A stretch of DNA of 64,000 bases from Bacteroidota bacterium (GTDB lineage Bacteria > Bacteroidota > Bacteroidia > Bacteroidales > SZUA-534). Below are positions 1 through 64,000 of this stretch, one piece after another. The notes under the pieces are model-generated. The model had not been told where the DNA came from. It saw nothing but the letters and a program-made list of their open reading frames with translations, and ran no database searches. Made by a program: the position numbers and the translations under genes. The DNA is taken from NCBI GenBank assembly GCA_003250355.1, contig QKGS01000067.1, forward strand, positions 1-64,000, in the 5' to 3' direction. Position 1 is the stretch's first letter; each line of letters begins with the position of its first letter.

Positions 1-1101
1 CTTACCATAATAAGCGATGGTCTGAATAAGAACGGAAAAGAAAACCGTGAGGAACTTACACGGTCGTTAAAAGATTTTAGTGATACATTCTCTAAAAACG
101 TTAAAGAGTTTAATGACCTTCAAAAGCAGAAGTTTGATTCTATGTCAACCAAACAGGATGAACTGGTGAAAGCTACAGAACTGAAACTGGAAAAAATGCG
201 TGAAACTGTTGACGAAAAGCTCCACAAAACATTAGAAGAACGTCTTGGACAATCCTTTAAAATTGTAAGTGAACGATTAGAAGCCGTTCAGAAAGGACTT
301 GGTGAGATGCAGAATTTGGCTAACGGAGTTGGGGACTTGAAAAAGGTTTTAAGCAATGTGAAAACCCGGGGTGTTTTAGGTGAAATACAGCTTGGAAATA
401 TCTTGGAGCAAATTATGGCTCCGGAGCAATATGAGGCAAACGTAAAAACAAAACAGGGTTCAAACGACCATGTGGAATTTGCAATCAAACTTCCGGGTAA
501 AGATGATTTTGGTAAAGAAGTATACTTGCCTATTGATGCCAAGTTCCCACAAGAAGACTACGTTCGTTTACAAACGGCTTACGATGAAGGTGATATTGCC
601 GGGATTGATTCGGCTAATAAAGCATTGGTACAATCCATTAAAAAGTTTGCAAAAGATATACGTGACAAGTATATCGACCCACCACATACCACCGATTTTG
701 GGATTATGTTCTTACCCATTGAAGGTTTGTTTGCCGAAGTGGTGCGCCAACCGGAACAGGTGGCTTTATTGCAGCGTGATTTTAAAATTATAGTAACCGG
801 GCCTACTACATTGGCAGCCATGTTGAACAGTTTGCAGATGGGCTTCAAGACCTTAGCAATACAAAAACGAAGCAGTGAAGTTTGGCAAATTCTAGGTGCA
901 GTGAAAACCGAATTTGGAAAGTTTGGTGGTGTACTTGAAAAGGCTCAGAAAAAAATTAATGAGGCCAATGTTGAATTGGATAATTTAGTGGGTACACGTA
1001 CCAAAATGATGCTGTCGAAATTGAAAAAGGTGGAAGAATTGCCATCGGCAGAAGCAACCGCTGTATTGGGTGAAGCAATTGAATTAGAAACAGAAGATTA
1101 A
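1..1101 (+). CDS. rmuC: RmuC family DNA recombination protein, 5' end outside the window
   Basis: The reading frame is open from base 1, so the gene is truncated by the window edge; 366 residues are visible. RmuC proteins limit recombination at inverted repeats and carry a PD-(D/E)XK-like nuclease fold after a long coiled coil. The visible N-terminal ~100 residues are Lys/Glu-rich and coiled-coil-like. The core follows with family hallmarks: LGEIQLGNILEQ, PIDAKFP, IMFLPIEGLFAEVVR and VTGPTTLAAMLNSLQMGF. The C-terminus returns to a helical, charged tail. An internal ATG at 142 is not the start because the coiled-coil frame continues upstream. It is followed 8 bases later by a stump of hsdM. 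RmuC genes are often found with type I restriction genes in Bacteroidota (general knowledge), which makes that neighbour meaningful. Confidence 0.93.
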   Translation, partial: LTIISDGLNKNGKENREELTRSLKDFSDTFSKNVKEFNDLQKQKFDSMSTKQDELVKATELKLEKMRETVDEKLHKTLEERLGQSFKIVSERLEAVQKGLGEMQNLANGVGDLKKVLSNVKTRGVLGEIQLGNILEQIMAPEQYEANVKTKQGSNDHVEFAIKLPGKDDFGKEVYLPIDAKFPQEDYVRLQTAYDEGDIAGIDSANKALVQSIKKFAKDIRDKYIDPPHTTDFGIMFLPIEGLFAEVVRQPEQVALLQRDFKIIVTGPTTLAAMLNSLQMGFKTLAIQKRSSEVWQILGAVKTEFGKFGGVLEKAQKKINEANVELDNLVGTRTKMMLSKLKKVEELPSAEATAVLGEAIELETED

Positions 1102-1109
1102 ATAATTAT

Positions 1110-1277
1110 ATGGCTAAAAAGAACGGAAACGGAGCGGACGAAAAGCCTGAACAGAAGCTGTGGAAAACGGCAGATAAATTACGGAAGAATAATAATCTTG
1201 TTTCATCATCGTTATTAAAAGAAAGAAATCAAAGATTTGATTGGCATACCTATTTTGTAAATATTGTGGTTAAATAG
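1110..1277 (+). pseudogene. Truncated N-terminus of a type I restriction methylase (HsdM) gene
   Basis: A 55-codon frame starts 8 bases after rmuC. Its first ~28 residues, MAKKNGNGADEKPEQ then KLWKTADKLRKNN, look like the start of HsdM (N6_N4 methylase N-terminal domain), where KLW..ADKLRxN normally continues into DAAEYKHVVLGLIFLKYIS. Here the similarity stops abruptly after the DKLRKNN stretch, and an unrelated tail of about 27 residues runs to a TAG. No SAM-binding or NPPF/NPPY motif, no hsdS and no hsdR follow, so this is read as the scar of a deleted restriction-modification operon. It could still be expressed as a short peptide from rmuC mRNA. The hsdM assignment rests on recognising a short segment. 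Confidence 0.68.
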
Positions 1278-1310
1278 AAACTGCCGGACTTATAAAAGCC
1301 CGGCAGTTTT
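1278..1310. terminator. Bidirectional intrinsic terminator between the rmuC/hsdM stump and recA
   Basis: AAACTGCCGG(A)CT pairs with AGCCCGGCAGTTT across a short loop, with one A:C mismatch. T-rich sequence lies on the plus-strand side and A-rich sequence on the other, so it can serve both converging units. Confidence 0.8.
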
Positions 1311-1326
1311 ATTAATTATAATTGAA

Positions 1327-2349
1327 TTAAGCCTGCACAACAGCTCCGGCCAATACTTCTACTATTTTTGTTTCAAGCTCTTTGGCAAGTTCAGGGTTAT
1401 CAACCAATAATTGACGTACAGCTTCGCGTCCTTGGCCCAGTTTAGTGTCGCCGTAGCTAAACCACGATCCGGCTTTTTTTATTACGTTGTGTTCAACACC
1501 AAGGTCAATTATTTCACCTGTTTTCGATATTCCTTCGCCATACATAATATCAAACTCTGCTTTACGGAAAGGAGGGGCCATTTTATTTTTTACAACCTTA
1601 ACCCTAACCTTATTCCCAACTACATCTTCTCCGTCTTTTATCTGCCCTATGCGACGTATGTCGATACGAACCGAAGCATAAAATTTTAGTGCATTACCTC
1701 CGGTTGTAGTTTCAGGGCTTCCAAACATTACACCAATTTTATCGCGAAGCTGGTTTATGAAAATGCAACAGGTTTTAGTTTTACTAATAGTTGAAGTTAG
1801 TTTACGTAGTGCCTGTGACATAAGTCGGGCTTGTAATCCCATTTTAGAGTCACCCATATCGCCTTCTATTTCAGCCTTTGGGGTAAGTGCAGCTACTGAG
1901 TCAATTACTATTATGTCAACTGCACCACTACGTATTAGGTGGTCTGCAATTTCAAGTGCTTGTTCTCCGTTATCGGGTTGTGAAACAAGGAGCTCGTTTA
2001 TATCTACGCCAAGTTTTTCAGCATAAAAACGGTCAAATGCATGTTCGGCGTCAATAAAGGCAGCTATGCCCCCTGCTTTCTGAGCCTCTGCTATTGCATG
2101 TATGGCCAAAGTTGTTTTACCCGACGACTCAGGTCCGTATATCTCTACAATTCTCCCTTTTGCGTATCCTCCTACTCCCAGTGCCAAATCCAAACCAATT
2201 GACCCGGCAGGTATTGCAGGTACATCTTCTATTGCATCGGAACCCATTCGCATTATTGCCCCTTTTCCGTAGCTTTTTTCTATTTTATCTAAGGTTAGTT
2301 GTAGTGCTTTTAGTTTTTCTTTGTTTACTTCTGTTTGTTCTTTTGCCAT
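1327..2349 (-). CDS. recA: Recombinase A
   Basis: The 340-residue product is the strand-exchange ATPase of homologous recombination and SOS co-protease. The Walker A motif GPESSGKTT lies at residues 72-80, the Walker B strand [10 protein letters not shown] follows, and the L2 region includes [20 protein letters not shown]. The length is normal, and the C-terminal extension is short without a strongly acidic tail. The gene is last of a minus-strand series and ends at a bidirectional terminator. A TATATTTG -7 element and a perfect 9-bp inverted repeat lie 53-76 bases upstream of the start, which would allow its own regulation. Confidence 0.99.
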
Positions 2350-2401
2350 ATTTATATTGTCTTGAAAATGAGTGTTAAATGATATTTATTTATAAAAACT
2401 C

Positions 2402-2425
2402 ATCAAATATAGATAAATATTTGAT
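2402..2425. promoter_or_regulatory. Inverted repeat overlapping the recA promoter (candidate operator)
   Basis: ATCAAATAT, 6 bases, ATATTTGAT: a perfect 9-bp inverted repeat. On the minus strand it contains the TATATTTG -7 element at 2411-2404. A damage-response repressor site is a possible reading, but no known LexA consensus is recognised and AT-rich dyads occur by chance. Confidence 0.4.
2404..2411 (-). promoter_or_regulatory. Predicted recA promoter -7 element
   Basis: TATATTTG on the minus strand matches the Bacteroidota TAnnTTTG consensus, 55 bases before the recA start codon. No TTG was found at the ideal distance upstream. Confidence 0.5.
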
Positions 2426-2441
2426 AAAATAATTAGCTAGC

Positions 2442-2460
2442 GTGCTAAAAATATTAGCAC
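2442..2460 (-). terminator. Short hairpin after lpdA, weak terminator candidate
   Basis: GTGCTAA, 5-base loop, TTAGCAC is a perfect 7-bp stem 31 bases beyond the lpdA stop. The downstream strand is only moderately T-rich, so termination would be partial and read-through into recA possible. Confidence 0.35.
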
Positions 2461-2490
2461 AATTAATTTGCAATGTTAAATTATATAAGA

Positions 2491-3882
2491 TTAAATATGA
2501 ATAACCTCGTTATAAGCCGCTGCGGCGGCTTCCATTATGGCTTCGCTCATAGTTGGGTGCGGATGTATTGATTTTATTAAGTCATGTCCATCGGCATCGA
2601 GCTTTTTCGACAATACTAATTCTGTAATCATTTCAGTTACATTTGCTCCAATTAAATGTGCTCCTATAAGTTTATTCGTATTATTGTCGAAAATAAGTTT
2701 TGCAAATCCTTCATTTTCACCTGCGGTAGTTGCTTTACCTGATGCTGTAAAGGGAAATTTCCCGATTTTGAAATCAATTCCGGCTTCAGTTGCTGTTTTT
2801 TCTGTCATACCTACCGATGCTATTTCAGGTATAGTAAAAGTGCAACCGGGTATGTTTGTATAGTCAATAGGTTTTACTTCAATACCGGCTATTTTTTCTA
2901 CACAAGTTATAGCCTCAGCCGATGCTACATGGGCAAGAGCGGGAGTATTAATAATATCACCGATAGCATATATACCGTTAATATTGGTTTTGTAAAATTC
3001 ATCAACTTTAATTTTCCCTTTTTCTGTTTCTATTCCAATCTCTTCAATCCCAATATTTTCAATGTTTGGAGTAATTCCTACTGCCGATAAAACTATGTCG
3101 GTTTCAATGCGTTCTATACCTTTTTTACTTTTTACGGTAACAATACATTTATCGCCCGATTTATCAACACTTTCAACCGAAGAGTCAACCATAACCGATA
3201 CTTTATTTTTTTTAAATGACCGTCCAAGTTGTTTTGAAACCTCTTCATCTTCATTTGGAACCACGTAAGACATATATTCAATAAGAGTAACTTTGGTTCC
3301 TATTGAATTATAAAAATAAGCAAATTCGCTCCCAATAGCTCCGGAACCTATTATCACCATACTTTCCGGTATTTGAGTAAGGGTAAGGGCTTTTCTGTAT
3401 CCAATTATTTTTGTGCCGTCTTGTGGTATATTGGGTAAATTGCGAGAGCGGGCTCCTGTGGCAAGTATTATATTTTTGGCTGATATGTTTTTTTTATTGC
3501 CTGTTTCGTCAGTTACTTCAACAATGCTATTCGATATCAGTTTTCCAAAGCCATTAATTAGTTCAATTTTATTTTTTTTAAATAAATATTGTACTCCGTT
3601 ACTCATTCTTTCGGCAATGGCTCTGCTGCGTTCAACTATTTTTGTAAGGTTGGGTTTTGCTACCCCTTCGGTTTCTATTCCGTATTCATTGGCATTCGAT
3701 ATGTAATTATAAACCTGAGCACTTTTCAAAAGCGATTTTGTAGGAATACAACCCCAATTTAGGCAAACACCTCCTAGTTCCGCTTTTTCAACTACGGCAA
3801 CATTCATTCCCAGTTGCGATGCTCTTATTGCTGCAACGTAACCGCCCGGACCGCTACCAATAATTATAATATCGTATTCCAT
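2491..3882 (-). CDS. lpdA: Dihydrolipoyl dehydrogenase (E3)
   Basis: A 463-residue flavoprotein disulfide reductase that reoxidises dihydrolipoamide in 2-oxoacid dehydrogenase or glycine cleavage complexes. The FAD dinucleotide motif GSGPGG is at residues 9-14, the redox-active pair is C40 and C45 in GGVCLNWGC, the NAD-binding GSGAIGSEFAY lies in the middle, and the C-terminal dimer-interface motif HPHPTMSEA supplies the catalytic His. Full length, ordinary composition. It starts 14 bases after znuB on the same strand, so it may be co-transcribed with the metal importer although there is no obvious functional link. No E1/E2 genes are in the window. Confidence 0.97.
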   Translation of the reverse strand: MEYDIIIIGSGPGGYVAAIRASQLGMNVAVVEKAELGGVCLNWGCIPTKSLLKSAQVYNYISNANEYGIETEGVAKPNLTKIVERSRAIAERMSNGVQYLFKKNKIELINGFGKLISNSIVEVTDETGNKKNISAKNIILATGARSRNLPNIPQDGTKIIGYRKALTLTQIPESMVIIGSGAIGSEFAYFYNSIGTKVTLIEYMSYVVPNEDEEVSKQLGRSFKKNKVSVMVDSSVESVDKSGDKCIVTVKSKKGIERIETDIVLSAVGITPNIENIGIEEIGIETEKGKIKVDEFYKTNINGIYAIGDIINTPALAHVASAEAITCVEKIAGIEVKPIDYTNIPGCTFTIPEIASVGMTEKTATEAGIDFKIGKFPFTASGKATTAGENEGFAKLIFDNNTNKLIGAHLIGANVTEMITELVLSKKLDADGHDLIKSIHPHPTMSEAIMEAAAAAYNEVIHI

Positions 3883-3896
3883 TATATTTAGTTTTA

Positions 3897-4724
3897 TTAT
3901 TTCCTGTTATTCTTACCTGAAATAAATTTATAAACTTTTGCAAAAATGAATATCAAAGTGAGCGTAAAAATAATTGTAGCACCGGAAGGTATGCCGAAAT
4001 AAAAAGCTGCAAATAGTCCTGCAATAGTTCCGGCTAAACATATTAATGATGAATAAATCATTATGGTTTTAAAATTGTCGGAAAATAATAGTGCTGTGTT
4101 TTGAGGGATAGTTAGCATACTCATAACTAGTATTATACCTGCTATTTTTATGTTTACAACTATGCTTAGGGCAACAATTGCCATAAGCGAATAATTAATT
4201 AGCGTAACCGGAGCATTTTGGCTTTTTGAAAAACTCTCGTCAAATGAGATATAAAGTATTGGACGGTAAAATATAGTAAATGCAACTGTAACCCCAACAG
4301 TAAGTAATATAATAATAATAAGTTCGGTTAAGCTTACTGTTAAAATACTGCCAAATAAGTAGCTCATAAGGTTAGGAGAAAAACCAGGTGTTATATATAT
4401 AAATATAATTCCTAAAGCCATTCCCAGCGACCACAGAATACCAATGCCTGAGTCATTTCTGATATTACCTTTTTTTGAAAACCACTCTATTAAAAATGCT
4501 GCAATTAATGAAAATATCATAGCTCCGGTAAATGGGGCAATACCCAAAAAGAAAGCCATACCAATACCGCCAAACGAAGCGTGTGTAATGCCTCCCGATA
4601 TAAAAACCATACGCTTAGTTACTATATATGTACCTATTATGCCACACAATACGCTTGAAAAAAGTGAAGCCCAAAGTGCATGTTGCAGGAAAGTATATTG
4701 AATAATGCCTGATATGAATTCCAT
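3897..4724 (-). CDS. znuB: Zinc/manganese ABC transporter permease (ZnuB type)
   Basis: A 275-residue inner-membrane protein with about eight hydrophobic segments, the permease of a cluster C (ABC-3 family) metal importer. It has the family pattern GGITHASFGGIGMAFFLG in the second loop and the RMVFISGG start of that region. It lies 3 bases after znuC and in the same direction, so the two are translated together. Zinc is the likely substrate because the partner binding protein has a His-rich loop, but manganese cannot be excluded from sequence. Confidence 0.93.
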   Translation of the reverse strand: MEFISGIIQYTFLQHALWASLFSSVLCGIIGTYIVTKRMVFISGGITHASFGGIGMAFFLGIAPFTGAMIFSLIAAFLIEWFSKKGNIRNDSGIGILWSLGMALGIIFIYITPGFSPNLMSYLFGSILTVSLTELIIIILLTVGVTVAFTIFYRPILYISFDESFSKSQNAPVTLINYSLMAIVALSIVVNIKIAGIILVMSMLTIPQNTALLFSDNFKTIMIYSSLICLAGTIAGLFAAFYFGIPSGATIIFTLTLIFIFAKVYKFISGKNNRK

Positions 4725-4727
4725 ATA

Positions 4728-5471
4728 TTAATGTTTGTGTTTTGCCAAAACCTGGTGAGGAACTTCGCCGTGTGTAATTATTTGTATAGGGCATTCATAG
4801 TGAGCAAGTTGTTCGGCTGTAATTTTATTCGACTCATGATAATGCAAATGCTTATTAACACACGCTATAGTTTTTACTTTCGATGAAATAGTACCTAAGT
4901 CGTGCGATATCATTAGTATTGCCATATTCTTATTTAAATCGGCAAGCCAGTCGTAAAGCTTCATTTCAAATTTGCTGTCAACATATGTCCCCGGTTCATC
5001 AAGAATAAGGAGCTTGGGCTCATTAATTAAAGCACGACAAAGAAGAGCTCTTTGCATTTGTCCACCTGATAATTTTCCAATTGGTTTTTTAAAAATATCG
5101 GATATTCCTGCTTGCTCAGCTAGTTCTTGAGCTTTTGTTATGTCATTGTTTAAATATCGCTTCCAAATACCTTTTTTCCCACTCAAACCCGATAAAATAA
5201 CATCGCCAACAATTATAGGAAACTGTTTGTCAAAATCATTTGTCTGGGGCAAGTAGCCTATTTCTGATTTCTTTATATTCAGGGTTATTTCACCTGACCA
5301 TAGCGGAACCGAGCCAAGTATTGACTTTACAAGAGTAGTTTTTCCTCCACCATTAGGCCCGATAACTCCAATAAAATCATTAGAATTGATATTTAATGAA
5401 ACATTATCAAGAACTTTCTGGTTTTGATATCCTGTATGTATATTCTTTATTGATATTATTGTTTCCGGCAT
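4728..5471 (-). CDS. znuC: Zinc/manganese ABC transporter ATP-binding protein (ZnuC type)
   Basis: A 247-residue ABC ATPase that energises the ZnuB permease. Walker A GPNGGGKTT is at residues 38-46, the signature is KLSGGQMQRALL, Walker B is LLILDEP with a following H-loop MISHDLG. The final ~35 residues carry several His and Cys (HYECP, THGEVPHQ, KHKH), a feature of this ATPase group that may bind metal. It precedes znuB by 3 bases. The binding protein gene is separated from it by a glycosyltransferase-like gene, which is unusual. Confidence 0.94.
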   Translation of the reverse strand: MPETIISIKNIHTGYQNQKVLDNVSLNINSNDFIGVIGPNGGGKTTLVKSILGSVPLWSGEITLNIKKSEIGYLPQTNDFDKQFPIIVGDVILSGLSGKKGIWKRYLNNDITKAQELAEQAGISDIFKKPIGKLSGGQMQRALLCRALINEPKLLILDEPGTYVDSKFEMKLYDWLADLNKNMAILMISHDLGTISSKVKTIACVNKHLHYHESNKITAEQLAHYECPIQIITHGEVPHQVLAKHKH

Positions 5472-5551
5472 TGTCCTTTTCTTGATTTTTTAAAGATAAC
5501 ATAATAATTGCTCAAAAGTTCAATATAAATAATTGAGATACCTGCTTGTAA

Positions 5552-7009
5552 CTATTTTAAAATAACCTTAATTAGAATTGTATTTGAGTTAGCGTATTCT
5601 TTAATTATTTCATATTCCGATATATTAATATTTTGGAGTTCTTCTTTAAAAAGGTATCGGTAGTGATCTTTTTCTGATATGCCATTGCGGTTAACTTCAT
5701 TTAGCCAATTGTAATTTTTAGTAATACGATAAAAGTTAATAGTTGGTTCAAAAAGCCAGCTAATGCCTAAGTTTACATTGTTTTCTGAAATTGTATATTC
5801 TGATAGGGTTGTCAGCATATTTTTTGTATTCATATCATACTTCCATTCACCATAAGCATACATATCTGATTTCGTTATATAACTAATTGATGATATCGCT
5901 GACAATATTATTAATGATGTAATGATAATTTTTTTTTTATCATTTATCAGAAAGTATTTTATTAAAAAACCGAAATGGATAATAAAAAGTGGAAATAAAA
6001 ATATTGCAAAGCGTCCTATTGGATAATCAGAACCAAATAATACATGAAGCAATATTATAATAGCAGATATTGAAATAATAATAAAAGTACTTAAAATCAG
6101 TTCAGTATTATTTTTTATAAATGTTTGATTATGAAGTTTAATGTTTTTTGCAATAATATATAGCGAAAAAGAGGTAGCTATAATTATTACAATTGTTATG
6201 GTTGTTATTATAAAGTTAGGAATGTGCGCATTGTGAAAAGTATTTATTATGACACTGTAAATAGTATCGGATAAAAAATTGTTTTTCCCCCCAAAGTTAA
6301 GGTTACTATAGCTGATAACCCTTCTTACAGGCTCGAACAAAATTCCCAAAGCTATAATTAATGGTATTGTGTGAATAATATTTGCTTTAATGAGGTTGAA
6401 TTTATTTTTTAGCACAATATTTTTCAATAATTCATATATGTTGAATGTTAAAAGTATTGATGCATAGAATGTTAGTAGCGTAAAATTGCTTAAGGAAGCC
6501 ATTAGTGCACCAAAATGGAATAATCCTAAATTTAAATATCGCTTTTTGTTTTTTATAAACTTTGAAAAATGGTAGAAGCTCATAATCATAAAACCTACCG
6601 ATAGTCCATATCCTCGAGCAAGACCAAATAGATTGTTTAAAAGCGGATTAGTTATTAGCAATAGAAATATTGAAAGTGTAAAAAGGAGTTTTTCTGATTT
6701 GAAAAGAAAAAAAGAATATATAATGTAAACCGCAAATAGAATGATATTTGGAAATCTGAGTGCTAATTCTGATGAACCTGCAATAATTTCAGCATATTTC
6801 ATTAGTAAGCTGTTTAGTATGTGATTATTTGTATACCAGTCGCTGAATGATATTATTTGCATAAATGTACTGCTGCAATAGTTAAGGTATGAAAAGCTCT
6901 CGTCGTGAGTAAATGACGAAATATTTGCTTTTATTAATGCAAAAGTCAAAATAGCCAGTCCGGAAAGAAATATTAGTGTTTTAATTATTGTAGATAATAC
7001 AGGTTTCAC
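5552..7009 (-). CDS. GT-C fold membrane glycosyltransferase-like protein
   Basis: A 485-residue polytopic membrane protein with roughly 10-11 hydrophobic segments and a soluble C-terminal domain of about 90 residues. The first extracytoplasmic loop carries THDESFSY (residues 34-41), the acidic pair typical of GT-C enzymes (ArnT/PMT/GT39-GT83-like) that use polyprenyl-phosphate sugars, and RFPNIILF lies where this superfamily has a conserved RhP motif. No specific substrate is recognised. The gene sits between znuA and znuC in the same direction with 80-94 base spacers, so it appears inserted into the metal-uptake cluster. The codon and base composition are more AT-rich than its neighbours by eye. 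An O-antigen or lipid-modifying role is possible but unproven. Confidence 0.6.
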   Translation of the reverse strand: MKPVLSTIIKTLIFLSGLAILTFALIKANISSFTHDESFSYLNYCSSTFMQIISFSDWYTNNHILNSLLMKYAEIIAGSSELALRFPNIILFAVYIIYSFFLFKSEKLLFTLSIFLLLITNPLLNNLFGLARGYGLSVGFMIMSFYHFSKFIKNKKRYLNLGLFHFGALMASLSNFTLLTFYASILLTFNIYELLKNIVLKNKFNLIKANIIHTIPLIIALGILFEPVRRVISYSNLNFGGKNNFLSDTIYSVIINTFHNAHIPNFIITTITIVIIIATSFSLYIIAKNIKLHNQTFIKNNTELILSTFIIISISAIIILLHVLFGSDYPIGRFAIFLFPLFIIHFGFLIKYFLINDKKKIIITSLIILSAISSISYITKSDMYAYGEWKYDMNTKNMLTTLSEYTISENNVNLGISWLFEPTINFYRITKNYNWLNEVNRNGISEKDHYRYLFKEELQNINISEYEIIKEYANSNTILIKVILK

Positions 7010-7103
7010 ATAGATAAATTTTAATTAAGTATTCGGTATTTTTAATGGCTCAAATCAGTTATTGTTGTATATACTTCAAATATGTAAGATTTTCATCAAA
7101 ATA

Positions 7104-7976
7104 TTATTTATTAAATGCACTTTCAAATTCACTCATTGTGTTAAACCATTCATATGCCAAAGGATTCATAACAACTACATTTCCACCTATTTCTTTAGCT
7201 ATGGTTTCGGCTTGTGCGCTGCTGAATTCTTTTTGAATAAATATCATACGGATGTCGTTCTCTTTTGCAATAGATACTACTGTGGCAAGTTGCTTTGCTG
7301 TTGCTTCTTTCCCGTTATGCTCTATCGCTACTTGATGCATACCAAGGTCTTGTGCCAAATATGTCCACACAGGGTGATATACAATAAAGCTTTTCCCTTT
7401 TTGCGGTTCTAAATTTTTTATAAGTCTATTTTCAACAGAGTCGCATTTCGAAATAAATGATTCCAAATTTGATTTCATTTCAATACTATGTTGCGGAAAT
7501 AGTTCAGCCAGTGAGTTGTATATGTTTACAGCCTGTATCTTTACTAACCTGGGCGATAACCATATGTGCGGATTATATGCACCATGGTGGTGTTCTTCGC
7601 CATCATGGTCGCAACTATGTTCTTCATGGGTTAATTCTATTCCGGTTGAAGTATCATATACTTTCATTTTTTTATTTACCGATGAAATTTTTTTCATCCA
7701 AGCCTTTTCAAAACTAATATTACCTATTTTAAAATAAGCTTGTGAATTGCTCAATAGTAACATTTGCTGGGGAGTTGGTTCATATACAGCATGGCTTGCC
7801 CCCGGTGGTATCATTACATTTACTGTAAGCCATTCTCCTGCAATTTGGTCTATAAAGAATTTTTGAGGTATTATACTAACAGTTACCGTAGGTTTAGTGT
7901 TTCTTTGGCTTGTTTTACAGCCCGATATTGTTATTGCAAATAATGCTAATATTAATATGTGTTTCATTTTATTCAT
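7104..7976 (-). CDS. znuA: Zinc/manganese ABC transporter substrate-binding lipoprotein (ZnuA type)
   Basis: A 290-residue cluster A-I metal-binding protein. The lipoprotein signal MKHILILALFAITISGC places the acylated Cys at about residue 20, so it is anchored in a membrane facing the periplasm. Expected metal-ligand segments are present: PGASHAVYEP, a His/Asp/Glu loop (SCDHDGEEHHHG), AYNPHIWLSP, and AIEHNGKEA. The frame extends upstream to 8066, but that would overlap the mutS-like gene and bury the signal peptide, so the ATG at 7976 was chosen (7967 is equally plausible). It works with ZnuB and ZnuC downstream, from which it is separated by a GT-C gene. The His-rich loop favours zinc. Confidence 0.93.
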   Translation of the reverse strand: MNKMKHILILALFAITISGCKTSQRNTKPTVTVSIIPQKFFIDQIAGEWLTVNVMIPPGASHAVYEPTPQQMLLLSNSQAYFKIGNISFEKAWMKKISSVNKKMKVYDTSTGIELTHEEHSCDHDGEEHHHGAYNPHIWLSPRLVKIQAVNIYNSLAELFPQHSIEMKSNLESFISKCDSVENRLIKNLEPQKGKSFIVYHPVWTYLAQDLGMHQVAIEHNGKEATAKQLATVVSIAKENDIRMIFIQKEFSSAQAETIAKEIGGNVVVMNPLAYEWFNTMSEFESAFNK

Positions 7977-8039
7977 TTTTAGATTCAGTACTCTTATCTC
8001 TATAATATAAAGGCGCTTTATTATTATTACTTTTTCAAA

Positions 8040-8047
8040 CAAATATA
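8040..8047 (-). promoter_or_regulatory. Predicted promoter -7 element before znuA
   Basis: TATATTTG on the minus strand lies in the gap between the mutS-like stop and znuA. A TTG is present upstream but with only 16 bases between, shorter than the usual 19. It would allow metal uptake genes to be expressed independently of the upstream gene. Confidence 0.4.
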
Positions 8048-8052
8048 GAATG

Positions 8053-9861
8053 CTATTGTTTGTCAATAATTCCCATTTTTTCCATCAAAAAAGAGGCGTT
8101 CATGTTTTGTGTAATTCCGTTGCGAAGTTTATAGTCAAATTGTAATTCGTTGTTTTTAATTTCCACTTCAAAACAACATACTTTAAAAGTATCGGGCTGT
8201 TGTTCTGCCAGTCGTGCAAGCTCCAGATCGTGAGTAGCAACAAGGCCGTGGGCAAGTTTCTGTGTTATTTTTTTTACAAATCCAATCGACCCTTTTCTTT
8301 TATCTTCTGAGTTGGTTCCCCTGAGTATCTCATCAAGAATTATAAATAACTTTTTCTCTTTGTCAAGTTCATGTGTTATTTTTTGTAACCGTTTTAGTTC
8401 GGCAAAGAAATACGACTCATTGTTCATGAGTGAATCTTCAGCTCTCATGCTGGAGTAAAGAGGAAGGGGAGAGAATGTTAGAACTTTAGCACATACAGGA
8501 GCTCCACAGCCTCCAAGAACAAGGTTGGTTGCAATTGTCCTTAAAAAGGTGCTTTTGCCGGCCATATTTGCTCCGGTAATTATGGCATACCGGTTATTGC
8601 TGTTTATTTCAAAATTATTGCATATCCTTATTTTTGATTTTATTAAAGGATGTCCCAAATTCTCAGCTTTAAATACAAAATCTTCACTGTCAACAATTTT
8701 TGGGAAGGTGTATTCTGTATTATTGAAATGTAAATTTGAAAGACTTAGCAACGCATCTAATTCACCAATTGCATTTAGCCATTTTGTAAAATCGGGATTA
8801 TGCTTCTTTTGCCATTTCTCTATTCGGTAAAGATATTGCCAGTCCCATAATACTAAAATATTCAAAAGAGTGCCTGCAAGTATATTGTTTCTTATATCAA
8901 TATTATTAAGTAGTGCTGTTAGTTTATTAATCTCAGTACTTGCATAAGAGTTATTCTCGATGAAAGCTAATTGTATTTCTTGCAGTTTCTCTGATTTAAA
9001 ACTGTGATTTTCAATTTGTGTAATAAGCTTTGATATTTTTTTTAAAATAGTATGGCTGTTACTTAGTTTTTGATAGTGCAAATTGAATGTTCTTATTCTA
9101 CTGCCAACTATACCAAGGTTCACTATTATTATTGGTATAAGTAGAGTTGAAGAAAATATTCCATATACTATTCCTCCAATAGCAGCAACCGTAATAATGG
9201 GTATGAACCATAATATAATATTGATTAAAAAAGGGTGTTTAAAAAAAGGTTTAAGCATTAGCCAGTCGTTTACGATACTTTGTTCTTCAGCATTGCTTTT
9301 AAATATTTTGCCGGCGGTAATAAATTCTTGTCTGAAATCAATCTCGTTACTCAATTCTTTAATAGCCTCCTGATGCAATTGTATAGTATTATTATCTAAA
9401 GGGGTATTTGCAAGCCAATATGACAGTAGTTTCTTACCTTTGTCTGTAATTGTACGGTTTAAATATTGAAAAAGCGACCCATTTCCAAATAAGTCGATAT
9501 CGAATGAATAAGGATGGCTGTGGTCAATAAATTCATTGCCTCCATCGAATTGGTCAAATGTCCCTTTACAGCATAAATACTCGTTATTGTTTACTGTTAA
9601 AATAGTTTCGAGATAAGTCTTGAGATCTTCCAGTTTCTTGTGTTTTTTTAGGAATATCACAAAGCCAATTATTCCGGATATACCTAATGCAATTCCGGTT
9701 ATTATGTGTATTGTAATAACGTAGAACCAAGATATTATAGTGGCGCAAAATATAATTAGCCTTAACCATGATATTATAGAGTGTTGTTTATTTGTATTTG
9801 AGAGAAGGTCTGAAAATTTTTCAATTCGGTTAGAATATATTGTCGACTTTGACGTGTTCAT
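8053..9861 (-). CDS. Membrane-anchored MutS-family ATPase
   Basis: A 602-residue protein whose last ~250 residues form a MutS ATPase: Walker A GANMAGKST at 430-438, LYSSMRAEDSLMNNES, Walker B LFIILDEILRGTN near 505-517, and GLVATHDLELA. The N-terminal mismatch-recognition and connector domains of MutS1 are absent. Instead two paired hydrophobic stretches lie at about residues 33-71 and 208-252, indicating insertion in the inner membrane. Such MutS-related membrane proteins are common in Bacteroidota but their role is not established; mismatch repair should not be assumed. It is the first gene of the minus-strand series that continues to znuA. No lever-domain or Smr domain was recognised. Confidence 0.85.
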   Translation of the reverse strand: MNTSKSTIYSNRIEKFSDLLSNTNKQHSIISWLRLIIFCATIISWFYVITIHIITGIALGISGIIGFVIFLKKHKKLEDLKTYLETILTVNNNEYLCCKGTFDQFDGGNEFIDHSHPYSFDIDLFGNGSLFQYLNRTITDKGKKLLSYWLANTPLDNNTIQLHQEAIKELSNEIDFRQEFITAGKIFKSNAEEQSIVNDWLMLKPFFKHPFLINIILWFIPIITVAAIGGIVYGIFSSTLLIPIIIVNLGIVGSRIRTFNLHYQKLSNSHTILKKISKLITQIENHSFKSEKLQEIQLAFIENNSYASTEINKLTALLNNIDIRNNILAGTLLNILVLWDWQYLYRIEKWQKKHNPDFTKWLNAIGELDALLSLSNLHFNNTEYTFPKIVDSEDFVFKAENLGHPLIKSKIRICNNFEINSNNRYAIITGANMAGKSTFLRTIATNLVLGGCGAPVCAKVLTFSPLPLYSSMRAEDSLMNNESYFFAELKRLQKITHELDKEKKLFIILDEILRGTNSEDKRKGSIGFVKKITQKLAHGLVATHDLELARLAEQQPDTFKVCCFEVEIKNNELQFDYKLRNGITQNMNASFLMEKMGIIDKQ

Positions 9862-10011
9862 TTTAAAATAATTTGATACAAATATTCAAAAAAACAATTT
9901 AGAAACAAAGCAGTAGTTATGGAGCTGTATTATTGAATTTAGAAGCATTGTGCAGCTATCTGCAAATGATATTTTATAAGAATGAGTTGTTGAAAAATTA
10001 AAAAATAGTAT

Positions 10012-10043
10012 ACATTTGGTATTTTAAAAAAAATGCCAAATGT
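10012..10043. repeat. Strong hairpin in the divergent intergenic region
   Basis: ACATTTGGTATTTT pairs with AAAATGCCAAATGT over an AAAA loop, a 14-bp stem with one wobble. It lies between two divergent genes, so it terminates neither. Its left arm includes TACATTTG, a match to the -7 consensus, so operator or small-RNA end are both possible. The rest of the 288-base gap shows nothing recognisable. Confidence 0.5.
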
Positions 10044-10116
10044 GATAAAAAAGCATTTGTATAAAAATTAGAATGATTTTAAAGATGTTTTATATATTCA
10101 ATAATCTAATAAATTT

Positions 10117-10124
10117 TATTTTTG
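10117..10124 (+). promoter_or_regulatory. Predicted -7 element for the small acidic protein gene
   Basis: TATTTTTG matches TAnnTTTG, 26 bases before the start codon. No TTG at the ideal upstream spacing. Confidence 0.45.
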
Positions 10125-10149
10125 CAACCCGAAAACATATTAATTTGAA

Positions 10150-10404
10150 ATGTTACCAAAGTTTTTAATTGCAGACAACAGTCAGGAAGCTCCTGGCAAA
10201 TTGTATGTGGTTCACGCAGAAGAACCTCGTTTTATTTTAGAAGGCAGTGATGAAGATTTTAGCGAAGATCAGGAAATTCACTGGATTGATGAGCCGGAAG
10301 AGAATGAACTGGAATTGGCTCGGTTAGTATCGGCAGCTGTCGAATTCTTAGAACAAGAGCTGGTCAGTCAGGAAGATCTTTATGACGAAGACTTTGAAGA
10401 TTAG
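10150..10404 (+). CDS. Small acidic protein of unknown function
   Basis: An 84-residue protein, extremely acidic: about a third of residues are Asp or Glu, and the C-terminus reads YDEDFED. The N-terminal half (PKFLIADNSQEAPGKLYVVH) looks folded and moderately hydrophobic, the centre has IHWIDEPEENE, and the last third is helical. No signal peptide or membrane segment. It has a promoter-like element of its own and lies 77 bases before the phosphofructokinase gene, so the two may form one unit. I do not recognise a family. It looks like a conserved small cytoplasmic protein, possibly an interaction or regulatory partner, but nothing here assigns a function. Confidence 0.8.
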   Translation: MLPKFLIADNSQEAPGKLYVVHAEEPRFILEGSDEDFSEDQEIHWIDEPEENELELARLVSAAVEFLEQELVSQEDLYDEDFED

Positions 10405-10481
10405 TATTCAGGTTAAATAAGTATAGCCGCAAGCTATGCTTATTTTTTTATTGAACATTTTTAAACAAATATATATTAAGT

Positions 10482-12125
10482 ATGACTAAAAGTGCATTGC
10501 AGATTGCAAGGGAAGCTTACCAACCAAAGCTTCCGGAATCGTTGAAGGGTTCTGTAAAAATTGTTGAAGGCGAAAAAACACAGTCTGTTGCAGACCAGAC
10601 TGAAATTGCTGCAAAATTCCCAAATACTTATGGGTTGCCTATTCTCACATTGGAAAAAGGCGATAAAAAAGCTTATCCTGCGATTAAGGTAGGGGTTATA
10701 TTGTCGGGTGGACAGGCTCCCGGCGGACATAACGTTATTTCAGGCTTATTCGATGGTATTAAAGCTATAAATTCAGACAGCAAACTTTATGGTTTTCTTG
10801 GCGGTCCTTCAGGCTTAACCGATAATGAATATGTTGAATTAACTTCTGATACAATTAATGAATATCGTAATACCGGAGGGTTTGATATTATAGGTTCAGG
10901 TCGTACTAAGCTTGAAGAAAAAGAACAATACGATCAGGGTCTTGCAAATTGTAAAGCTATTGGAATTAATGCAATTGTAATTATTGGTGGCGACGACTCT
11001 AACACCAATGCTTGTGTTCTTGCTGAGTATTATAAAAGTATAAATGCCGGTGTTCAGGTAATTGGTTGCCCTAAAACTATTGATGGTGACCTTAAAAATG
11101 AAATGATCGAAACATCATTTGGGTTCGATACTGCTTGTAAAGTTTACAGCGAGCTTATAGGTAATATTCAGCGCGATGCTAATTCGGCTAAAAAATACTG
11201 GCATTTTATTAAGCTAATGGGGCGCTCAGCTTCTCATATCGGTTTAGAGTGTGCTTTACAAACCCAACCTAATGTTTGTATTATTTCTGAAGAGGTTGAA
11301 CAAAAGCAACAAACTCTCGATGAGGTAGTTACATATATTGCCAATGTGGTTGCAGCTCGTGCTGCAAAAGGCGAAAACTTTGGCACAGTGTTAATACCTG
11401 AAGGACTTATTGAGTTTATTCCTTCATTAAAAGTTCTTATCGCAGAGCTTAACGATACAATGGCTGCCAATGAAGCTGCAATTGAAAAAATGGATTCTGA
11501 CGAGGAAAAAGTTGAGTTTATTGTTGCTAAGCTATCTGCTGAATTAGCTGCAATTTTTACAAGCTTACCTAAAAATATTCAGTATCAGCTATTAGCCGAT
11601 CGCGACCCTCACGGTAATGTTCAGGTTTCTAAAATTGAAACCGAGAAAATGCTTATAGAAATGGTCGATGCTAAACTTAAAGCAATGAAAGCTCAGGGTA
11701 AGTATGTTGGCAAATTTGGTGCACAAAACCACTTCTTTGGTTACGAAGGACGTTGTGCAGCTCCTTCAAATTTCGATGCCGACTATTGTTATTCATTAGG
11801 CTATACTGCTTCGGTTCTTATTGCTGAAGGTAAAACAGGGTATATGTCGAGTGTGCGCAATACAACAAAACCGGCTGACCAATGGATTGCAGGTGGCGTT
11901 CCTACTACTATGATGATGAATATGGAAAAACGTCATGGACACATGAAGCCTGTTATTCAAAAAGCCCTTGTTAAACTTAACGACGCACCGTTTAAGAAAT
12001 TTGCTTCTATGCGCGACGAGTGGGCTAAAACAACAAGTTATGTTTATCCGGGACCTATTCAGTACTTTGGCCCAACTGAAGTTTGTGACCAAACAACAAA
12101 AACACTTGAACTAGAGCAAGCTTAA
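10482..12125 (+). CDS. pfp: Diphosphate--fructose-6-phosphate 1-phosphotransferase (PPi-PFK)
   Basis: A 547-residue long-form phosphofructokinase that phosphorylates fructose 6-phosphate with pyrophosphate, reversibly, in glycolysis/gluconeogenesis. The phosphoryl-donor site reads GGDD at residues 169-172 ([11 protein letters not shown]), and the catalytic segment is [11 protein letters not shown] at about 196-206; both the second Asp of GGDD and the Lys of PKTIDGD mark PPi use rather than [14 protein letters not shown] near 75-84 is the start of the fold. The length matches the plant-beta/Bacteroides group of about 550 residues. It ends at a clear terminator. PPi-PFK is typical of Bacteroidales central metabolism. 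Confidence 0.96.
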
Positions 12126-12150
12126 GCTTCCTAATTTACGATATAAATAA

Positions 12151-12178
12151 AAGACTGCCTTAGGGTGGTCTTTTTTTT
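12151..12178 (+). terminator. Intrinsic terminator after pfp
   Basis: AAGACTGCC, TTAG loop, GGTGGTCTT (two wobble pairs) followed by an eight-T run. Confidence 0.88.
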
Positions 12179-12292
12179 GCTTCAAAATGATAAAGCTTGC
12201 ATATTTCTGACTGTGAGTTTTAATATTCCAAAATCAAATGGTTAATGATATTGATATTTGATATAGGTGCATATATTAAGTATAGTAAATGA

Positions 12293-12320
12293 AACTTGCA
12301 ACTTGTAACCTGTAACTTGT
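12293..12320. repeat. Four tandem 7-base units upstream of argF'
   Basis: The units AACTTGC, AACTTGT, AACCTGT and AACTTGT follow one another without gaps, 106 bases upstream of argF'. They could be a low-complexity intergenic repeat or a set of phased sites. Confidence 0.55.
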
Positions 12321-12366
12321 AACGTAAATAAACCTTTTATATCTATTTTCATTAATGTTATTTCCC

Positions 12367-12374
12367 TACATTTG
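12367..12374 (+). promoter_or_regulatory. Predicted -7 element of argF'
   Basis: TACATTTG matches TAnnTTTG and lies 25 bases before the ATG. No ideal TTG upstream. Confidence 0.45.
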
Positions 12375-12398
12375 TCATAAAATTAAACAATAAATATT

Positions 12399-13346
12399 AT
12401 GCGTCATTTTACTTCAGTACAAGACCTTCCCAACTTAAAAGAGGCACTTAGCGTAGCTTTCGATGTTAAAAAGAATCCGTTTGCACATCAGCATTTGGGT
12501 AAAAATAAAACTATGGTAATGATTTTTTTTAATTCAAGTTTGCGTACTCGTTTAAGTACACAAAAAGCAGCTATGAACTTAGGAATGAATACTATGGTAC
12601 TTGACGTAAATGCAGGGGCTTGGAAACTTGAAACTGAGCGTGGTGTTATTATGGACGGCGACAAACCTGAACATTTGCTTGAAGCAATACCGGTAATAGG
12701 TTCTTATGCCGATGTTATTGGTGTTCGTGCTTTTGCAGGACTTACCGATAAGAAAACCGATTACGAAGAGAAAATTATTAATCAGTTTATTCAGTATTCA
12801 GGAGTTCCGGTTGTTAGTATGGAGGCTGCAACTCGTCACCCGTTACAGAGTTTTGCCGATTTGGTTACAATTGAAGAGCATAAAACTAAAGAAAAACCTA
12901 AAGTAGTTTTGACCTGGGCACCTCACCCAAGAGCATTGCCTCAGGCTGTTGCTAATTCTTTTGTAGAGTGGATGCGTGAAACCGAATATGAGTTGGTTGT
13001 TACTCATCCTAAAGGCTACGAGCTGGCTCCTGAGTTTATGGGTAGTGTTATTCCGGAATATGATCAAATGAAGGCATTTGAAGGAGCCGATTTTATTTAT
13101 GCAAAAAACTGGTCGGCATATAACGACTATGGTCAAATATTAAGTAAAGATATGAGCTGGTGTGTTAGCGAGCGTCAAATGGCTGTAACAGACAACGCTA
13201 AGTTTATGCATTGCTTGCCTGTTCGTCGTAATATGATAGTGTCAGATGAAGTGATAGAAAGTAAAAATTCAATTGTAATTCAAGAAGCAGCTAACCGTGT
13301 AGTTTCGTGTCAGGCTGTATTAAAAATGATACTTGAGAAGATTTAA
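12399..13346 (+). CDS. argF': N-succinylornithine carbamoyltransferase (ArgF' type)
   Basis: A 315-residue transcarbamylase of the Bacteroides fragilis ArgF' group, which carbamoylates an acylated ornithine in arginine synthesis in place of ornithine itself. The carbamoyl-phosphate loop reads SSLRTRLSTQ (residues 46-55), with HPLQSFADL and HCLPVRRNMIVSD further on. Residue 90 is Pro within MDGDKPEH; in the B. fragilis enzyme this Pro is known to select N-succinylornithine, whereas N-acetylornithine enzymes have Glu there. This implies that the organism makes arginine through succinylated intermediates, but the rest of the pathway is outside the window. Length and motifs are intact. The gene is monocistronic, flanked by small repeats on both sides. 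Confidence 0.93.
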   Translation: MRHFTSVQDLPNLKEALSVAFDVKKNPFAHQHLGKNKTMVMIFFNSSLRTRLSTQKAAMNLGMNTMVLDVNAGAWKLETERGVIMDGDKPEHLLEAIPVIGSYADVIGVRAFAGLTDKKTDYEEKIINQFIQYSGVPVVSMEAATRHPLQSFADLVTIEEHKTKEKPKVVLTWAPHPRALPQAVANSFVEWMRETEYELVVTHPKGYELAPEFMGSVIPEYDQMKAFEGADFIYAKNWSAYNDYGQILSKDMSWCVSERQMAVTDNAKFMHCLPVRRNMIVSDEVIESKNSIVIQEAANRVVSCQAVLKMILEKI

Positions 13347-13353
13347 AAGTAAG

Positions 13354-13420
13354 CAGTTCTCAGTTTACAGTAGCAGCTAATATCTAATATGTTGACTGTT
13401 CTACTGTGAACTGAAGACTG
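13354..13420. repeat. 20-bp imperfect inverted repeat between argF' and bcp
   Basis: CAGTTCTCAGTTTACAGTAG at 13354-13373 and CTACTGTGAACTGAAGACTG at 13401-13420 pair with a few mismatches around a 27-base loop. It lies between two convergent genes, so it may act as a bidirectional terminator, but it lacks T-runs and looks like an interspersed repeat; GTTCTCAGTT recurs near 17821. Confidence 0.6.
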
Positions 13421-13436
13421 CGAACTTAAACTGTAT

Positions 13437-13901
13437 TTAAGCCTCCATTTCTTTCAATATCTGCTCTGTATGCTCTTTTGTATTTACTTTTTTGAATATT
13501 TTTAAAATAATTCCGCTCTCATCAATAATATATGTAGTGCGTATTACCCCTTCGTACTCTTTACCGTACATCTTTTTTAATCCCCACGCACCATAAGCTT
13601 TTAGTATTTCTTTATCAGTGTCGGCAATTAAATTAAATTGTAGATTTTGCTTGGCTATAAATTTCTGGTGAGAACTTATACTATCAGGGCTAACTCCAAC
13701 TACTTCATAACCTTTGCCCAGTAAATCTTTGTAGTTATCTCTCAGATTGCACGATTCAGCAGTGCATCCCGGAGTGTTATCTTTCGGATAAAAATATAAA
13801 ATCAATTTCTTGCCTGTAAATTGAGCGAGAGTTATTGTTTCTTCATTTTGATTTACTCCTGAAAATGCCGGAGCTTTATCACCTTCATTTAATAGTGCCA
13901 T
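13437..13901 (-). CDS. bcp: Thioredoxin-dependent thiol peroxidase (Bcp/PrxQ)
   Basis: A 154-residue atypical 2-Cys peroxiredoxin that reduces hydrogen and organic peroxides with thioredoxin. The active-site segment KDNTPGCTAESCNLRD gives the peroxidatic Cys46 and the resolving Cys51 five residues on, the PrxQ pattern. YFYPK before it and the C-terminal helix after RTTYIIDESG are typical. The cytoplasmic product has no signal peptide. It stands alone, convergent with argF'. Confidence 0.96.
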   Translation of the reverse strand: MALLNEGDKAPAFSGVNQNEETITLAQFTGKKLILYFYPKDNTPGCTAESCNLRDNYKDLLGKGYEVVGVSPDSISSHQKFIAKQNLQFNLIADTDKEILKAYGAWGLKKMYGKEYEGVIRTTYIIDESGIILKIFKKVNTKEHTEQILKEMEA

Positions 13902-13958
13902 TGTTATATGTTTTGAATTTACTATAAAAGGATTTTATAGCAATTTTGTTCATTTTGT

Positions 13959-14351
13959 TTAGTATACTTTTAATGTGTCCTGAATTATTGAATCGCCCGG
14001 GTAATTAAATCGAAATATATATTCACGCTTTGCATATCCCGAAAAGCTATACGTAGCAATTGTGTCGGGTATTTGTTCGCATAAGCATTCATCTTCATAT
14101 CCGGATATCCCAATGTAAATGGTGTCACCAATTTGCGTATCGTTGAATCCGCCGAATTTACTACAATGGCTGAATGGAAAATATTTTATTGTTAATTCAG
14201 CTTTCGAGCCATAAGCTATTGAATCGGGCATATTAACACTATGTGTATACATTTCGTAACTTGCATCGCAACCTTTTTCCATAGGTGTACAACTTACTAT
14301 TAATGTCAAAATTATTGTAAATAATAGGTGATAGATTATTAAATTTCTCAT
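13959..14351 (-). CDS. Small lipoprotein of unknown function
   Basis: 130 residues beginning with a lipoprotein signal (FTIILTLIVSC, Cys21). The mature part is rich in Cys (five besides the lipidated one: CDASY, HCSKF, ECLCE) and looks like a small beta-sandwich (TIYIGISGYED, YSFSGYAKREYIFRF). No family recognised. It is 57 bases upstream of the bcp start in the same orientation, so it might be transcribed with it. Confidence 0.75.
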   Translation of the reverse strand: MRNLIIYHLLFTIILTLIVSCTPMEKGCDASYEMYTHSVNMPDSIAYGSKAELTIKYFPFSHCSKFGGFNDTQIGDTIYIGISGYEDECLCEQIPDTIATYSFSGYAKREYIFRFNYPGDSIIQDTLKVY

Positions 14352-14510
14352 TGTATTTAATTTTTAGAATTAGATTCCAAAGATAGCAACTTTTTATTTT
14401 TTCTTTAGCCTTCTGTTAATAGTTTTCAGAATAGAATTTTGGACATTTAATATGTTGACATATAATTAATTGCAGTAGTTGCTTTTGGAATATGTATTGT
14501 TTGTAAATAA

Positions 14511-14540
14511 TTGTATTGTGAAAAAAAAGGAATATATTTG
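14511..14540 (+). promoter_or_regulatory. Bacteroidota-type promoter of clpS
   Basis: TTG (14511-14513), exactly 19 bases, TATATTTG (14533-14540): a full match to the TTG-N19-TAnnTTTG consensus, 25 bases before the ATG. Confidence 0.75.
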
Positions 14541-14565
14541 CATTGAAATTTATAATACGTAAATC

Positions 14566-14847
14566 ATGGGTAGTTCAGAAAAATTAAATCCGAGATTTGA
14601 AGGCTTATTTGATACAACTGATGAGAATGAGTTAAATCTTATTTTACACAATGATGAGGTTAATACATTTGACCATGTTATAAATAGTTTGGTTGAAGTT
14701 TGCTATCACGATAGTAATCAGGCAGAACAATGTGCTTTTATTACTCACTATAAAGGGAAATGTGATGTAAAAAAAGGAGGTTATCAGGAGCTTTCGTTAA
14801 TGAAAGATAAGTTGAATAGTAAGGGCTTAACTGTAACTATTGATTAG
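14566..14847 (+). CDS. clpS: ATP-dependent Clp protease adaptor ClpS
   Basis: A 93-residue N-degron adaptor that delivers substrates to ClpA/ClpC for ClpP. The ClpS core is visible as LILHNDEVNTFDHVINSL followed by VCYHDSNQAEQCAFITHYKG and a C-terminal strand. NDEVNTFDHV corresponds to the NDD-T/M segment lining the N-end rule pocket. It is the first gene after a consensus promoter, and its stop is 1 base before the ATG of the NfeD-like gene, so the two are translationally coupled. Confidence 0.92.
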   Translation: MGSSEKLNPRFEGLFDTTDENELNLILHNDEVNTFDHVINSLVEVCYHDSNQAEQCAFITHYKGKCDVKKGGYQELSLMKDKLNSKGLTVTID

Positions 14848-14848
14848 T

Positions 14849-15319
14849 ATGTCGCTCACGGCTGTAATTATATTATTAATCATAGGATTAGCTCTTATTT
14901 TTATTGAATTTTTAGTGCTGCCCGGCACTAATATAGCAGGTGTTATTGGTATAGTTTTGATAATATCCGGCATTATATTTAGTTATCGTGATATTGGAGT
15001 TCCTGTTGCTCATTATGTTTTGGGAGGGACTTTTATCTTTTTAATACTCAGTATTGTTTTTCTTTTACGCTCTAATACATGGAGTAAGCTTTCGCTAAAT
15101 GAGGCTATTGATGGTAAAGTTGTAAATATTGAAGATAATTCGGTTAAGCCCGGCGATATCGGAAAAACAATTACACGGCTTGCTCCTATGGGGAGTGTTT
15201 TGGTTAATAATGTAAAATATGAAGCCAAAGCAGCTAATATGTTTCTTGACCCTGGAACTGCTATTGAAGTAATCCGGGTTGTTGGCAATCATCTCGATGT
15301 GAAGCCAATCGTCAATTAG
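14849..15319 (+). CDS. NfeD-like membrane protein
   Basis: 156 residues. Three or four transmembrane helices occupy residues 1-75 (LSLTAVIILLIIGLALIFIEF onward), followed by a C-terminal OB-fold NfeD domain with DNSVKPGDIGKTITRLAPMGSVLVN and VKYEAKA. Truncated NfeD proteins of this type pair with flotillin-like FloA, whose gene follows. An in-frame TTG at 14840 would overlap clpS; the ATG at 14849, one base past the clpS stop, is preferred. NfeD and FloA are thought to organise membrane domains, with the biochemical role still unclear. Confidence 0.9.
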   Translation: MSLTAVIILLIIGLALIFIEFLVLPGTNIAGVIGIVLIISGIIFSYRDIGVPVAHYVLGGTFIFLILSIVFLLRSNTWSKLSLNEAIDGKVVNIEDNSVKPGDIGKTITRLAPMGSVLVNNVKYEAKAANMFLDPGTAIEVIRVVGNHLDVKPIVN

Positions 15320-15402
15320 TGGTTAGCATTCTTTTATCTTCAATTTTAATTATAGGCATATTGTGATTGTTTGCTATATGCATAAAAGGCAGTGTTAAAA
15401 AG

Positions 15403-15433
15403 TTGGTTAATTAAAAAACACATCTTATCTTCG
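15403..15433 (+). promoter_or_regulatory. Predicted promoter of floA
   Basis: TTG (15403-15405), 20 bases, TATCTTCG (15426-15433, one mismatch to TAnnTTTG), 23 bases before the ATG. Confidence 0.5.
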
Positions 15434-15456
15434 AACTTTAACCAAAAAATAATAAT

Positions 15457-16446
15457 ATGACTGGTATAGGATTTTATGTAGTAGTAATTATTGCCATAAT
15501 AGTTGCTATTTGGTTTTTGTTTTATTTTATCCCTGTTGGGCTTTGGTTTTCTGCTCAAATATCAGGTGTTAGAATATCGTTATTGCAGTTAATATTAATG
15601 CGTTGGCGTAAGGTGCCTCCCAATGTTATTGTGCGAGCAATGATTGAAGGGCACAAAGCCGGTTTGCAGGGTATTACTCGCAACGATTTGGAAGCTCATT
15701 TTTTGGCAGGTGGTCATGTTGAAGCGGTAGTACATGCATTGGTTTCCGCAGAAAAAGCCAATATTGATTTGTCGTTAAAAATGGCAACAGCAATAGACCT
15801 TGCCGGACGCGATGTGTATGAAGCGGTGCAAATGTCAGTTATACCAAAGGTAATTGACACTCCCCCCGTAACCGCAGTAGCTAAAGATGGTATACAGCTT
15901 ATAGCCAAGGCTAGGGTTACAGTAAGGGCAAATATCCGCCAGTTAGTTGGTGGAGCAGGAGAGGATACCGTCCTTGCTCGTGTAGGCGAGGGTATAGTAT
16001 CGTCTATTGGTTCGTCGAAAGATCATAAAGCAGTACTGGAGAACCCCGATAGTATATCAAAGTTGGTTTTAAATAAGGGACTCGATGCCGGAACTGCTTT
16101 TGAAATACTTTCGATAGATATTGCCGATATTGATATAGGTAAAAATATTGGGGCAGTCCTTCAGATGGATCAGGCAGAAGCAGATAAGAATATTGCTCAG
16201 GCAAAAGCTGAAGAACGTAGAGCTATGGCTGTTGCTCAAGAGCAGGAAATGAAGGCTTTAGCCCAAGAGATGAAAGCTAAAGTTATTGAAGCTGAAGCTG
16301 AGGTTCCTAAAGCAATGGCCGAAGCATTCCGCTCCGGTAACTTTGGAATAATGGACTATTACAGAATGAAAAATATTGAAGCTGATACGCAAATGCGTAA
16401 TAGTATTTCAGATAGTCCAATAGCAGGAAAATCAACTGATGAGTAA
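15457..16446 (+). CDS. floA: Flotillin-like protein FloA (UPF0365/YqfA family)
   Basis: 329 residues with an N-terminal membrane hairpin ([20 protein letters not shown]), then a SPFH/prohibitin-like region ([30 protein letters not shown]) and an Ala/Glu/Lys-rich coiled coil from about residue 240 ([20 protein letters not shown]). Length is that of the family. FloA oligomerises in the membrane and forms foci that influence membrane fluidity and protein complexes. It follows nfeD by 137 bases with its own promoter-like sequence, and ends at a strong terminator. Confidence 0.95.
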
Positions 16447-16482
16447 GGGGATGTGATTTTAACTATTGGCGGTTATATAAAG

Positions 16483-16511
16483 AGCCTGGTATTTTTATAT
16501 CAGGCTTTTTT
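16483..16511 (+). terminator. Intrinsic terminator after floA
   Basis: AGCCTGGTAT, TTTT loop, ATATCAGGCT (one G:T pair) then five Ts. It separates floA from the DUF3127 gene and argues against the longer GTG start of that gene at 16453. Confidence 0.88.
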
Positions 16512-16564
16512 ATTAAATGTTAATAACTCGGAATCTCTTTTCTGGTGTTTTTTAAAAAATGACA

Positions 16565-16572
16565 TATTTTTG
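16565..16572 (+). promoter_or_regulatory. Predicted -7 element for the DUF3127 gene
   Basis: TATTTTTG, 15 bases before the ATG at 16588; TGG instead of TTG lies 19 bases upstream. Its position supports the short start. Confidence 0.5.
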
Positions 16573-16587
16573 CCAAAAATTTTAGAT

Positions 16588-16959
16588 ATGGAGATAACAG
16601 GAAGAATAGTTCAGATATTGCCTGCGCAAACAGGGACTTCGGCAAGGGGAGAGTGGAAAAAGCAGGATTTTATAATAGAAACCCAAGATCAATTTCCAAA
16701 GAAGGTTTGTTTAGCTAATTGGGGTGATAAAATTAATGTTGAAGCAATGGGAGTAGGGGCTGTTGTTACTGCTTCAATTAATATTGAGAGTCGTGAGTTT
16801 AATGGTCGTTGGTATACCGATGTTAAAGTATGGAAAATGGATATTGCAGGTGCTGCGTCAGGTTCTCCTGAAGGATTTCCTCCACCTCCTCCGGTATCGA
16901 CCAATGATTTGCCACAACAGTCAACCGGTGAACCATCAGAAGATGATTTGCCATTTTAA
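16588..16959 (+). CDS. DUF3127 OB-fold protein with an SSB-like acidic tail
   Basis: 123 residues. Residues 1-85 form a DUF3127 domain, predicted OB-fold (MEITGRIVQILPAQTG, WKKQDFIIET, LANWGDKIN, FNGRWYTDVKVWKM). A Pro-rich linker follows, and the protein ends in SEDDLPF. Single-stranded DNA-binding proteins end in a similar acidic DDxPF tip that docks repair and replication enzymes, so this may be a divergent SSB-like partner. That is inference; the OB-fold could also bind other ligands. The open frame continues upstream to a GTG at 16453, but that would run through the floA terminator and precede the promoter, so the ATG at 16588 was chosen. Confidence 0.85.
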   Translation: MEITGRIVQILPAQTGTSARGEWKKQDFIIETQDQFPKKVCLANWGDKINVEAMGVGAVVTASINIESREFNGRWYTDVKVWKMDIAGAASGSPEGFPPPPPVSTNDLPQQSTGEPSEDDLPF

Positions 16960-16989
16960 AAAAAAAATGAAATTTTTATTATTTTTCTT

Positions 16990-17019
16990 TTGGAAAAGTA
17001 GATTGATTTTATACTTTTG
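16990..17019 (+). promoter_or_regulatory. Promoter of tRNA-Ser
   Basis: TTG (16990-16992), 19 bases, TACTTTTG (17012-17019): full consensus match, 55 bases before the tRNA. Confidence 0.7.
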
Positions 17020-17073
17020 TGAACCCGAAAATGGGAACTATTCTGGAGAAAAATAATTCAGAAAATATCTCAA

Positions 17074-17160
17074 GGAGAGTTGGGTGAGTGGCTGAAACCA
17101 CCAGTTTGCTAAACTGACGTACGGGTAACCGTACCGGGGGTTCGAATCCCCCACTCTCCG
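17074..17160 (+). tRNA. tRNA-Ser, anticodon GCT (reads AGC/AGU)
   Basis: An 87-base class II tRNA. The acceptor arms GGAGAGT and ACTCTCC pair, the anticodon GCT is at 17108-17110 in loop TTGCTAA, the long variable arm GTACGG-GTAA-CCGTAC is typical of serine, and the T arm is GGGGG-TTCGAAT-CCCCC. The discriminator base is G and CCA is not encoded. The outermost pair of the anticodon stem is a C:A mismatch. Its 3' end is duplicated imperfectly at 18004-18026, which marks it as an integration target. Confidence 0.95.
17138..17160 (+). repeat. tRNA-side copy of a 23-base direct repeat (putative att site)
   Basis: The T-arm and acceptor end of tRNA-Ser, GGGTTCGAATCCCCC onward, match 18004-18026 at 21 of 23 positions. 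tRNA 3' ends are common targets of tyrosine integrases, so this is read as attL. Confidence 0.65.
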
Positions 17161-17183
17161 CACATAAAATGTGTAGTTAAATG

Positions 17184-17215
17184 AAATCCAATCTTTTACA
17201 AGGTTGGATTTTTTG
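17184..17215 (+). terminator. Terminator after tRNA-Ser
   Basis: AAATCCAATC, loop TTTTACAA, GGTTGGATTT (one wobble), then a T-run. Confidence 0.85.
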
Positions 17216-17375
17216 TTTTTGTCAACTATCTTTAATGTTCTTATTCCTTAGTCATATACTTAAATCTTTTTATGGACTAAAAAAACTCTTTTTTAAGGTG
17301 TTCGTTTTGTCAGTTTTTAAAGGTTAATGATGTCGGTAGCATAAATAGTACATTCACTTTTTTGTTAGATTTTTT

Positions 17376-17405
17376 TTGAAAAAGCAAACATGAATGTTAT
17401 CTTTG
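17376..17405 (+). promoter_or_regulatory. Promoter of the XRE regulator gene
   Basis: TTG (17376-17378), 19 bases, TATCTTTG (17398-17405): full consensus. The 5' leader would be about 95 bases and contains a 13-T run at 17476-17488. Confidence 0.7.
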
Positions 17406-17432
17406 AACTGTAAAAGCAAACATTATTTGTTT
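17381..17432. promoter_or_regulatory. Candidate operators of the XRE regulator
   Basis: AAAGCAAACAT occurs at 17381-17391 and again at 17413-17423, 32 bases apart (three helical turns), one copy inside the promoter spacer and one at the likely transcript start. Each carries a small dyad: AACAT-GA-ATGTT at 17387-17398 and AAACA-TTATT-TGTTT at 17418-17432. Placement fits autorepression by the downstream HTH protein. Confidence 0.5.
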
Positions 17433-17506
17433 GATTAGTATTGATAAATACTAAATATAAAGTATTTGGATTGCATTTTTTTTTTTTTAATTTTAAAACA
17501 ACAAAA

Positions 17507-17812
17507 GTGAATGATTTTTTTGGATCGAGATTAAAGCAGTTAATCAAAACGTCTGAATATAAGACGATTAATAATTTTGCTGAAAGTGCGGGAGTACACG
17601 CAAATTCTATATCGAGAATTGTAAGTGGTCAGAATAATCCAAGTTATGACCTTATTATATCTTGTATAAACCTCTTCCCAAATACAGATATGTTTTGGTT
17701 ATTAACAGGTGAGAGTAGCGAAAGTAAGTTGGCTATTGAAAACAAAATGTTGCGAAAAAGAATATTTTCTCTTGAAAGGAAGAGAGAAGCAGCAGTAAAA
17801 GCCCTCCGGTAG
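17507..17812 (+). CDS. XRE-family helix-turn-helix regulator with C-terminal coiled coil
   Basis: 101 residues from a GTG start (VNDFFGSRLKQLIKTSE). A Cro/C1-type HTH covers residues 5-65: NNFAESAGVHANSISRIVSGQNNPS is the helix 2-3 region, then LIISCINLFPNTDMFWLLTGE, the standard ending in this Bacteroidota group. A basic helical tail (residues 75-101) probably dimerises. Such short regulators occur in integrative elements and phages. The frame can be extended to a TTG at 17441 but the extra residues encode a poly-Phe run from the T13 tract, so this was rejected. It has its own promoter and operator-like repeats, and lies in the tRNA-Ser scar. Confidence 0.85.
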   Translation: MNDFFGSRLKQLIKTSEYKTINNFAESAGVHANSISRIVSGQNNPSYDLIISCINLFPNTDMFWLLTGESSESKLAIENKMLRKRIFSLERKREAAVKALR

Positions 17813-18003
17813 CCGATAAAGTTCTCAGTTAACCTTGTGTTCGAAATTAGCACCTGTAAATTCGGTTACCAATAATTATAGGCTTACAATATTAGCGTAA
17901 AAGCAAAATATAGCAAGTTAGAAAATGGTAAACAGGTTGCAGAATTGGTTGCTTAGCCTTTTTATTAAAACGTAAGGAGTTTAAATTTATGTGATTATGG
18001 GCA
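17813..18003. other. Non-coding residue between the XRE gene and the distal tRNA repeat
   Basis: No frame of credible length and no RNA gene was seen. The stretch starts with GTTCTCAGTT, also found in the argF'-bcp inverted repeat. It is probably eroded element DNA. Confidence 0.4.
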
Positions 18004-18026
18004 GGGTTCGAATCACCCACTCTCTG
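18004..18026 (+). repeat. Degenerate second copy of the tRNA-Ser 3' end (putative att site)
   Basis: GGGTTCGAATCACCCAC continuing to CTCTCTG matches the tRNA 3' end at 21 of 23 bases, with changes at repeat positions 12 and 22. No upstream D or anticodon arm is present, so it is not a second tRNA gene. It is followed by a terminator-like hairpin analogous to that of the real tRNA. Confidence 0.7.
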
Positions 18027-18058
18027 TAAAGTAACGTAACAGTTTCAGAAAAAACAGT

Positions 18059-18090
18059 AATCGAATGTCGTAATACGTTCGATTTTTTTT
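18059..18090 (+). terminator. Hairpin and T-run after the distal tRNA repeat
   Basis: AATCGAATGT, loop CGTAAT, ACGTTCGATT (one wobble), then about eight Ts. It may be the original tRNA-Ser terminator displaced by insertion. Confidence 0.8.
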
Positions 18091-18115
18091 TACCCAACCG
18101 AAAAGTAACAGATTT

Positions 18116-18214
18116 ATGAAAGTATTGTTTTGGTTTGCAAAAAGTAAACGTAATAAGCAAGGGTGTGTTTCTGTATATTGTCGTGTTACAATTTTGCTGT
18201 TGAAAACTAACTAA
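18116..18214 (+). pseudogene. N-terminal stump of a Bacteroidota tyrosine recombinase (integrase)
   Basis: A 32-codon frame, MKVLFWFAKSKRNKQG then CVSVYCRVTI, matches the start of the arm-type DNA-binding domain of Bacteroidota integrases (pattern lFWlrKSK.NKkG.aPIYCRIT). It breaks where the family continues with a NGKR-type turn and ends in a stop six codons later. The SAM-like core and catalytic R-H-R-Y domain are missing. Position, 89 bases after the distal tRNA repeat and pointing away from it, is where integrase genes of such elements normally sit. Confidence 0.7.
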
Positions 18215-18294
18215 TACAAAATATTACTATATACACTAAACTTGTATTCGTTTTTTTAATTTTACGTTAGTTAAATGCTCAAAAAAATATTGAA

Positions 18295-19296
18295 ATGAAA
18301 AATATGGTACTTTCCACTTTATTTAGTGTTGCTTTTTTTATGGTTGTTTTTTCTGCTTTTTCTCAAGTTGAAATTGAAGAAATGCGTTGGGGTGCCGATT
18401 TTAATATTCACATTACATTTTCAAATGACTCAACTTCAATAATGGATGTAAAAGGTCTTCATCACTCATCTGTTTCAAACTACAACGAGTCGGATAATGA
18501 AGTTACTTATTATCCGGTTAAGCTCGACCATGCCTTTGTGGACGCACTTAAAGATAAAAAAATTGAGAGTTTTGTAGATACAACGCAAAATAGTAAAGAC
18601 AGTACTTTGGTTAAGAGCAAAACACTTTGGAGTGCAATACACTCAAACATAGGTGGAGGTTGGATACATTTTATCAATTGTCTTGTATATGCTATTGAAT
18701 CGGGGCAGGTTGATTTATATTCGCCTTTAATGAAGCGACCTGTATCTGATTGGAAACCAAAGCCAATGACGGAATCATTCAAGAGAACAAAAAACTGGGA
18801 ATGTTATTATCCAAATACTCAAAAACTTGCCCACAAAGAGTATAAAATTAAGGCAGGTAAAGGTGAACTTGGAAATATAAACCTACTCCCTGAATCATTT
18901 ATAAATACTTTTTTGGAAACCGATGATAAGCAATTGTTGGAGCTGAAAAATCCGAATAAGCTTGCAATTATTAATATGGTTAGGTTGTTGCTTGGAGCAA
19001 ATTATTTGGGACAGGAACAAATTGACTATTTGCAAAACTCAGTACTTTTTGCTGTAAAGCGATATTCTGTTAATAGTCTTCCTTCTGTAATAATTTTCGA
19101 TGATTTTGAAGCAGCTGTTGCTATGACACTTGATAATAGTGGTTATAAAATTGAAAAAATAACTTTTAATAATGAAAATGAATTATCAGATGAAATCAAA
19201 TATCAACGAATAGAAAGAATGAATGGCATTATTTCTAAAATAAATGATGTAAACAAAAAAGTATTTGAGCAAAAACTGAAAAGCTATTACAATTAA
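18295..19296 (+). CDS. Secreted protein of unknown function
   Basis: 333 residues. A signal peptide covers about residues 1-23 (FMVVFSAFSQ, likely cut after FSQ or SAF). The mature protein is periplasmic or exported, with no lipobox and no T9SS sorting domain. The middle has GGGWIHFINCLVYAIESG and the last third looks alpha/beta with KLAIINMVRLLLGANYLG and SLPSVIIFDDFEAAV. No family recognised. It starts 80 bases after the integrase stump, so it may be leftover cargo, or native. Its stop shares the palindrome TTAA with the convergent manA stop. Confidence 0.75.
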   Translation: MKNMVLSTLFSVAFFMVVFSAFSQVEIEEMRWGADFNIHITFSNDSTSIMDVKGLHHSSVSNYNESDNEVTYYPVKLDHAFVDALKDKKIESFVDTTQNSKDSTLVKSKTLWSAIHSNIGGGWIHFINCLVYAIESGQVDLYSPLMKRPVSDWKPKPMTESFKRTKNWECYYPNTQKLAHKEYKIKAGKGELGNINLLPESFINTFLETDDKQLLELKNPNKLAIINMVRLLLGANYLGQEQIDYLQNSVLFAVKRYSVNSLPSVIIFDDFEAAVAMTLDNSGYKIEKITFNNENELSDEIKYQRIERMNGIISKINDVNKKVFEQKLKSYYN

Positions 19297-20288
19297 TCGG
19301 GAATATAAACTTCCATAATTTTTGATAACCCTGAAATTGGTTTAAGCATACATGAATCAATCATGGCAGGTAATAAAACCGTTTCACCTTTTGTCATTAT
19401 AACCGGCTCCTTACTGTCGTTATAATAGATCTCTGTCTCACCTTCAAGAGCTATATATATAACAAACGAGTCTAATGAATAATAATCACATTCTATCTCT
19501 TTATCTATTTCAAGTAGGTTTGTTTTAAAAAACTTACATTCTACAATATTCGTTTTCTCATTCAATTTTGAAATATACTCTTCCTTATATTTATCGTACT
19601 TTTTAAAGTCAATAGCATCTAAAGCCAGCTCAGTATGTAGCTCCCGAGCATTGCCACTATCATCAACCCTGTCCCAATCGTATATTCTGTAAGTAATGTC
19701 AGATGTTTGCTGAATTTCTGCAAATAATATACCGGGACCGGTTGCATGGATGCGACCGGCAGGCATAAAGAATACGTCACCGGCTTTTACTTTTTCATAA
19801 TTTAATATATTACGTAATGAACCACTGTTTAGAGCTTCTAAATACTTTGATTTGTCGAGTTCTTTGTTAAATCCGACAATTAATTCTGCATTATTATTAG
19901 CTTCCATAACATACCACATTTCTGTTTTTCCATATGAGTCATGAAGCCTAAGCGCTTTCTCATCGTCGGGGTGTACTTGAATCGAGAGCCAATCATTTGC
20001 ATCAATAAATTTTATTAATAGAGGAAATTCAACTCCAAATTTTTCATAAACCTTGTCGCCAACAAGGTCGCCCATATAAACCTCAATAAGTTCCTCAATA
20101 TCATTATCGGCTAGAAAACCTTCCTTAACAACTGATAAACTGCCCTGAATAGCAGATAGTTCCCAGCTTTCACCTGCCTTATCAATGTTATGAGTTTCCT
20201 TATTTAAAATATCTTTCAATCGGGTTCCACCCCATATTTTATCTTTTATTATTGCTTTAAACTTTAGCGGATATAAAGAGTTTTCCAT
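19293..20288 (-). CDS. manA: Mannose-6-phosphate isomerase, class I
   Basis: A 331-residue zinc enzyme interconverting mannose 6-phosphate and fructose 6-phosphate. It starts with LKFKAIIKDKIWGGTRL, and the zinc-binding cupin motifs are visible: SIQVHPDDEKA, GKTEMWYVME, and GRIHATGPG. The length is that of the short bacterial (Bacillus-like) type. The product supplies or consumes mannose for glycan synthesis or use. The gene overlaps the convergent neighbour by 3 bases. Confidence 0.95.
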   Translation of the reverse strand: MENSLYPLKFKAIIKDKIWGGTRLKDILNKETHNIDKAGESWELSAIQGSLSVVKEGFLADNDIEELIEVYMGDLVGDKVYEKFGVEFPLLIKFIDANDWLSIQVHPDDEKALRLHDSYGKTEMWYVMEANNNAELIVGFNKELDKSKYLEALNSGSLRNILNYEKVKAGDVFFMPAGRIHATGPGILFAEIQQTSDITYRIYDWDRVDDSGNARELHTELALDAIDFKKYDKYKEEYISKLNEKTNIVECKFFKTNLLEIDKEIECDYYSLDSFVIYIALEGETEIYYNDSKEPVIMTKGETVLLPAMIDSCMLKPISGLSKIMEVYIPD

Positions 20289-20387
20289 ATTTAAAATTGT
20301 TTTTTTGAAAACAAATATTTACTATTTTTAATTAACTAAACCCATGTTTATAATTGAAATAGTTTTTAAAAACGCATTCGCAAATAT

Positions 20388-21125
20388 ATGTTTGAAAAAG
20401 CAAAAAACGAAAATATACTGTTTCTCGATATTGAAACTGCCGCTCAAGTGCACAAATACAATGATTTAGATGAAAGACAAAAGCATTTGTGGGCAGCAAA
20501 AATTCATTATATTGCAGAAAGAGACAATAAATCGGCAGAAGAATTATTCAATAAAGCTGCTATTTGGGCTGAATTTGGCAAAATTATTTGTATCTCAGTA
20601 GGGTATTTAATTACCGAACAAGGAAACACTACCCTAAGAGTAAAATCATTTTATGGTCATAATGAAAAGCATCTCCTTGAAAATTTTTCAGCTTTGTTAA
20701 CTAATCATTTTAATAAAGAAAAGCACATACTTTGTGCTCATAATGGCAAGGAGTTTGACTTTCCATATATTTCTCGCCGCTTTATAATTAATAATATTCC
20801 ATTACCCAAGCAATTTGCCAATTGGGGCAAAAAACCATGGGAAATAAAACACCTTGATACTTTGGAGTTATGGAAGTTCGGAGATCATAAACATTATACC
20901 TCACTCGATCTGCTTACTGCAATTTTGGGTATTCCATCGCCTAAAAATCAGATAGATGGTAGTATGGTAAATCATATATATTGGGAAGAAAACGATCTGC
21001 AAAAAATTGCAGGTTACTGTCAAAAAGATGTAATTGCTGTTTGTAAGGTGTTTTTAAAATTTAAAAACAGCGATATTAATGAGTCACTACATATTGAAAT
21101 AGTATCACCATCAATAGCAAACTGA
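20388..21125 (+). CDS. Predicted 3'-5' exonuclease of the PolB-exonuclease-like DEDD family
   Basis: 245 residues. ExoI ILFLDIETAA (D and E at about residues 13 and 15), ExoII ILCAHNGKEFDFPYI, ExoIII YCQKDVIAV with Tyr and Asp spaced as in the DEDDy class. The domain corresponds to the stand-alone DNA_pol_B_exo2 family, without a polymerase domain. A cytoplasmic nucleic-acid trimming or repair role is likely; the substrate is not known. It diverges from manA with a 99-base gap. Confidence 0.88.
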   Translation: MFEKAKNENILFLDIETAAQVHKYNDLDERQKHLWAAKIHYIAERDNKSAEELFNKAAIWAEFGKIICISVGYLITEQGNTTLRVKSFYGHNEKHLLENFSALLTNHFNKEKHILCAHNGKEFDFPYISRRFIINNIPLPKQFANWGKKPWEIKHLDTLELWKFGDHKHYTSLDLLTAILGIPSPKNQIDGSMVNHIYWEENDLQKIAGYCQKDVIAVCKVFLKFKNSDINESLHIEIVSPSIAN

Positions 21126-21231
21126 GGCAATTAATATTTCATTTTTATAACTTATTTAGCCTTTTATATCAAAATAAACCTTTTCAAACAGCAAAAATGT
21201 ATATTTTTACAATGAAATATTGAATTACACC

Positions 21232-21897
21232 ATGTTGGCAAAAAATCTCATATCAGAAATAATACCTGCAATAAATCCAAACGATAAAGCGGCAGAAGCT
21301 TTAAACTGGATGGATGTATTTCGTGTTTCGCATCTTCCAATTGTAAAAAACAATACTTACATTGGTCTTATTTCCGATGCCGATATTTTCGATATGAATG
21401 AACCAAGTATTTCTGTTATAGAGCATCAACGTTCACTTGCCCGTCCTTTTGTGTTTGAAAATCAACACATATATGAAACCATTGATGAGGTTACTTCTAA
21501 TAAACTTTCATTAATACCTGTTTTAACAGAAAAAGAGATCTATGTTGGAGTAATACGAAGTGCCGATTTAGCTCACCAATTTCTTCAATTAATATCATCG
21601 AACAGTCATGGAGGTATAATTATTTTAGAGTTAAATACCAATGACTATTCAATGTCAGAAATTGCCCAGATAATAGAATCAAATGATGCAAAAATTCTTA
21701 GCTCTTTTATTTCTACACCAAGAAATAATGAAACTATGAATGTTACCATAAAAGTAAACAAAACAGACCTTGCTGCTATTGTGCAAACTTTTGAAAGATA
21801 CAACTACAATATTTCTGCAATCTATAGCAGTAATAACGAACTTGATGTAATGATGCAGGAAAGGGTAGATGCATTTCTAAAATATATGGACATATAG
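21232..21897 (+). CDS. CBS-domain pair protein
   Basis: 221 residues. Two CBS motifs fill residues 1-125 (SEIIPAINPNDKAAEALNWM, HLPIVKNNTYIGLISDADIF, and LIPVLTEKEIYVGVIRSADL). The C-terminal ~80 residues resemble an ACT-like regulatory fold (GGIIILELNTNDYSMSEIAQ). CBS pairs usually bind adenine nucleotides. An upstream TTG at 21220 was rejected for the ATG at 21232. The stop codon overlaps by one base the GTG of the next gene, and that gene is followed by nadK. Translational coupling with a POTRA protein and an NAD kinase suggests a shared unit, with role unknown. Confidence 0.85.
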   Translation: MLAKNLISEIIPAINPNDKAAEALNWMDVFRVSHLPIVKNNTYIGLISDADIFDMNEPSISVIEHQRSLARPFVFENQHIYETIDEVTSNKLSLIPVLTEKEIYVGVIRSADLAHQFLQLISSNSHGGIIILELNTNDYSMSEIAQIIESNDAKILSSFISTPRNNETMNVTIKVNKTDLAAIVQTFERYNYNISAIYSSNNELDVMMQERVDAFLKYMDI

Positions 21898-23294
21898 TGA
21901 GAGCATTTATTTTTTTACTCCCGGTACTTTTTTTTATAGAACCCATAAACTGTCAAAGCCAAAACGATAGCACATTGTTTCAAATAGGTAATATTACGAT
22001 TGCCGGAAATAGAGTAACAAAAGAAAAAGTAATACTTCGTGAACTTCTTTTTTGTTCAGGCGATTATGTAAAAAAAAGTGATATTGACTCTCTGTTTAAC
22101 GCAACAGAGGAAAGTCTGTTAAACACATCTCTTTTCAATTTTGTTACAATTAAAAGCATTGTCGCATTAGACAATAGTATCGAAATATTTATAATACTCG
22201 AAGAACGATGGTATGTGTGGCCTATTCCTATTTTAGAACATGCCGACAGAAACCTAAGTTCATTTCTATATGAGCAAGACTGGGATAAAATAAATTATGG
22301 GATGCTTTTGGAAATTCATAATCTTAGAGGTATGAATGAGTTTTTGAAATTAAAATTCAGAAAGGGATATAAAGAACAGATTCAGGTTGCTTACGAAATA
22401 CCATATTTAACGAAAAATAAAAGACATGGTTTAGAAACCGAATTTTCGTATTTCAAAAAAAATGAAACAGAATATAATACTATAAATGATAAATTAGTAT
22501 TTTATAGAAACGACAACTCTTATGCTTTAAAATATTATCGTGGCAGTATTTCTTATAAGTACAGATATAAACATTATACTCACCATAGGTTTTCAATTGG
22601 ATATTATCATGGGTTTATTCACGATTCTATAATATTATTGAACCCTAATTATTTCGACAAAGCTCTAAACACACAAAAGTATTTTAATGTAGAGTATTCA
22701 TTAAATATTAATAAGACGAACATACATTATTATCCACTCGAAGGTTATCATTTTTATACAGGCATTCAACAGGCCGGGCTGGGATTATTAGAGAATGAGA
22801 TGAATAGTATAACCTCAGCAACAGCATTTGCCTATTTTTATAATAAACTTTCGTATAAATGGTATGCCGGTTGGGGAGTAAAGGGGAAACTATCGAGTAA
22901 CTTTAAGCAGCCATATTTTTATGAAAATGCTTTAGGTTATGAAACATACCTGCGTGCATATGAATACAATGTTATAGGAGGACAACAGTACATTACTACC
23001 CGTTCATTTATTAAATATAATCTTGTTCCCGAAAAAATAATTCATTTTTCACAAATTAAACTGAATAGATTTAATAAAATACACTATGCTATTTATTCAA
23101 ATATATTTTTCGAAACGGGTTATGTTCATGACAAAAACCCCAATACTGACAATAAATTACCAAACAACTTTCTTGCAAGTACAGGTATAGGACTAGACCT
23201 TGTTACATATTACGACATTGTATTCAGAATGGAGTACTCTGTTAATGTTTTAGGAGAAAATGGTTTTTTTGTACATTTAAAGAAAGCATTTTGA
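21897..23294 (+). CDS. Outer-membrane protein with one POTRA domain and a surface-antigen barrel
   Basis: 465 residues, GTG start overlapping the TAG of the CBS gene (TAGTG). The signal peptide ends near IEPINCQS. A single POTRA domain follows (IGNITIAGNRVTKEKVILRE, then NTSLFNFVTI), and the remaining ~330 residues are aromatic-rich alternating strands as in the 16-strand Omp85 barrels, ending in an aromatic-rich strand (GENGFFVHLKKAF). The protein resembles Omp85-superfamily members smaller than BamA and might insert or export a specific partner. Cargo unknown. Confidence 0.82.
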   Translation: MRAFIFLLPVLFFIEPINCQSQNDSTLFQIGNITIAGNRVTKEKVILRELLFCSGDYVKKSDIDSLFNATEESLLNTSLFNFVTIKSIVALDNSIEIFIILEERWYVWPIPILEHADRNLSSFLYEQDWDKINYGMLLEIHNLRGMNEFLKLKFRKGYKEQIQVAYEIPYLTKNKRHGLETEFSYFKKNETEYNTINDKLVFYRNDNSYALKYYRGSISYKYRYKHYTHHRFSIGYYHGFIHDSIILLNPNYFDKALNTQKYFNVEYSLNINKTNIHYYPLEGYHFYTGIQQAGLGLLENEMNSITSATAFAYFYNKLSYKWYAGWGVKGKLSSNFKQPYFYENALGYETYLRAYEYNVIGGQQYITTRSFIKYNLVPEKIIHFSQIKLNRFNKIHYAIYSNIFFETGYVHDKNPNTDNKLPNNFLASTGIGLDLVTYYDIVFRMEYSVNVLGENGFFVHLKKAF

Positions 23295-23320
23295 CAATTT
23301 AAATACAATATATAATTATA

Positions 23321-24211
23321 ATGCGGCATAACTTGAAACTGGGAATCTATTATAAAAAAACACATATTGATCTCGAACATACGCTTGGTAACTTGTTCGA
23401 TAATTGCAATGCGATGAACTTTGAAGTATTTATTCATCCCGATTCAATAAAACTGACAAATGAAAATATAATAATTAATAATTGTTTGAATAGAATAAAC
23501 CTCAAAACCGATGAGTATAATAGCCTCGATTATATTATTACCATAGGTGGTGATGGTACGTTTTTGTCGGGTTTGGCGGCATTTGATTATGCGAATGTTC
23601 CAATGTTGGGAATAAATACCGGGCGACTTGGGTATTTGGCAGATATATCGCCAAATGATATTAAAACTGCATTAGAGTGTCTTGCAAATAAGAGTTTTCA
23701 TCTTGAAAAAAGGGTGCTGCTAAAATGTAGAACTTCCGAAAGTAGAAGTGATAGTTATTTAGCTCTTAATGAGATAGTTGTTCATAGGCAAGATACTGCT
23801 AGTATGCTTACTGTTGAAACATATTTAAACGGTGAATATTTAGCAACATATATGTCGGATGGATTAATTGTATCAACTCCAACGGGTTCTACTGCATATT
23901 CTTTAAGTGCGGGAGGCCCAATTATATCTCCTTCGGCGAATTGTATTGTTTTAACACCCATTGCTCCTCATAATCTTTATGCACGCCCATTGGTACTGCC
24001 TATTGATAGTAAAATTAAACTTATAATAAAAAGTCGTGATAATAGTTTCAGAATATCAACCGACACAAAATCAATTATATTGGAAGAGAAAAATATTGTA
24101 GAAATAAAACGAGCAACAAGTAAATATTGTACTGTTATTAAACTCCCCGAGCATACATTTGTAAAAACGCTAAGAAATAAATTAATGTGGGGTATTGACA
24201 AACGTTTTTAA
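23321..24211 (+). CDS. nadK: NAD kinase
   Basis: A 296-residue enzyme that makes NADP from NAD and ATP or polyphosphate. GGDGTFLSG is at residues 76-84, and the NAD-binding TPTGSTAYSLSAGGP is present. IGINTGRLGYL occurs as LGINTGRLGYLADIS. Length standard. It lies 26 bases after the POTRA gene in the same direction. Confidence 0.97.
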   Translation: MRHNLKLGIYYKKTHIDLEHTLGNLFDNCNAMNFEVFIHPDSIKLTNENIIINNCLNRINLKTDEYNSLDYIITIGGDGTFLSGLAAFDYANVPMLGINTGRLGYLADISPNDIKTALECLANKSFHLEKRVLLKCRTSESRSDSYLALNEIVVHRQDTASMLTVETYLNGEYLATYMSDGLIVSTPTGSTAYSLSAGGPIISPSANCIVLTPIAPHNLYARPLVLPIDSKIKLIIKSRDNSFRISTDTKSIILEEKNIVEIKRATSKYCTVIKLPEHTFVKTLRNKLMWGIDKRF

Positions 24212-24285
24212 ATAATTTGGCATAATTAAATTTTATACAACAGTTTTTTTATTTAATTTTCTGGCTTTGTAAAAGAAAAAAAACT

Positions 24286-24293
24286 TATTTTTG
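24286..24293 (+). promoter_or_regulatory. Predicted -7 element for the DUF6089/uppS/bamA cluster
   Basis: TATTTTTG, 52 bases before the first DUF6089 gene. TTG upstream is present only at non-ideal spacing. Confidence 0.45.
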
Positions 24294-24345
24294 AATCGAA
24301 TGTTTAATTCAACACTCGGGAAACATACGTTTAATTAAAAAATCT

Positions 24346-25281
24346 ATGAAAAAAGTCTTTTCTCTAATCATATTGTTACTATTAATAATTAATGTTAGCT
24401 TTTCTCAATCATCCCGTTGGAAAAGAACCCGATACGAAATTGTTGGTGGAGTAGGACTTACCGGATTTATGGGTGATTTGGGTGGAGTATCTGTGTCATC
24501 TAAGCATATAATGGATTTTAACTTTAGAGCCCAGCGCCCGGCATTTCAGGCGGGTATGAGATACAAAATACTGGAACCATTAGCAGTAAAAGGAACTTTA
24601 ACATATGGTACAGTTTATGGAAATGATGCATTATCGAAAAATGAATATAGTTTGAATCGAAATCTAAAATTTCGTTCGCCTATTGTTGAGCTTGCTGCTC
24701 AGCTTGAGTACTCAATTATAAAAGAACCATTAACAAGACGATATAATTTAAGACGAAGAAAAAAATTCTCATTTAAAAATTTCCAAGTAAATACCTATGT
24801 TTTTGCAGGTGTTGCCGGTTTTTACTACAATCCTAAAGGTAAAGACGAAGTGTCATTTGGAGGTACCGGAAAGTGGGTTGCTCTTCAGCCACTTGGAACA
24901 GAAGGTCAAGGGTTAATGGAGTCAAGAGAGAAATACAAAAGAATATCAATGTCGTTTCCAGTTGGAGTTGGAGTAAAGTATAATCTTACAAGAAAATGGT
25001 CGGTAGGTGCCGAATTTGGTGCAAGATATACTTTAACAGATTATATTGATGATGTAAGTACTACATATGTTGATAATAATTGGATATACGAAGAGAGAGG
25101 AGCTCAAGCAGCACGTTTAGCAGATCCTAATAAATGGACTGCCAATAGGCTTGATGAATTTACTTCGTATGGTCCTGGTGATCAGCGAGGTAATCCTAAG
25201 TACAACGACTTCTACTTTTTTTCGATGGTAACAGTTGCTTATAAACTGCGAACAGGAAGAAAGGGATTGCCAAAATTCTAA
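24346..25281 (+). CDS. DUF6089 family outer-membrane beta-barrel protein (first of three)
   Basis: 311 residues with a signal peptide ending VSFSQ, then the typical DUF6089 start WKRTRYEIVGGVGLTGFMGDLGG. The rest is alternating beta structure of an 8-10 strand barrel (FQAGMRYKI, YNLTRKWSVGAEFGARYTLTDYIDD). Function not known; such proteins are regular neighbours of bamA and skp in Bacteroidota. It heads a run of three relatives. Confidence 0.85.
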   Translation: MKKVFSLIILLLLIINVSFSQSSRWKRTRYEIVGGVGLTGFMGDLGGVSVSSKHIMDFNFRAQRPAFQAGMRYKILEPLAVKGTLTYGTVYGNDALSKNEYSLNRNLKFRSPIVELAAQLEYSIIKEPLTRRYNLRRRKKFSFKNFQVNTYVFAGVAGFYYNPKGKDEVSFGGTGKWVALQPLGTEGQGLMESREKYKRISMSFPVGVGVKYNLTRKWSVGAEFGARYTLTDYIDDVSTTYVDNNWIYEERGAQAARLADPNKWTANRLDEFTSYGPGDQRGNPKYNDFYFFSMVTVAYKLRTGRKGLPKF

Positions 25282-25293
25282 CATAAGAGTAAT

Positions 25294-26139
25294 ATGAAGA
25301 ATATTTTTCGCAACATATCATTAATAATAGTTATTCTGCTAATTTTTGATTGCAGTGTAAATGCTCAATCATGGAAAAGCAGGCGGTATGAATTCTTTTA
25401 CGGCGGTGGTATTGTCAACTTTAATGGTGACATTGGTGCTGTATCGTCAGATGCATTTGCTAATGGTTTAGTTTGGGTAAAATTTTTTCAAACTATATCG
25501 CCTACAACAAATATTGGTATGCGATATAAGATAAATAGTATGCATAGTGTAACAACTACTCTCTTTCTTGGTCAGCTTTATGCAACAGACCATTCAAAAA
25601 AAGGGTGGGCACCACAACGAGCAGAAACTTTTAACTCTTTCTATTCTGAATTTGGGGCACGATATGAATTAAATGTATTAAAGGAAAAGAGAAAAAGGAC
25701 TGTTTATCGTCAGTTTGGAGAGAACCCGTTAAAAAACTTAAACCTTCCAACTTATTTGTATGTTGGTGTTGCAGGATTATACAATACCGGAAAATTCTCT
25801 TCTCCAAAAAATGAAAACTATTCCAATAAGTATTCAAATTTTGCGCCTGTTGTATATGGTGGTATTGGTTCAAAATACAGAATTAGTAGAAAAAGCTTTA
25901 TTGGAGCAGAGTTAAAAATAAACCTTGCCATTAACGACAAGGTTGACTATGCATGGCAAGATAAAGAAGGTTCAGGAGCAGCGTACGGTAAATGGTACGA
26001 TTCGTATCACTCATTTACAATAAATTACATTCATCAAATACGTTCGAATCGTAACGGGTTGCCAAACTTCCGTAGAAGAGGAGCTTCATCAAATTCAAAA
26101 AGTGGCGCAAAAGGTCCTGCAAAATATAAGCTCCGATAA
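25294..26139 (+). CDS. DUF6089 family outer-membrane beta-barrel protein (second of three)
   Basis: 281 residues, signal peptide ending SVNAQ, then WKSRRYEFFYGGGIVNFNGD, parallel to its neighbour. Shared landmarks are the GMRYKI strand, a basic inner loop (KEKRKRTVYRQFG) and a Lys/Arg-rich unstructured tail (SSNSKSGAKGPAKYKLR). It starts 12 bases after the first gene, so both are one transcript and probably arose by duplication. Confidence 0.85.
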   Translation: MKNIFRNISLIIVILLIFDCSVNAQSWKSRRYEFFYGGGIVNFNGDIGAVSSDAFANGLVWVKFFQTISPTTNIGMRYKINSMHSVTTTLFLGQLYATDHSKKGWAPQRAETFNSFYSEFGARYELNVLKEKRKRTVYRQFGENPLKNLNLPTYLYVGVAGLYNTGKFSSPKNENYSNKYSNFAPVVYGGIGSKYRISRKSFIGAELKINLAINDKVDYAWQDKEGSGAAYGKWYDSYHSFTINYIHQIRSNRNGLPNFRRRGASSNSKSGAKGPAKYKLR

Positions 26140-26207
26140 CAATATTTTAATAAACAATACGTATTTGTATATTAGCGGGCTGATTTTAGTCTGTTAAAAA
26201 TTAGCAA

Positions 26208-26855
26208 ATGACATTGTTTCGATTATCATTAATTATATTATTTACACTATTTGTTGCTGAGATTTATTCGCAAAGCGATAAATCGGGTGAAATAGGGTTG
26301 TTAGCCGGTGTAACATATTATACAGGCGAGTTGAATAAGACTCCATTTACCCAACTGTCTCCGGCCGGAGCAGTTTTGTATCGTCATACTTTCAATAAGC
26401 GATATGCCTTGCGTGGTTGTGGTAATATCGGTTTAATACGAGGTAGTGGAAATACCCCACATGGTGTATCTCAATCTTTCAATGAGCTTTTTGTTGATAT
26501 TTCATCATCGGGTGAGTTTCATTTTTTGAAATATTTACCAGGCAATAAAAATTATTTTTATTCGCCATATATTCATGCAGGTATAGGATTTAGTTATTTG
26601 CCCGGAGGAAATGAAAACTTAATATTCAATATCCCTTTTGGTTTGGGTTTTAAACACAATATAAAGTATTCACCATGGATACTTGGGTTTGATTATACTC
26701 TTAGAAAAACATTTACAGATAATATTGATTATACATATTCCTTACCTGACCCTAAGCAGGAAGCCTATGCGGGTACTAATGACTGGATAGCATTCTTGGG
26801 GATAAATATATCATATAAGATAAATTATAAGATGAAATGTCAACCAATTGACTAA
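26208..26855 (+). CDS. DUF6089 family outer-membrane protein (third of three)
   Basis: 215 residues, signal peptide ending AEIYSQ, then GEIGLLAGVTYYTGELNKT. This version is shorter and has YTYSLPDPKQEAYAG near its end. Predicted small beta-barrel of the outer membrane. It lies 20 bases before uppS, in the position where DUF6089 genes usually occur in Bacteroidota, so this may be the ancestral copy. Confidence 0.85.
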   Translation: MTLFRLSLIILFTLFVAEIYSQSDKSGEIGLLAGVTYYTGELNKTPFTQLSPAGAVLYRHTFNKRYALRGCGNIGLIRGSGNTPHGVSQSFNELFVDISSSGEFHFLKYLPGNKNYFYSPYIHAGIGFSYLPGGNENLIFNIPFGLGFKHNIKYSPWILGFDYTLRKTFTDNIDYTYSLPDPKQEAYAGTNDWIAFLGINISYKINYKMKCQPID

Positions 26856-26875
26856 ATTTGCGCAAAACTTGAATA

Positions 26876-27619
26876 ATGTCACTTCTTGAAAATATAAATA
26901 AAGACAAGCTTCCTGAACATATTGCCATAATTATGGATGGCAATGGAAGGTGGGCAAAACTAAAAGGAAACAAACGAATATTCGGACATAAAAATGGTGT
27001 AGCCGGAGTTAAAAATTCATCGGAAGCATGTGCTGAATTAGGGGTTAAATATCTTACATTATATGCATTCTCAACAGAAAACTGGAACAGACCCAAGTTG
27101 GAAGTGAATGCACTAATGGAACTATTAGTAAGTACTATACATAGTGAGACTAAAACTCTTATTAAAAATGATATAAAACTAAATGCAATTGGGCAAATTA
27201 GTGAATTGCCTGAAAAAGCTCAGCGTGAATTGCAAGATGCAATAAATGCTACAAGCAATTGTAAACGGCTTACACTCACATTAGCTCTGAGTTACAGCTC
27301 TAAAGTAGAGATTTTAAATGCTGTAAAAAGGATTGCAACAGAAGTAAAACTAAATAAGCTTGATGTAAATGATATTAGTGATAATTTATTTTCAAGTTAC
27401 CTTAATACATATAATTTACCCGATCCTGATTTAATGATAAGAACAAGCGGAGAACAACGAATAAGTAATTTTTTGTTGTGGCAACTTGCGTACTCAGAAT
27501 TATATTTTACAGAAACTCTTTGGCCCGATTTTAGTAAAGAAGACCTTTATAAAGCCATAATTACATATCAAAGCAGAGAGAGACGATTTGGCAAAACCAG
27601 CGAACAGATTTTAAAATAA
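26876..27619 (+). CDS. uppS: Isoprenyl transferase / undecaprenyl diphosphate synthase
   Basis: A 247-residue cis-prenyltransferase that builds the C55 lipid carrier for peptidoglycan and surface glycans. The signature HIAIIMDGNGRWAKLKG carries the catalytic Asp21, and YAFSTENWNRP and DLMIRTSGEQRISNFLLWQ are intact. It lies 25 bases before bamA, which joins carrier lipid synthesis with outer-membrane assembly. Confidence 0.97.
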   Translation: MSLLENINKDKLPEHIAIIMDGNGRWAKLKGNKRIFGHKNGVAGVKNSSEACAELGVKYLTLYAFSTENWNRPKLEVNALMELLVSTIHSETKTLIKNDIKLNAIGQISELPEKAQRELQDAINATSNCKRLTLTLALSYSSKVEILNAVKRIATEVKLNKLDVNDISDNLFSSYLNTYNLPDPDLMIRTSGEQRISNFLLWQLAYSELYFTETLWPDFSKEDLYKAIITYQSRERRFGKTSEQILK

Positions 27620-27644
27620 AACATAAAGAAACTAATCCATTATA

Positions 27645-30269
27645 ATGCATAAGCAGATATTAACAATTCTGATTCTACTATCTATTAATGTAACATTTTT
27701 AAAAGGGCAGAACTCAGATATTATTAAAGTAGATTACAGAAAACCGAAAGAATACGAAATAGGAGGGATTACTATTTCAGGTGTAAAATATCTTGACCAC
27801 AATGTACTTACTCATCTTTCAGGATTAAAGGTTGGTAACATCATTACAATTCCCGGTGACGATATAACTAAAGCCATGAAAAAACTGTGGGAACATGGCT
27901 TATTTGGTGATGTTGAAATATCTGCAACAAGTATAGAAGAGAATAAAATATATCTGGATATTTACTTAAAAGAGAGACCTCGCCTATCGAAATTTACCTT
28001 TAAGGGTGTAAATAAGTCAACTACAGACGATTTGCGTGAAGAGATAAAGCTTATGCGGGGTAGTCAGGTGACTGACAATATGTTGAGTTCAACAGAACGA
28101 AAGATAAAGTTTTACTTCAATGAAAAAGGGTATTTAAATGCCACTGTTGATTTTAAACAATATGAAGATACTGTAATGCCAAATACAGTAATACTTGAAA
28201 TAACAATTGACAAAAAGAAGAAGGTAAAGATTGAAAACATAAACTTTACAAATGTAAATGAGCTTAAAGAGTTAAAGCTTAAACGTGCAATGAAGGACAC
28301 CAAAGAAAAGAGGCTGTATAATATATTTAAAACATCGAAGTTTATAAGAGATAAATATGAAGACGATAAAAAGAAATTAATTGCAAAATATACCGAAAAA
28401 GGGTATAGAGATGCAAAAATTGAATTTGATACAGTTTACAACATAAATAAAAAACGACTCAATATTGATATGACAATATTTGAGGGGAGAAAATATTATT
28501 TCAGGGATATAACTTGGGTTGGAAACTCGAAGTATCCGACTGAATTTTTAGAACAGCGTTTAGGAATAGAGAAGGGCGATGTTTTTGATCAGGCAACACT
28601 TGACAAAAGACTATTCGGAGCAGAAGATGCAGTGTCTAATTTATATCTTGATAAGGGGTATCTTTTCTTTCAGGCAATACCCGTTGAACTTCAGGTAGAT
28701 AATGACTCTATTGATTTGGAAATAAGAATTTTTGAAGGCAAGCAGGCGCGAATCAACAGAGTTATTATAACCGGTAATGACAGAACCAATGAGCATGTAA
28801 TACGTCGTGAGATATGGACAAAGCCGGGCGACTTATTTGACCGCTCTGCCATAATACGTACAACCCGAGAACTTGCACAACTTGGTTATTTTGACCCTGA
28901 AAAACTCGATGTAATTCCAACACCGAATCCGGCCGATGGAACGGTTGATATTGAATATGTGGTAGCCGAACGTGCATCGGATCAGATAGAGCTATCCGGA
29001 GGTTGGGGCGCAGGTATGGTTATTGGTACATTGGGGTTAACTTTTAATAATTTCTCAACAAGAAATATATTTAATTTTGATACATACAGCCCACTACCAA
29101 CAGGCGATGGCCAAAAACTGTCAATTCGAGGACAAACTAATGGTAAGTACTATCAATCGTACAGTATGTCGTTTACGGAACCATGGCTTGGAGGTAAAAA
29201 ACCAAATTCGTTGTCGTTATCGTTGTTTTACTCTAAACGAGGGTCTTACAGTAGTAGTTACTGGTATGGAACAGCAGGCAACCAATTTATGAAAGTACTT
29301 GGTGCTTCTGCCGGTTTAGGTCGTCGATTATCTTGGCCCGATTCATACTTTACTTTGTATAATGAGTTGAGTTATCAGAAATATACTTTGAAAGATTTTC
29401 ATGGTTATTTCCCTTTTGGAAACGGTAAGTCTCAAAATCTAAGTTTTACTACTGCTTTTGGGCGTAATTCGGTTGACCAGCCATTGTATCCGCGCAGAGG
29501 TTCTAATATTTCACTAACACTGGCAATTACTCCACCGTTTTCACTATTTAAGTCTGAAAACTTTTGGAAAATGAGCGATGCCGAAATTCAATCAATTGAA
29601 AATGCCTGGGGTCAAATGGAGAATGGTAATTATATAATTGAATCGGGTATTACAAATACAGATGAACGAGCGAGAGAATTAAATCAATATTTAAACGACA
29701 AACAATATTCAAATCGATTCAAATGGGTTGAATATCATAAATGGAAATTTAAGTCGGAGTGGTATACTCAAATTGTAAATAAATTAGTCCTAAAATCGAA
29801 TGTTGAGATTGGATACCTTGGTTTTTATAATAAAGCTTTAGGCTATTCGCCATTTGAAACATTCCAGCTGGGAGGCGATGGAATGAGTGGGTATAGTTTT
29901 TACGGAACTGATATAATACCTCTTCGCGGATATGACAATGGATTAAGTAACGATGGAGCATTAACTCCAACACCACAGGGTAATGTTTATGAAAAATATA
30001 CTTTAGAGTTACGATATCCTATAACATTAAAACCTCAGGCAACTATTTATGCTCTTACGTTTTTGGAAGCAGGAAATTGCTTTAGAGGATTGGAAAGTTT
30101 TGACCCTTTTCATGTTTACCGCTCAGCAGGTATAGGTCTCCGTTTCTTTTTACCCATGTTCGGATTACTTGGAATTGATTGGGGGTATGGTTTTGACCCT
30201 GTTCCCGGACGAGATTACAGTCCTGCACATAAAGGACAGTTTGCATTTACTATTGGCCAGCAATTTTAA
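27645..30269 (+). CDS. bamA: Outer-membrane protein assembly factor BamA
   Basis: An 874-residue Omp85 protein that inserts beta-barrels into the outer membrane. A signal peptide is followed by five POTRA repeats over roughly residues 35-430 (ITISGVKYLDHNVLTHLSG, LSKFTFKGVNKSTTDDLREE, VKIENINFTNVNE, YFRDITWVGNSKYPTEFL, INRVIITGNDRTNEHVIRRE). The barrel starts near QIELSGGWGAG and ends FAFTIGQQF with the terminal Phe. The lid-loop motif VRGF/IRG corresponds to IPLRGYDNG. In Bacteroidota BamA is expected to be essential and to insert SusC-type receptors. Confidence 0.97.
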   Translation: MHKQILTILILLSINVTFLKGQNSDIIKVDYRKPKEYEIGGITISGVKYLDHNVLTHLSGLKVGNIITIPGDDITKAMKKLWEHGLFGDVEISATSIEENKIYLDIYLKERPRLSKFTFKGVNKSTTDDLREEIKLMRGSQVTDNMLSSTERKIKFYFNEKGYLNATVDFKQYEDTVMPNTVILEITIDKKKKVKIENINFTNVNELKELKLKRAMKDTKEKRLYNIFKTSKFIRDKYEDDKKKLIAKYTEKGYRDAKIEFDTVYNINKKRLNIDMTIFEGRKYYFRDITWVGNSKYPTEFLEQRLGIEKGDVFDQATLDKRLFGAEDAVSNLYLDKGYLFFQAIPVELQVDNDSIDLEIRIFEGKQARINRVIITGNDRTNEHVIRREIWTKPGDLFDRSAIIRTTRELAQLGYFDPEKLDVIPTPNPADGTVDIEYVVAERASDQIELSGGWGAGMVIGTLGLTFNNFSTRNIFNFDTYSPLPTGDGQKLSIRGQTNGKYYQSYSMSFTEPWLGGKKPNSLSLSLFYSKRGSYSSSYWYGTAGNQFMKVLGASAGLGRRLSWPDSYFTLYNELSYQKYTLKDFHGYFPFGNGKSQNLSFTTAFGRNSVDQPLYPRRGSNISLTLAITPPFSLFKSENFWKMSDAEIQSIENAWGQMENGNYIIESGITNTDERARELNQYLNDKQYSNRFKWVEYHKWKFKSEWYTQIVNKLVLKSNVEIGYLGFYNKALGYSPFETFQLGGDGMSGYSFYGTDIIPLRGYDNGLSNDGALTPTPQGNVYEKYTLELRYPITLKPQATIYALTFLEAGNCFRGLESFDPFHVYRSAGIGLRFFLPMFGLLGIDWGYGFDPVPGRDYSPAHKGQFAFTIGQQF

Positions 30270-30293
30270 CTATATTAGCTAAAAAAAATATTT

Positions 30294-30809
30294 ATGAAAA
30301 AAGTACTATTTATATTATTTGCAATAACAGGAACTGTATTTTTGGCAAATGCTCAGAAATATGCTTTTGTTGACACAGAATATATTTTAAAGAGCATACC
30401 AACTTTTGAATCGGCTCAGGAACAGTTAGATATTATGTCGGAAGAGTGGCAGCAGGAAGTGGAAGCAGGTTATGCCGAAATAGAAAAACTATACAGGGAA
30501 TTTCAAGCTGAAAAGGTATTGCTTACTGAAGATATGAGAACACAGCGAGAAGATGAAATAATAGAGAAGGAGAGAATGGTTAAGGATTTGCAGCGCAAAT
30601 ACTTTGGTCCGGAAGGTGAATTATTCAAAAAGCGTAAAGAATTGATTGAACCTATACAAACCGAAATATTTAATGCCATAAAAGAGATAGCAGAAGATGG
30701 TGGGTTTGCAATTATTTTCGATGCTGCCGGAGGTACAAATATGCTTTATTCTGATCCAAAATACGACAAGAGTGATATGGTACTTGAAAAACTTGGTTTT
30801 AAGAATTAA
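30294..30809 (+). CDS. OmpH/Skp family periplasmic chaperone (first copy)
   Basis: 171 residues with signal peptide ending FLANAQ. The mature part starts YAFVDTEYILKSIP, has a long charged coiled coil (residues 50-115), and ends with a strand pair IIFDAAGGTNMLYSDP. Skp trimers shield outer-membrane proteins crossing the periplasm on their way to BamA. It follows bamA by 24 bases. Confidence 0.93.
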   Translation: MKKVLFILFAITGTVFLANAQKYAFVDTEYILKSIPTFESAQEQLDIMSEEWQQEVEAGYAEIEKLYREFQAEKVLLTEDMRTQREDEIIEKERMVKDLQRKYFGPEGELFKKRKELIEPIQTEIFNAIKEIAEDGGFAIIFDAAGGTNMLYSDPKYDKSDMVLEKLGFKN

Positions 30810-30855
30810 TAATTATATTTGGCACACTATTTACAAAAAATAAATATTTTATAAA

Positions 30856-31374
30856 ATGAAAAGAAGTATAGCTGTTTTTGTTTTGGCTGCAACAATGTTA
30901 GTGTCGGTTAACAGTTTTGCTCAAAAAGCATATAAGTTTGGACATATTGACTCAAATCAGCTTTTGAGTACAATGCCGGAAAGAGAATCGGTTAAAAGTA
31001 AGCTTGAAGCATTTGCCAAGCAATTGGAAAATCAACTGGCAGCAATGCAAACAGAATTGGAAAGCAAGTATCAGCAGTATATGAGTGAGGCTGAAACATT
31101 ATCGCCACTAATTCGTCAAACAAAAGAGCAAGAGCTGACTGAGATGCAACAACGAATTCAGATGTTTCAACAAAATGCACAGCAGGAACTTGGAGCAAAG
31201 GAGTCTGAGTTATTTCAGCCGGTTATAGATAAAGCAAGAAAAGCAATTTCAGAAGTTGCAAATGAGAATGGCTTTACTTATGTGTTTGATATTGGTTCGG
31301 GTGCAGTTTTACACTTTAGCGACGATAGTCAGGACATTTTACCTTTGGTAAAAGCAAAATTAGGAATTCAGTAA
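30856..31374 (+). CDS. OmpH/Skp family periplasmic chaperone (second copy)
   Basis: 172 residues, signal peptide ending VNSFAQ. The mature protein begins KFGHIDSNQLLSTMPERES, then has a Gln/Glu-rich coiled coil and a C-terminal ENGFTYVFDIGSGAVLHF. It is a paralogue of the preceding gene with the same fold and low-to-moderate identity. A tandem pair is common after bamA in Bacteroidota. Confidence 0.93.
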   Translation: MKRSIAVFVLAATMLVSVNSFAQKAYKFGHIDSNQLLSTMPERESVKSKLEAFAKQLENQLAAMQTELESKYQQYMSEAETLSPLIRQTKEQELTEMQQRIQMFQQNAQQELGAKESELFQPVIDKARKAISEVANENGFTYVFDIGSGAVLHFSDDSQDILPLVKAKLGIQ

Positions 31375-31395
31375 AAGAATTAAATAATTATTTTT

Positions 31396-31425
31396 AAGGC
31401 TGTCTTTTTTAGGCGGCCTTATTTG
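31396..31425 (+). terminator. Terminator candidate after the second skp
   Basis: AAGGCTGTC, loop of seven, GGCGGCCTT (two wobble pairs), then a moderately T-rich tail. Read-through into murI is possible. Confidence 0.6.
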
Positions 31426-31435
31426 TTTATTATTT

Positions 31436-32233
31436 ATGAATAACAACTCAATAGGTATATTTGATTCCGGATTAGGAGGTTTGTCTGTTTTTAAGGAAAT
31501 AACAGAATTGCTCCCTTTTGAAAATATTATTTATGTGTCAGATAGTAAATATTGCCCTTATGGCAATAAAACTGATGAATACATTACAGAGCGTTCAAAA
31601 GTAATAACCAATTTTCTGTTATCGAAAAAATGTAAGCTTATAGTAGTTGCATGTAATACGGCAACAACTGCATCAATTGCATTACTCAGAGAATTATATA
31701 TTGTCCCTTTTGTTGGAATGGAGCCGGCAATAAAACCGGCTGCACGGTTAACTAAAACCGGGAAAGTGGGAATTTTGGCAACAGAGGGTACACTGAAAGG
31801 AAATCATTATAAAAAAACAAAAGAAAAATACGCATCAAATATTGAAACAATTATACAGCCCGGTCATGGCTTAGTAGAATTGGTTGAGCAAGGGTTGCAT
31901 AATACTAAACAAGGTGAGGAGCTTATAAAAAAACATACCGAAGGAATGATTGCCGAAGGAGTTGATTATATTGTTCTTGGCTGTACTCATTATCCTTTTT
32001 TTTACGATACTTTAAAAAGAGTATTGCCTCCTGAAATAGAAATTGTAAATCCGGCTCCTGCTGTTGCTCAGCGAGTAAAAAATATACTTTCGGAAGGCAA
32101 AATACTTAAACATGAGTCGCAATCGGAATATCAATTCTATACATCGGGAGATAAAGATACTTTTGCCAATTTTCTAAAGGTAGAATTTAATATAATTGCA
32201 GAGATTTTTTCTGATAAAACTCTCTCTGATTAG
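31436..32233 (+). CDS. murI: Glutamate racemase
   Basis: A 265-residue cofactor-independent racemase that makes D-glutamate for peptidoglycan. The two catalytic Cys are C73 in VVACNTATTAS and C183 in VLGCTHYPFF. IGIFDSGLGGLSV forms the start. Its stop codon abuts the end of the convergent gamma-carbonic anhydrase-like gene. Confidence 0.97.
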   Translation: MNNNSIGIFDSGLGGLSVFKEITELLPFENIIYVSDSKYCPYGNKTDEYITERSKVITNFLLSKKCKLIVVACNTATTASIALLRELYIVPFVGMEPAIKPAARLTKTGKVGILATEGTLKGNHYKKTKEKYASNIETIIQPGHGLVELVEQGLHNTKQGEELIKKHTEGMIAEGVDYIVLGCTHYPFFYDTLKRVLPPEIEIVNPAPAVAQRVKNILSEGKILKHESQSEYQFYTSGDKDTFANFLKVEFNIIAEIFSDKTLSD

Positions 32234-32755
32234 CTACTCTTCTTCGGTATACCAGCTAGCATACATCTTGTAATTTTCTGATATTCGGTTAATCATATCT
32301 TTAGTTTGTCCAGGTTCAATATCTTTCACCTTTTTTGCAGGAACTCCGGCATAAACACTATTAGGTTCAACAATAGTATTGCTAAGTATTAATGAATTGG
32401 CTGCAATTATAGTATTTTCATGAATTACAGCATGGTCAAGTATTGTAGCACCAATCCCGACTAAAACATTGTTGTGAATTTTTGCACCATGCACATTCAC
32501 GCCATGTCCTATTGAAACATTGTCACCTATTTCTACAACCGATCGTTGATATAACGTATGTAAAACTGCGCCATCTTGAATATTTACATTATTGCCAATT
32601 CGTATAGAATTAACATCGCCCCTAAGAACAGCATTAAACCAAATACTGCAATTATCGCCTATTTCAACATCGCCTACAATAGTTGCATTTTCTGCTAAAA
32701 AAACATTTTTCCCTATTTTTGGAGTAAAACCTCTTACTGTTTTTATTAAAGCCAT
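32234..32755 (-). CDS. Gamma-carbonic anhydrase family hexapeptide-repeat protein
   Basis: 173 residues forming a left-handed beta-helix of hexapeptide repeats and a C-terminal helix. Three metal-ligand histidines are in the gamma-class positions: H66 (DGAVLHT), H84 (SIGHGVN) and H89 (VHGAKIH). RGDVNSIRIGNNVNIQD is also typical. Members such as YrdA/PaaY are often of uncertain catalytic activity, so carbonic anhydrase activity is possible but not shown. Convergent with murI with no gap. Confidence 0.9.
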   Translation of the reverse strand: MALIKTVRGFTPKIGKNVFLAENATIVGDVEIGDNCSIWFNAVLRGDVNSIRIGNNVNIQDGAVLHTLYQRSVVEIGDNVSIGHGVNVHGAKIHNNVLVGIGATILDHAVIHENTIIAANSLILSNTIVEPNSVYAGVPAKKVKDIEPGQTKDMINRISENYKMYASWYTEEE

Positions 32756-32915
32756 ATTATTGAGTTGTTTTATTCAACAAAACTAACAATTAAAAACTCG
32801 TATAGTTTATTAATGCCATACAAATAACAGATACTAAAAAACTTTTTGTACCTTAAAAATGTTATAATATTGTTACATATTATAGCTTACTTTGTTTAAA
32901 GAAGTTTTTTACTGT

Positions 32916-34748
32916 ATGAATAAAGAATTAATTGAAGTAGAAAAAGTTGTAATTCGATTTTCCGGTGATTCCGGCGATGGTATGCAGCTTACCGGATCGC
33001 AATTTTCAAATACATCGGCTTTGTTTGGTAATGATATATCAACATTTCCCGATTATCCGGCAGAGATAAGAGCTCCACAGGGAACAGTTGGTGGGGTTTC
33101 GGGTTTTCAATTACATATAGGTCACACTGAAATAAACACTCCCGGTGATTATGCCGATGTTCTTGTGGCAATGAATCCGGCAGCTTTGAAGGCTAATTTT
33201 GAATGGGTTAAAAAGGGTGGTACTATTATTTTCGATGAAGATGCTTTTATTGATAAAAATATTGAGAAAGCAGGCTATAACGAAGACCCGATAGGGCCAC
33301 ATAAAAGGGATTATAATTTTATTGCTGCACCTATTACAACATTAGTGAAAGAAAAACTCAAAGATAGCGGATTGGATTATAAAGCTGTTTTGAGAACAAG
33401 AAATATGTTTGCTTTAGGTATGGTTTATTGGTTATTTGAAAGACCTTTGACGTATACCGAAAAATTTATTGACCAAAAGTTTGCCAAGTCGCCTGAAATA
33501 ATTGAAGCCAACAAAGAAGTATTGCGCAATGGATACCACTTTGCTGAAACAATAGAAGCTTTGCCTCGGAATTACAGGGTTGAGCCTGCTAAAATTAAAC
33601 CGGGAACATATAGGAATATTAGTGGCAATACAGCTACTGCTTGGGGATTTATTGCCGCAGCAGAGAAAGCCGGTTTGCCTTTATTCTGCGGTTCGTATCC
33701 AATAACCCCGGCTACCGATATTTTGCAAGAGCTTGCTATGAGACGAGATCTTGGGGTGAAAACATTTCAGGCCGAAGATGAAATAGCCGGTATTTGTACT
33801 GCTATTGGAGCTGCTTTTGCAGGTAATCTTGCCATAACAACAACTTCGGGGCCCGGATTAGCGCTTAAAACCGAAGCAGCGGGATTATCTGTAATGACAG
33901 AATTGCCACTTGTAATTGTAAATGTTCAGCGCGGAGGGCCTTCTACCGGCTTGCCTACAAAAACCGAGCAGGCCGATTTGCTTCAGGCACTTCATGGTAG
34001 AAGTGGCGAAGCTCCTCTTGTTGTTATAGCTGCAAGTACCCCTTCCGATTGTTTCTTTTTTGCATATCAGGCAAGTCGCTTGGCTTTAGAGCACATGACT
34101 CCCGTAATATTACTTTCCGACGGGTATTTGGCAAACGGCTCAGAACCATGGAGGCTCCCAACAGACGATGATTATCCTGAGATTAATATCCCTTTTGCAA
34201 AAGAAGGAGAAGAGTATTTCCCCTATAAACGAAACGAAGATACACTTGTTAGAGAATGGGCTATTCCGGGAATGAAAGGGAAAGAACACCGGATTGGGGG
34301 TCTTGAAAAACAAGACATTACCGGAAATGTGTCGTATGTGCCCGATAATCACGAAACTATGATATTGAAACGGGAAGAAAAAATTAAGCGAATTGCAAAT
34401 TATCTGCCTGATATAAAAATACGGGGCGATGAAAATTCCGAACTTCTTGTAATAGGTTGGGGAGGAACATTCGGACATATTTATTCGGCGATAAGAGAAT
34501 TGAGTCAAGAAGGGATTAAGGTTGCTTATATTCACTTTAATCATATATGGCCATTGCCAAAAAATACTGAGGAAGTTATTTCCAGATATGAGAAAATACT
34601 TGTATGTGAATTAAATCTTGGTCAGTTTGCTACACACTTAAAGGATAAAATTCCGGGATATAAATATGAACAATACAATAAAGTGAAAGGATTGCCATTT
34701 ACTGTTACCGAGCTTAAAGCAAAATTTACAGAAATGCTAAACAAATAA
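32916..34748 (+). CDS. korA: 2-oxoacid:ferredoxin oxidoreductase, fused gamma-alpha subunit (KorA)
   Basis: 610 residues. The N-terminal ~190 residues are the gamma domain (FSGDSGDGMQLTGSQFSN, ADVLVAMNPAAL) and the rest is the alpha (pyrimidine-binding and transketolase-C-like) part with YPITPATDILQELA, TTSGPGLALKTEAAGLSVM and NVQRGGPSTGLPTKTEQADL. This two-gene organisation is the KorAB type, oxidising 2-oxoglutarate, or reductively carboxylating succinyl-CoA, with ferredoxin. The frame can start at a TTG at 32892, but the ATG at 32916 is preferred. It lies 12 bases before korB. Confidence 0.95.
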   Translation: MNKELIEVEKVVIRFSGDSGDGMQLTGSQFSNTSALFGNDISTFPDYPAEIRAPQGTVGGVSGFQLHIGHTEINTPGDYADVLVAMNPAALKANFEWVKKGGTIIFDEDAFIDKNIEKAGYNEDPIGPHKRDYNFIAAPITTLVKEKLKDSGLDYKAVLRTRNMFALGMVYWLFERPLTYTEKFIDQKFAKSPEIIEANKEVLRNGYHFAETIEALPRNYRVEPAKIKPGTYRNISGNTATAWGFIAAAEKAGLPLFCGSYPITPATDILQELAMRRDLGVKTFQAEDEIAGICTAIGAAFAGNLAITTTSGPGLALKTEAAGLSVMTELPLVIVNVQRGGPSTGLPTKTEQADLLQALHGRSGEAPLVVIAASTPSDCFFFAYQASRLALEHMTPVILLSDGYLANGSEPWRLPTDDDYPEINIPFAKEGEEYFPYKRNEDTLVREWAIPGMKGKEHRIGGLEKQDITGNVSYVPDNHETMILKREEKIKRIANYLPDIKIRGDENSELLVIGWGGTFGHIYSAIRELSQEGIKVAYIHFNHIWPLPKNTEEVISRYEKILVCELNLGQFATHLKDKIPGYKYEQYNKVKGLPFTVTELKAKFTEMLNK

Positions 34749-34760
34749 AGGCTTATAATA

Positions 34761-35771
34761 ATGACCGAATATAAATATACACCCAAAGATTATAAAAGCG
34801 ATCAGGAAGTACGATGGTGTCCAGGATGTGGAGATCATGCGATACTAAAGTCGGTTCATGCTGCAATGGCAGAACTGCAACTTCCTCGTGAAAAAGTTGC
34901 AGTAATATCAGGTATTGGATGTTCATCGCGGTTTCCATATTACATGAATACATATGGGTTTCATAGTATTCATGGGCGTGCTGCTGCAATTGCAAGCGGG
35001 GTTAAGGTTGCCAATCCGGAACTTAGCGTTTGGCAAATATCGGGCGATGGCGATTCTATGGCTATAGGAGGCAATCACTTTATTCATGCTATCAGACGAA
35101 ATATTGATATAAATATTATAATATTCAATAACGAAATATACGGACTTACAAAGGGGCAATATTCTCCTACTTCGCCTCAAGGAGCTGTTACAAAATCATC
35201 ACCTTTTGGTACTATTGAACACCCATTCCATCCGGGGGAGCTGGTTATTGGAGCTCAGGGCAAATTTTTTGCCCGAACTATTGATATGAATGTAAAATTG
35301 TCGACAGAAATATTCGTTGAAATGGAGAAACACAAAGGGACTTCAGTTGTAGAGATTTTACAAAACTGTGTTATTTATAACAATGGCTGTCATGCTCCAT
35401 TACTTGATAAGGAAGAAAAAGAAAATAACACTATAATACTTCAACATGGAGAACCTATGATTTTTGGAAAGAATAACGATAAAGGCCTGGTTCTTGATGG
35501 ACTTAAACTCAAAGTAGTAGAAATTGGCAATAGTGGTTATTCAAAAGAAGATATTCTTATACACGACTCACACGAACCAAATCCGGGCATTCACACAATG
35601 TTGGCAAATATGCGGTATCCTCACTATCCGGTGGCTTTAGGGGTAATTAGAGATGTTGCAGCAACTACGTATAACGAAAGTATTAACAATCAGATAAATG
35701 CAGTAAGAGAAAAATCAAAAATAAAGTGTATTGATGATTTATTGCATAGTGGAAATACATGGGAAGTTTAA
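34761..35771 (+). CDS. korB: 2-oxoacid:ferredoxin oxidoreductase, beta subunit (KorB)
   Basis: 336 residues holding thiamine diphosphate and an iron-sulfur cluster. WCPGCGDH gives cluster ligands C20 and C23, GIGCSSRFP adds a further Cys, and QISGDGDSMAIGG with INIIIFNNEIYGLTKGQ is the TPP-binding motif. It partners the upstream KorA. The most probable substrate is 2-oxoglutarate, but 2-ketoisovalerate or pyruvate cannot be ruled out from sequence alone. Confidence 0.95.
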   Translation: MTEYKYTPKDYKSDQEVRWCPGCGDHAILKSVHAAMAELQLPREKVAVISGIGCSSRFPYYMNTYGFHSIHGRAAAIASGVKVANPELSVWQISGDGDSMAIGGNHFIHAIRRNIDINIIIFNNEIYGLTKGQYSPTSPQGAVTKSSPFGTIEHPFHPGELVIGAQGKFFARTIDMNVKLSTEIFVEMEKHKGTSVVEILQNCVIYNNGCHAPLLDKEEKENNTIILQHGEPMIFGKNNDKGLVLDGLKLKVVEIGNSGYSKEDILIHDSHEPNPGIHTMLANMRYPHYPVALGVIRDVAATTYNESINNQINAVREKSKIKCIDDLLHSGNTWEV

Positions 35772-35834
35772 TAATTAACGACACTTATAAACAGTTTAAC
35801 CCTACCTTTTGTTGAAACAATATTTTAATTAGTA

Positions 35835-35864
35835 TTGCCGCCGTGGTTAAAATTACTATCTTGC
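35835..35864 (+). promoter_or_regulatory. Predicted promoter of the acyl-CoA carboxylase genes
   Basis: TTG (35835-35837), 19 bases, TATCTTGC (one mismatch region to TAnnTTTG), 82 bases before the ATG. Confidence 0.45.
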
Positions 35865-35875
35865 AAGCCATTTTT

Positions 35876-35901
35876 TGAGCCTTGGGTAAGCTCATTTTTT
35901 T
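35876..35901 (+). terminator. Hairpin plus T-run between korB and the carboxylase genes
   Basis: TGAGC, loop of nine, GCTCA, then seven Ts. It can end korAB transcripts. If the promoter at 35835-35864 is right, it lies at the very start of the next mRNA and could attenuate it. Confidence 0.55.
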
Positions 35902-35945
35902 ATTTATAAATGGCTATAAATTTAGTTTAACCAATACATATTATT

Positions 35946-37490
35946 ATGTCGTTAAAACAAAAAACACGCGAACTTCTAAAAAAAAGAGAAGAGGTTCAGT
36001 TAGGTGGTGGAGAGGCAGCTATTGAAAAGCAAAAATCCATAGGAAAACTAACTGCACGAGAGCGTATATTAGGTTTATTAGACGAAGATTCGTTTCAGGA
36101 ATACGATCTTTTTGTTCAGCACGATGCACGTGACTTTGGAATGGAGAGCAAGCAATTACACGGTGATGGTGTAATTATTGGAACAGGAACCATTTATGGA
36201 TCTCCGGTTTGTGTTTTTGCTCAGGATTTTACCGTAGCCGGTGGTTCTTTAGGAAATATGCATGCACGTAAAATTACAAAAATCATGGATCATGCTTTAA
36301 AAATGCGCGTTCCATTGATTGGTATAAATGACTCGGGTGGAGCTCGTATACAGGAAGGCGTTAACTCGCTTGCCGGTTATGGCGAAATATTCTTTCGCAA
36401 CACGCTAAGTTCTGGTGTTATACCTCAAATATCGGTAATACTTGGGCCTTGTGCCGGTGGTGCGGTTTACTCACCTGCGTTGACCGATTTTGTTTTTGTG
36501 GTTGATAAAATTTCAAAAATGTTTATTACCGGACCTGAGGTAATAAAAACAGTTCTTGGAGAAGAGATATCGATGGAAGATCTTGGAGGAGCAAGAATCC
36601 ATAGTGAAGTAACGGGTAATGCCCACTTCTTTGCCGAGAGTGAAGAAGAGTGCTTAGCGCAAATTAAAAAGCTTTGTACTTTTATTCCTTGGAATAACGG
36701 ACAAAAGGCTCGCGCTTTTCCTCCAAAAGAACCTAAAGCTGACTATGTAGTTGAAAATATAGTTCCTAGCGACCCTACCCAACCTTACGATGTGCGTGAT
36801 GTAATTAAAGGAATTGCCGACGACTCCGATTTCTTCGAAGTTCAGGCTGATTTTGCAAAAAATGCAGTAATTGGTTTTGGTCGTATAAATGGAGAAACTG
36901 TTGGATTTGTTTGTAACCAACCATTGGTAATGGCAGGTGTACTTGATTGCGACAGCTCTGACAAAATAGCTCGTTTTATTCGCTATTGCGATGCTTTTAA
37001 TATTCCTATTATTACCTTGGAAGATCTTCCGGGATACTTACCCGGAGCTGACCAGGAACATGCGGGAGTAATTCGACATGGAGCAAAAATTCTTTATGCA
37101 TATAGCGAAGCTACAGTTCCTAAAATTACTGTTATATTACGTAAGGCATATGGTGGTGGTTATATTGCAATGAACTCTCGTCACTTACGTGCCGACTTTG
37201 TATTTGCTTGGCCTGGTGCTGAAATTGCAGTTATGGGACCGGAAGGAGCAGCAAACATTATTTTCCGTAAGGAGATTATGTCGGCCGAAGACCCTGAGGC
37301 TATGCGCAAATTAAAGGTTGAAGAGTATAAAGAGAAATTCGCAAACCCATATGTTGCCGCTTCAAAAGGATATATCGACTCGGTAATTGATCCTTCTGAA
37401 ACTCGAAAAACACTTATTCATGCCATTGATATTTCAAAAAACAAGAAAGATGGCAGACCTAAAAAGAAACATGGAATTCCTCCATTTTAA
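35946..37490 (+). CDS. Acyl-CoA carboxylase beta subunit (propionyl-CoA carboxylase / methylmalonyl-CoA decarboxylase alpha type)
   Basis: A 514-residue carboxyltransferase with two crotonase-like halves. GKLTARERILGLLDEDSFQE, GINDSGGARIQEGVNSLAGYGEIF and DLPGYLPGADQEHAG mark the acyl-CoA and biotin sites. In Bacteroidota this subunit acts on methylmalonyl-CoA/propionyl-CoA in the succinate-propionate pathway. Only a biotin carrier follows; the biotin carboxylase or membrane decarboxylase subunits must be elsewhere, so the direction (carboxylation or Na+-coupled decarboxylation) cannot be decided here. Confidence 0.93.
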   Translation: MSLKQKTRELLKKREEVQLGGGEAAIEKQKSIGKLTARERILGLLDEDSFQEYDLFVQHDARDFGMESKQLHGDGVIIGTGTIYGSPVCVFAQDFTVAGGSLGNMHARKITKIMDHALKMRVPLIGINDSGGARIQEGVNSLAGYGEIFFRNTLSSGVIPQISVILGPCAGGAVYSPALTDFVFVVDKISKMFITGPEVIKTVLGEEISMEDLGGARIHSEVTGNAHFFAESEEECLAQIKKLCTFIPWNNGQKARAFPPKEPKADYVVENIVPSDPTQPYDVRDVIKGIADDSDFFEVQADFAKNAVIGFGRINGETVGFVCNQPLVMAGVLDCDSSDKIARFIRYCDAFNIPIITLEDLPGYLPGADQEHAGVIRHGAKILYAYSEATVPKITVILRKAYGGGYIAMNSRHLRADFVFAWPGAEIAVMGPEGAANIIFRKEIMSAEDPEAMRKLKVEEYKEKFANPYVAASKGYIDSVIDPSETRKTLIHAIDISKNKKDGRPKKKHGIPPF

Positions 37491-37502
37491 TAGTAATTAA
37501 TT

Positions 37503-37817
37503 ATGGCAAAACAAGAATTCGGATTGTTAAATATTAACGGTACTCAGTATAAGACAATTCTTACAGAGAAGTTTAAAAACAGAAAGAACTGGGAAGCTGA
37601 AAATCCTAAAATGATTAAGGCTTATATTCCCGGAAATGTCAGAGAGATATTTGTTAAGGAGGGTCAGAAAATAAAAGAAGGTTCCAGATTACTGATACTT
37701 GAGGCTATGAAAATGAAAAATGTCATTGAATCGCCGGTAAGCGGAATTGTTAAATCAATTAATGTTAAAATCGGAGATGCTATTCCAAAAAATACTCTCC
37801 TGTTAGAAATAGAATAA
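37503..37817 (+). CDS. Biotin carboxyl carrier protein
   Basis: 104 residues with a C-terminal biotinyl domain: ILEAMKMKN places the biotin-attached Lys at 70, followed by VIESPVSGIVKSINVK. The N-terminal 35 residues form a short extension (FGLLNINGTQYKT) that may dock the carboxyltransferase. It begins 12 bases after the carboxylase beta gene and must serve it. Confidence 0.93.
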   Translation: MAKQEFGLLNINGTQYKTILTEKFKNRKNWEAENPKMIKAYIPGNVREIFVKEGQKIKEGSRLLILEAMKMKNVIESPVSGIVKSINVKIGDAIPKNTLLLEIE

Positions 37818-37818
37818 T

Positions 37819-37850
37819 AAAAAAGGCTGTCTGTGAAGATGGCCTTTTTT
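37819..37850 (+). terminator. Terminator after the biotin carrier gene
   Basis: AAAAAAGGCTGTC, loop TGTGAA, GATGGCCTTTTTT: 13 pairs with two wobbles. Confidence 0.88.
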
Positions 37851-37868
37851 ATGCTACATAATCATCTT

Positions 37869-37896
37869 TATTTGAGACAAAATTATAACTCAAATA
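37869..37896. promoter_or_regulatory. Inverted repeat upstream of the GH86-type gene (candidate operator)
   Basis: TATTTGAG, 12 bases, CTCAAATA: perfect 8-bp dyad 84 bases before the start. TTTGAG/CTCAAA words also occur ahead of the other two transcription units of the locus. Confidence 0.4.
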
Positions 37897-37979
37897 TGGT
37901 AATGTATTGATAGCTTTATAATATGTTATTTTGATATTTTAAAAAAAACTAAAATTACTATTAATATAAATTATCAAGT

Positions 37980-40900
37980 ATGAAACAATTGATTACACTA
38001 TTTTCATTATTGCTATTTGCTGCCGGTTCAATGGTTAAAGCAAATGACACAGTTCAAATTGATATTAATTTTGATGTAAACCATATTGTTGGAAACATTG
38101 ATTCATTTGATCGTCAGAAATTTGTAACCATACATGCTTCACCAACAGAAAACGATTGGACACAAACAGGTATGACCACTGATTATATGGATTACCTTTT
38201 TGAAGATTTAGGGGTCTATTTTGGTCGCGATAATGGTCGTTTGGGCTCTGAGGTTCGATGGTTTTTACAGCAAGATGCAACTCGCCCTGGGTATGTTTCA
38301 CCTTCGAGTATTAGTACCAGAGGTGCTACATTTAAGTCGGAATATAATACTAAGCCGATATGGAACAGGTACGACGATAAGAATGACGTAATGATGGGTG
38401 GGCAAGTAAACGGTATGTGGCATACACCAACAGGAACAACATGGGATTGGGCAGGTCCCGATGCTGTAGGGGAGTATCTTGCACGTTGGGTTGCCGGTGC
38501 TCATCGTCCTATTGGTGACAATAACAAAGCAAATGGTATGCCTATGAATCGTTTTGTTGAAATACTTAACGAACCTCTTTATCATTTTGTTGACGATGCA
38601 ACTATCGATGAAAGCGAAAAGGAAGACCCTATAACCGTATTTCGTTTTCACCGCGACGTAGCAAATGCATTTCACAATCAAAATACAACAGGTGCTAAAA
38701 TAGGTGGTTTTACAACTGCATTTCCATATTTTACCGATGATGAATTTCAGCGTTGGGATAAACGTATGAAGCTTTTTATGGATTCTGCAGGCTCGGCTAT
38801 GGATTTTTATTCGATACATATTTACGATTTTAATAAGCACCACGACGGAACTCATCGCCACTTTAAAGGGAGTAGAGTAGAGGCAACATTCGATCTTATT
38901 GAAAACTACAGTATGCTTATTGATAATGAAGTGAAGCCATTTGTTATATCGGAATACGGTGGTCGCGATCTTAAAGAAGAGTATAAAACATGGAGTGCAG
39001 AGAGAGACTGGAAATATATGAAAGCATTTACTCCACTGTTAATGTCATTTATGGACAGACCCGATATAATGCTTAAAACCATTCCATTTATTCCTGCGAA
39101 TTATTATTGGTATCAAACTTATAATCCGGGTAAAAACCCTTATCCATGGAGACTGTTTCGTCGTTCCGGAGAACCGGCAAGCAACGATGGTGATTATGTT
39201 TTTACAGAACTCATTAAGTTTTATGAATTGTGGGACGACATAAACGGAAAGCGTATAGATACATGGTCAGTTAATGCTGATGTTTTGGTTGACGGATATG
39301 TTGAAAACAATACTGCATATATTATTTTAAGCAATGTTGGTTTTGAAGAAGAGCCGATAAAGCTAAACCTGAATGGGTTAAACGGAAATACTATTACCGG
39401 CGTAATGCTTAAGCACTTGCATTCGGTTAATGAATTGCCAAAGCTGGATACTTTGCAGGTTTCTGAATTGGACTCATTTACCCTCGACCCGGAAGCCAGT
39501 GCGGTAATTAAATATACATTTGCTTCAAATGTTACTGTCGACAAGAATTCTTTAGAAACAAGATATTATAGCGATAAAGTAAAACAGGAAATTAAAGCAA
39601 ATACTCCGGTTACTTTTAATGTAAATAATGTTGTTACCGATACATACGGCTCGGCAATTTTGCGTGTTTCATTTGGTCGTGCCGATTCTCTAGCAAAACA
39701 ACCAATTGTAAAAATAAACGGTGATTCTTTAATAGTGCCGATGAACTTTAGTGGCGATGATGTAGTAAGTAGCTACCCTTGGTTTTATGGATTGCTGGAA
39801 ATTCCTGTACCTTACCGATTACTATCGGCAAACAATACCGTAACTGTAGAATTTCCCGATGCCGGCGGATACATAAGTGCTGTAACAATGAAAGTATTTA
39901 ATAATGACCGCAGTATAGTAAGAAGCGATTCTGTTCAGAGTGTTAGTATTTATCCGGCATCGCTAAGTTTGGGAATAGATCAGTTTCGACAATTGACGGC
40001 AGCTGTATTGCCAACTTATGCACAAGACAAACGTGTGGAATGGAAATCATCTGACGAATCGAAAGTTACTGTTGACGCAAACGGTAAACTTCAAGGTAAA
40101 GCAGTAGGTAGTGCTATTATTACAGCCACTTCGGTAAATGGAATAGTAGCCAACTGTAATGTAACAATTGAAAGTTCTAGGGTTCCGGTTTTAGTTGATA
40201 CGGTAATTGTTAAACCGGCAACGGCTGAACTCATTGAAACTAAAACCATCCAACTTAGCTATGAGATTTTACCTGTCGATGCTGACGATAAATCAATTAT
40301 ATGGTCGACATCAAATAGCAATGCTACGGTTGCTGATGGCTTGGTAACGGCAATTTCAGAAGGGAATGTTGATATTATAGCTTCAGGAGCAAATAATAAG
40401 GGAGGATTTAGTTCATTTGATATTATAAAAAGAATTCCTGGTGTTATTGAACTAATTGATGAAAGTTCATATGAAATAATTCAGGAAGGAACTAGTTTTA
40501 CAGTTGTATGTAATTACTTTACAACTACAGGAGAAACATTAACCGGTTTGCGTTTTTCACTTGAAGTTGTTGATGGCGACAGTAATCTTATAAAATTGTA
40601 TAATGCATATGATAATGCAAAAATAGGTTCTACAAGTGGGACATCAACTGTAACTATTGGTTCAAGAAGAACTGTAGCTTCTGCAAACCTTCCTGCCGGG
40701 CAGTATTATGTTCTTAATATTGTAATGACAGAATCTGATGGCAATGAAATAATTAAAAGTATGCGTGTTACCGTTGGCGAGCCAAATAGCGCAGAAGATA
40801 ATATTGCTGAATCACTATTGATATATCCCAATCCGGCAAAAGATATTCTAAATATTAGTGGTTTATTAGCTGATAAAACATATGTGGTAAGTGTTATAAC

Positions 40901-41042
40901 TATGCAAGGAATAGTATTATTCAATGATTTGATTAATTACTCAGTTGATAAACAAATAAATATATCTGATTTACCTGAAGGTGTTTATATGCTTAGTGTA
41001 TCAGGTGAAAATATTAATAAAACTCTTTTGCTAAAAAAATAA
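37980..41042 (+). CDS. Secreted GH86-type beta-agarase/porphyranase with T9SS sorting domain
   Basis: 1020 residues. The signal peptide ends near MVKAND. Residues ~25-430 look like a glycoside hydrolase clan A barrel of the GH86 agarase/porphyranase kind: FDVNHIVGNIDSFDRQKFV, GRDNGRLGSEVRW, acid/base Glu198 in EILNEPLYHF and nucleophile Glu325 in FVISEYGGRD. A beta-sandwich follows (~430-650), then two Ig-like group 2 repeats (SIYPASLSLGIDQFRQL; KPATAELIETKTIQL, ~660-815). The end (LLIYPNPAKDILNISG to the KTLLLKK tail) is a T9SS type A sorting domain, so the enzyme crosses the outer membrane and is likely tethered to the cell surface. It heads a polysaccharide locus. GH86 assignment is by pattern recognition; agarose and porphyran cannot be separated. 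Confidence 0.82.
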   Translation: MKQLITLFSLLLFAAGSMVKANDTVQIDINFDVNHIVGNIDSFDRQKFVTIHASPTENDWTQTGMTTDYMDYLFEDLGVYFGRDNGRLGSEVRWFLQQDATRPGYVSPSSISTRGATFKSEYNTKPIWNRYDDKNDVMMGGQVNGMWHTPTGTTWDWAGPDAVGEYLARWVAGAHRPIGDNNKANGMPMNRFVEILNEPLYHFVDDATIDESEKEDPITVFRFHRDVANAFHNQNTTGAKIGGFTTAFPYFTDDEFQRWDKRMKLFMDSAGSAMDFYSIHIYDFNKHHDGTHRHFKGSRVEATFDLIENYSMLIDNEVKPFVISEYGGRDLKEEYKTWSAERDWKYMKAFTPLLMSFMDRPDIMLKTIPFIPANYYWYQTYNPGKNPYPWRLFRRSGEPASNDGDYVFTELIKFYELWDDINGKRIDTWSVNADVLVDGYVENNTAYIILSNVGFEEEPIKLNLNGLNGNTITGVMLKHLHSVNELPKLDTLQVSELDSFTLDPEASAVIKYTFASNVTVDKNSLETRYYSDKVKQEIKANTPVTFNVNNVVTDTYGSAILRVSFGRADSLAKQPIVKINGDSLIVPMNFSGDDVVSSYPWFYGLLEIPVPYRLLSANNTVTVEFPDAGGYISAVTMKVFNNDRSIVRSDSVQSVSIYPASLSLGIDQFRQLTAAVLPTYAQDKRVEWKSSDESKVTVDANGKLQGKAVGSAIITATSVNGIVANCNVTIESSRVPVLVDTVIVKPATAELIETKTIQLSYEILPVDADDKSIIWSTSNSNATVADGLVTAISEGNVDIIASGANNKGGFSSFDIIKRIPGVIELIDESSYEIIQEGTSFTVVCNYFTTTGETLTGLRFSLEVVDGDSNLIKLYNAYDNAKIGSTSGTSTVTIGSRRTVASANLPAGQYYVLNIVMTESDGNEIIKSMRVTVGEPNSAEDNIAESLLIYPNPAKDILNISGLLADKTYVVSVITMQGIVLFNDLINYSVDKQINISDLPEGVYMLSVSGENINKTLLLKK

Positions 41043-41075
41043 CACTCCTAATTTAAATCTAAAATATTGATTAGC

Positions 41076-41112
41076 AGATGGTGTCCCAGAAGTATCGGAC
41101 ACCATCTTTTTT
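41076..41112 (+). terminator. Terminator after the GH86-type gene
   Basis: AGATGGTGTCC and GGACACCATCT form a perfect 11-bp stem around a 10-base loop, followed by six Ts. Confidence 0.92.
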
Positions 41113-41174
41113 ATATATATTTATAACTACTATCTTTATGTGGTTTTTATAAATAATATGTACTTCGCAAATAT

Positions 41175-42413
41175 ATGATTGAGCAAGAATACCTAAAAAA
41201 ATGTCTTTCCGAAATAGAAGGTAAACTCCAATGGGGAGCATCACATAACTGGACAAACCGAGAGTTTACAGAATTGAGTATACTTGTTAGTGAAAAATCG
41301 GGCATTTCTATTAGTACTTCATCTCTTCGACGATTATTTGGCAGGTCAACAGATTATCAGAAGCCATATAACCCTCAGCTTGAAACAAAAAATGCCCTTG
41401 CAAAATTCCTTGATTACAATAGTTGGCACGAATACAAGCAAAAAAAAATACCGGAATCAAATAAGTCGGCAATAACTAAAAAAAGAGTGTTAACTATTGC
41501 TATTATATTTGGTGTAAGTATTCTTGTAGCTATTATATTATTCTATAATATAAATATTGTTTCAAAGAATCCGTTTTTTTTAAAAGGCGATTTTAACTTT
41601 TCCGGCAAAGACCTTGTTAGCAATGAACTTCCTCACACTATACTGGTTAAATATAATGTTTCAGAGTTAGAAAAGCCTTTATATATCGATTGGGACGATG
41701 TGTCGCCCGATGCCACCGGTGGTTCTGATTATGAAATTATAACATCTGATTCAGGATCGTTTACTCATACATATTTTTTTAAAGATAAATACGATATTCG
41801 CTTGCTCGATAAAAACCACAATACAGTATCAACTTTACAAGCTATTATGTATTCCAATAGTTGGGAGTGTTATGTATATCAGGGAGAAACAAAATTACTG
41901 ACCGACTCTTTGTATTTTATATGCGATAGTGTTATGTATGCCGATAATGCTTATTTAGCAAATAAGGGCATTGACTTTACTAAACCTTATAGAGTTATTT
42001 ACCGTAATTTATCGCAGTTTAGTGCTGATGCAAATAATTATACATTTTCTGTCGATTTTTTGCCCGAGTTTCGGCAAGGATATATAGAGTGTGGTCATGT
42101 TCAAATAGAGGTAATAGGTTCCGGTGGAGGTAATCTTATTACACTTATGCAAAATGGCTGTACAGGTCAACTTGGTGCTATTTATTTAAATAAAGTAATA
42201 CTTTCCGGCAAAAAAACCGATTTGTCGGCATTTGCAGTCTCAGACCGTGTGTGGCAAAATTTAAAGCTTCATGTCCGAAACGATTCTACTTTTATATCAT
42301 TGAGAGATCAAAATATTTTAAGCATTGATTCACCATCCTCAATTGAAAATATTCTTGGTATACGTATCGAATTTCTTGGAAATGGTATGGTAAAGAATAT
42401 TTCTCTACAGTAA
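41175..42413 (+). CDS. Membrane-tethered HTH-like regulator with extracytoplasmic sensor region
   Basis: 412 residues. Residues 1-90 are cytoplasmic and look like a Cro/C1-type DNA-binding fold: NWTNREFTELSILVSEKSG, ISTSSLRRLFGRSTDY, then TKNALAKFLDYNSWHEY. One transmembrane helix lies at 105-126, preceded by TKKR (positive inside). The periplasmic ~285 residues hold a PKD-like strand set (LYIDWDDVSPDATGGSD, SFTHTYFFKDKYDIRLLD) and a concanavalin/LamG-like region (YTFSVDFLPEFRQGYIECG, WQNLKLHVRNDSTFI). No receiver, kinase or sigma domain. It sits between the GH86 gene and the CBM6/susCD units, where a hybrid two-component system or ECF sigma/anti-sigma pair would be expected, so it is probably the one-component regulator of the locus, sensing glycan. 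This is inference. Confidence 0.78.
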   Translation: MIEQEYLKKCLSEIEGKLQWGASHNWTNREFTELSILVSEKSGISISTSSLRRLFGRSTDYQKPYNPQLETKNALAKFLDYNSWHEYKQKKIPESNKSAITKKRVLTIAIIFGVSILVAIILFYNINIVSKNPFFLKGDFNFSGKDLVSNELPHTILVKYNVSELEKPLYIDWDDVSPDATGGSDYEIITSDSGSFTHTYFFKDKYDIRLLDKNHNTVSTLQAIMYSNSWECYVYQGETKLLTDSLYFICDSVMYADNAYLANKGIDFTKPYRVIYRNLSQFSADANNYTFSVDFLPEFRQGYIECGHVQIEVIGSGGGNLITLMQNGCTGQLGAIYLNKVILSGKKTDLSAFAVSDRVWQNLKLHVRNDSTFISLRDQNILSIDSPSSIENILGIRIEFLGNGMVKNISLQ

Positions 42414-42518
42414 TTTTTTCAAAACAAGAGAATTAATCATAATTAAGCGATTGATGCAAGTGGTATATAATCAGGCTATTATGATTTTTATCCAAAACCT
42501 TTCGTTTATTTGTTAAGC

Positions 42519-42555
42519 TTTGAAAAAGTTTGAGAATACTTTGATAAAGTATTGA
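42519..42555. promoter_or_regulatory. Helically phased TTTGA repeats upstream of the CBM6-protein gene
   Basis: TTTGA at 42519, 42529 and 42540 and a fourth, ATTGA, at 42551: spacings 10, 11 and 11 bases. ACTTT-GAT-AAAGT within them is a small dyad. The array ends 97 bases before the gene, suitable for an activator. Confidence 0.4.
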
Positions 42556-42651
42556 TAAGAACTAAAATCAGAATGTGTTCTATTTTCGATAATGTTGTTT
42601 TGCATTTGATGTATCAACACTCAATTTATTAAATTATAAATATTATTTGTT

Positions 42652-45459
42652 ATGAAAAGAAACACATTAAAATTAAACTTAATTGCAATATTTCTTATTG
42701 CAATATTTTATCAGAGCTTTGCAGGAGCTCCCGATTATTGGCCAGGATATGGCAGAATTGCACTTAGTTCCGATGGTAATAAGCACGACAACGACGATAT
42801 GCAGGCTACAATGATGACAATAATGATTCTAGCCAAGGCTCAATTACAAAACGAAACTGTATTATATACTTATGCCGACCATGTTTGGGGTAGTGAAGGT
42901 ACCGACCTTGCTATTATGAAAGAGAGTGCCGAAGGAGGAGGTGCAAAATTTGGCTTCACTAAAACAAATTTTATTCCCGCCGTTACATACCCCGATTCTG
43001 CGTATAATGAAATGGCAAAGGCAATAGCTGCATCAACAGCAAAAAGCCCGCTATTTATTATTGCAGCCGGCCCTATGCAGGTTGTTGGTACTGCTCTTCA
43101 GCTTGCCGGCGATGCAAACCCTGAATCATTAAATCATGTAACAGTTATTTCGCATAGCTGGTGGAATAATGTTCATGCCGATAATCCGGAAGGAGCAGGT
43201 AGTGTACATGGAGAGGAAACAGCACACTCCGGTTGGACTTGGGCTGAAATGGAAACTGCATTCGGTGATAAAGTTAACTTCAATTACATAAGTGATCAAA
43301 ATGGTACAGGTGCCAATCCATATATTACTAAAGATAAATTTAGTGCGCCCGACTGGAATTCATGGTCTTGGATGAATACCCATACCGACCCTAATGTAAA
43401 GTGGGTTTACACAAGGGGTGTTAGCAATCCTGCTGGTCCCGATTACTCCGATGCCGGTATGGCTTATTACTTTTGTGCTAACAAAGGCGATGAGTTAGGT
43501 AATCCGGTTAAACTTAAAGATTGGATAGGCAGTGCAGTTATTAATACAATTGACTCTACTACTAATACAGAAATTGAAGGTCCTGTTCATTGCATTACTA
43601 TAATGTCGAAAGATTTTGACAAATATAAAAGTATGGGGGCAGGATTTTTAAATGCTGACCTTGCTGCTGTTCCAAATGTGCCTGCCGGAAGTGCTAATGT
43701 TGGAGCAACTGTATTGTCGTGTCCTCCTCCTGCAGGTACTCCGGGAACATCAGTTGCATGGAGTGCTGCCGAAGAAATATATACAGGCCCTGCAATGAGC
43801 GCAGTTTTTCGTTTGAATACCATGCTCGAAAGTGATGGCGAATGTACCTATAAAGTATTAGTTAATGGAAATTTTGTAGGTGAAATAACCAATCCGAGAA
43901 ATCAACACGGAGAATCAGGAGCTCTTCCTGAGTACAGTATTTATACAAAGCTTGTTAGTGCTACCGGTATTGGAATTAAATATGGCGATACTATTCGTGT
44001 TGAATTTAATAATATTTCAAATAAACTGCATACTGAAGGAGCCGGTCATGCTACTGCCCGCGGTCGTTGGGAAAGTATTGAAGTATGTTCAGCAAACGAT
44101 ACTCCTATAACTTGCGAGGGTGCTTCAGGTGCATTTATTGAAAAAGATGGTTTGCTTATTATTGAAGCTGAAAGTGTTGAAAATTATGAGTCAAAAGGAT
44201 TTAAACTATATAATAAATCGGTAGGCTCGTCTCCAACAGGTGATGGTTTTTTACGCTACGAAGGCCCCGATAATATGGGAGCTCAGGTGGCTGCAAATAC
44301 ACTTAGTTATAAAATACAAATTAATAATCCGGGTGAATATAATTTTGTGTGGCGCAATGTTCGTGATCCTAATGCTACCACCGGTGATGCTGCTAACGAT
44401 AGCTGGCTTTTAATTAAAGGCGACGGTTGTTCTTTTTACGGCCGTTTAGCAACTGATCCTATATCACTTTCAAAACATACAAAAATGTGGGTGCAAAAAA
44501 GTGAATTTGTATATGAGTGTTATGGTGAAACACACGAACATGGAGCTACGCAAAATGGTATGGCAATATTTGCAAACTTCGATAAAGCAGGAGAGTACAC
44601 CATTGAGTTTGGAGGACGCTCAAATGGTCATAGTGTAGATAGAATTGTACTTTACAAAAGCGACATGAAAGATTATGCAATTAATGTTTTATCGCCCGAA
44701 TCGGGTCGTACCGACTGTGACCTCAATAAAGAACTACCGGTTATTATTGCTCCTGAAATACCAAATGACAATCCAAATCCAAGCCCGGAGCAGGGAAATA
44801 TAATAACTATTGAAGCCGAAACATACACTTCAACCGGAGGTACTTTTGACGATGCAGCATGTTGCGGCGGTCCCGGTTTAGGCGTAAAAAATGCAACAAC
44901 AGGAATTAACTATGTAAACTCAGGCGATTATGTTACTTATAATGTAACCATTCCTAAAACCGACTATTATTATGTAACCTATTATTTGTCAACCCCTTCT
45001 ACCGGAGCTACCATTGCTTTTTACGACGGGGCTACAAAGCTGAATACTTCAACTGTACCCAATAACGGTGAATGGGATTCATACTATGGATTCTATATGC
45101 AGCAAACTGTTTTGCTTACCCAAGGTGAGCATACTATAAAAATAGAAGCCGGAGGAAACGATTGGGCATGGAATCTCGATAAGTTCACATTGCAAGAAGA
45201 TGTAAATAATGAACCAACCTCAGCAACTGATTATGTTGTAGAACTTTTCGAAGTATATCCTAATCCTTTTAACGATATACTAAATGTAGTTTCAGGTGAT
45301 GATTTAAGTGAAATTGCCATTTTTCAAGCTGATGGCCAAATGGTAAAAAAATATTCACAAATAAATTCTAAAGAGTTCAGCTTTTCTACATCAGAATTAA
45401 ATGGCGGTATATATTTCATTAAAATAAATAATTGCTTTACGCAAAAAGTAGTAAAGTAA
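42652..45459 (+). CDS. T9SS-exported multidomain protein with CBM6, galactan-locus member
   Basis: 935 residues. Signal peptide ends near QSFAGA. Residues ~30-340 form an alpha/beta domain with an Asp-rich loop DGNKHDNDD (41-49) and LYTYADHVWG, FIIAAGPMQVVGTALQLA, VISHSWWNN; the Asp cluster recalls nucleoside-hydrolase-like folds, but I cannot assign it. Next come two carbohydrate-binding-like beta regions (~345-480, ~485-690; the second starts LLIIEAESVENYESKGF). A clear CBM6 follows (IITIEAETYTSTGGT, VNSGDYVTYNVTIP, WAWNLDKFTL; ~745-860), and a T9SS sorting domain ends it (EVYPNPFNDILNVVSG to CFTQKVVK). It is probably a surface galactan-binding or -cleaving protein, possibly with a new catalytic domain. 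Confidence 0.8.
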   Translation: MKRNTLKLNLIAIFLIAIFYQSFAGAPDYWPGYGRIALSSDGNKHDNDDMQATMMTIMILAKAQLQNETVLYTYADHVWGSEGTDLAIMKESAEGGGAKFGFTKTNFIPAVTYPDSAYNEMAKAIAASTAKSPLFIIAAGPMQVVGTALQLAGDANPESLNHVTVISHSWWNNVHADNPEGAGSVHGEETAHSGWTWAEMETAFGDKVNFNYISDQNGTGANPYITKDKFSAPDWNSWSWMNTHTDPNVKWVYTRGVSNPAGPDYSDAGMAYYFCANKGDELGNPVKLKDWIGSAVINTIDSTTNTEIEGPVHCITIMSKDFDKYKSMGAGFLNADLAAVPNVPAGSANVGATVLSCPPPAGTPGTSVAWSAAEEIYTGPAMSAVFRLNTMLESDGECTYKVLVNGNFVGEITNPRNQHGESGALPEYSIYTKLVSATGIGIKYGDTIRVEFNNISNKLHTEGAGHATARGRWESIEVCSANDTPITCEGASGAFIEKDGLLIIEAESVENYESKGFKLYNKSVGSSPTGDGFLRYEGPDNMGAQVAANTLSYKIQINNPGEYNFVWRNVRDPNATTGDAANDSWLLIKGDGCSFYGRLATDPISLSKHTKMWVQKSEFVYECYGETHEHGATQNGMAIFANFDKAGEYTIEFGGRSNGHSVDRIVLYKSDMKDYAINVLSPESGRTDCDLNKELPVIIAPEIPNDNPNPSPEQGNIITIEAETYTSTGGTFDDAACCGGPGLGVKNATTGINYVNSGDYVTYNVTIPKTDYYYVTYYLSTPSTGATIAFYDGATKLNTSTVPNNGEWDSYYGFYMQQTVLLTQGEHTIKIEAGGNDWAWNLDKFTLQEDVNNEPTSATDYVVELFEVYPNPFNDILNVVSGDDLSEIAIFQADGQMVKKYSQINSKEFSFSTSELNGGIYFIKINNCFTQKVVK

Positions 45460-45492
45460 CAGTATCCCTCCAAATATTAATAAGTAGTTCCT

Positions 45493-45525
45493 AAGGAAGA
45501 CTCATTATCCCCGAGTCTTCCTTTT
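45493..45525 (+). terminator. Terminator after the CBM6-protein gene
   Basis: AAGGAAGACTC and GAGTCTTCCTT form a perfect 11-bp stem around a 9-base loop, followed by Ts. Confidence 0.92.
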
Positions 45526-45547
45526 GTGTGTAAAATAATAGGGTATT

Positions 45548-45593
45548 CATATTATTAATGGTCATATTATTAAAAACTAAAATTATTAATATG
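45548..45593. promoter_or_regulatory. Three copies of an AT-rich 11-mer upstream of susC
   Basis: CATATTATTAA at 45548-45558 and 45563-45573, and ATTATTAATATG (reverse orientation, one mismatch) at 45582-45593. They end 38 bases before the -33 element, a place where an activator could bind. Apart from these, the terminator and the promoter, the 355-base gap shows no gene. Confidence 0.4.
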
Positions 45594-45631
45594 AACAAAA
45601 CCCCGATAGCGTAAAATATAGGCTCAAAACC

Positions 45632-45661
45632 TTGAATTATTTTTGAAATAAGCTATATTTG
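45632..45661 (+). promoter_or_regulatory. Promoter of susCD
   Basis: TTG (45632-45634), 19 bases, TATATTTG (45654-45661): perfect consensus. A TCAAAA-N11-TTTTGA dyad (45624-45646) straddles the -33 element. The leader is about 148 bases. Confidence 0.75.
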
Positions 45662-45815
45662 TGTTTTTAGAACAAAAATATGTTTTTTAACATTCACTCT
45701 ATGCTAACGTTTGAATTTGAGAAACAAAAGAATAGCTAATACAGGAAGCTCTTGCCGGGCTTAGTATTTATATATTAAAGTGTAGTAAATTTTTAAATTA
45801 AACTCAAAAAAGACT

Positions 45816-48800
45816 ATGAAGAAAAACAAACTCAACAGCTTTAATCAAAAGCTTTTAGTATTGTTAGCAATCTTCACAGTATCAGTTTCATCTGTATTTG
45901 CACAGAAAACCATAACTGGTGTTGTTAAAGATTCTGACGGCGAACCTCTTCCGGGGGTTAACGTAATTATTGAAGGTACTACCACTGGTACCATTACCGA
46001 CTTTGACGGTAACTACTCTATTGAAGTACCATCTGACAATTCGGTACTTATATTCTCAATGGTAGGTATGGCTACCGAGAAAGTTGCTGCAGGTTCTGTA
46101 ACAGGTGAACCTATGATGCTTCTGCCCGACTTAGTAGGCCTTGACGAAGTAGTTGTTGTAGGTTACGGTACACTTAAAAAGAAAGATATTACAGGTTCAG
46201 TTTCATCTATTGGAACTGATGATATCTTAACATCTCCTATTACCTCTCTTGATGCCGGTCTTCAGGGTAAAATGCCGGGGGTCACTCTGCAGCAAAGTAC
46301 AGGAGCACCTGGGGCAGCAATGAAAATGCGTATTCGTGGTAGCTCTTCTATTAATTATTCAAATGAACCTCTATACGTAATAGATGGTTTTGTTGGTGGA
46401 GATATGACTAGTGTTAACCCGGGTGATATTGAGCGAATTGATATCTTAAAGGATGCTTCTGCTACGGCTATTTATGGTTCTCGTGGATCGAATGGAGTTG
46501 TTCTTATAACTACTAAAACAGCTAAAGCTGGAGAATTCCGTATTTCTCTCGATGGAACATGGGGTATTAGTCAGCAAATAAAAGATATAGAAGTTCTTGA
46601 TCGTGGCACAAGAGCATTCTTAATTAATGAAAGTGCAAAAGATGCTGCAAGCATAGCTACAGATCCTAATGATATAAGGAACTATTTTACCGATGCGCAA
46701 GTGGATTCTTTAAAAGCATTGCCTACACAAAATCCATTCGACTATATTACTAGGACTGCTTTTACACAAAATTATAATTTATCTATGTCAGGAGGTACTG
46801 ATAAAATAACTTATATGCTATCTGGAGGTTATATTAATGAAGAGGGTATTATTAAAGAATCATTCAGAAAAAAATACTCTATTCGTTCAAATGTTAAAGC
46901 TGATATTAAGCCTTGGTTAGATATTAAGTTTAATACTTATGCTACGCACGATAATTCGATGCATACCGACCCTAACCACCGTGCTATTTACGATTGTTAT
47001 TATCATAATACAATTTGGGATATATATAAACCTGATGGTAGTTATGCAATGCCATATGGTCCTGATTTGTCAAAGGGCGATTGGGAAGGATATGGAGATT
47101 TAATTCCGGACAGACCTAACCCAATACAGTTTAATGAGTTACAGGCATTCGGTGAAAATTTGAATGAAGGAGTAACTTCATCGTTAGATCTTAATTTTAA
47201 AATAACTAAAGATCTTACATTCACAACTACTGCATCAGGTAGATATTCTTTAACTTATGAAGGAAAAACAGGATTGCCTGATGGTCGCAATATTCCTGAC
47301 GAAAATCAAATGAATGCTCAAAATGAATATCATCGTAATCGTTCATTGTTAACAACTAACATACTGAAGTACAATAAGACGATTGGGCTTCACGATATTA
47401 CTTTGACAGGTGTTTACGAGTATAGTTCGCAACAGCATCGCAGAACAATATCAAAAGTTGGTACTTTAGCATCATCACTTAACAAATGGTATGTTTTAGG
47501 TATTGGTCAGCCAACTAGTACAGAATCTTATTATTGGATTAAGCAAATTCAATCATATATGTTTAGAGGTAATTATAGTTTTGCCGATAAATATTTACTT
47601 ACAGGATCTCTTCGTAGTGACAAAACATCTGTTTTTCGTCCGGGAAATCAGACGGGAATATTTGCTGCATTTGCCGCAGGTTGGGTAATAAGCGAAGAAA
47701 ATTTTATGAGTTCTTTTGAGTGGTTAAGTAATTTAAAATTAAGAGCTGGTTGGGGACAAACTGGTAATATGGCAATTGGAGCATATGAAACTAATGTGTC
47801 GGTTCAAGCACCTTATGGTTATGGCTTTAGAGGATACTATGCTACTTATGGTTCGCAAGATGGAATTACCGGTGGTCTTATTCCTAAAAATAATACAGTA
47901 AATAAAACCATAAAGTGGGAGACTGCTGAACAAACTAATATTGGGTTCGATATAAGCCTGCTTGATGGAAAAATTAATATTACTACCGACTATTATTTTA
48001 AACAAGCAAAAGATGCGATATTACAAAAATCTATTCCTCAATACACAGGTAAAGAATTTATAACCGATAACTATGGAACTATAAATAATAAAGGATTTGA
48101 GTTTATGGTTGATTGGAGTGCAATTGAGTATACTGATTTGAAAGTTAATGTTGGTTCTAACTTATCTATAAATAGAAATAAAGTAGTAGATGTAGGTGGG
48201 GACGATAAAATATTTGTTGATGAAACAGATATAGGTAATCGACTTTATGTGTGGGGGTTAGCTGCCAATCATATGTTTGTTGTTGAAAAAGGAAAACCAT
48301 TAGGACAGCTTTATGGTTTAAAGTACAAAGGGTTGGTTCAACCAGATCAGGTTGATCCAGTTAAAGGTGTTAATGAATACCAAAGTTTTGCAGGAGAACC
48401 TCTTTATGAAGATACTGATGGTAGTGGAGTTATTGATGGAGAGGATAGGGTAGTTATTGGTAATTCACAAGCCGATTTTACATATGGCATTAATTTGAAT
48501 GTAACATATAAAATATTTAATCTTGCTATTAATGGATTAGGTTCATATGGTAACGATATATATAACTATAATCGCCATTTTATGGATGCTAATATGTCAA
48601 ATCCAAACTATGTAAACCGGTGGACTCCACAAAACCAAGGAGCTACACAGCAGAGATCTCCTGCGGGTAATAAGTATAACGATTTTTATCTTTCAAGTCA
48701 ATATATTGAAGATGGTACTTTCTTTAAAATTAAGAATGTTACACTCACATGTAATTTGCCAAAGCAATGGCTTGATTTTGTGAAAATTAATTCATTTAGC

Positions 48801-48962
48801 ATTTTTGCAAGTGCTAATAACTTATTAACATTTACAAAATATTCGGGAATTGATCCTGAAGCATCATCTACAGGAAACTCAAGTGAGGCTATGTCTGGCT
48901 TCGATGCTTATTCATACCCTCTTGCTAGAACTTATACTTTTGGATTTAAAACAAATTTTTAA
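45816..48962 (+). CDS. SusC/RagA-type TonB-dependent outer-membrane transporter
   Basis: 1048 residues. Signal peptide ending SVFAQ, then a carboxypeptidase-regulatory-like domain (TITGVVKDSDGEPLPGVNVI, FDGNYSIEV; ~30-110), a plug domain (VVVGYGTLKKKDITGSVSSI onward, with SIRGSSSIN as MRIRGSSSINYSNEPLYVID) and a 22-strand barrel ending YTFGFKTNF. The family imports oligosaccharides through the outer membrane with TonB/ExbBD energy. The downstream susD, 11 bases on, provides the lid. It is expected to import the oligogalactans released by the GH86-type enzyme. Confidence 0.95.
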   Translation: MKKNKLNSFNQKLLVLLAIFTVSVSSVFAQKTITGVVKDSDGEPLPGVNVIIEGTTTGTITDFDGNYSIEVPSDNSVLIFSMVGMATEKVAAGSVTGEPMMLLPDLVGLDEVVVVGYGTLKKKDITGSVSSIGTDDILTSPITSLDAGLQGKMPGVTLQQSTGAPGAAMKMRIRGSSSINYSNEPLYVIDGFVGGDMTSVNPGDIERIDILKDASATAIYGSRGSNGVVLITTKTAKAGEFRISLDGTWGISQQIKDIEVLDRGTRAFLINESAKDAASIATDPNDIRNYFTDAQVDSLKALPTQNPFDYITRTAFTQNYNLSMSGGTDKITYMLSGGYINEEGIIKESFRKKYSIRSNVKADIKPWLDIKFNTYATHDNSMHTDPNHRAIYDCYYHNTIWDIYKPDGSYAMPYGPDLSKGDWEGYGDLIPDRPNPIQFNELQAFGENLNEGVTSSLDLNFKITKDLTFTTTASGRYSLTYEGKTGLPDGRNIPDENQMNAQNEYHRNRSLLTTNILKYNKTIGLHDITLTGVYEYSSQQHRRTISKVGTLASSLNKWYVLGIGQPTSTESYYWIKQIQSYMFRGNYSFADKYLLTGSLRSDKTSVFRPGNQTGIFAAFAAGWVISEENFMSSFEWLSNLKLRAGWGQTGNMAIGAYETNVSVQAPYGYGFRGYYATYGSQDGITGGLIPKNNTVNKTIKWETAEQTNIGFDISLLDGKINITTDYYFKQAKDAILQKSIPQYTGKEFITDNYGTINNKGFEFMVDWSAIEYTDLKVNVGSNLSINRNKVVDVGGDDKIFVDETDIGNRLYVWGLAANHMFVVEKGKPLGQLYGLKYKGLVQPDQVDPVKGVNEYQSFAGEPLYEDTDGSGVIDGEDRVVIGNSQADFTYGINLNVTYKIFNLAINGLGSYGNDIYNYNRHFMDANMSNPNYVNRWTPQNQGATQQRSPAGNKYNDFYLSSQYIEDGTFFKIKNVTLTCNLPKQWLDFVKINSFSIFASANNLLTFTKYSGIDPEASSTGNSSEAMSGFDAYSYPLARTYTFGFKTNF

Positions 48963-48973
48963 TATTATAAACA

Positions 48974-50710
48974 ATGAAAATATATATAAATTTATTTAAA
49001 TACTTCACATTTGTTGCTATTAGCATAATGCTATTAAATGGATGTGAGATTGATGAAGGTCTTGATGGATCTATATCTGGTGAAACTATATATAGTACCG
49101 AAAATGGAGCAAATCAAGGACTAGATGGTATTATGGGGCTTTATTACAATAGTTTTCAAGGAGGTCCGCTTATTAAGGATTATTTAACAGTATTCACAGG
49201 AGCTGATGACATATCTTCAACTACAGGTCAAAATAAGTGGTATTATCGTCAGGCAGATCAATTTGACCGTAGTTCTGCAAATTCTTATGTTATGAATTTT
49301 TATGAAAATGCATATAAGTGTGTAGGTGCGTGTAATGAATTTATTGATTTTATGGATGAAGATGCTTGGAGTGATAAAATAGATAAATACCGATACTTTA
49401 TTGGGTGTGCCCGTTTTATTCGTGCTATTACATATTTTAATCTAACGAGAACTTTCAATGAAATTGCTATGCCTATTTCAAGTGAAATAGATACGGAAAT
49501 GGCAAAGAGCTCGCAGGTTCAAGTTTTAAGTCAGGTAATTGACGATTTAAAGTATGCAGCAGCTTATGTATATAATGAACAAAGAGATAAGAAAGAAAAT
49601 GTTGCTGCTCATAATATTAACGGCAGACCATCAAAACATGCGGCTTGGGCTTATATTGCAAAAGCTTATATGGCTATTGATGGTTATCCGTCTAATCAAA
49701 AATCAAATGCGAATTGGGATATGGTAAAGGCATACACCGATTCTATTATTAATGAAGGTGTGTATACTTTGCTTGATGACTATGCCGAAAACTTTGGATA
49801 CAAAGGTAAAACATTATTTGGATCTATATCTCAGCAAGATTGGGAAGGTAACGAGGAAGCAATATGGTCACTAATAGGTCAACAAGATTATTCTGGAGCA
49901 GGAAGAGGTACTCAAATCAGATGGTTTGGAGATCCATGGTTTGGTTGGAAAGATTTTGTTGTTGAGTGGAATTTTTACAATAATACTTATCGGAAAGATG
50001 ATTATAGAGGAAAATTCTCTATAACTGCTGATGCCAATTGGCCTTATATGGGATTCTCAAAATTTGATTTTGCAATTGGACAGAAGCATCCACTAGTTAT
50101 GAAGCATCAGTGGGGAGGAGTTACAGGTTCTGCTTTTAAAGTTTGGACAAATACTCCGAAACGAAACCCTGTTCCTGAACGCTTTGGAGGATATGAACAT
50201 CAATATGAACAATCAAACGATTTGCCTATTATAAGGTATGCAGAGGTTCTTTTAATGAATGCAGAGGCAAATGCCCGTTTAGGTAACACATCTGATGCAA
50301 TTGAAAAATTGAATTGGGTGCGTCGCAGAGCTTATGCTGCAGGCGTTAGTCATTATTTTGAGGCTATTGCCGATTCTATTGCATCTGGATATATTTCATC
50401 TGGATATTGGAAACTCGATAATTCAATAACCAATGTTAACGATTATCCAAAACTTGCTTCAGATACTGACAATAGCATAGAGGGGAATGCTTTGTTAACA
50501 GCTATTGTTAATGAAAGAGCAAGTGAATTTGTTGCGGAGCTTGGCGGAGTTCGTTGGTTTGACCTTGTTCGACTTGAAAAAGTATCTGATTATTCAAGAG
50601 CTGCAGACGATCCTCTTGAAATTCCAATTATTGGTTCTTCTGCCGATAAAGGACAATGGTTTTTTCCATTACCATCGCTTGAAGGGGCATACAATCCTAA
50701 TTTGCGATAA
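48974..50710 (+). CDS. SusD/RagB-type surface glycan-binding lipoprotein
   Basis: 578 residues with a lipoprotein signal (ISIMLLNGC, Cys24) and a following acidic EIDEG that suits surface export of Bacteroidota lipoproteins. The SusD fold is visible: N-terminal GLDGIMGLYYNSFQ, TPR-like helices (YRYFIGCARFIRAITYFNLTR), and C-terminal IVNERASEFVAELGGVRWFDLVR. It caps the SusC barrel and binds the glycan. Length is typical. It ends at a long-stem terminator. Confidence 0.95.
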   Translation: MKIYINLFKYFTFVAISIMLLNGCEIDEGLDGSISGETIYSTENGANQGLDGIMGLYYNSFQGGPLIKDYLTVFTGADDISSTTGQNKWYYRQADQFDRSSANSYVMNFYENAYKCVGACNEFIDFMDEDAWSDKIDKYRYFIGCARFIRAITYFNLTRTFNEIAMPISSEIDTEMAKSSQVQVLSQVIDDLKYAAAYVYNEQRDKKENVAAHNINGRPSKHAAWAYIAKAYMAIDGYPSNQKSNANWDMVKAYTDSIINEGVYTLLDDYAENFGYKGKTLFGSISQQDWEGNEEAIWSLIGQQDYSGAGRGTQIRWFGDPWFGWKDFVVEWNFYNNTYRKDDYRGKFSITADANWPYMGFSKFDFAIGQKHPLVMKHQWGGVTGSAFKVWTNTPKRNPVPERFGGYEHQYEQSNDLPIIRYAEVLLMNAEANARLGNTSDAIEKLNWVRRRAYAAGVSHYFEAIADSIASGYISSGYWKLDNSITNVNDYPKLASDTDNSIEGNALLTAIVNERASEFVAELGGVRWFDLVRLEKVSDYSRAADDPLEIPIIGSSADKGQWFFPLPSLEGAYNPNLR

Positions 50711-50714
50711 TGTT

Positions 50715-50760
50715 TTAAAAAAAAAGAGGATAAAAAATTTTTTATCCTCTTTTTTTTTTT
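50715..50760 (+). terminator. Strong terminator after susD
   Basis: A near-perfect palindrome with AAAAAGAGGATAAAAA on the left and its complement on the right, followed by a long T-run. Confidence 0.92.
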
Positions 50761-50806
50761 TAGTTTAGCTGTACTTTAAATTATTTATTAACTTAAAAAT
50801 TTTATT

Positions 50807-51601
50807 ATGAAAAAGATTTATTCTTTAATTGCTGCTGTAGTTATGGCTTTTGCAGCTAATGCTCAGTATGTTGATGCTTCTATTAATTGCACTGGTCCAA
50901 AGTGGGTAAGTGAAACAAATTTTTGGGATTGGGATCAGGATGCATCAAGTGCTGCTGTTCACTTCAATAATTTTGCTCCAGGTGCAACAGTAGTTCTTTA
51001 TTTTGAAAATTACGATGCGAGTGATGCGTACATTGATTTTGAAGTAGATAGTATAACTACTATGTACGGTTGGTTTATCGGTGAAAAAGCTGATGGTACT
51101 GCCGTGTGGTCTTTTACGCAAGGGTTTAATGTGCCTCAAAAAACACTCTATCCTACTGATTTTGATGATGATGGAGACTTAGGTCATGTTTCGTTAGAAG
51201 TTAAATTTCCGGCAGATATGACAACAACTCCTGATATGCTTGCTTCTCAAGCTAATGAAGGTTATTATATGTTCCAATCAAAAGCTTGGAAAAATGGTGC
51301 TGCTTATGCTACAGGTGCAGCAGCGCAAATGAATATCAATTTTGAAATTCAAACAACAGGAAAAACATCAAACACTTGTGTACATATAATTGCTCCAGAA
51401 GTTACTTCTAAAGACGTAGTTCTTGCTCCTAACCCTGCTGTTAAAGGTGAGGTTGTAGCTGTAGAAGGTGCTGTTGAAGTTTACAACATTGCAGGTTCTT
51501 TAGTATTAACTGCTGTTGACGCTATCAACACTGCTGACCTTAACGCTGGTGTTTACTTTGTAAAATCAGGTGATGCAGTTGCTAAATTAATTGTTGAATA
51601 A
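50807..51601 (+). CDS. Small T9SS-exported protein of unknown function in the galactan locus
   Basis: 264 residues. Signal peptide ending AFAANAQ. Residues ~20-200 appear to be a single beta-sandwich (YVDASINCTGPKWVSETNF, AAVHFNNFAPGATVVLYFEN, FDDDGDLGHVSLEVKF). The last ~60 residues are a T9SS type A sorting domain (VVLAPNPAVKGEVVAVEG to DAVAKLIVE). It follows susD after a terminator with its own start, so it may be expressed separately, perhaps strongly. No family recognised. Its position suggests a surface glycan-binding protein, replacing the SusE/SusF-type lipoprotein; this is inference. Confidence 0.8.
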   Translation: MKKIYSLIAAVVMAFAANAQYVDASINCTGPKWVSETNFWDWDQDASSAAVHFNNFAPGATVVLYFENYDASDAYIDFEVDSITTMYGWFIGEKADGTAVWSFTQGFNVPQKTLYPTDFDDDGDLGHVSLEVKFPADMTTTPDMLASQANEGYYMFQSKAWKNGAAYATGAAAQMNINFEIQTTGKTSNTCVHIIAPEVTSKDVVLAPNPAVKGEVVAVEGAVEVYNIAGSLVLTAVDAINTADLNAGVYFVKSGDAVAKLIVE

Positions 51602-51622
51602 GACATCTTATTTAATTTATAT

Positions 51623-51656
51623 AAAGGGTCAGGCTCAGCCTGGCCCTTTTTTGTTT
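51623..51656 (+). terminator. Terminator ending the galactan locus
   Basis: AAAGGGTCAGG, short loop, CCTGGCCCTTT (one wobble) and a T-run. Confidence 0.9.
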
Positions 51657-52040
51657 TTGTAGATCGGGTATGACAATAGGCTAGTAAAGAACAACTCTAT
51701 GAATGTATCGAGTGCAGGAAGTATTAGTTGAGCGGTAGTTTTATTTGAGCGGAAGAGGTGAGGTGTATTGAGTTAAGAGTGTATGTTTGTATAATATGAA
51801 TGGTGTTGCAGCGATTTCTTTTTGTGGTTGTAGTAATTGATTTACCCGTTTTAAGTATGAGGTTTTTCAAAACAAAAAAAATCAATTAGTATCAATGCCT
51901 TTAACTTTGCTAAACTTCACTATGTTACACCTTTCAGTCGAGAGCTCCCTCCGGTCGGTCTGTTACGGTGCTAGTGCAATGGGTTGGAGCGGGGTGAATC
52001 CGGATGGTTAATTTATATTTTCATAAGGAGTATTTTTTTC
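51657..52040. other. Gene-free intergenic stretch with a GC-richer patch
   Basis: No credible frame and no RNA gene recognised. TTGAGCGG(T/A)AG occurs twice (51728-51738 and 51745-51755). The segment from about 51936 to 52006, with CCCTCCGGTCGG and GGAGCGGGGTGAATCCGG, is visibly GC-richer than the surroundings and looks like an interspersed repeat or the remnant of an insertion. Confidence 0.4.
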
Positions 52041-52048
52041 TAGTTTTG
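52041..52048 (+). promoter_or_regulatory. Predicted -7 element of engB
   Basis: TAGTTTTG, 18 bases before the ATG. No TTG at the ideal distance. Confidence 0.4.
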
Positions 52049-52066
52049 TAAAACATTTTTTCAAAT

Positions 52067-52666
52067 ATGGAAATACTATCAGCTGAATTTGTAATAAGTA
52101 ATACCGATTACAATAAATGTCCAAAACCCGATAAACCTGAATATGCATTTATAGGTAGGTCAAATGTGGGGAAGTCATCACTAATAAATATGCTAACCAA
52201 TAATAAGGGATTGGCAAAAGTGTCGGGGCAGCCCGGGAAAACCCAAACCATAAATCATTTTATAATCAATAAGGAGTGGTATTTGGTCGATTTGCCCGGA
52301 TTTGGTTTTGCAAAGGCTTCGAAGAAGAGTAGGGAAGAGTGGGAAAAATTTGTGAGGCAATATATGCTTAACAGAGAGAATTTATATTGCATATTTGTGC
52401 TTGTTGACAGTAGGATAAAACCACAAAAAAACGATATGGATTTTATCCGTTGGTTAGGTCAAAATCGGTTATCGTTTGCTATTGTTTTTACAAAAGGCGA
52501 TAAGCTTAAATCAAATGAGTTAAAGAAGAATATAGCTTTGTATGAAACTGAACTATTAGAGGAATGGGAAGAATTGCCTAAGTGTTTTGTAACATCGGCA
52601 ACACAGAAAAGGGGTAAGTATGAAATACTCGAATTTATTGATACTATAAATAAAGGGGTTAGTTGA
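52067..52666 (+). CDS. engB: Ribosome biogenesis GTPase YsxC/EngB
   Basis: A 199-residue P-loop GTPase that assists 50S subunit assembly. G1 GRSNVGKSS at residues 30-38, G2 GKTQTINHF, G3 DLPGFGFA, G4 FTKGDKL, G5 TSATQKRG. Length typical. It is likely to be monocistronic; the next gene, prs, is 117 bases downstream with its own -7 element. Confidence 0.97.
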   Translation: MEILSAEFVISNTDYNKCPKPDKPEYAFIGRSNVGKSSLINMLTNNKGLAKVSGQPGKTQTINHFIINKEWYLVDLPGFGFAKASKKSREEWEKFVRQYMLNRENLYCIFVLVDSRIKPQKNDMDFIRWLGQNRLSFAIVFTKGDKLKSNELKKNIALYETELLEEWEELPKCFVTSATQKRGKYEILEFIDTINKGVS

Positions 52667-52724
52667 TAATTGACTTTTTTTAATAAAAGCTTTAATTTTA
52701 GGGTAATAGATATTAAGAAAATAT

Positions 52725-52732
52725 TAATTTTG
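52725..52732 (+). promoter_or_regulatory. Predicted -7 element of prs
   Basis: TAATTTTG matches TAnnTTTG, 51 bases before the start. Confidence 0.4.
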
Positions 52733-52783
52733 CAGACCGCAAGAGGAAGTATATTAGTGTAAAATACAGCAAACCAACAAATT

Positions 52784-53722
52784 ATGTCGTTAACAGCTCC
52801 AATTAAGATTTTTGCAGGTACAGGAACAAAGTATTTGGCAGAATCAATTTGTGAAAGTTATGGTGTTAATCTGGGAAAAACCAGCATACAACATTTTAGT
52901 GATGGGGAATTTCAACCGGCTTACGATGAAACAGTGCGTGGAGCTCATGTTTTTATTATTCAGTCAACATGTCAGCCTACCGAGAATTTACTAGAGTTAT
53001 TATTGCTTATAGATGCTGCCAAAAGAGCATCGGCATATAAAATAGTAGCTGTAATACCATATTTCGGATTTGCTCGTCAGGATAGGAAAGACAGACCAAG
53101 GGTTTCTATCGGAGCTAAGTTAATGGCCGACCTGTTAACAACAGCAGGTGTAAGCCGCATAATGACTATGGATCTTCATGCCGACCAAATACAGGGTTTC
53201 TTTAATGTACCAGTCGACCACTTATACTCTTCATCGATATTTTTACCATACCTAAGAGAAAAAAATATCGATAATCTTACAATAGCTGCACCTGATATGG
53301 GAGGTTCAAAACGGGCTAATGCATATTCAACATATTTGAATACACCTGTGGTTATTAGTCATAAAACTCGTTCGGGAGCCAACAAAGTTGGCGATATGCG
53401 TGTAATAGGCGACGTGAAAGATCGTAATGTTATTATAGTTGATGACATGATTGATACAGCGGGTACAATTACAAAAGCAGCCGAAATAATGATGAACGAG
53501 GGAGCGAAAAGTGTTCGAGTGGTTGCAACACATGCTATACTTTCAGGACCGGCACACGAAAGAATCACTAAAAGCCCTATTACTGAGATGATTGTTACTG
53601 ATACTGTACCATTGAAACAGAAAAACGATAAGATTACAGTTCTGTCTGTTGCCGATATTTTTGCAAGTACAATTAAGAGTGTTTATAATCAACGTTCTAT
53701 AAGTTCTAATTTCATATTTTAA
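52784..53722 (+). CDS. prs: Ribose-phosphate pyrophosphokinase
   Basis: A 312-residue enzyme that makes PRPP from ribose 5-phosphate and ATP for nucleotide, His and Trp synthesis. Motifs: FSDGEFQPAYDETVRG, YFGFARQDRKDRPR, MDLHADQIQGFF and the PRPP loop VIIVDDMIDTAGTI. Class I length. Standard housekeeping gene. Confidence 0.97.
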   Translation: MSLTAPIKIFAGTGTKYLAESICESYGVNLGKTSIQHFSDGEFQPAYDETVRGAHVFIIQSTCQPTENLLELLLLIDAAKRASAYKIVAVIPYFGFARQDRKDRPRVSIGAKLMADLLTTAGVSRIMTMDLHADQIQGFFNVPVDHLYSSSIFLPYLREKNIDNLTIAAPDMGGSKRANAYSTYLNTPVVISHKTRSGANKVGDMRVIGDVKDRNVIIVDDMIDTAGTITKAAEIMMNEGAKSVRVVATHAILSGPAHERITKSPITEMIVTDTVPLKQKNDKITVLSVADIFASTIKSVYNQRSISSNFIF

Positions 53723-53818
53723 TTTAAATATAGCTCTGGTATTGAGCTTGAATTATTATATCACTTTCATTAGAATTGAAACTGAACTTTGTAAGGTTAA
53801 TTTTTAGGCTTTAGTTAA

Positions 53819-53848
53819 TTGTTTGAAAATAATAATTGTGTATATTTG
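53819..53848 (+). promoter_or_regulatory. Promoter of rplY-pth
   Basis: TTG (53819-53821), 19 bases, TATATTTG (53841-53848): perfect consensus, leaving a leader of about 62 bases. Confidence 0.75.
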
Positions 53849-53917
53849 CACCCGCAAAAATATTGTATAACGTGTGATGGGGAACTCGGTTTCAGGTAGC
53901 ACAACAAATTATTAAAA

Positions 53918-54496
53918 ATGAAAACAATAGAAGTAAAAGGAACGGAGCGTAATGATCTTGGAAAAAAAGCAACTAAAGCATTAAGAACAGAAGAGAGAGT
54001 TCCTTGTGTGGTTTATGGCGGCAAAAGTAATATTCACTTTTCAGTTGCTGTAAACGACTTGCGTAACTTGGTTTACACACCTCATGTTTACATTGTAAAT
54101 CTTGATGTTGATGGTAAAAAAACTCAGGCATTAATGAAGGAAATATCATTTCATGCTGTTACTGATGCTGTTGAGCATATTGATTTTTTGGAAATAGCTG
54201 ACGATAAAAAAGTAACTATCTCAGTTCCTGTAAAATTAAAAGGACTAGCAGAAGGTGTTCGTCAAGGGGGTAAAATGATGCTTAACAGTCGTTACCTTAA
54301 AGTGAAAGCTTTACCTAAAGATTTGCCTGACACTATGGATATTGATGTTACTAAATTAGCTTTAGGAAAAACAATTAAAGTTGGCGAACTTAACTATGAC
54401 AATATTGAATTGTTAGATGCTAAAAATGCAGTAGTATGTGCAGTTAAACTTACTCGTAGTGCTATGGCGGCAAGAGCTGCAGCTGCTGCACAATAA
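53918..54496 (+). CDS. rplY: 50S ribosomal protein L25/general stress protein Ctc
   Basis: 192 residues: an N-terminal L25 domain that binds 5S rRNA ([29 protein letters not shown]) and a C-terminal CTC/TL5 beta domain ([38 protein letters not shown]). The tail is Ala-rich. It is followed by pth after 7 bases, a pairing conserved in many bacteria. Confidence 0.96.
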
Positions 54497-54503
54497 TGAA
54501 TAT

Positions 54504-55067
54504 ATGAAGTATTTGATTGCCGGGTTAGGTAATATCGGAAACGAATATGAAAATACCCGACATAATATAGGATTTGAGATATTGGACGCTTTAGCTAAAG
54601 CGTCCAATGTTGTTTTTAGCGATGACCGTAGAGCTTTTAAAACAGAAATAAAGCATAAAGGTCGCACGTTAATATTAATTAAACCTACCACTTATATGAA
54701 TTTGAGTGGTAAGGCAGTAAGTTATTGGATGCAAAAGGAAAAAATTCCATTAGAAAATGTTTTGGTGCTTGCCGACGATCTTGCATTGCCTTTTGGTAAA
54801 ATACGAATACGAGCCAAGGGGAGCGATGCCGGACATAATGGTATAAAAAATATTACAGAAACTTTAGGAACTCCAAATTATGCCCGGTTGCGATTTGGAA
54901 TAGGAAATGATTTTTCTAAAGGGCAGCAAATCAATTTTGTACTTGGTAAATGGGATATTGAAGAAATTGAAAAACTTACCGAGCGAATTGAAATTTGCAT
55001 TGAGGCTATTAAATCATTTTCAGTGGTGGGAGTACATATGGCAATGAATCAGTTTAATAATAAATAG
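54504..55067 (+). CDS. pth: Peptidyl-tRNA hydrolase
   Basis: A 187-residue hydrolase that recycles peptidyl-tRNA. Signature [19 protein letters not shown] contains the catalytic His20, with [13 protein letters not shown] and [12 protein letters not shown] present. The frame is open to an ATG at 54438 inside rplY, but the start at 54504 fits the family and follows rplY without overlap. Confidence 0.96.
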
Positions 55068-55167
55068 CAATATGGGTGTGATTATTGTTTTGCAGCATAT
55101 TTGATGTTGTGTTTGTTATTTGAAACTTTCTTACTTTTAATTTGTATATATACATAAAAGCTAACTC

Positions 55168-56889
55168 ATGAAAAATATTCTATCAGTAGTATTACTTTTG
55201 TCTTCATTTATAATAACAGCTCAGAATATTGATTTGTCAGAGAGTTTAGTTAATGCTTATTATAAAGGAAAATCAACAGCTGTTCAAAAAAGTACTTCGG
55301 GGCATAATAATTTGTGGTTAACTCCAATATTGACAAAGGCTTTCGCAAATTGGGATGAATTAACCGCAGAAGCTCAAACATTATTCAATGTATATTCTGA
55401 AAGGCCTGTATTTTCAGGTACTGAGCTTACTTATACTTCGGGTAATTATCTTTTTCATTATACTACAACAGGAACTACCGACGAAAATGTTGATGCAACA
55501 GATTTGAATATAAATGGAGTACCTGATTATGTTGAAAGTATTGCTGAGAAATTTGCACAAGTATATGTAAAATACCATACTACATTATTTTTGACAGTTC
55601 CACCCGGCGATGGCAGTGATGGAGGTAATTCAAAGTACGATGTTTATCTGAGTAATAAGGAGGCCGGAGCAGGTACCTATGGTTGGGTCGATACTTATAA
55701 AGCTGTTGGTGATAATCCAAATTCTGTTGGAATAACAGAAACCCAATCGGCTCTTAGTTTTATGGTTATGCGGAGTAATTATAATGGCTTTGGCGATGTC
55801 GAAAAAGCAATAAGTGTAACTGTTGCTCATGAATATATGCATTCTATTCAGGCAGGATATTCGTATTCGATTGAGTTGTGGTTTATGGAGGCTTCTTCAA
55901 CTTGGGCAGAAGAATATGCGTTTCCTGGTTATGATGATAATTTCCAATATCTGATAGATTTTTTTGACGATCCTGATGTTGCATTGAATTTTGATAATGA
56001 TGAAACGCCAACAGATTTTTATAATCATTGGTATTCTACATGGCTTTTGTTGCAATATTTGACCGAACAAACCAATAATGGTATTGTGAAAGAGCTTTAC
56101 GAGCGTTGTATTACTCAAACTATTTTTAATGCTATCAATTCTGAATTATCTGCTAACTGGGATAGTGATTTTGCGAATTTTTTTTCGTCGTTCATTATAA
56201 CAAATGCAGTACTTTCTCAAAATTCATTGCATTTGCCTTATGTGTACAATAGAGCCGATGAATATAACGATTATATTAACAGCTATGTATATACATTCTA
56301 TGAAAATAGCAGCCAAATACACTATACCGGTACTGATATAGTTTGGGATAGTGAAATTAATGGGAATAAACGTTTAATGCGGTTAAGCTCCGATAATTTT
56401 AAGTTTTCTTCAAATGGAGACTTTAGATTAATTTTATCAACTTTAAGTACTGAGTTAGAGCTGATATTGGTGAAGAAAACAGCTTCAGGAGTAAGTGTAA
56501 GAAAAGGGGATAATGGTGTAATAAATGTTACAGATTATGATGCAACTGCCACTTATATTCCTATTGTTATAAGGGGCGATGTCGATGCGAAGTCAACAGC
56601 ATCGGTAAGTTATACGTTGAAATTTACAGAGGCCGACCCAAATAGTGTATTTGAAAATAATGCAGACAAGGTTGTGTTTTATCCAAATCCGGTTGAGTCT
56701 ATTTTGTATTTCAATGTAGATGAGAGAGTTGAAAAAGTTGTAATTAAAGATGTATTAGGTAATATAGTTTCTCAAAACGAAGTGTATGAAAATAGTGTAC
56801 ATATAGGTGATGTGCCGGCAGGGATGTATTTTGTAGACTTGTATAGTGAAAATAAAAAAATTGTAACAGGCAAAATGCTATTTCAATAG
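55168..56889 (+). CDS. T9SS-exported putative metalloprotease
   Basis: 573 residues. Signal peptide ends near IITAQN. A zinc-protease motif HEYMH lies at residues 221-225 (VAHEYMHSIQAGYS) with ELWFMEASSTWAEE about 15 residues on, giving the third ligand Glu241; this is the arrangement of the MXAN_6640-type putative metalloproteases. Residues ~400-490 may form a beta domain, and VVFYPNPVESILYFNV to the KMLFQ end is a T9SS sorting domain. It is thus an extracellular or surface protease with unknown substrate. It follows pth by 100 bases and is followed by a terminator. Confidence 0.88.
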   Translation: MKNILSVVLLLSSFIITAQNIDLSESLVNAYYKGKSTAVQKSTSGHNNLWLTPILTKAFANWDELTAEAQTLFNVYSERPVFSGTELTYTSGNYLFHYTTTGTTDENVDATDLNINGVPDYVESIAEKFAQVYVKYHTTLFLTVPPGDGSDGGNSKYDVYLSNKEAGAGTYGWVDTYKAVGDNPNSVGITETQSALSFMVMRSNYNGFGDVEKAISVTVAHEYMHSIQAGYSYSIELWFMEASSTWAEEYAFPGYDDNFQYLIDFFDDPDVALNFDNDETPTDFYNHWYSTWLLLQYLTEQTNNGIVKELYERCITQTIFNAINSELSANWDSDFANFFSSFIITNAVLSQNSLHLPYVYNRADEYNDYINSYVYTFYENSSQIHYTGTDIVWDSEINGNKRLMRLSSDNFKFSSNGDFRLILSTLSTELELILVKKTASGVSVRKGDNGVINVTDYDATATYIPIVIRGDVDAKSTASVSYTLKFTEADPNSVFENNADKVVFYPNPVESILYFNVDERVEKVVIKDVLGNIVSQNEVYENSVHIGDVPAGMYFVDLYSENKKIVTGKMLFQ

Positions 56890-56910
56890 TCAATAATGTT
56901 ACAGAAAAAG

Positions 56911-56946
56911 CAACCCCGTTATTTTTAATAGTGGGGTTGTTTTTTA
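56911..56946 (+). terminator. Terminator after the metalloprotease gene
   Basis: CAACCCCGTTATT, TTT loop, AATAGTGGGGTTG (two wobbles), then seven Ts. The next gene begins only a few bases later, so its promoter must overlap this area or rely on read-through. Confidence 0.9.
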
Positions 56947-56957
56947 TATTTATACGA

Positions 56958-57485
56958 ATGAGATATTTTCTTCTAATATGTTGTTTTGTACTGATTTGTA
57001 ATTCATCGTGTGAATTGATGAAAAAATCGGCTGTGATAAACTATGTAGTGTTTACACTTACTAAAACTACATGCAAGGGGCAGTGTCCTGAATATTATAT
57101 GGAAGTATATAGTAATGGAAGGGTTGTATTTGAAGGTAAGCGTAACACCGATAAAATGGGTAAGTATGAGCTTAAATTGAAAGCAAAACAAGTTGAAGAG
57201 CTGGAATTGTATTTTTATAGTATCGATTTTTTTAGTTTTCAGGATGAATATACTGCCCGTGTATCAGATTTGCCAACAACTTTTATAAGTTGGACTAAAT
57301 ATAATGAAACTAAGCTTGTGCGAGATTATTATGGTGCACCTATGGAATTGAAAGAGTTGGAAAAAATGCTTGAAGAAATTGTTGAAATGGATGGTTGGAA
57401 AAAAATAGAAGAGAAAAAAGAAGTTGAAGAAAAACAGAAACCCGATGAATATGATAGAAATTTGGAATTCAAATTACAGGAGTAA
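56958..57485 (+). CDS. DUF6438-domain lipoprotein-like protein
   Basis: 175 residues from the ATG at 56958 (a GTG at 56931 lies inside the terminator and was rejected). The signal MRYFLLICCFVLICNSSC gives a lipoprotein-like end at Cys18. The DUF6438 pattern TKTTCKGQCPEYYMEVYSNG, VVFEGKRNTDKMGKYELKL follows, then a charged helical tail rich in Glu and Lys. Function unknown. The 3' end overlaps the methyltransferase gene by 41 bases. Confidence 0.82.
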   Translation: MRYFLLICCFVLICNSSCELMKKSAVINYVVFTLTKTTCKGQCPEYYMEVYSNGRVVFEGKRNTDKMGKYELKLKAKQVEELELYFYSIDFFSFQDEYTARVSDLPTTFISWTKYNETKLVRDYYGAPMELKELEKMLEEIVEMDGWKKIEEKKEVEEKQKPDEYDRNLEFKLQE

Positions 57486-58065
57486 AGAATATATTTATGG
57501 CAAAGAGCCAAATGTGTTTTTTTGTAAATCAATAGATAAGTATAAATTATCGGGTAAGGCATTGTTTCCTGCCGATGGTGAAGGTAGAAATTCTGTTTAT
57601 GCAGCATTGAGGGGGTTTAATGTTTCGGCTTTCGATATTAGTAATGAGGGGAGGAAAAAAGCTTTAGCTTTGGCTCAAGAGTCGCGCTGTATTATTGATT
57701 ATAGGGTTGGAAGCTTAAATGAGGTTGATTATGGTAACTCAAAATTCGATGTTATAGTTTTAATATTTGCACATTTTACGCCGGAATTATTATTTGAATA
57801 TCATTCAAGATTTGTTGATATGCTAAACCCCAACGGTTATGTTATCCTTGAAGGTTTTAGTAAAGCAAATCTCGAATATCGATTGAAAAACCCATCAATT
57901 GGAGGGCCTCCGGTTGCGGAAATGTTATTTTCACCCGATATAATTGCTAATAGTTTTGAAGGCTTAGAAGTTGTTGAACTTGAAGAGTTGAAAGTAACTT
58001 TAAATGAAGGGATAAAGCATATAGGCGAAGGTGTGGTTGTTCGGTATATAGGTAGAAAAAAGTAG
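57445..58065 (+). CDS. Class I SAM-dependent methyltransferase
   Basis: 206 residues starting MNMIEIWNSNYRSKEYIYG. The SAM site is LFPADGEGRNSVYAALRGF with the acidic end of strand 2 at VSAFDIS, and the later strand FDVIVLIFAHF. It resembles the tellurite-resistance/thiopurine methyltransferase-like group of small enzymes; substrate unknown. The exact start is uncertain (57445 or 57451; a TTG at 57424 is less likely). It overlaps the preceding gene, so they are probably co-translated, and it is convergent with the T9SS Plug gene 13 bases away. Confidence 0.85.
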   Translation: MNMIEIWNSNYRSKEYIYGKEPNVFFCKSIDKYKLSGKALFPADGEGRNSVYAALRGFNVSAFDISNEGRKKALALAQESRCIIDYRVGSLNEVDYGNSKFDVIVLIFAHFTPELLFEYHSRFVDMLNPNGYVILEGFSKANLEYRLKNPSIGGPPVAEMLFSPDIIANSFEGLEVVELEELKVTLNEGIKHIGEGVVVRYIGRKK

Positions 58066-58078
58066 CTTCATGAAAATT

Positions 58079-59335
58079 CTAATCTGTATTGGTATTCAAA
58101 ACCTTATAGCCTATTAGTCTATAATAACGTTCACCAAATCCTTTATAGAATATTTTAATTAGATAGTCATTTTCGGTTTGGTAATGCGAACCTTCAATTT
58201 TTTGCACATCAAGTTTATTGTCGTAATTGCTTACAAAACCGTAACAATAATTATAATATCCCTGCTTTAGATAATACTGTTTTTCATAAATGTTTAGGTC
58301 AAAATTATATTTCATTAAGTTGTCATCAGATATTTTCCAGCCGTTAAAAGCTCCAAGTAAGTATACTTTGCCATCTATAAATGGATTATCAACCTTTAAT
58401 TCAAAAAAAACTTTTGCATAATCGGCTGTAAGATGATGTTCCCATTCATTATCGACATATACAGTATATTTTCCATTCATATCGTTTTGTGAGAAATATT
58501 TTTTCGAACTTCGCCTTTCATCGAGTCGCAACTGAACCATATACATACTGTCTGTATCAATTATCTGATTTACCCCCATATTAAAGCTTCTGAAATCGCG
58601 CATAACAAATAAACGAAACTCATTTCCTGCCTGAAAAATATGTTCACCGGCATTGCCATATACCAACTCATTATCTCTTACAAATACAGGTTTTATTCCG
58701 GTTATAATTTGGTCAGATCTTCCGTTCTGCAATATCTCAACTTCAATTTGTGAAAAAGGGTCGTCAATTTGAAAATCAGTATGCAATACAGAAAAGCGAA
58801 TCTCTTGGCCAAAATCATTTTTTTCAGTTCCCAAAGGTCTGATTACTTCCCCTTTTATACCAACCAAGAGTTCGTATACCGAAAAACGCTTTTGAACCAC
58901 AGTAGCTTCAGGGTTATCTGATTCAAATACCCGCACAACATAATTACCCGATATTTTTAACTGAATATCTTCATTTGGGATTTGGATAGAGTAATGCACA
59001 TACGGCACTCTGGTGCTACGTGAATAATCATATTCCGAAATATCGGAAATATCAAAACCTTCAGCATATTCATCTTTATATACCTCACTCTTTTGCCATA
59101 AGTTATTACAATGTATTATTTCGTACTGATATCGCTTTGCATCTGTAGTAAGCTCATCGAATTCGAAATTAAGAACTTGTCCACTTCCCAGTTCAATTAG
59201 TGGATACGATAGTTCATTGCCTGAAACAAATATTCTACTCGTTTGTATGTTCTTATTGGTAATCTCTTTAAAAACTTCCTGTGCATTTGCGGAAGTATAT
59301 AATAGGAATAAGCATATGTGAATTATAGTTTTCAT
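58079..59335 (-). CDS. Type IX secretion system Plug protein (DUF5103)
   Basis: 418 residues. Signal peptide ending TSANAQ, then the DUF5103 domain: NIQTSRIFVSGNELSYPLIEL, YQYEIIHCNNLWQKSEVYKDE, FSVYELLVGIKGEVIRPLG. In Flavobacterium johnsoniae this protein occludes the periplasmic side of the SprA translocon pore (the Plug). It therefore points to a functional T9SS, in keeping with four sorting-domain proteins in this window. It stands alone, divergent from nqrA. Confidence 0.88.
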   Translation of the reverse strand: MKTIIHICLFLLYTSANAQEVFKEITNKNIQTSRIFVSGNELSYPLIELGSGQVLNFEFDELTTDAKRYQYEIIHCNNLWQKSEVYKDEYAEGFDISDISEYDYSRSTRVPYVHYSIQIPNEDIQLKISGNYVVRVFESDNPEATVVQKRFSVYELLVGIKGEVIRPLGTEKNDFGQEIRFSVLHTDFQIDDPFSQIEVEILQNGRSDQIITGIKPVFVRDNELVYGNAGEHIFQAGNEFRLFVMRDFRSFNMGVNQIIDTDSMYMVQLRLDERRSSKKYFSQNDMNGKYTVYVDNEWEHHLTADYAKVFFELKVDNPFIDGKVYLLGAFNGWKISDDNLMKYNFDLNIYEKQYYLKQGYYNYCYGFVSNYDNKLDVQKIEGSHYQTENDYLIKIFYKGFGERYYRLIGYKVLNTNTD

Positions 59336-59349
59336 TGCATTTTTTTATG

Positions 59350-59357
59350 CAAAAATA
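59350..59357 (-). promoter_or_regulatory. Predicted -7 element of the Plug gene
   Basis: TATTTTTG on the minus strand, 14 bases before the start codon, implying a very short leader. No TTG at ideal spacing. Confidence 0.3.
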
Positions 59358-59431
59358 TTAAAACAAAACACTAATTAATAGGAAGTAAGTAAATCATGCT
59401 ATAAATCATAACCGAAAAATTACATATTTTT

Positions 59432-59439
59432 TATATTTG
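59432..59439 (+). promoter_or_regulatory. Predicted -7 element of the nqr operon
   Basis: TATATTTG, 38 bases before the nqrA ATG. It also argues against the upstream GTG at 59439 as start. Confidence 0.45.
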
Positions 59440-59477
59440 TGTCGGTTATTAATACTTTTAATATACACAAACTCAAT

Positions 59478-60830
59478 ATGCCGCAAATAAAAATCAAGAA
59501 AGGGCTGAATATCCCATTAAAAGGACAAGCCGAAAAGATTTTATCACAAGGTAAAACCGAAGGTGAACTATTCGCAATTAAACCTACTGATTTTCCTTCT
59601 TTAGTTCCTAAAGTAGCTATAAAGGAAGGGGAAACAGTGAAAGCTGGCGATACTCTGTTTTATAGTAAATACTATCCCGAAGTGAAATTTACATCGCCGG
59701 TAAGTGGTATTTTGAAAGAGATAAACCGGGGAGAGCGTAGAAAAATACTTGAATTCATTGTAGAGTCAGATGGAAAGCAAGAATATAAGAAGTTTGAAGC
59801 CGGTAACCCTGATGATTTATCGAGCGAAAAAGTAAAAGAAATATTATTAAGTTCCGGTACGTGGCCCATGTTAAGGCAGCGTCCGTTCGATATTATTGCT
59901 AATCCGGAAACCTCGCCCAAAGCTATATTTATATCGGCTTTCGATACCTCGCCAATGGCTCCCGATTATGATTTTATCATGAACGATATGGCTGTCGATT
60001 TTCAATATGGTATTAGTGCGTTAAAGAAATTAACCACTGGTAATATTAATTTGGTTACTAGTGCAGAATACTCTCAGAGCAAGGTGTTTTTGAATGCAAA
60101 AGGAGTTGATTTTCATACATCTAAGGGGCCTCATCCTGCTGGAAATGTTGGCGTTCATATTCATCATTTGAACCCTATTAATAAGGGTGAAGTGGTATGG
60201 CATATTAACCCGCAGGATGTAGCTATAATTGGTCGATTGTTTAAAACCGGAACTTTTGATGCAAGAAAAACCATTGCAGTTACCGGTTCCGAGGTGCTTA
60301 AACCTGCATATATCAAAACTATTTCCGGAATTTGCATAAATGCGGTTTTAGAAAAAAATGTTACAGAAGGTAATCACCGTTATATAAGTGGTAATGTGTT
60401 GACCGGTAAAAAAGTTGACAAAAAGGGTTTTTTGGGTTATTACAGCAACCAAATTACAGTGATTCCGGAAGGTGATGAATACGAATTTATGGGTTGGGCC
60501 TTACCAGGTATAAATAAATTCAGTAAATCGCGTGCTTTCTTTTCATGGTTAATGCCGGATAAAGAATACAAGATGAACGCCAACCTTCATGGAGGAGAAC
60601 GGCCATTTACTTTTTCTGAAGAGTATGAAAAGGTTTTACCAATGGATATTTTGCCGGTACATTTATTAAAGGCAATTATTGTTGAAGATATAGATTTGAT
60701 GGAGCAACTTGGAATATACGAAGTTGGGGAAGAGGATTTAGCTCTTTGTGAATTTGTGTGTACTTCAAAAATTGAGGTTCAGAAAATATTGCGTCAGGGA
60801 TTCAATTTAATGATTAAGGAATTGGGGTAA
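59478..60830 (+). CDS. nqrA: Na+-translocating NADH:quinone reductase subunit A
   Basis: 450 residues, peripheral subunit near the quinone site of the sodium pump. IKIKKGLNIPLKGQAEK is the conserved start, followed by a barrel-sandwich part (VAIKEGETVKAGDTLFYSK) and GPHPAGNVGVHIHHLNPI. The upstream GTG at 59439 was rejected in favour of the ATG. It heads the operon nqrABCDE. Confidence 0.97.
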   Translation: MPQIKIKKGLNIPLKGQAEKILSQGKTEGELFAIKPTDFPSLVPKVAIKEGETVKAGDTLFYSKYYPEVKFTSPVSGILKEINRGERRKILEFIVESDGKQEYKKFEAGNPDDLSSEKVKEILLSSGTWPMLRQRPFDIIANPETSPKAIFISAFDTSPMAPDYDFIMNDMAVDFQYGISALKKLTTGNINLVTSAEYSQSKVFLNAKGVDFHTSKGPHPAGNVGVHIHHLNPINKGEVVWHINPQDVAIIGRLFKTGTFDARKTIAVTGSEVLKPAYIKTISGICINAVLEKNVTEGNHRYISGNVLTGKKVDKKGFLGYYSNQITVIPEGDEYEFMGWALPGINKFSKSRAFFSWLMPDKEYKMNANLHGGERPFTFSEEYEKVLPMDILPVHLLKAIIVEDIDLMEQLGIYEVGEEDLALCEFVCTSKIEVQKILRQGFNLMIKELG

Positions 60831-60950
60831 TATCAAATTATTTGCACAATACTGAAATAAGTTATTGTATGGGATATAATATTAATATTTAAGATATTAT
60901 ATTTCTGATATGCAGTAATAAACAATAAATACTAAACTAATTTTATACAA

Positions 60951-62093
60951 GTGAAATTTATAAGAAAACAATTAGATAACATTAAGCCGCAGGTTCAAAA
61001 AGGTGGTAAGCTTCAGGCTTTTCACTCTTTTTACGATGCAATAGAAACATTGTTTTTTGTACCTAAAAAAACTTCGGCTTCAGGGGTTCATGTACACGAC
61101 CCTATCGACTCTAAACGTTCTATGATTATTGTAGTGCTTGCAATGATACCGGCATTGCTTTTCGGAATGTGGAACGTTGGCTATCAACACTTTCTTTCAT
61201 TGGGCGAAACTGCTGAATTATGGACAACATTTTTGTACGGGTTTACTAAAGTTCTTCCTTTAATAGTAGTATCGTATGGTGTTGGTCTTACTATTGAAAT
61301 AATAGTTGCCCAAATGCGAGGTCATGAAGTTAAAGAAGGCTTTTTTGTGAGTGGAATGCTAATTCCTCTTATTGTACCTGTTGACGTTCCTCTTTGGATG
61401 GTTGCAGTAGCAACTGCTTTTGCAGTAATAATAGGAGTAGAGGCATTTGGTGGCGCAGGAATGAATGTTCTTAATCCGGCACTTACGGCACGGGCTTTTT
61501 TATTTTTTGCATATCCATCGCACATGAGTGGCGATGCTGTGTGGATAGCTGAAAAAGCCGATGGTTTTTCCGGAGCAACTCCCCTTGCAGAATCAGCAGC
61601 CGGAAATATTCAAAATTTGCCGAGTATGGTCGAAATGTTTTTTGGAACTATACCCGGTTCTATCGGCGAAACTTCGGCATTGGCAATTCTAATCGGTGCA
61701 TTTATTCTTATTTACACAGGAATTGGAAGTTGGAAAATAATGCTTTCGGGTGTTATTGGTGGTTTAGTTATGGGGCTTTTGCTAAATGTATTTGCAGTAA
61801 ATCCTTCAATGGAAGTACCTGCCATACATCAGTTATTGCTTGGAGGTTTTGCTTTTGGAATAGTATTTATGGCTACCGACCCGGTGTCAGCAGCTCAAAC
61901 AAGTACAGGTAAATATATTTATGGATTCCTTATAGGTTTTCTGGCAATATTAATCAGGGTTCTCAATCCTGCTTATCCGGAAGGGGTAATGCTTGCAATT
62001 CTATTAATGAATGTATTTGCTCCACTTATCGACCATTATGTAGTGCAAGCAAATATTAAGCGTAGATTGAAACGAGTAACCGTAAAAGCATAA
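60951..62093 (+). CDS. nqrB: Na+-translocating NADH:quinone reductase subunit B
   Basis: 380 residues, GTG start (VKFIRKQLDNIKPQVQKGG). About ten transmembrane helices. The covalent FMN-binding motif is FSGATPLAES with Thr210; NVLNPALTARAFLFFAYP and MATDPVSAAQT are typical of the RnfD/NqrB family. A 120-base gap without visible features separates it from nqrA. Confidence 0.97.
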   Translation: MKFIRKQLDNIKPQVQKGGKLQAFHSFYDAIETLFFVPKKTSASGVHVHDPIDSKRSMIIVVLAMIPALLFGMWNVGYQHFLSLGETAELWTTFLYGFTKVLPLIVVSYGVGLTIEIIVAQMRGHEVKEGFFVSGMLIPLIVPVDVPLWMVAVATAFAVIIGVEAFGGAGMNVLNPALTARAFLFFAYPSHMSGDAVWIAEKADGFSGATPLAESAAGNIQNLPSMVEMFFGTIPGSIGETSALAILIGAFILIYTGIGSWKIMLSGVIGGLVMGLLLNVFAVNPSMEVPAIHQLLLGGFAFGIVFMATDPVSAAQTSTGKYIYGFLIGFLAILIRVLNPAYPEGVMLAILLMNVFAPLIDHYVVQANIKRRLKRVTVKA

Positions 62094-62098
62094 TTATC

Positions 62099-62821
62099 AT
62101 GGATAGAAACGGAAATAAATATACATTCATTTTTGCAATTGCAATGGTTTTATTGGTAGCTACTCTTTTGTCGATAGCAGCAATAAGCTTAAAGCCATTT
62201 CAAGCAAAAAATATAGAGATTGAGAAAAAAACTCAAATTCTAATATCAGTAGCAAAAGCGCAGAATACAGCGCAAGCTGATAATAAAAACAAATATATTG
62301 AGACAGAGTATAATAAGTATATTACAAAGAGCTTTGTAGTTAATTCAGCCGGTGATATTATAGACGGCAATGCATTTAATATTGATTTGGCAAAAGAGAA
62401 TGCCAAGCCTGTTAATGAACGTCAACTTCCTGTTTACGAGTGTGCCGATGACGATGGTTCAGTAAAATATGTTCTACCTGTTAGGGGTAAGGGATTATGG
62501 GGACCTATTTGGGGATACGTGTCGGTTGAAGATGATATGAATACAGTTTATGGAGCAATATTTGACCATAAAGGAGAAACTCCGGGTCTTGGAGCAGAAA
62601 TAAATCAATCTTGGTTTCAAGCACCTTTTAAAGGGAAAAAACTATTTGATGAATCAGGCAAGTTGGTTTCAGTAAAAGTAGTAAAGGGTGGTGCTGCTAC
62701 TAACGATATTCATGGAGTTGATGCTATATCGGGTGGTACTATTACCAGCGATGGTGTTACATATATGTTACGTGACTGTATGTCAGCATATGAAAAATTC
62801 TTATCTAAATCAAAAAAATAG
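62099..62821 (+). CDS. nqrC: Na+-translocating NADH:quinone reductase subunit C
   Basis: 240 residues with one N-terminal transmembrane helix (9-31) and a periplasmic flavin domain. The FMN attachment motif reads SGGTITS near residue 214 where most homologues have SGAT(x)TS; the Thr is kept. [12 protein letters not shown] and [11 protein letters not shown] are family motifs. Starts 5 bases after nqrB. Confidence 0.96.
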
Positions 62822-62829
62822 AGTTAATT

Positions 62830-63483
62830 ATGAGTGAAAAAGAATCTTTATTTTCAGCAAAAAACCGTAAGCTCATATTTAACCCATTGAGCAAAGATAA
62901 TCCTATTGTTGTTCAGGTACTTGGTATTTGTTCTGCTTTAGCGGTTACGGTAAAAATGAAACCTGCATTTGTTATGACACTTTCAGTACTGGTTGTACTG
63001 TCGGTTGCCAATGTTTTGGTTTCATTAATCAGAAACCTTATTCCAAATAGAATTAGAATTATAGTTCAGCTTGTTGTAATTGCAACTTTAGTAATATTAG
63101 TTGATCAGGTTTTAAAAGCTTTTGTATATGACATAAGTAAGCAACTCTCTGTTTTTGTAGGTCTAATAATAACCAACTGTATTCTTATGGGACGCCTTGA
63201 AGCATTTGCTTTAGGTAATAAACCATGGCCATCATTCTTAGACGGAATTGGAAATGCTTTTGGTTATGGTATTATATTAATGATTGTTGCATTTGTACGT
63301 GAATTACTAGGTTCCGGTAGTGTTTTTGGTTTCAAAATTATACCCGATGCATGGTATATTAAAAATGGAGGATTCTATGAAAACAACGGTCTTATGGTAT
63401 TATCACCTATGGCACTTATAACTGTTGGAGTTATAATATGGATACACAGAAGTAGAAACAGAGATTTGGTTGAACAAAAGTAA
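62830..63483 (+). CDS. nqrD: Na+-translocating NADH:quinone reductase subunit D
   Basis: 217 residues, six transmembrane helices. [20 protein letters not shown] starts the family fold, and [20 protein letters not shown] is the conserved region holding a Cys that, with its partner in NqrE, ligates the intramembrane iron-sulfur cluster. LVREL motif as [15 protein letters not shown]. It begins 8 bases after nqrC. Confidence 0.97.
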
Positions 63484-63494
63484 CAGACATTATT

Positions 63495-64000
63495 ATGGAA
63501 AATCTATTAAATATATTTATAAAGTCCATTTTTATTGACAATATGATTTTTGCATACTTCCTGGGTATGTGTTCATATCTTGCAGTATCAAAAACAGTCA
63601 ATACCTCATTTGGGCTTGGAATAGCAGTAGTATTTGTTCTTGGAATTACAGTTCCTGTCGATTATTTACTACATAACTATGTTTTACGCGAGGGAGCTCT
63701 TGAATGGCTTAATCCTGAATTTGGAATAAATGGTTCAAAAACTTTAGACCTTAGTTTTTTAAGTTTTATTTTATTTATTGCTGTTATTGCATCAATGGTT
63801 CAACTTGTGGAAATGGTAGTTGAAAAATTTGCTCCGGCTCTATACTCTTCACTTGGCATTTTCCTTCCACTTATAGCTGTAAACTGTGCAATACTTGGAG
63901 GTTCATTATTTATGCAGGAACGCGATTATAATAGTATTGGTGAAGCAACTGTATTTGGTATAGGTTCAGGAATAGGTTTTTTCTTAGCCATAATAGGAAT
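63495..64000 (+). CDS. nqrE: Na+-translocating NADH:quinone reductase subunit E, 3' end outside the window
   Basis: The frame starts at an ATG 11 bases after nqrD and runs open to the window edge, 168 codons. It reads [41 protein letters not shown], and [18 protein letters not shown], the NqrE/RnfA family with both Cys of the intramembrane cluster region. About 40 residues are missing. nqrF, the NADH-oxidising subunit, is expected next. Confidence 0.96.

Follow-up and report, generated by a model that had tools for sequence, protein, structure and literature searches.

A probable decayed tandem of tyrosine-integrase elements behind tRNA-Ser(GCU) in a Bacteroidota genome

Behind the tRNA-Ser(GCU) gene of this Bacteroidota genome, tyrosine-integrase elements have probably inserted in tandem at the 3' end of the gene and since decayed, a reading to which we assign a probability of about 0.7. 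Insertion of elements at tRNA gene ends is a common route by which bacterial genomes gain and lose mobile DNA. Within the window (the whole stretch of 64,000 nt that was analyzed, to which bare coordinates refer; the parts of the locus lie on its forward strand), the locus holds a repeat of the tRNA 3' end, an arm shared with a second element of the same genome and an integrase-like stub, and the same tRNA site is used by integrase-bearing elements in relatives. From this layout we infer that the remnants go back to separate integrations, and in which order these took place. Comparisons covered 59 other genomes of the order, or 393 including its own for the arm; the window's genome is the sole member of its genus in these sets.

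The displaced tRNA-Ser 3' end

The tRNA-Ser(GCU) gene lies at 17074-17160/61, and its stretch from the T-arm to the 3' end (17138-17160) forms one copy of the putative attachment site. A displaced copy is found at 18004-18026, which we read as a second attachment site and the junction of two remnants. The two copies agree at 21 of 23 positions and are separated by 844 bases (end of the first to start of the second), which bears out the earlier note that the last 23 bases of the tRNA recur there with two changes. They provide the direct repeat of a tRNA 3' end at both ends that marks a tRNA-targeted element. A chance repeat was rejected: shuffling the spacer (17162-18300) 500 times under a first-order Markov model gave best matches with 8 to 13 mismatches, compared to the 2 observed. 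A whole-genome pattern search placed the 23-nt site at only these two positions in the 3.7-Mb genome.

Outside the 23 nt, the tRNA locus and the copy locus share no clear similarity, with sharp limits at the T-arm and at the 3' end. Because similarity ends at both borders, the remainder of the tRNA was not copied. It is established that a tyrosine integrase leaves a repeat spanning the T-arm to the tRNA 3' end (compare PMC4383910). In its extent, from the T-arm to the tRNA 3' end, the copy is what would be expected of an attachment site for a tyrosine integrase. Partial tRNA copies are also possible without integration, and the displaced copy could be such a pseudo-tRNA, produced by partial gene duplication with no mobile element involved. 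We regard this as highly improbable, as the copy starts exactly at the T-arm, lacks any 5' part and is adjoined by an element arm and an integrase-like stub.

A hairpin and then a stretch of Ts come after each of the two copies. The first terminator hairpin (17183-17212) lies ~23 bases 3' of the tRNA and folds clearly better than shuffled sequence (z = -3.2), while the terminator-like hairpin behind the displaced copy (18059-18084; ~33 bases downstream) is less clear (z = -1.8). The earlier note had remarked on a similar placement of the two. Under the tandem model, the first hairpin would have been brought by the inner element and the second would once have served the tRNA.

The inner interval and its arm

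Between the two copies lies a gene for an XRE/Cro-CI type regulator (17507-17812; 101 aa from a GTG start, or 123 aa from an upstream TTG). Its presence had been called from the sequence before, and the gene is real, matching Pfam HTH_3 above the cut-off. The protein also shows sub-cut-off likeness to the RstR and HigA repressors. Its relatives are few: one weak match to an Acidobacteria record in genome_contigs (49% across 37 residues), one weak phage record, none in viral_contigs and at most 42% identity among the 59 other genomes. Upstream of the gene, two 29-nt direct repeats (17363-17423; 32 nt apart and 76% alike) form a candidate operator. Judged on these sequence features, the protein is plausibly a phage- or element-type repressor and its gene plausibly the control gene of the element, with which it probably arrived. 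No integrase gene was found within 17161-18003; the stub described below lies outside this interval.

Closer to the tRNA, a 101-bp element arm (17218-17318) shares 86% identity with the end lying nearest the tRNA in a second element of the same genome, hereafter the C16 element (arm at C16:40580-40679; E = 1.6e-26). The arm begins 57 bases after tRNA-Ser at the window locus and 68 bases after tRNA-Arg(CCU) at the other. When 17162-17510 was searched against the 393 genomes of the order, matches stronger than E = 1e-9 occurred in the window's own genome only; the other 392 held nothing comparable to the arm, the own genome held no second copy beyond C16, and the arm as an exact pattern had 0 matches in genome_contigs and viral_contigs. 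The next match after the own genome came from a genome of another family (G401, L082 1480-1565; E = 9.8e-9), where a stretch behind tRNA-Ser is 88% identical to 17184-17226 (43 bp), which takes in the terminator and the very start of the arm. With a match of only 43 bp and no displaced tRNA-Ser copy found, an element at that place is no more than a possible reading.

The C16 element (L034 10454-16770, G000:C16) spans 6.3 kb and is integrated at tRNA-Arg(CCU); at its far end, 17 of 19 bases match the 3' region of tRNA-Arg (the best of 500 shuffles had 5 mismatches). Its integrase carries Arm-DNA-bind_5 and SAM-like domains and a catalytic domain that falls slightly short of its Pfam cut-off. 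The other genes encode a Gp49/HTH pair that looks like a toxin-antitoxin system, an HTH protein of excisionase type in appearance and a protein with a weak match to Rep_trans; no transfer gene was recognized among them. The Rep-like protein has relatives in 15 other genomes of the 393, and in two of these genomes (G035 and G173) an integrase-like frame lies ~3 kb from the relative. The sequence TTTGTCAAC occurs in the arm at both loci and twice more towards the distal end of that second element, which suggests a candidate integrase arm site. At the distal end of the inner remnant no TTGTCAAC arm was found, and decayed C16-element genes sought in the scar gave no convincing protein similarity (best E = 0.018).

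These observations bear on whether the 843-bp segment is still a mobile mini-element, carrying both sites and excised by the integrase of another element. Both sites survive with only two changes between them, and the genome encodes the C16 integrase, whose element has the same arm. We nevertheless give this very little credence: the C16 element occupies tRNA-Arg and has a core unlike the one here, and the arm region has no further copy in its own genome beyond C16 and no comparable one in the 392 other genomes. There is likewise only a slim chance that the inner segment is a minimal non-autonomous unit (two tRNA-Ser sites, arm and XRE gene) moved by other integrases, in which the XRE gene would be kept to repress or exclude incoming relatives. 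Under the preferred reading, a decayed tandem, the segment would be the remnant of the second of two elements.

The integrase-like stub and the tRNA site in relatives

Beyond the displaced copy, a 32-codon frame (18116-18211) appears to be the stub of an integrase gene. It opens with MKVLFWFAKSKRNKQGCVSVYCRVTI, which resembles the start of tyrosine integrases from Bacteroidota, and its first ~25 residues resemble the N-termini of Arm-DNA-bind_5 tyrosine integrases. The stub scored 20.4 bits against a profile of 14 integrase N-termini, a score reached by 0 of 20,000 shuffles (maximum 9.8), and ranked first among the window's 1754 six-frame peptides (runner-up 12.3). The 14 N-termini were taken from integrases of Pfam family PF17293 and were not picked by likeness to the stub; of 16 phmmer matches, 2 were dropped because their N-termini were dissimilar. 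Restoring these two rows gave a score of 24.1, and adding three rows found through the stub gave 26.5. The stub had no match in Pfam, NCBIfam or plasmids. Across 198 genomes (own included), only weak matches were found apart from the stub itself; the two strongest (E = 0.005 and 0.007) fall in short or interrupted frames, and many others in frames of 380-440 codons. Neither the stub nor the arm match had been described in the earlier note.

The stub starts 90 bases past the displaced copy and points away from the tRNA. Given this orientation and a position past the copy at 18004, it falls outside the interval from the tRNA to 18026, and at least two integrations are therefore the simplest reading. 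Because no third copy of the tRNA-Ser end was found beyond the stub within the window, the far boundary of the outer element is missing. Further downstream, a 333-aa protein (18295-19296) has no Pfam match and occurs in 18 other genomes of 60, mostly of the same family; none of the places listed for it adjoins the tRNA-Ser matches.

The locus might instead represent one element only, running from the tRNA to 18026 and reduced to its XRE gene, with the stub being either an integrase fragment unconnected with it or a peptide that arose by chance. The 23-nt copies bound this interval exactly and Pfam does not recognize the stub, both in keeping with a single element. We consider it unlikely, since none of its shuffles and no other window peptide scores as high as the stub, and since its position past the copy repeats a layout of tRNA, terminator and integrase stub that is also present in another genome (G008). 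There, a terminator and then an Arm-DNA-bind_5 stub in an 89-codon frame follow the same tRNA, as in the window from 18004 on.

Matches to the locus in the 59 other genomes of the order consist of tRNA or tRNA-like 3' ends and a few weak, short pieces of the spacer. None spans the spacer, and no close relative of the entire scar was found; a search with 17800-18294 yielded only short, weak matches in the other 392 of 393 genomes. An identical arrangement in all relatives, named in the earlier note as the outcome that would refute it, was not seen in the 59 genomes. The upstream context is partly shared: a DUF3127 gene precedes tRNA-Ser, as in the window, in three genomes of the same family, two of which also have a flotillin-like gene.

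The comparison of sister loci proposed in the earlier note, for a full element or an empty site, turned up both in genus g4, a sister to the window's own genus, from which the set held no second member. In G003, ~22.4 kb separate tRNA-Ser from a 17-18-bp copy of its 3' end (17 exact), and the intervening element encodes an integrase near its far end, a DUF5712 protein and others. G019 aligns to both flanks of this element, on the left up to the tRNA end and on the right from the copy onward, with an 18-base overlap, and on this alignment is the matching empty site. The right flank of G003 also matches G010 over 50 bases at 100%. From these flank matches, the terminator that follows the copy in G003 is the one directly behind the tRNA in G010, and nearly identical to that in G019.

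We looked at the tRNA-Ser neighborhood in 12 of 19 same-family genomes, among them G003 with its full element and G008 with its stub; four (G001, G007, G013 and G015) fit no class. A native-looking terminator lies directly behind tRNA-Ser in G010, G012, G014 and G019, and in G002 a fragment resembling an integrase lies 3.4 kb downstream. G005 carries a displaced copy ~113 bases downstream, with 2 mismatches in its last 15 bases and interrupted further up; the G005 tRNA may have exchanged its 3' part for one supplied by an element. The T-stem sequence of the G005 tRNA-Ser (L069 3358-3600) differs from that of the displaced, interrupted copy. A 1424-codon frame lies near tRNA-Ser in G059 (L078 488-4762), and its start looks Cas9-like by eye. 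Taken as a whole, tRNA-Ser(GCU) is a recurrent integration site in this family.

The shared arm, the full element and empty site of relatives and the stub make an integration scar at tRNA-Ser a well-supported reading of these sequences. The earlier description of the locus, as a small element of which the control gene is left, stands as regards an integration scar; a single element fits less well with the stub lying outside the interval, and no observation points to a small original element.

Proposed history and known systems

In the proposed history, an element would enter the tRNA gene in its T-arm/acceptor portion, and with the 3' end and terminator that the element brought, the tRNA would remain complete. 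The first element would then have decayed to its attachment site, a terminator and ~25 integrase codons, which form the outer remnant (18004-18211). A second element, with a tRNA-proximal end related to that of the C16 element, would have inserted at that same site in turn and been worn down to the arm and one XRE gene, leaving the inner remnant (17161-18003).

Tandem decay at a tRNA gene is a known kind of structure, and the finding is real but ordinary. It offers a worked example of a tRNA site reused and worn down by successive elements, with little wider consequence unless the XRE gene acts on incoming elements.

Several described systems resemble parts of this locus. The tRNA-gene islands of Islander, as presented in PMC4383910, have ends marked by a regenerated tRNA and a displaced fragment, as here; those islands are tied to a tyrosine integrase, whereas the interval here has none inside. 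NBU2 is a mobilizable element of Bacteroides at the 3' end of tRNA-Ser (PMC13188876; table in PMC5704250), and the likeness, one of description, lies in the tyrosine integrase and in the tRNA-Ser 3' end as target. NBU2 is intact with mobilization genes, and no NBU2 gene was identified here.

The proposed history follows the accretion scheme outlined in PMC5704250, in which an element integrates, decays to a cis-mobilizable element (CIME) and is joined by a further element integrating at the site that holds the gene end. In the terms given there, CIMEs have lost their integration and transfer genes and kept their attachment sites, and both the loss and the retention are seen at this locus. The tandem differs in that nearly everything has been lost. 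Descent from a conjugative or mobilizable parent (an ICE or IME) is putative, as is mobilization in cis by an incoming element; the arm is common to the C16 element, in which no transfer gene was recognized. With these differences, the locus resembles tandem accretion of CIMEs as described in that source, a decayed tandem at the 3' end of a gene.

Follow-up and report, generated by a model that had tools for sequence, protein, structure and literature searches.

A probable one-piece inner-membrane switch of Bacteroidota and the phased DNA repeats before its neighboring gene

Control of glycan loci in Bacteroidota is generally attributed to hybrid two-component systems (HTCS), ECF sigma factors, or SusR. 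Of these, SusR, from Bacteroides, acts as a one-component regulator in the inner membrane; its DNA-binding domain is at the C-terminus, and direct-repeat boxes 67 or 77 bp apart are predicted as its sites (PMC3878776). We analyzed a stretch of 64,000 nucleotides from a genome of the Bacteroidales (contig QKGS01000067.1; hereafter called the window) that encodes a regulator resembling SusR in its combination of a periplasmic sensor with a cytoplasmic DNA-binding domain, its possible SusC/SusD neighbors, and its predicted direct-repeat operator. It differs from SusR in that the putative helix-turn-helix (HTH) domain is N-terminal and the C-terminus lectin-like, and in that the units of the predicted operator are spaced by 10 to 11 bp. 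A first-pass annotation of this DNA had described the protein as a membrane-tethered regulator of a little-described class: The one-component, tethered architecture is strongly supported by structural model, topology, genomic linkage, and repeat arrays, but membrane-anchored one-component glycan regulators are already known in Bacteroidota with SusR, and what is new here is the family.

CadC has the same domain order as ToxR and TcpP and contains an OmpR/PhoB-type domain. For ToxR and TcpP, this order is HTH, membrane helix, and periplasmic domain, likewise with DNA-binding domains of the OmpR/PhoB type (PMC8546550). Our regulator shares with all three a probable N-terminal DNA-binding domain, a single transmembrane (TM) helix, and a C-terminal periplasmic sensor, but where these proteins carry an OmpR/PhoB-type winged HTH it has a lambda-repressor/XRE-like domain without Pfam match, and no OmpR-type winged HTH appeared among the Pfam or fold results for its N-terminal domain. 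Hybrid two-component systems, too, are encoded next to polysaccharide genes and have a membrane sensor and a DNA-binding domain on a single chain, whereas Pfam recognizes no kinase, receiver, or AraC domain in our regulator. Phage CI and XRE regulators (TP901-1 CI, DdrO, C.Esp1396I) resemble it in the predicted fold of residues 1 to 92 and in the alignment of the recognition helix, but these proteins are soluble while ours is membrane-bound, and the sequence similarity is marginal. Finally, a genome-wide survey of transmembrane transcription regulators from 2023 identified such proteins by Pfam DNA-binding models (PMC10269533) and would thus miss any family that these models do not match. Our regulator combines at least one TM helix and an extracytoplasmic part in a single polypeptide, as transmembrane transcription regulators do, but has no DNA-binding domain that Pfam recognizes; binding to a target promoter is suggested indirectly by the phased arrays.

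The regulator gene is found in the middle of a series of genes on the forward strand. It is preceded by a gene for a GH86-type beta-porphyranase with BPA_C and Big_2 domains and a T9SS tail (37980–41042, +, from domain matches), and the two are likely separated by a terminator, judging from a perfect 10-bp inverted repeat followed by a T-run at 41077–41106 (+; GATGGTGTCC...GGACACCATCTTTTTT). Downstream lies the presumed direct target (42652–45459, +), singled out by the repeat array in its promoter region, which encodes an exported, T9SS-sorted protein of 935 amino acids with GH115_C and CBM35-like segments; its N-terminal approximately 400 residues have no Pfam match. Domain matches further identify a SusC/RagA TonB-dependent transporter (45816–48962, +), a SusD-like lipoprotein (48974–50710, +), and, at the end of the locus, a T9SS-sorted protein of 264 amino acids (50807–51601, +). 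The earlier placement of the regulator inside a polysaccharide locus is therefore sound, given the GH86 porphyranase, SusC, and SusD genes that flank it. The same is true of the reported absence of the usual regulators, because the stretch from 35.9 to 53.7 kb of the window showed no gene for an HTCS, an ECF sigma factor, or an anti-sigma factor, and no other regulator gene was seen in the locus.

The open reading frame at 41175–42413 (+) starts with ATG and encodes 412 amino acids, exactly as first annotated. Full-length homologues at 21% to 32% identity align with the regulator from end to end, and it is thus a real and complete gene. A profile search recovered around 60 full-length homologues across Bacteroidota, and the closest relatives that we found (approximately 30% identity over the full length) come from Seonamhaeicola algicola, a Seonamhaeicola metagenome-assembled genome, and one genome of the window's own family. 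With the full-length profile, about 10 of the 393 genomes sampled from the window's order were found to encode full-length members, while approximately half of the sampled genomes of another family (f52) do so, some of them with 3 or more copies; further members come from additional families and from beyond the class to which the window belongs. These samples are phylogenetically unbalanced, with many homologues from family f52. The window's own genome (3.7 Mb) encodes a single copy of the regulator and of its HTH. When 14 full-length members are aligned, a single conserved architecture emerges, composed of approximately 90 residues of N-terminal helices, one TM helix, and PKD-like and concanavalin-like parts. 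Sequence scans of the single regulator protein against Pfam, NCBIfam, and PDB gave no useful match (for NCBIfam, none that was meaningful), phage records contained no match to the protein, and no paper describing the family was found in the open-licence literature. With no library model available for the family, annotation misses the regulator.

We conclude that the regulator is very probably a one-piece inner-membrane switch that senses an extracytoplasmic signal, probably a sugar chain, and binds DNA repeats set at even intervals before a neighboring gene. More specifically, we give a probability of roughly 80% to a type II inner-membrane one-component regulator whose protomers bind phased repeats upstream of the adjacent exported gene and activate this target upon ligand binding. 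In this model, the HTH would lie in the cytoplasm, one helix would cross the inner membrane, and the PKD-like and lectin-like part would be exposed to the periplasm. Several protomers would line up head to tail along a single DNA face by binding to helically phased direct repeats (the 4 TTGA units at 42520–42555), and the regulated gene would be the one starting at 42652, possibly together with SusC. The ligand of the lectin-like domain would probably be an oligosaccharide released from red-algal galactan, and its binding would switch the protein, most likely by altering the clustering of protomers, and thereby activate rather than repress the target without release of the regulator from the membrane. 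We infer such a tethered activator as the most economical model.

The membrane topology expected from this model is seen in the protein sequence. A single TM helix is predicted at residues 106 to 126 (KKRVLTIAIIFGVSILVAIILFY; 41490–41552, +) after a KKR motif that fits the positive-inside rule, and nearly all homologues have one TM segment at the equivalent position. Beyond the membrane, weak family matches and the structural model point to a PKD-like extracytoplasmic domain with approximate limits at residues 138 to 215 (41586–41819, +), and family matches together with Foldseek indicate a concanavalin/lectin-like domain from around residue 262 to residue 412 (41958–42410, +). The weak matches of some family members are to PKD_4, to DUF1080 (3-keto-disaccharide hydrolase, ConA-like), and to the GH59 lectin domain, and the full regulator model, itself weak (pLDDT 55, built with 3 sequences), matched the lectin region of galactocerebrosidase, CBM66, PL7, and galectins in Foldseek. 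Of 62 members, 60 have both C306 and C329 of the lectin-like domain and the other 2 have neither, and this shared fate suggests a disulfide bond and hence an extracytoplasmic location. The architecture initially read from the sequence, with N-terminal helices, one TM helix, and an exported part with PKD-like and concanavalin-like segments, is thus borne out by model, TM prediction, and family matches. No sugar-binding site was identified in the sensor part, and this counts against the explanation that we favor.

Local regulators are usually arranged back to back with their targets across a short promoter region that both genes share. The upstream neighbor could be read for 58 full-length homologues and lies on the opposite strand in 52 of them, mostly across gaps of 100 to 150 bp, compared with 145 of 529 control genes of the same loci (27%). 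A signal-peptide-like N-terminus makes 48 of the 52 divergent neighbors look exported by a simple hydrophobicity rule. The combination of divergent orientation, export, and a distance of 50 to 300 bp separates homologues from controls with p = 1e-27 (Fisher test, uncorrected for relatedness or common ancestry), and 16 of the 20 loci from the order of the window (L082–L101) also have the divergent layout, so that the bias is not confined to the dominant family. The link of homologues to glycan genes, by which the first-pass annotation could be checked, fares less well: A neighborhood survey supports it for the locus in the window and for some other loci, which have sulfatase, SusC, GH43, GH2, or GH115 neighbors, but not for the family in general. 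Enrichment of SusC-like genes (within approximately 9 kb of 11/62 homologues versus 1/20 control regions) or SusD-like genes (3/62 versus 2/20) is not convincing. In single loci, the downstream neighbors include GH115, GH2, GH5, GH88, or RGL11 proteins. The family members are therefore not generally regulators of polysaccharide utilization loci; this link is a minority pattern, and the rule is the divergent exported gene.

The identity of these exported partners bears on what the sensor may read. DUF1080/ConA-like proteins are the most frequent type (22/58; among others in loci L103, L107, L110, L116, L119, L121, L122, and L125–L128) and share the fold class of the regulator's own sensor domain, so that a link between the ligands of sensor and partner is worth considering. 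Further partners include DUF2911 proteins, alpha/beta hydrolases, DUF5107 proteins, a sulfatase, SusC, and an oxidoreductase. It is possible, though on the whole unlikely, that the sensor reads a protein instead of a glycan and follows the state of its exported neighbor to adjust that partner's expression. The shared fold class of sensor and DUF1080/ConA-like partners would suit this idea, as would the many partners without known glycan role such as DUF2911 proteins. However, the sensor part is conserved across partners as diverse as sulfatase, SusC, hydrolases, oxidoreductase, and DUF5107 proteins, and sugars are the usual ligands of lectin-type folds.

At the other end of the protein, residues 1 to 92 (41175–41450, +) likely adopt an HTH fold of the lambda-repressor/XRE type, as judged from AlphaFold2, Foldseek, and profile matches that are individually weak (E > 0.1). 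An AlphaFold2 model of residues 1 to 95 built with 2 relatives (pLDDT 83, pTM 0.73) contains 5 helices at residues 2–18, 28–42, 48–54, 69–78, and 84–91. Members of the lambda-repressor/XRE superfamily have a five-helix fold in which the second and third helices form the HTH. They are the best fold and profile matches of the domain, with E-values of only 0.1 to 6: In Foldseek, 7 of the 8 best matches are regulators of this type, each of them weak (E of at least 0.8), and the exception at rank 5, phage Mu Ner, is likewise a DNA-binding protein; the matches include DdrO, phage repressors, C.Esp1396I, ComR, and C.BclI. A profile of 62 sequences matched phage TP901-1 CI over positions 22 to 78 (E = 0.13) as well as XRE and Sleeping Beauty HTHs, and aligns the family motif SxSTLxR with SKSTLSQ(YV) of TP901-1 CI. 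Model and profile alignment place the putative recognition helix at residues 47 to 56 (STSSLRRLFG; 41313–41342, +), where S47, T50, and R53 fall in almost invariant columns of the family alignment. The domain is matched by no Pfam or NCBIfam model, and neither the regulator nor the 62 aligned N-termini of the family gave a Pfam DNA-binding match at a meaningful E-value. The HTH-like character originally proposed for residues 1 to 90 nevertheless withstood a structure check, since the matches are lambda-repressor/XRE proteins. The same N-terminal module also occurs fused to Kelch repeats behind a TM helix, fused to NACHT/AAA-like NTPase domains, or in proteins of approximately 190 amino acids with a C-terminal domain of around 100 amino acids that matches no assigned family (loci L033, L034, L035, L037, L040, and L049, with the match near position 1500); none of these 6 loci has TTCAA arrays.

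The putative operator in the window, which the first-pass annotation had not mentioned, consists of 4 TTGA units at 42520, 42530, 42541, and 42552 (spacing 10, 11, and 11 bp; 42520–42555, +) that lie 100 to 132 bp upstream of the start at 42652. In the 3.7-Mb genome, 3 TTGA units at 10 to 11 bp occur in 5 places only and 4 units only here. None of 20,000 dinucleotide-preserving shuffles of the intergenic region produced 4 such units, and the array is the only four-fold chain of any 4-mer (with at least 3 letters) among 179 upstream regions of the same genome. Elsewhere in the genome, arrays of 3 TTGA units are no commoner than a reversed control pattern, and we therefore do not claim them as regulon members. 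Neither the immediate upstream region of the regulator gene in the window nor that of the porphyranase gene (37980–41042) contains an array, phased in the latter case. A possible second, weaker site upstream of SusC comprises 2 TTGAA units 11 bp apart (45632–45647, +), a pattern seen in 2 of the 179 upstream regions; it sits beside a TATATTTG -7-like box and, because of this overlap with promoter-like sequence, is only suggestive.

Across the family, upstream regions contain direct repeats of T[TG]CAA units, mostly TTCAA, that are spaced by 10 to 11 bp with up to 4 consecutive units (for example at -48, -38, -27, and -17 from the regulator start). Pairs of such units 10 to 12 or 21 to 23 bp apart are present in 19 of 58 family upstream regions versus 3 of 502 controls, and the same pattern on the reverse strand in none of the 58. 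With a matrix built from 44 units (consensus [GA]TTCAA[GA]TT), a leave-one-out scan placed 33 of 59 regions above the 2% control threshold, among them 16 of the 42 regions outside the training set. The TTCAA array is absent from 25 of the 59 homologue regions, and in these 25 there are 12 exact 5-base direct repeats at 11 bp where 3.3 would be expected (p = 3e-5), so that the spacing is conserved and the unit variable. The window itself, with TTTGA and ATTGA, departs from the commonest family unit, which reads TTGAAC on the same strand. This departure weighs against the explanation that we favor, as do the 25 regions without a TTCAA array, the lack of an array immediately upstream of the regulator gene in the window, the weakness of the single HTH matches, and the unbalanced sampling. 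In loci L090 and L091, direct repeats of TGGCC(A) with an exact 11-bp spacing (3 units in L090) are found approximately 90 to 100 bp upstream of regulators that adjoin similar divergent genes of around 500 amino acids, which suggests that the repeat unit co-varies with the HTH.

The orientation of the arrays relative to the presumed target is constant throughout the family. Where the two genes diverge, an array could serve either of them. Only 2 array-bearing loci have regulator and target in the same direction, the window and L085; in both, the array is located downstream of the regulator and before the next gene, and it has switched strand, which leaves TTGA(A) on the sense strand of the target as in divergent loci. 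Because the array precedes the next gene with its orientation kept, these 2 loci argue that it serves the target and not the regulator. The unit nearest to the target is found at a median of 72 bp from the target start in divergent loci (interquartile range 57 to 88), and the units of L085 lie 60 to 82 bp before the likely target start. With arrays thus approximately 60 to 130 bp upstream of target start codons, the bound regulator would be well placed to contact RNA polymerase. Sites that follow one another head to tail along a single face of the helix would fit protomers lined up and anchored in the membrane.

We think it rather improbable that the regulator is instead cut in or near the membrane upon a periplasmic trigger, with the freed HTH domain binding the arrays in the nucleoid. 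Such cleavage might use the linker between HTH and TM helix (residues 92 to 105), which has low confidence in the models and varies in length among homologues. No linked protease was noticed among the neighboring genes, however, and adjacent head-to-tail sites, though compatible with release, better suit clustered tethered protomers. It seems highly doubtful that the N-terminal domain mediates protein interactions instead of DNA binding and leaves the phased repeats to another regulator: Although this would explain why Pfam finds no DNA-binding domain and why the module also occurs on array-less NACHT-like, Kelch, and small proteins, the arrays adjoin the family whatever the partner gene and follow the target when the gene order changes, and the fold and profile matches are HTH repressors. 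It is scarcely credible that the arrays belong to the regulator's own transcript, as RNA or promoter elements, rather than serving as operators of the target because, even though they end at a median of 26 bp from the regulator start codon in divergent loci, the window and L085 with their arrays downstream of the regulator contradict it.

We judge the odds to be only somewhat better than even that the regulator belongs to an unrecognized, phylum-wide family of Bacteroidota with its own class of N-terminal HTH, in which extracytoplasmic glycans are read by lectin-like domains and tethered protomers occupy phased repeats whose unit is set by the HTH. If this is true, operator, target, and regulator would be predictable from sequence alone. 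The short phased arrays allow a cheap and direct prediction of targets and offer a route to understanding how a membrane-fixed transcription factor finds and activates promoters.

A separate subfamily of homologues with approximately 500 amino acids (L138:8145–9743, L139:8157–9665, L140:8970–10475, and L141:8706–10199) has no TTCAA arrays. We considered a different N-terminus for these proteins but rejected it because, by eye, they appear to carry a diverged form of the same HTH domain. Upstream of L140 and L141, there are repeated TTTTGCAAAA- and TTGCAT-type palindromes that possibly represent a different type of operator.
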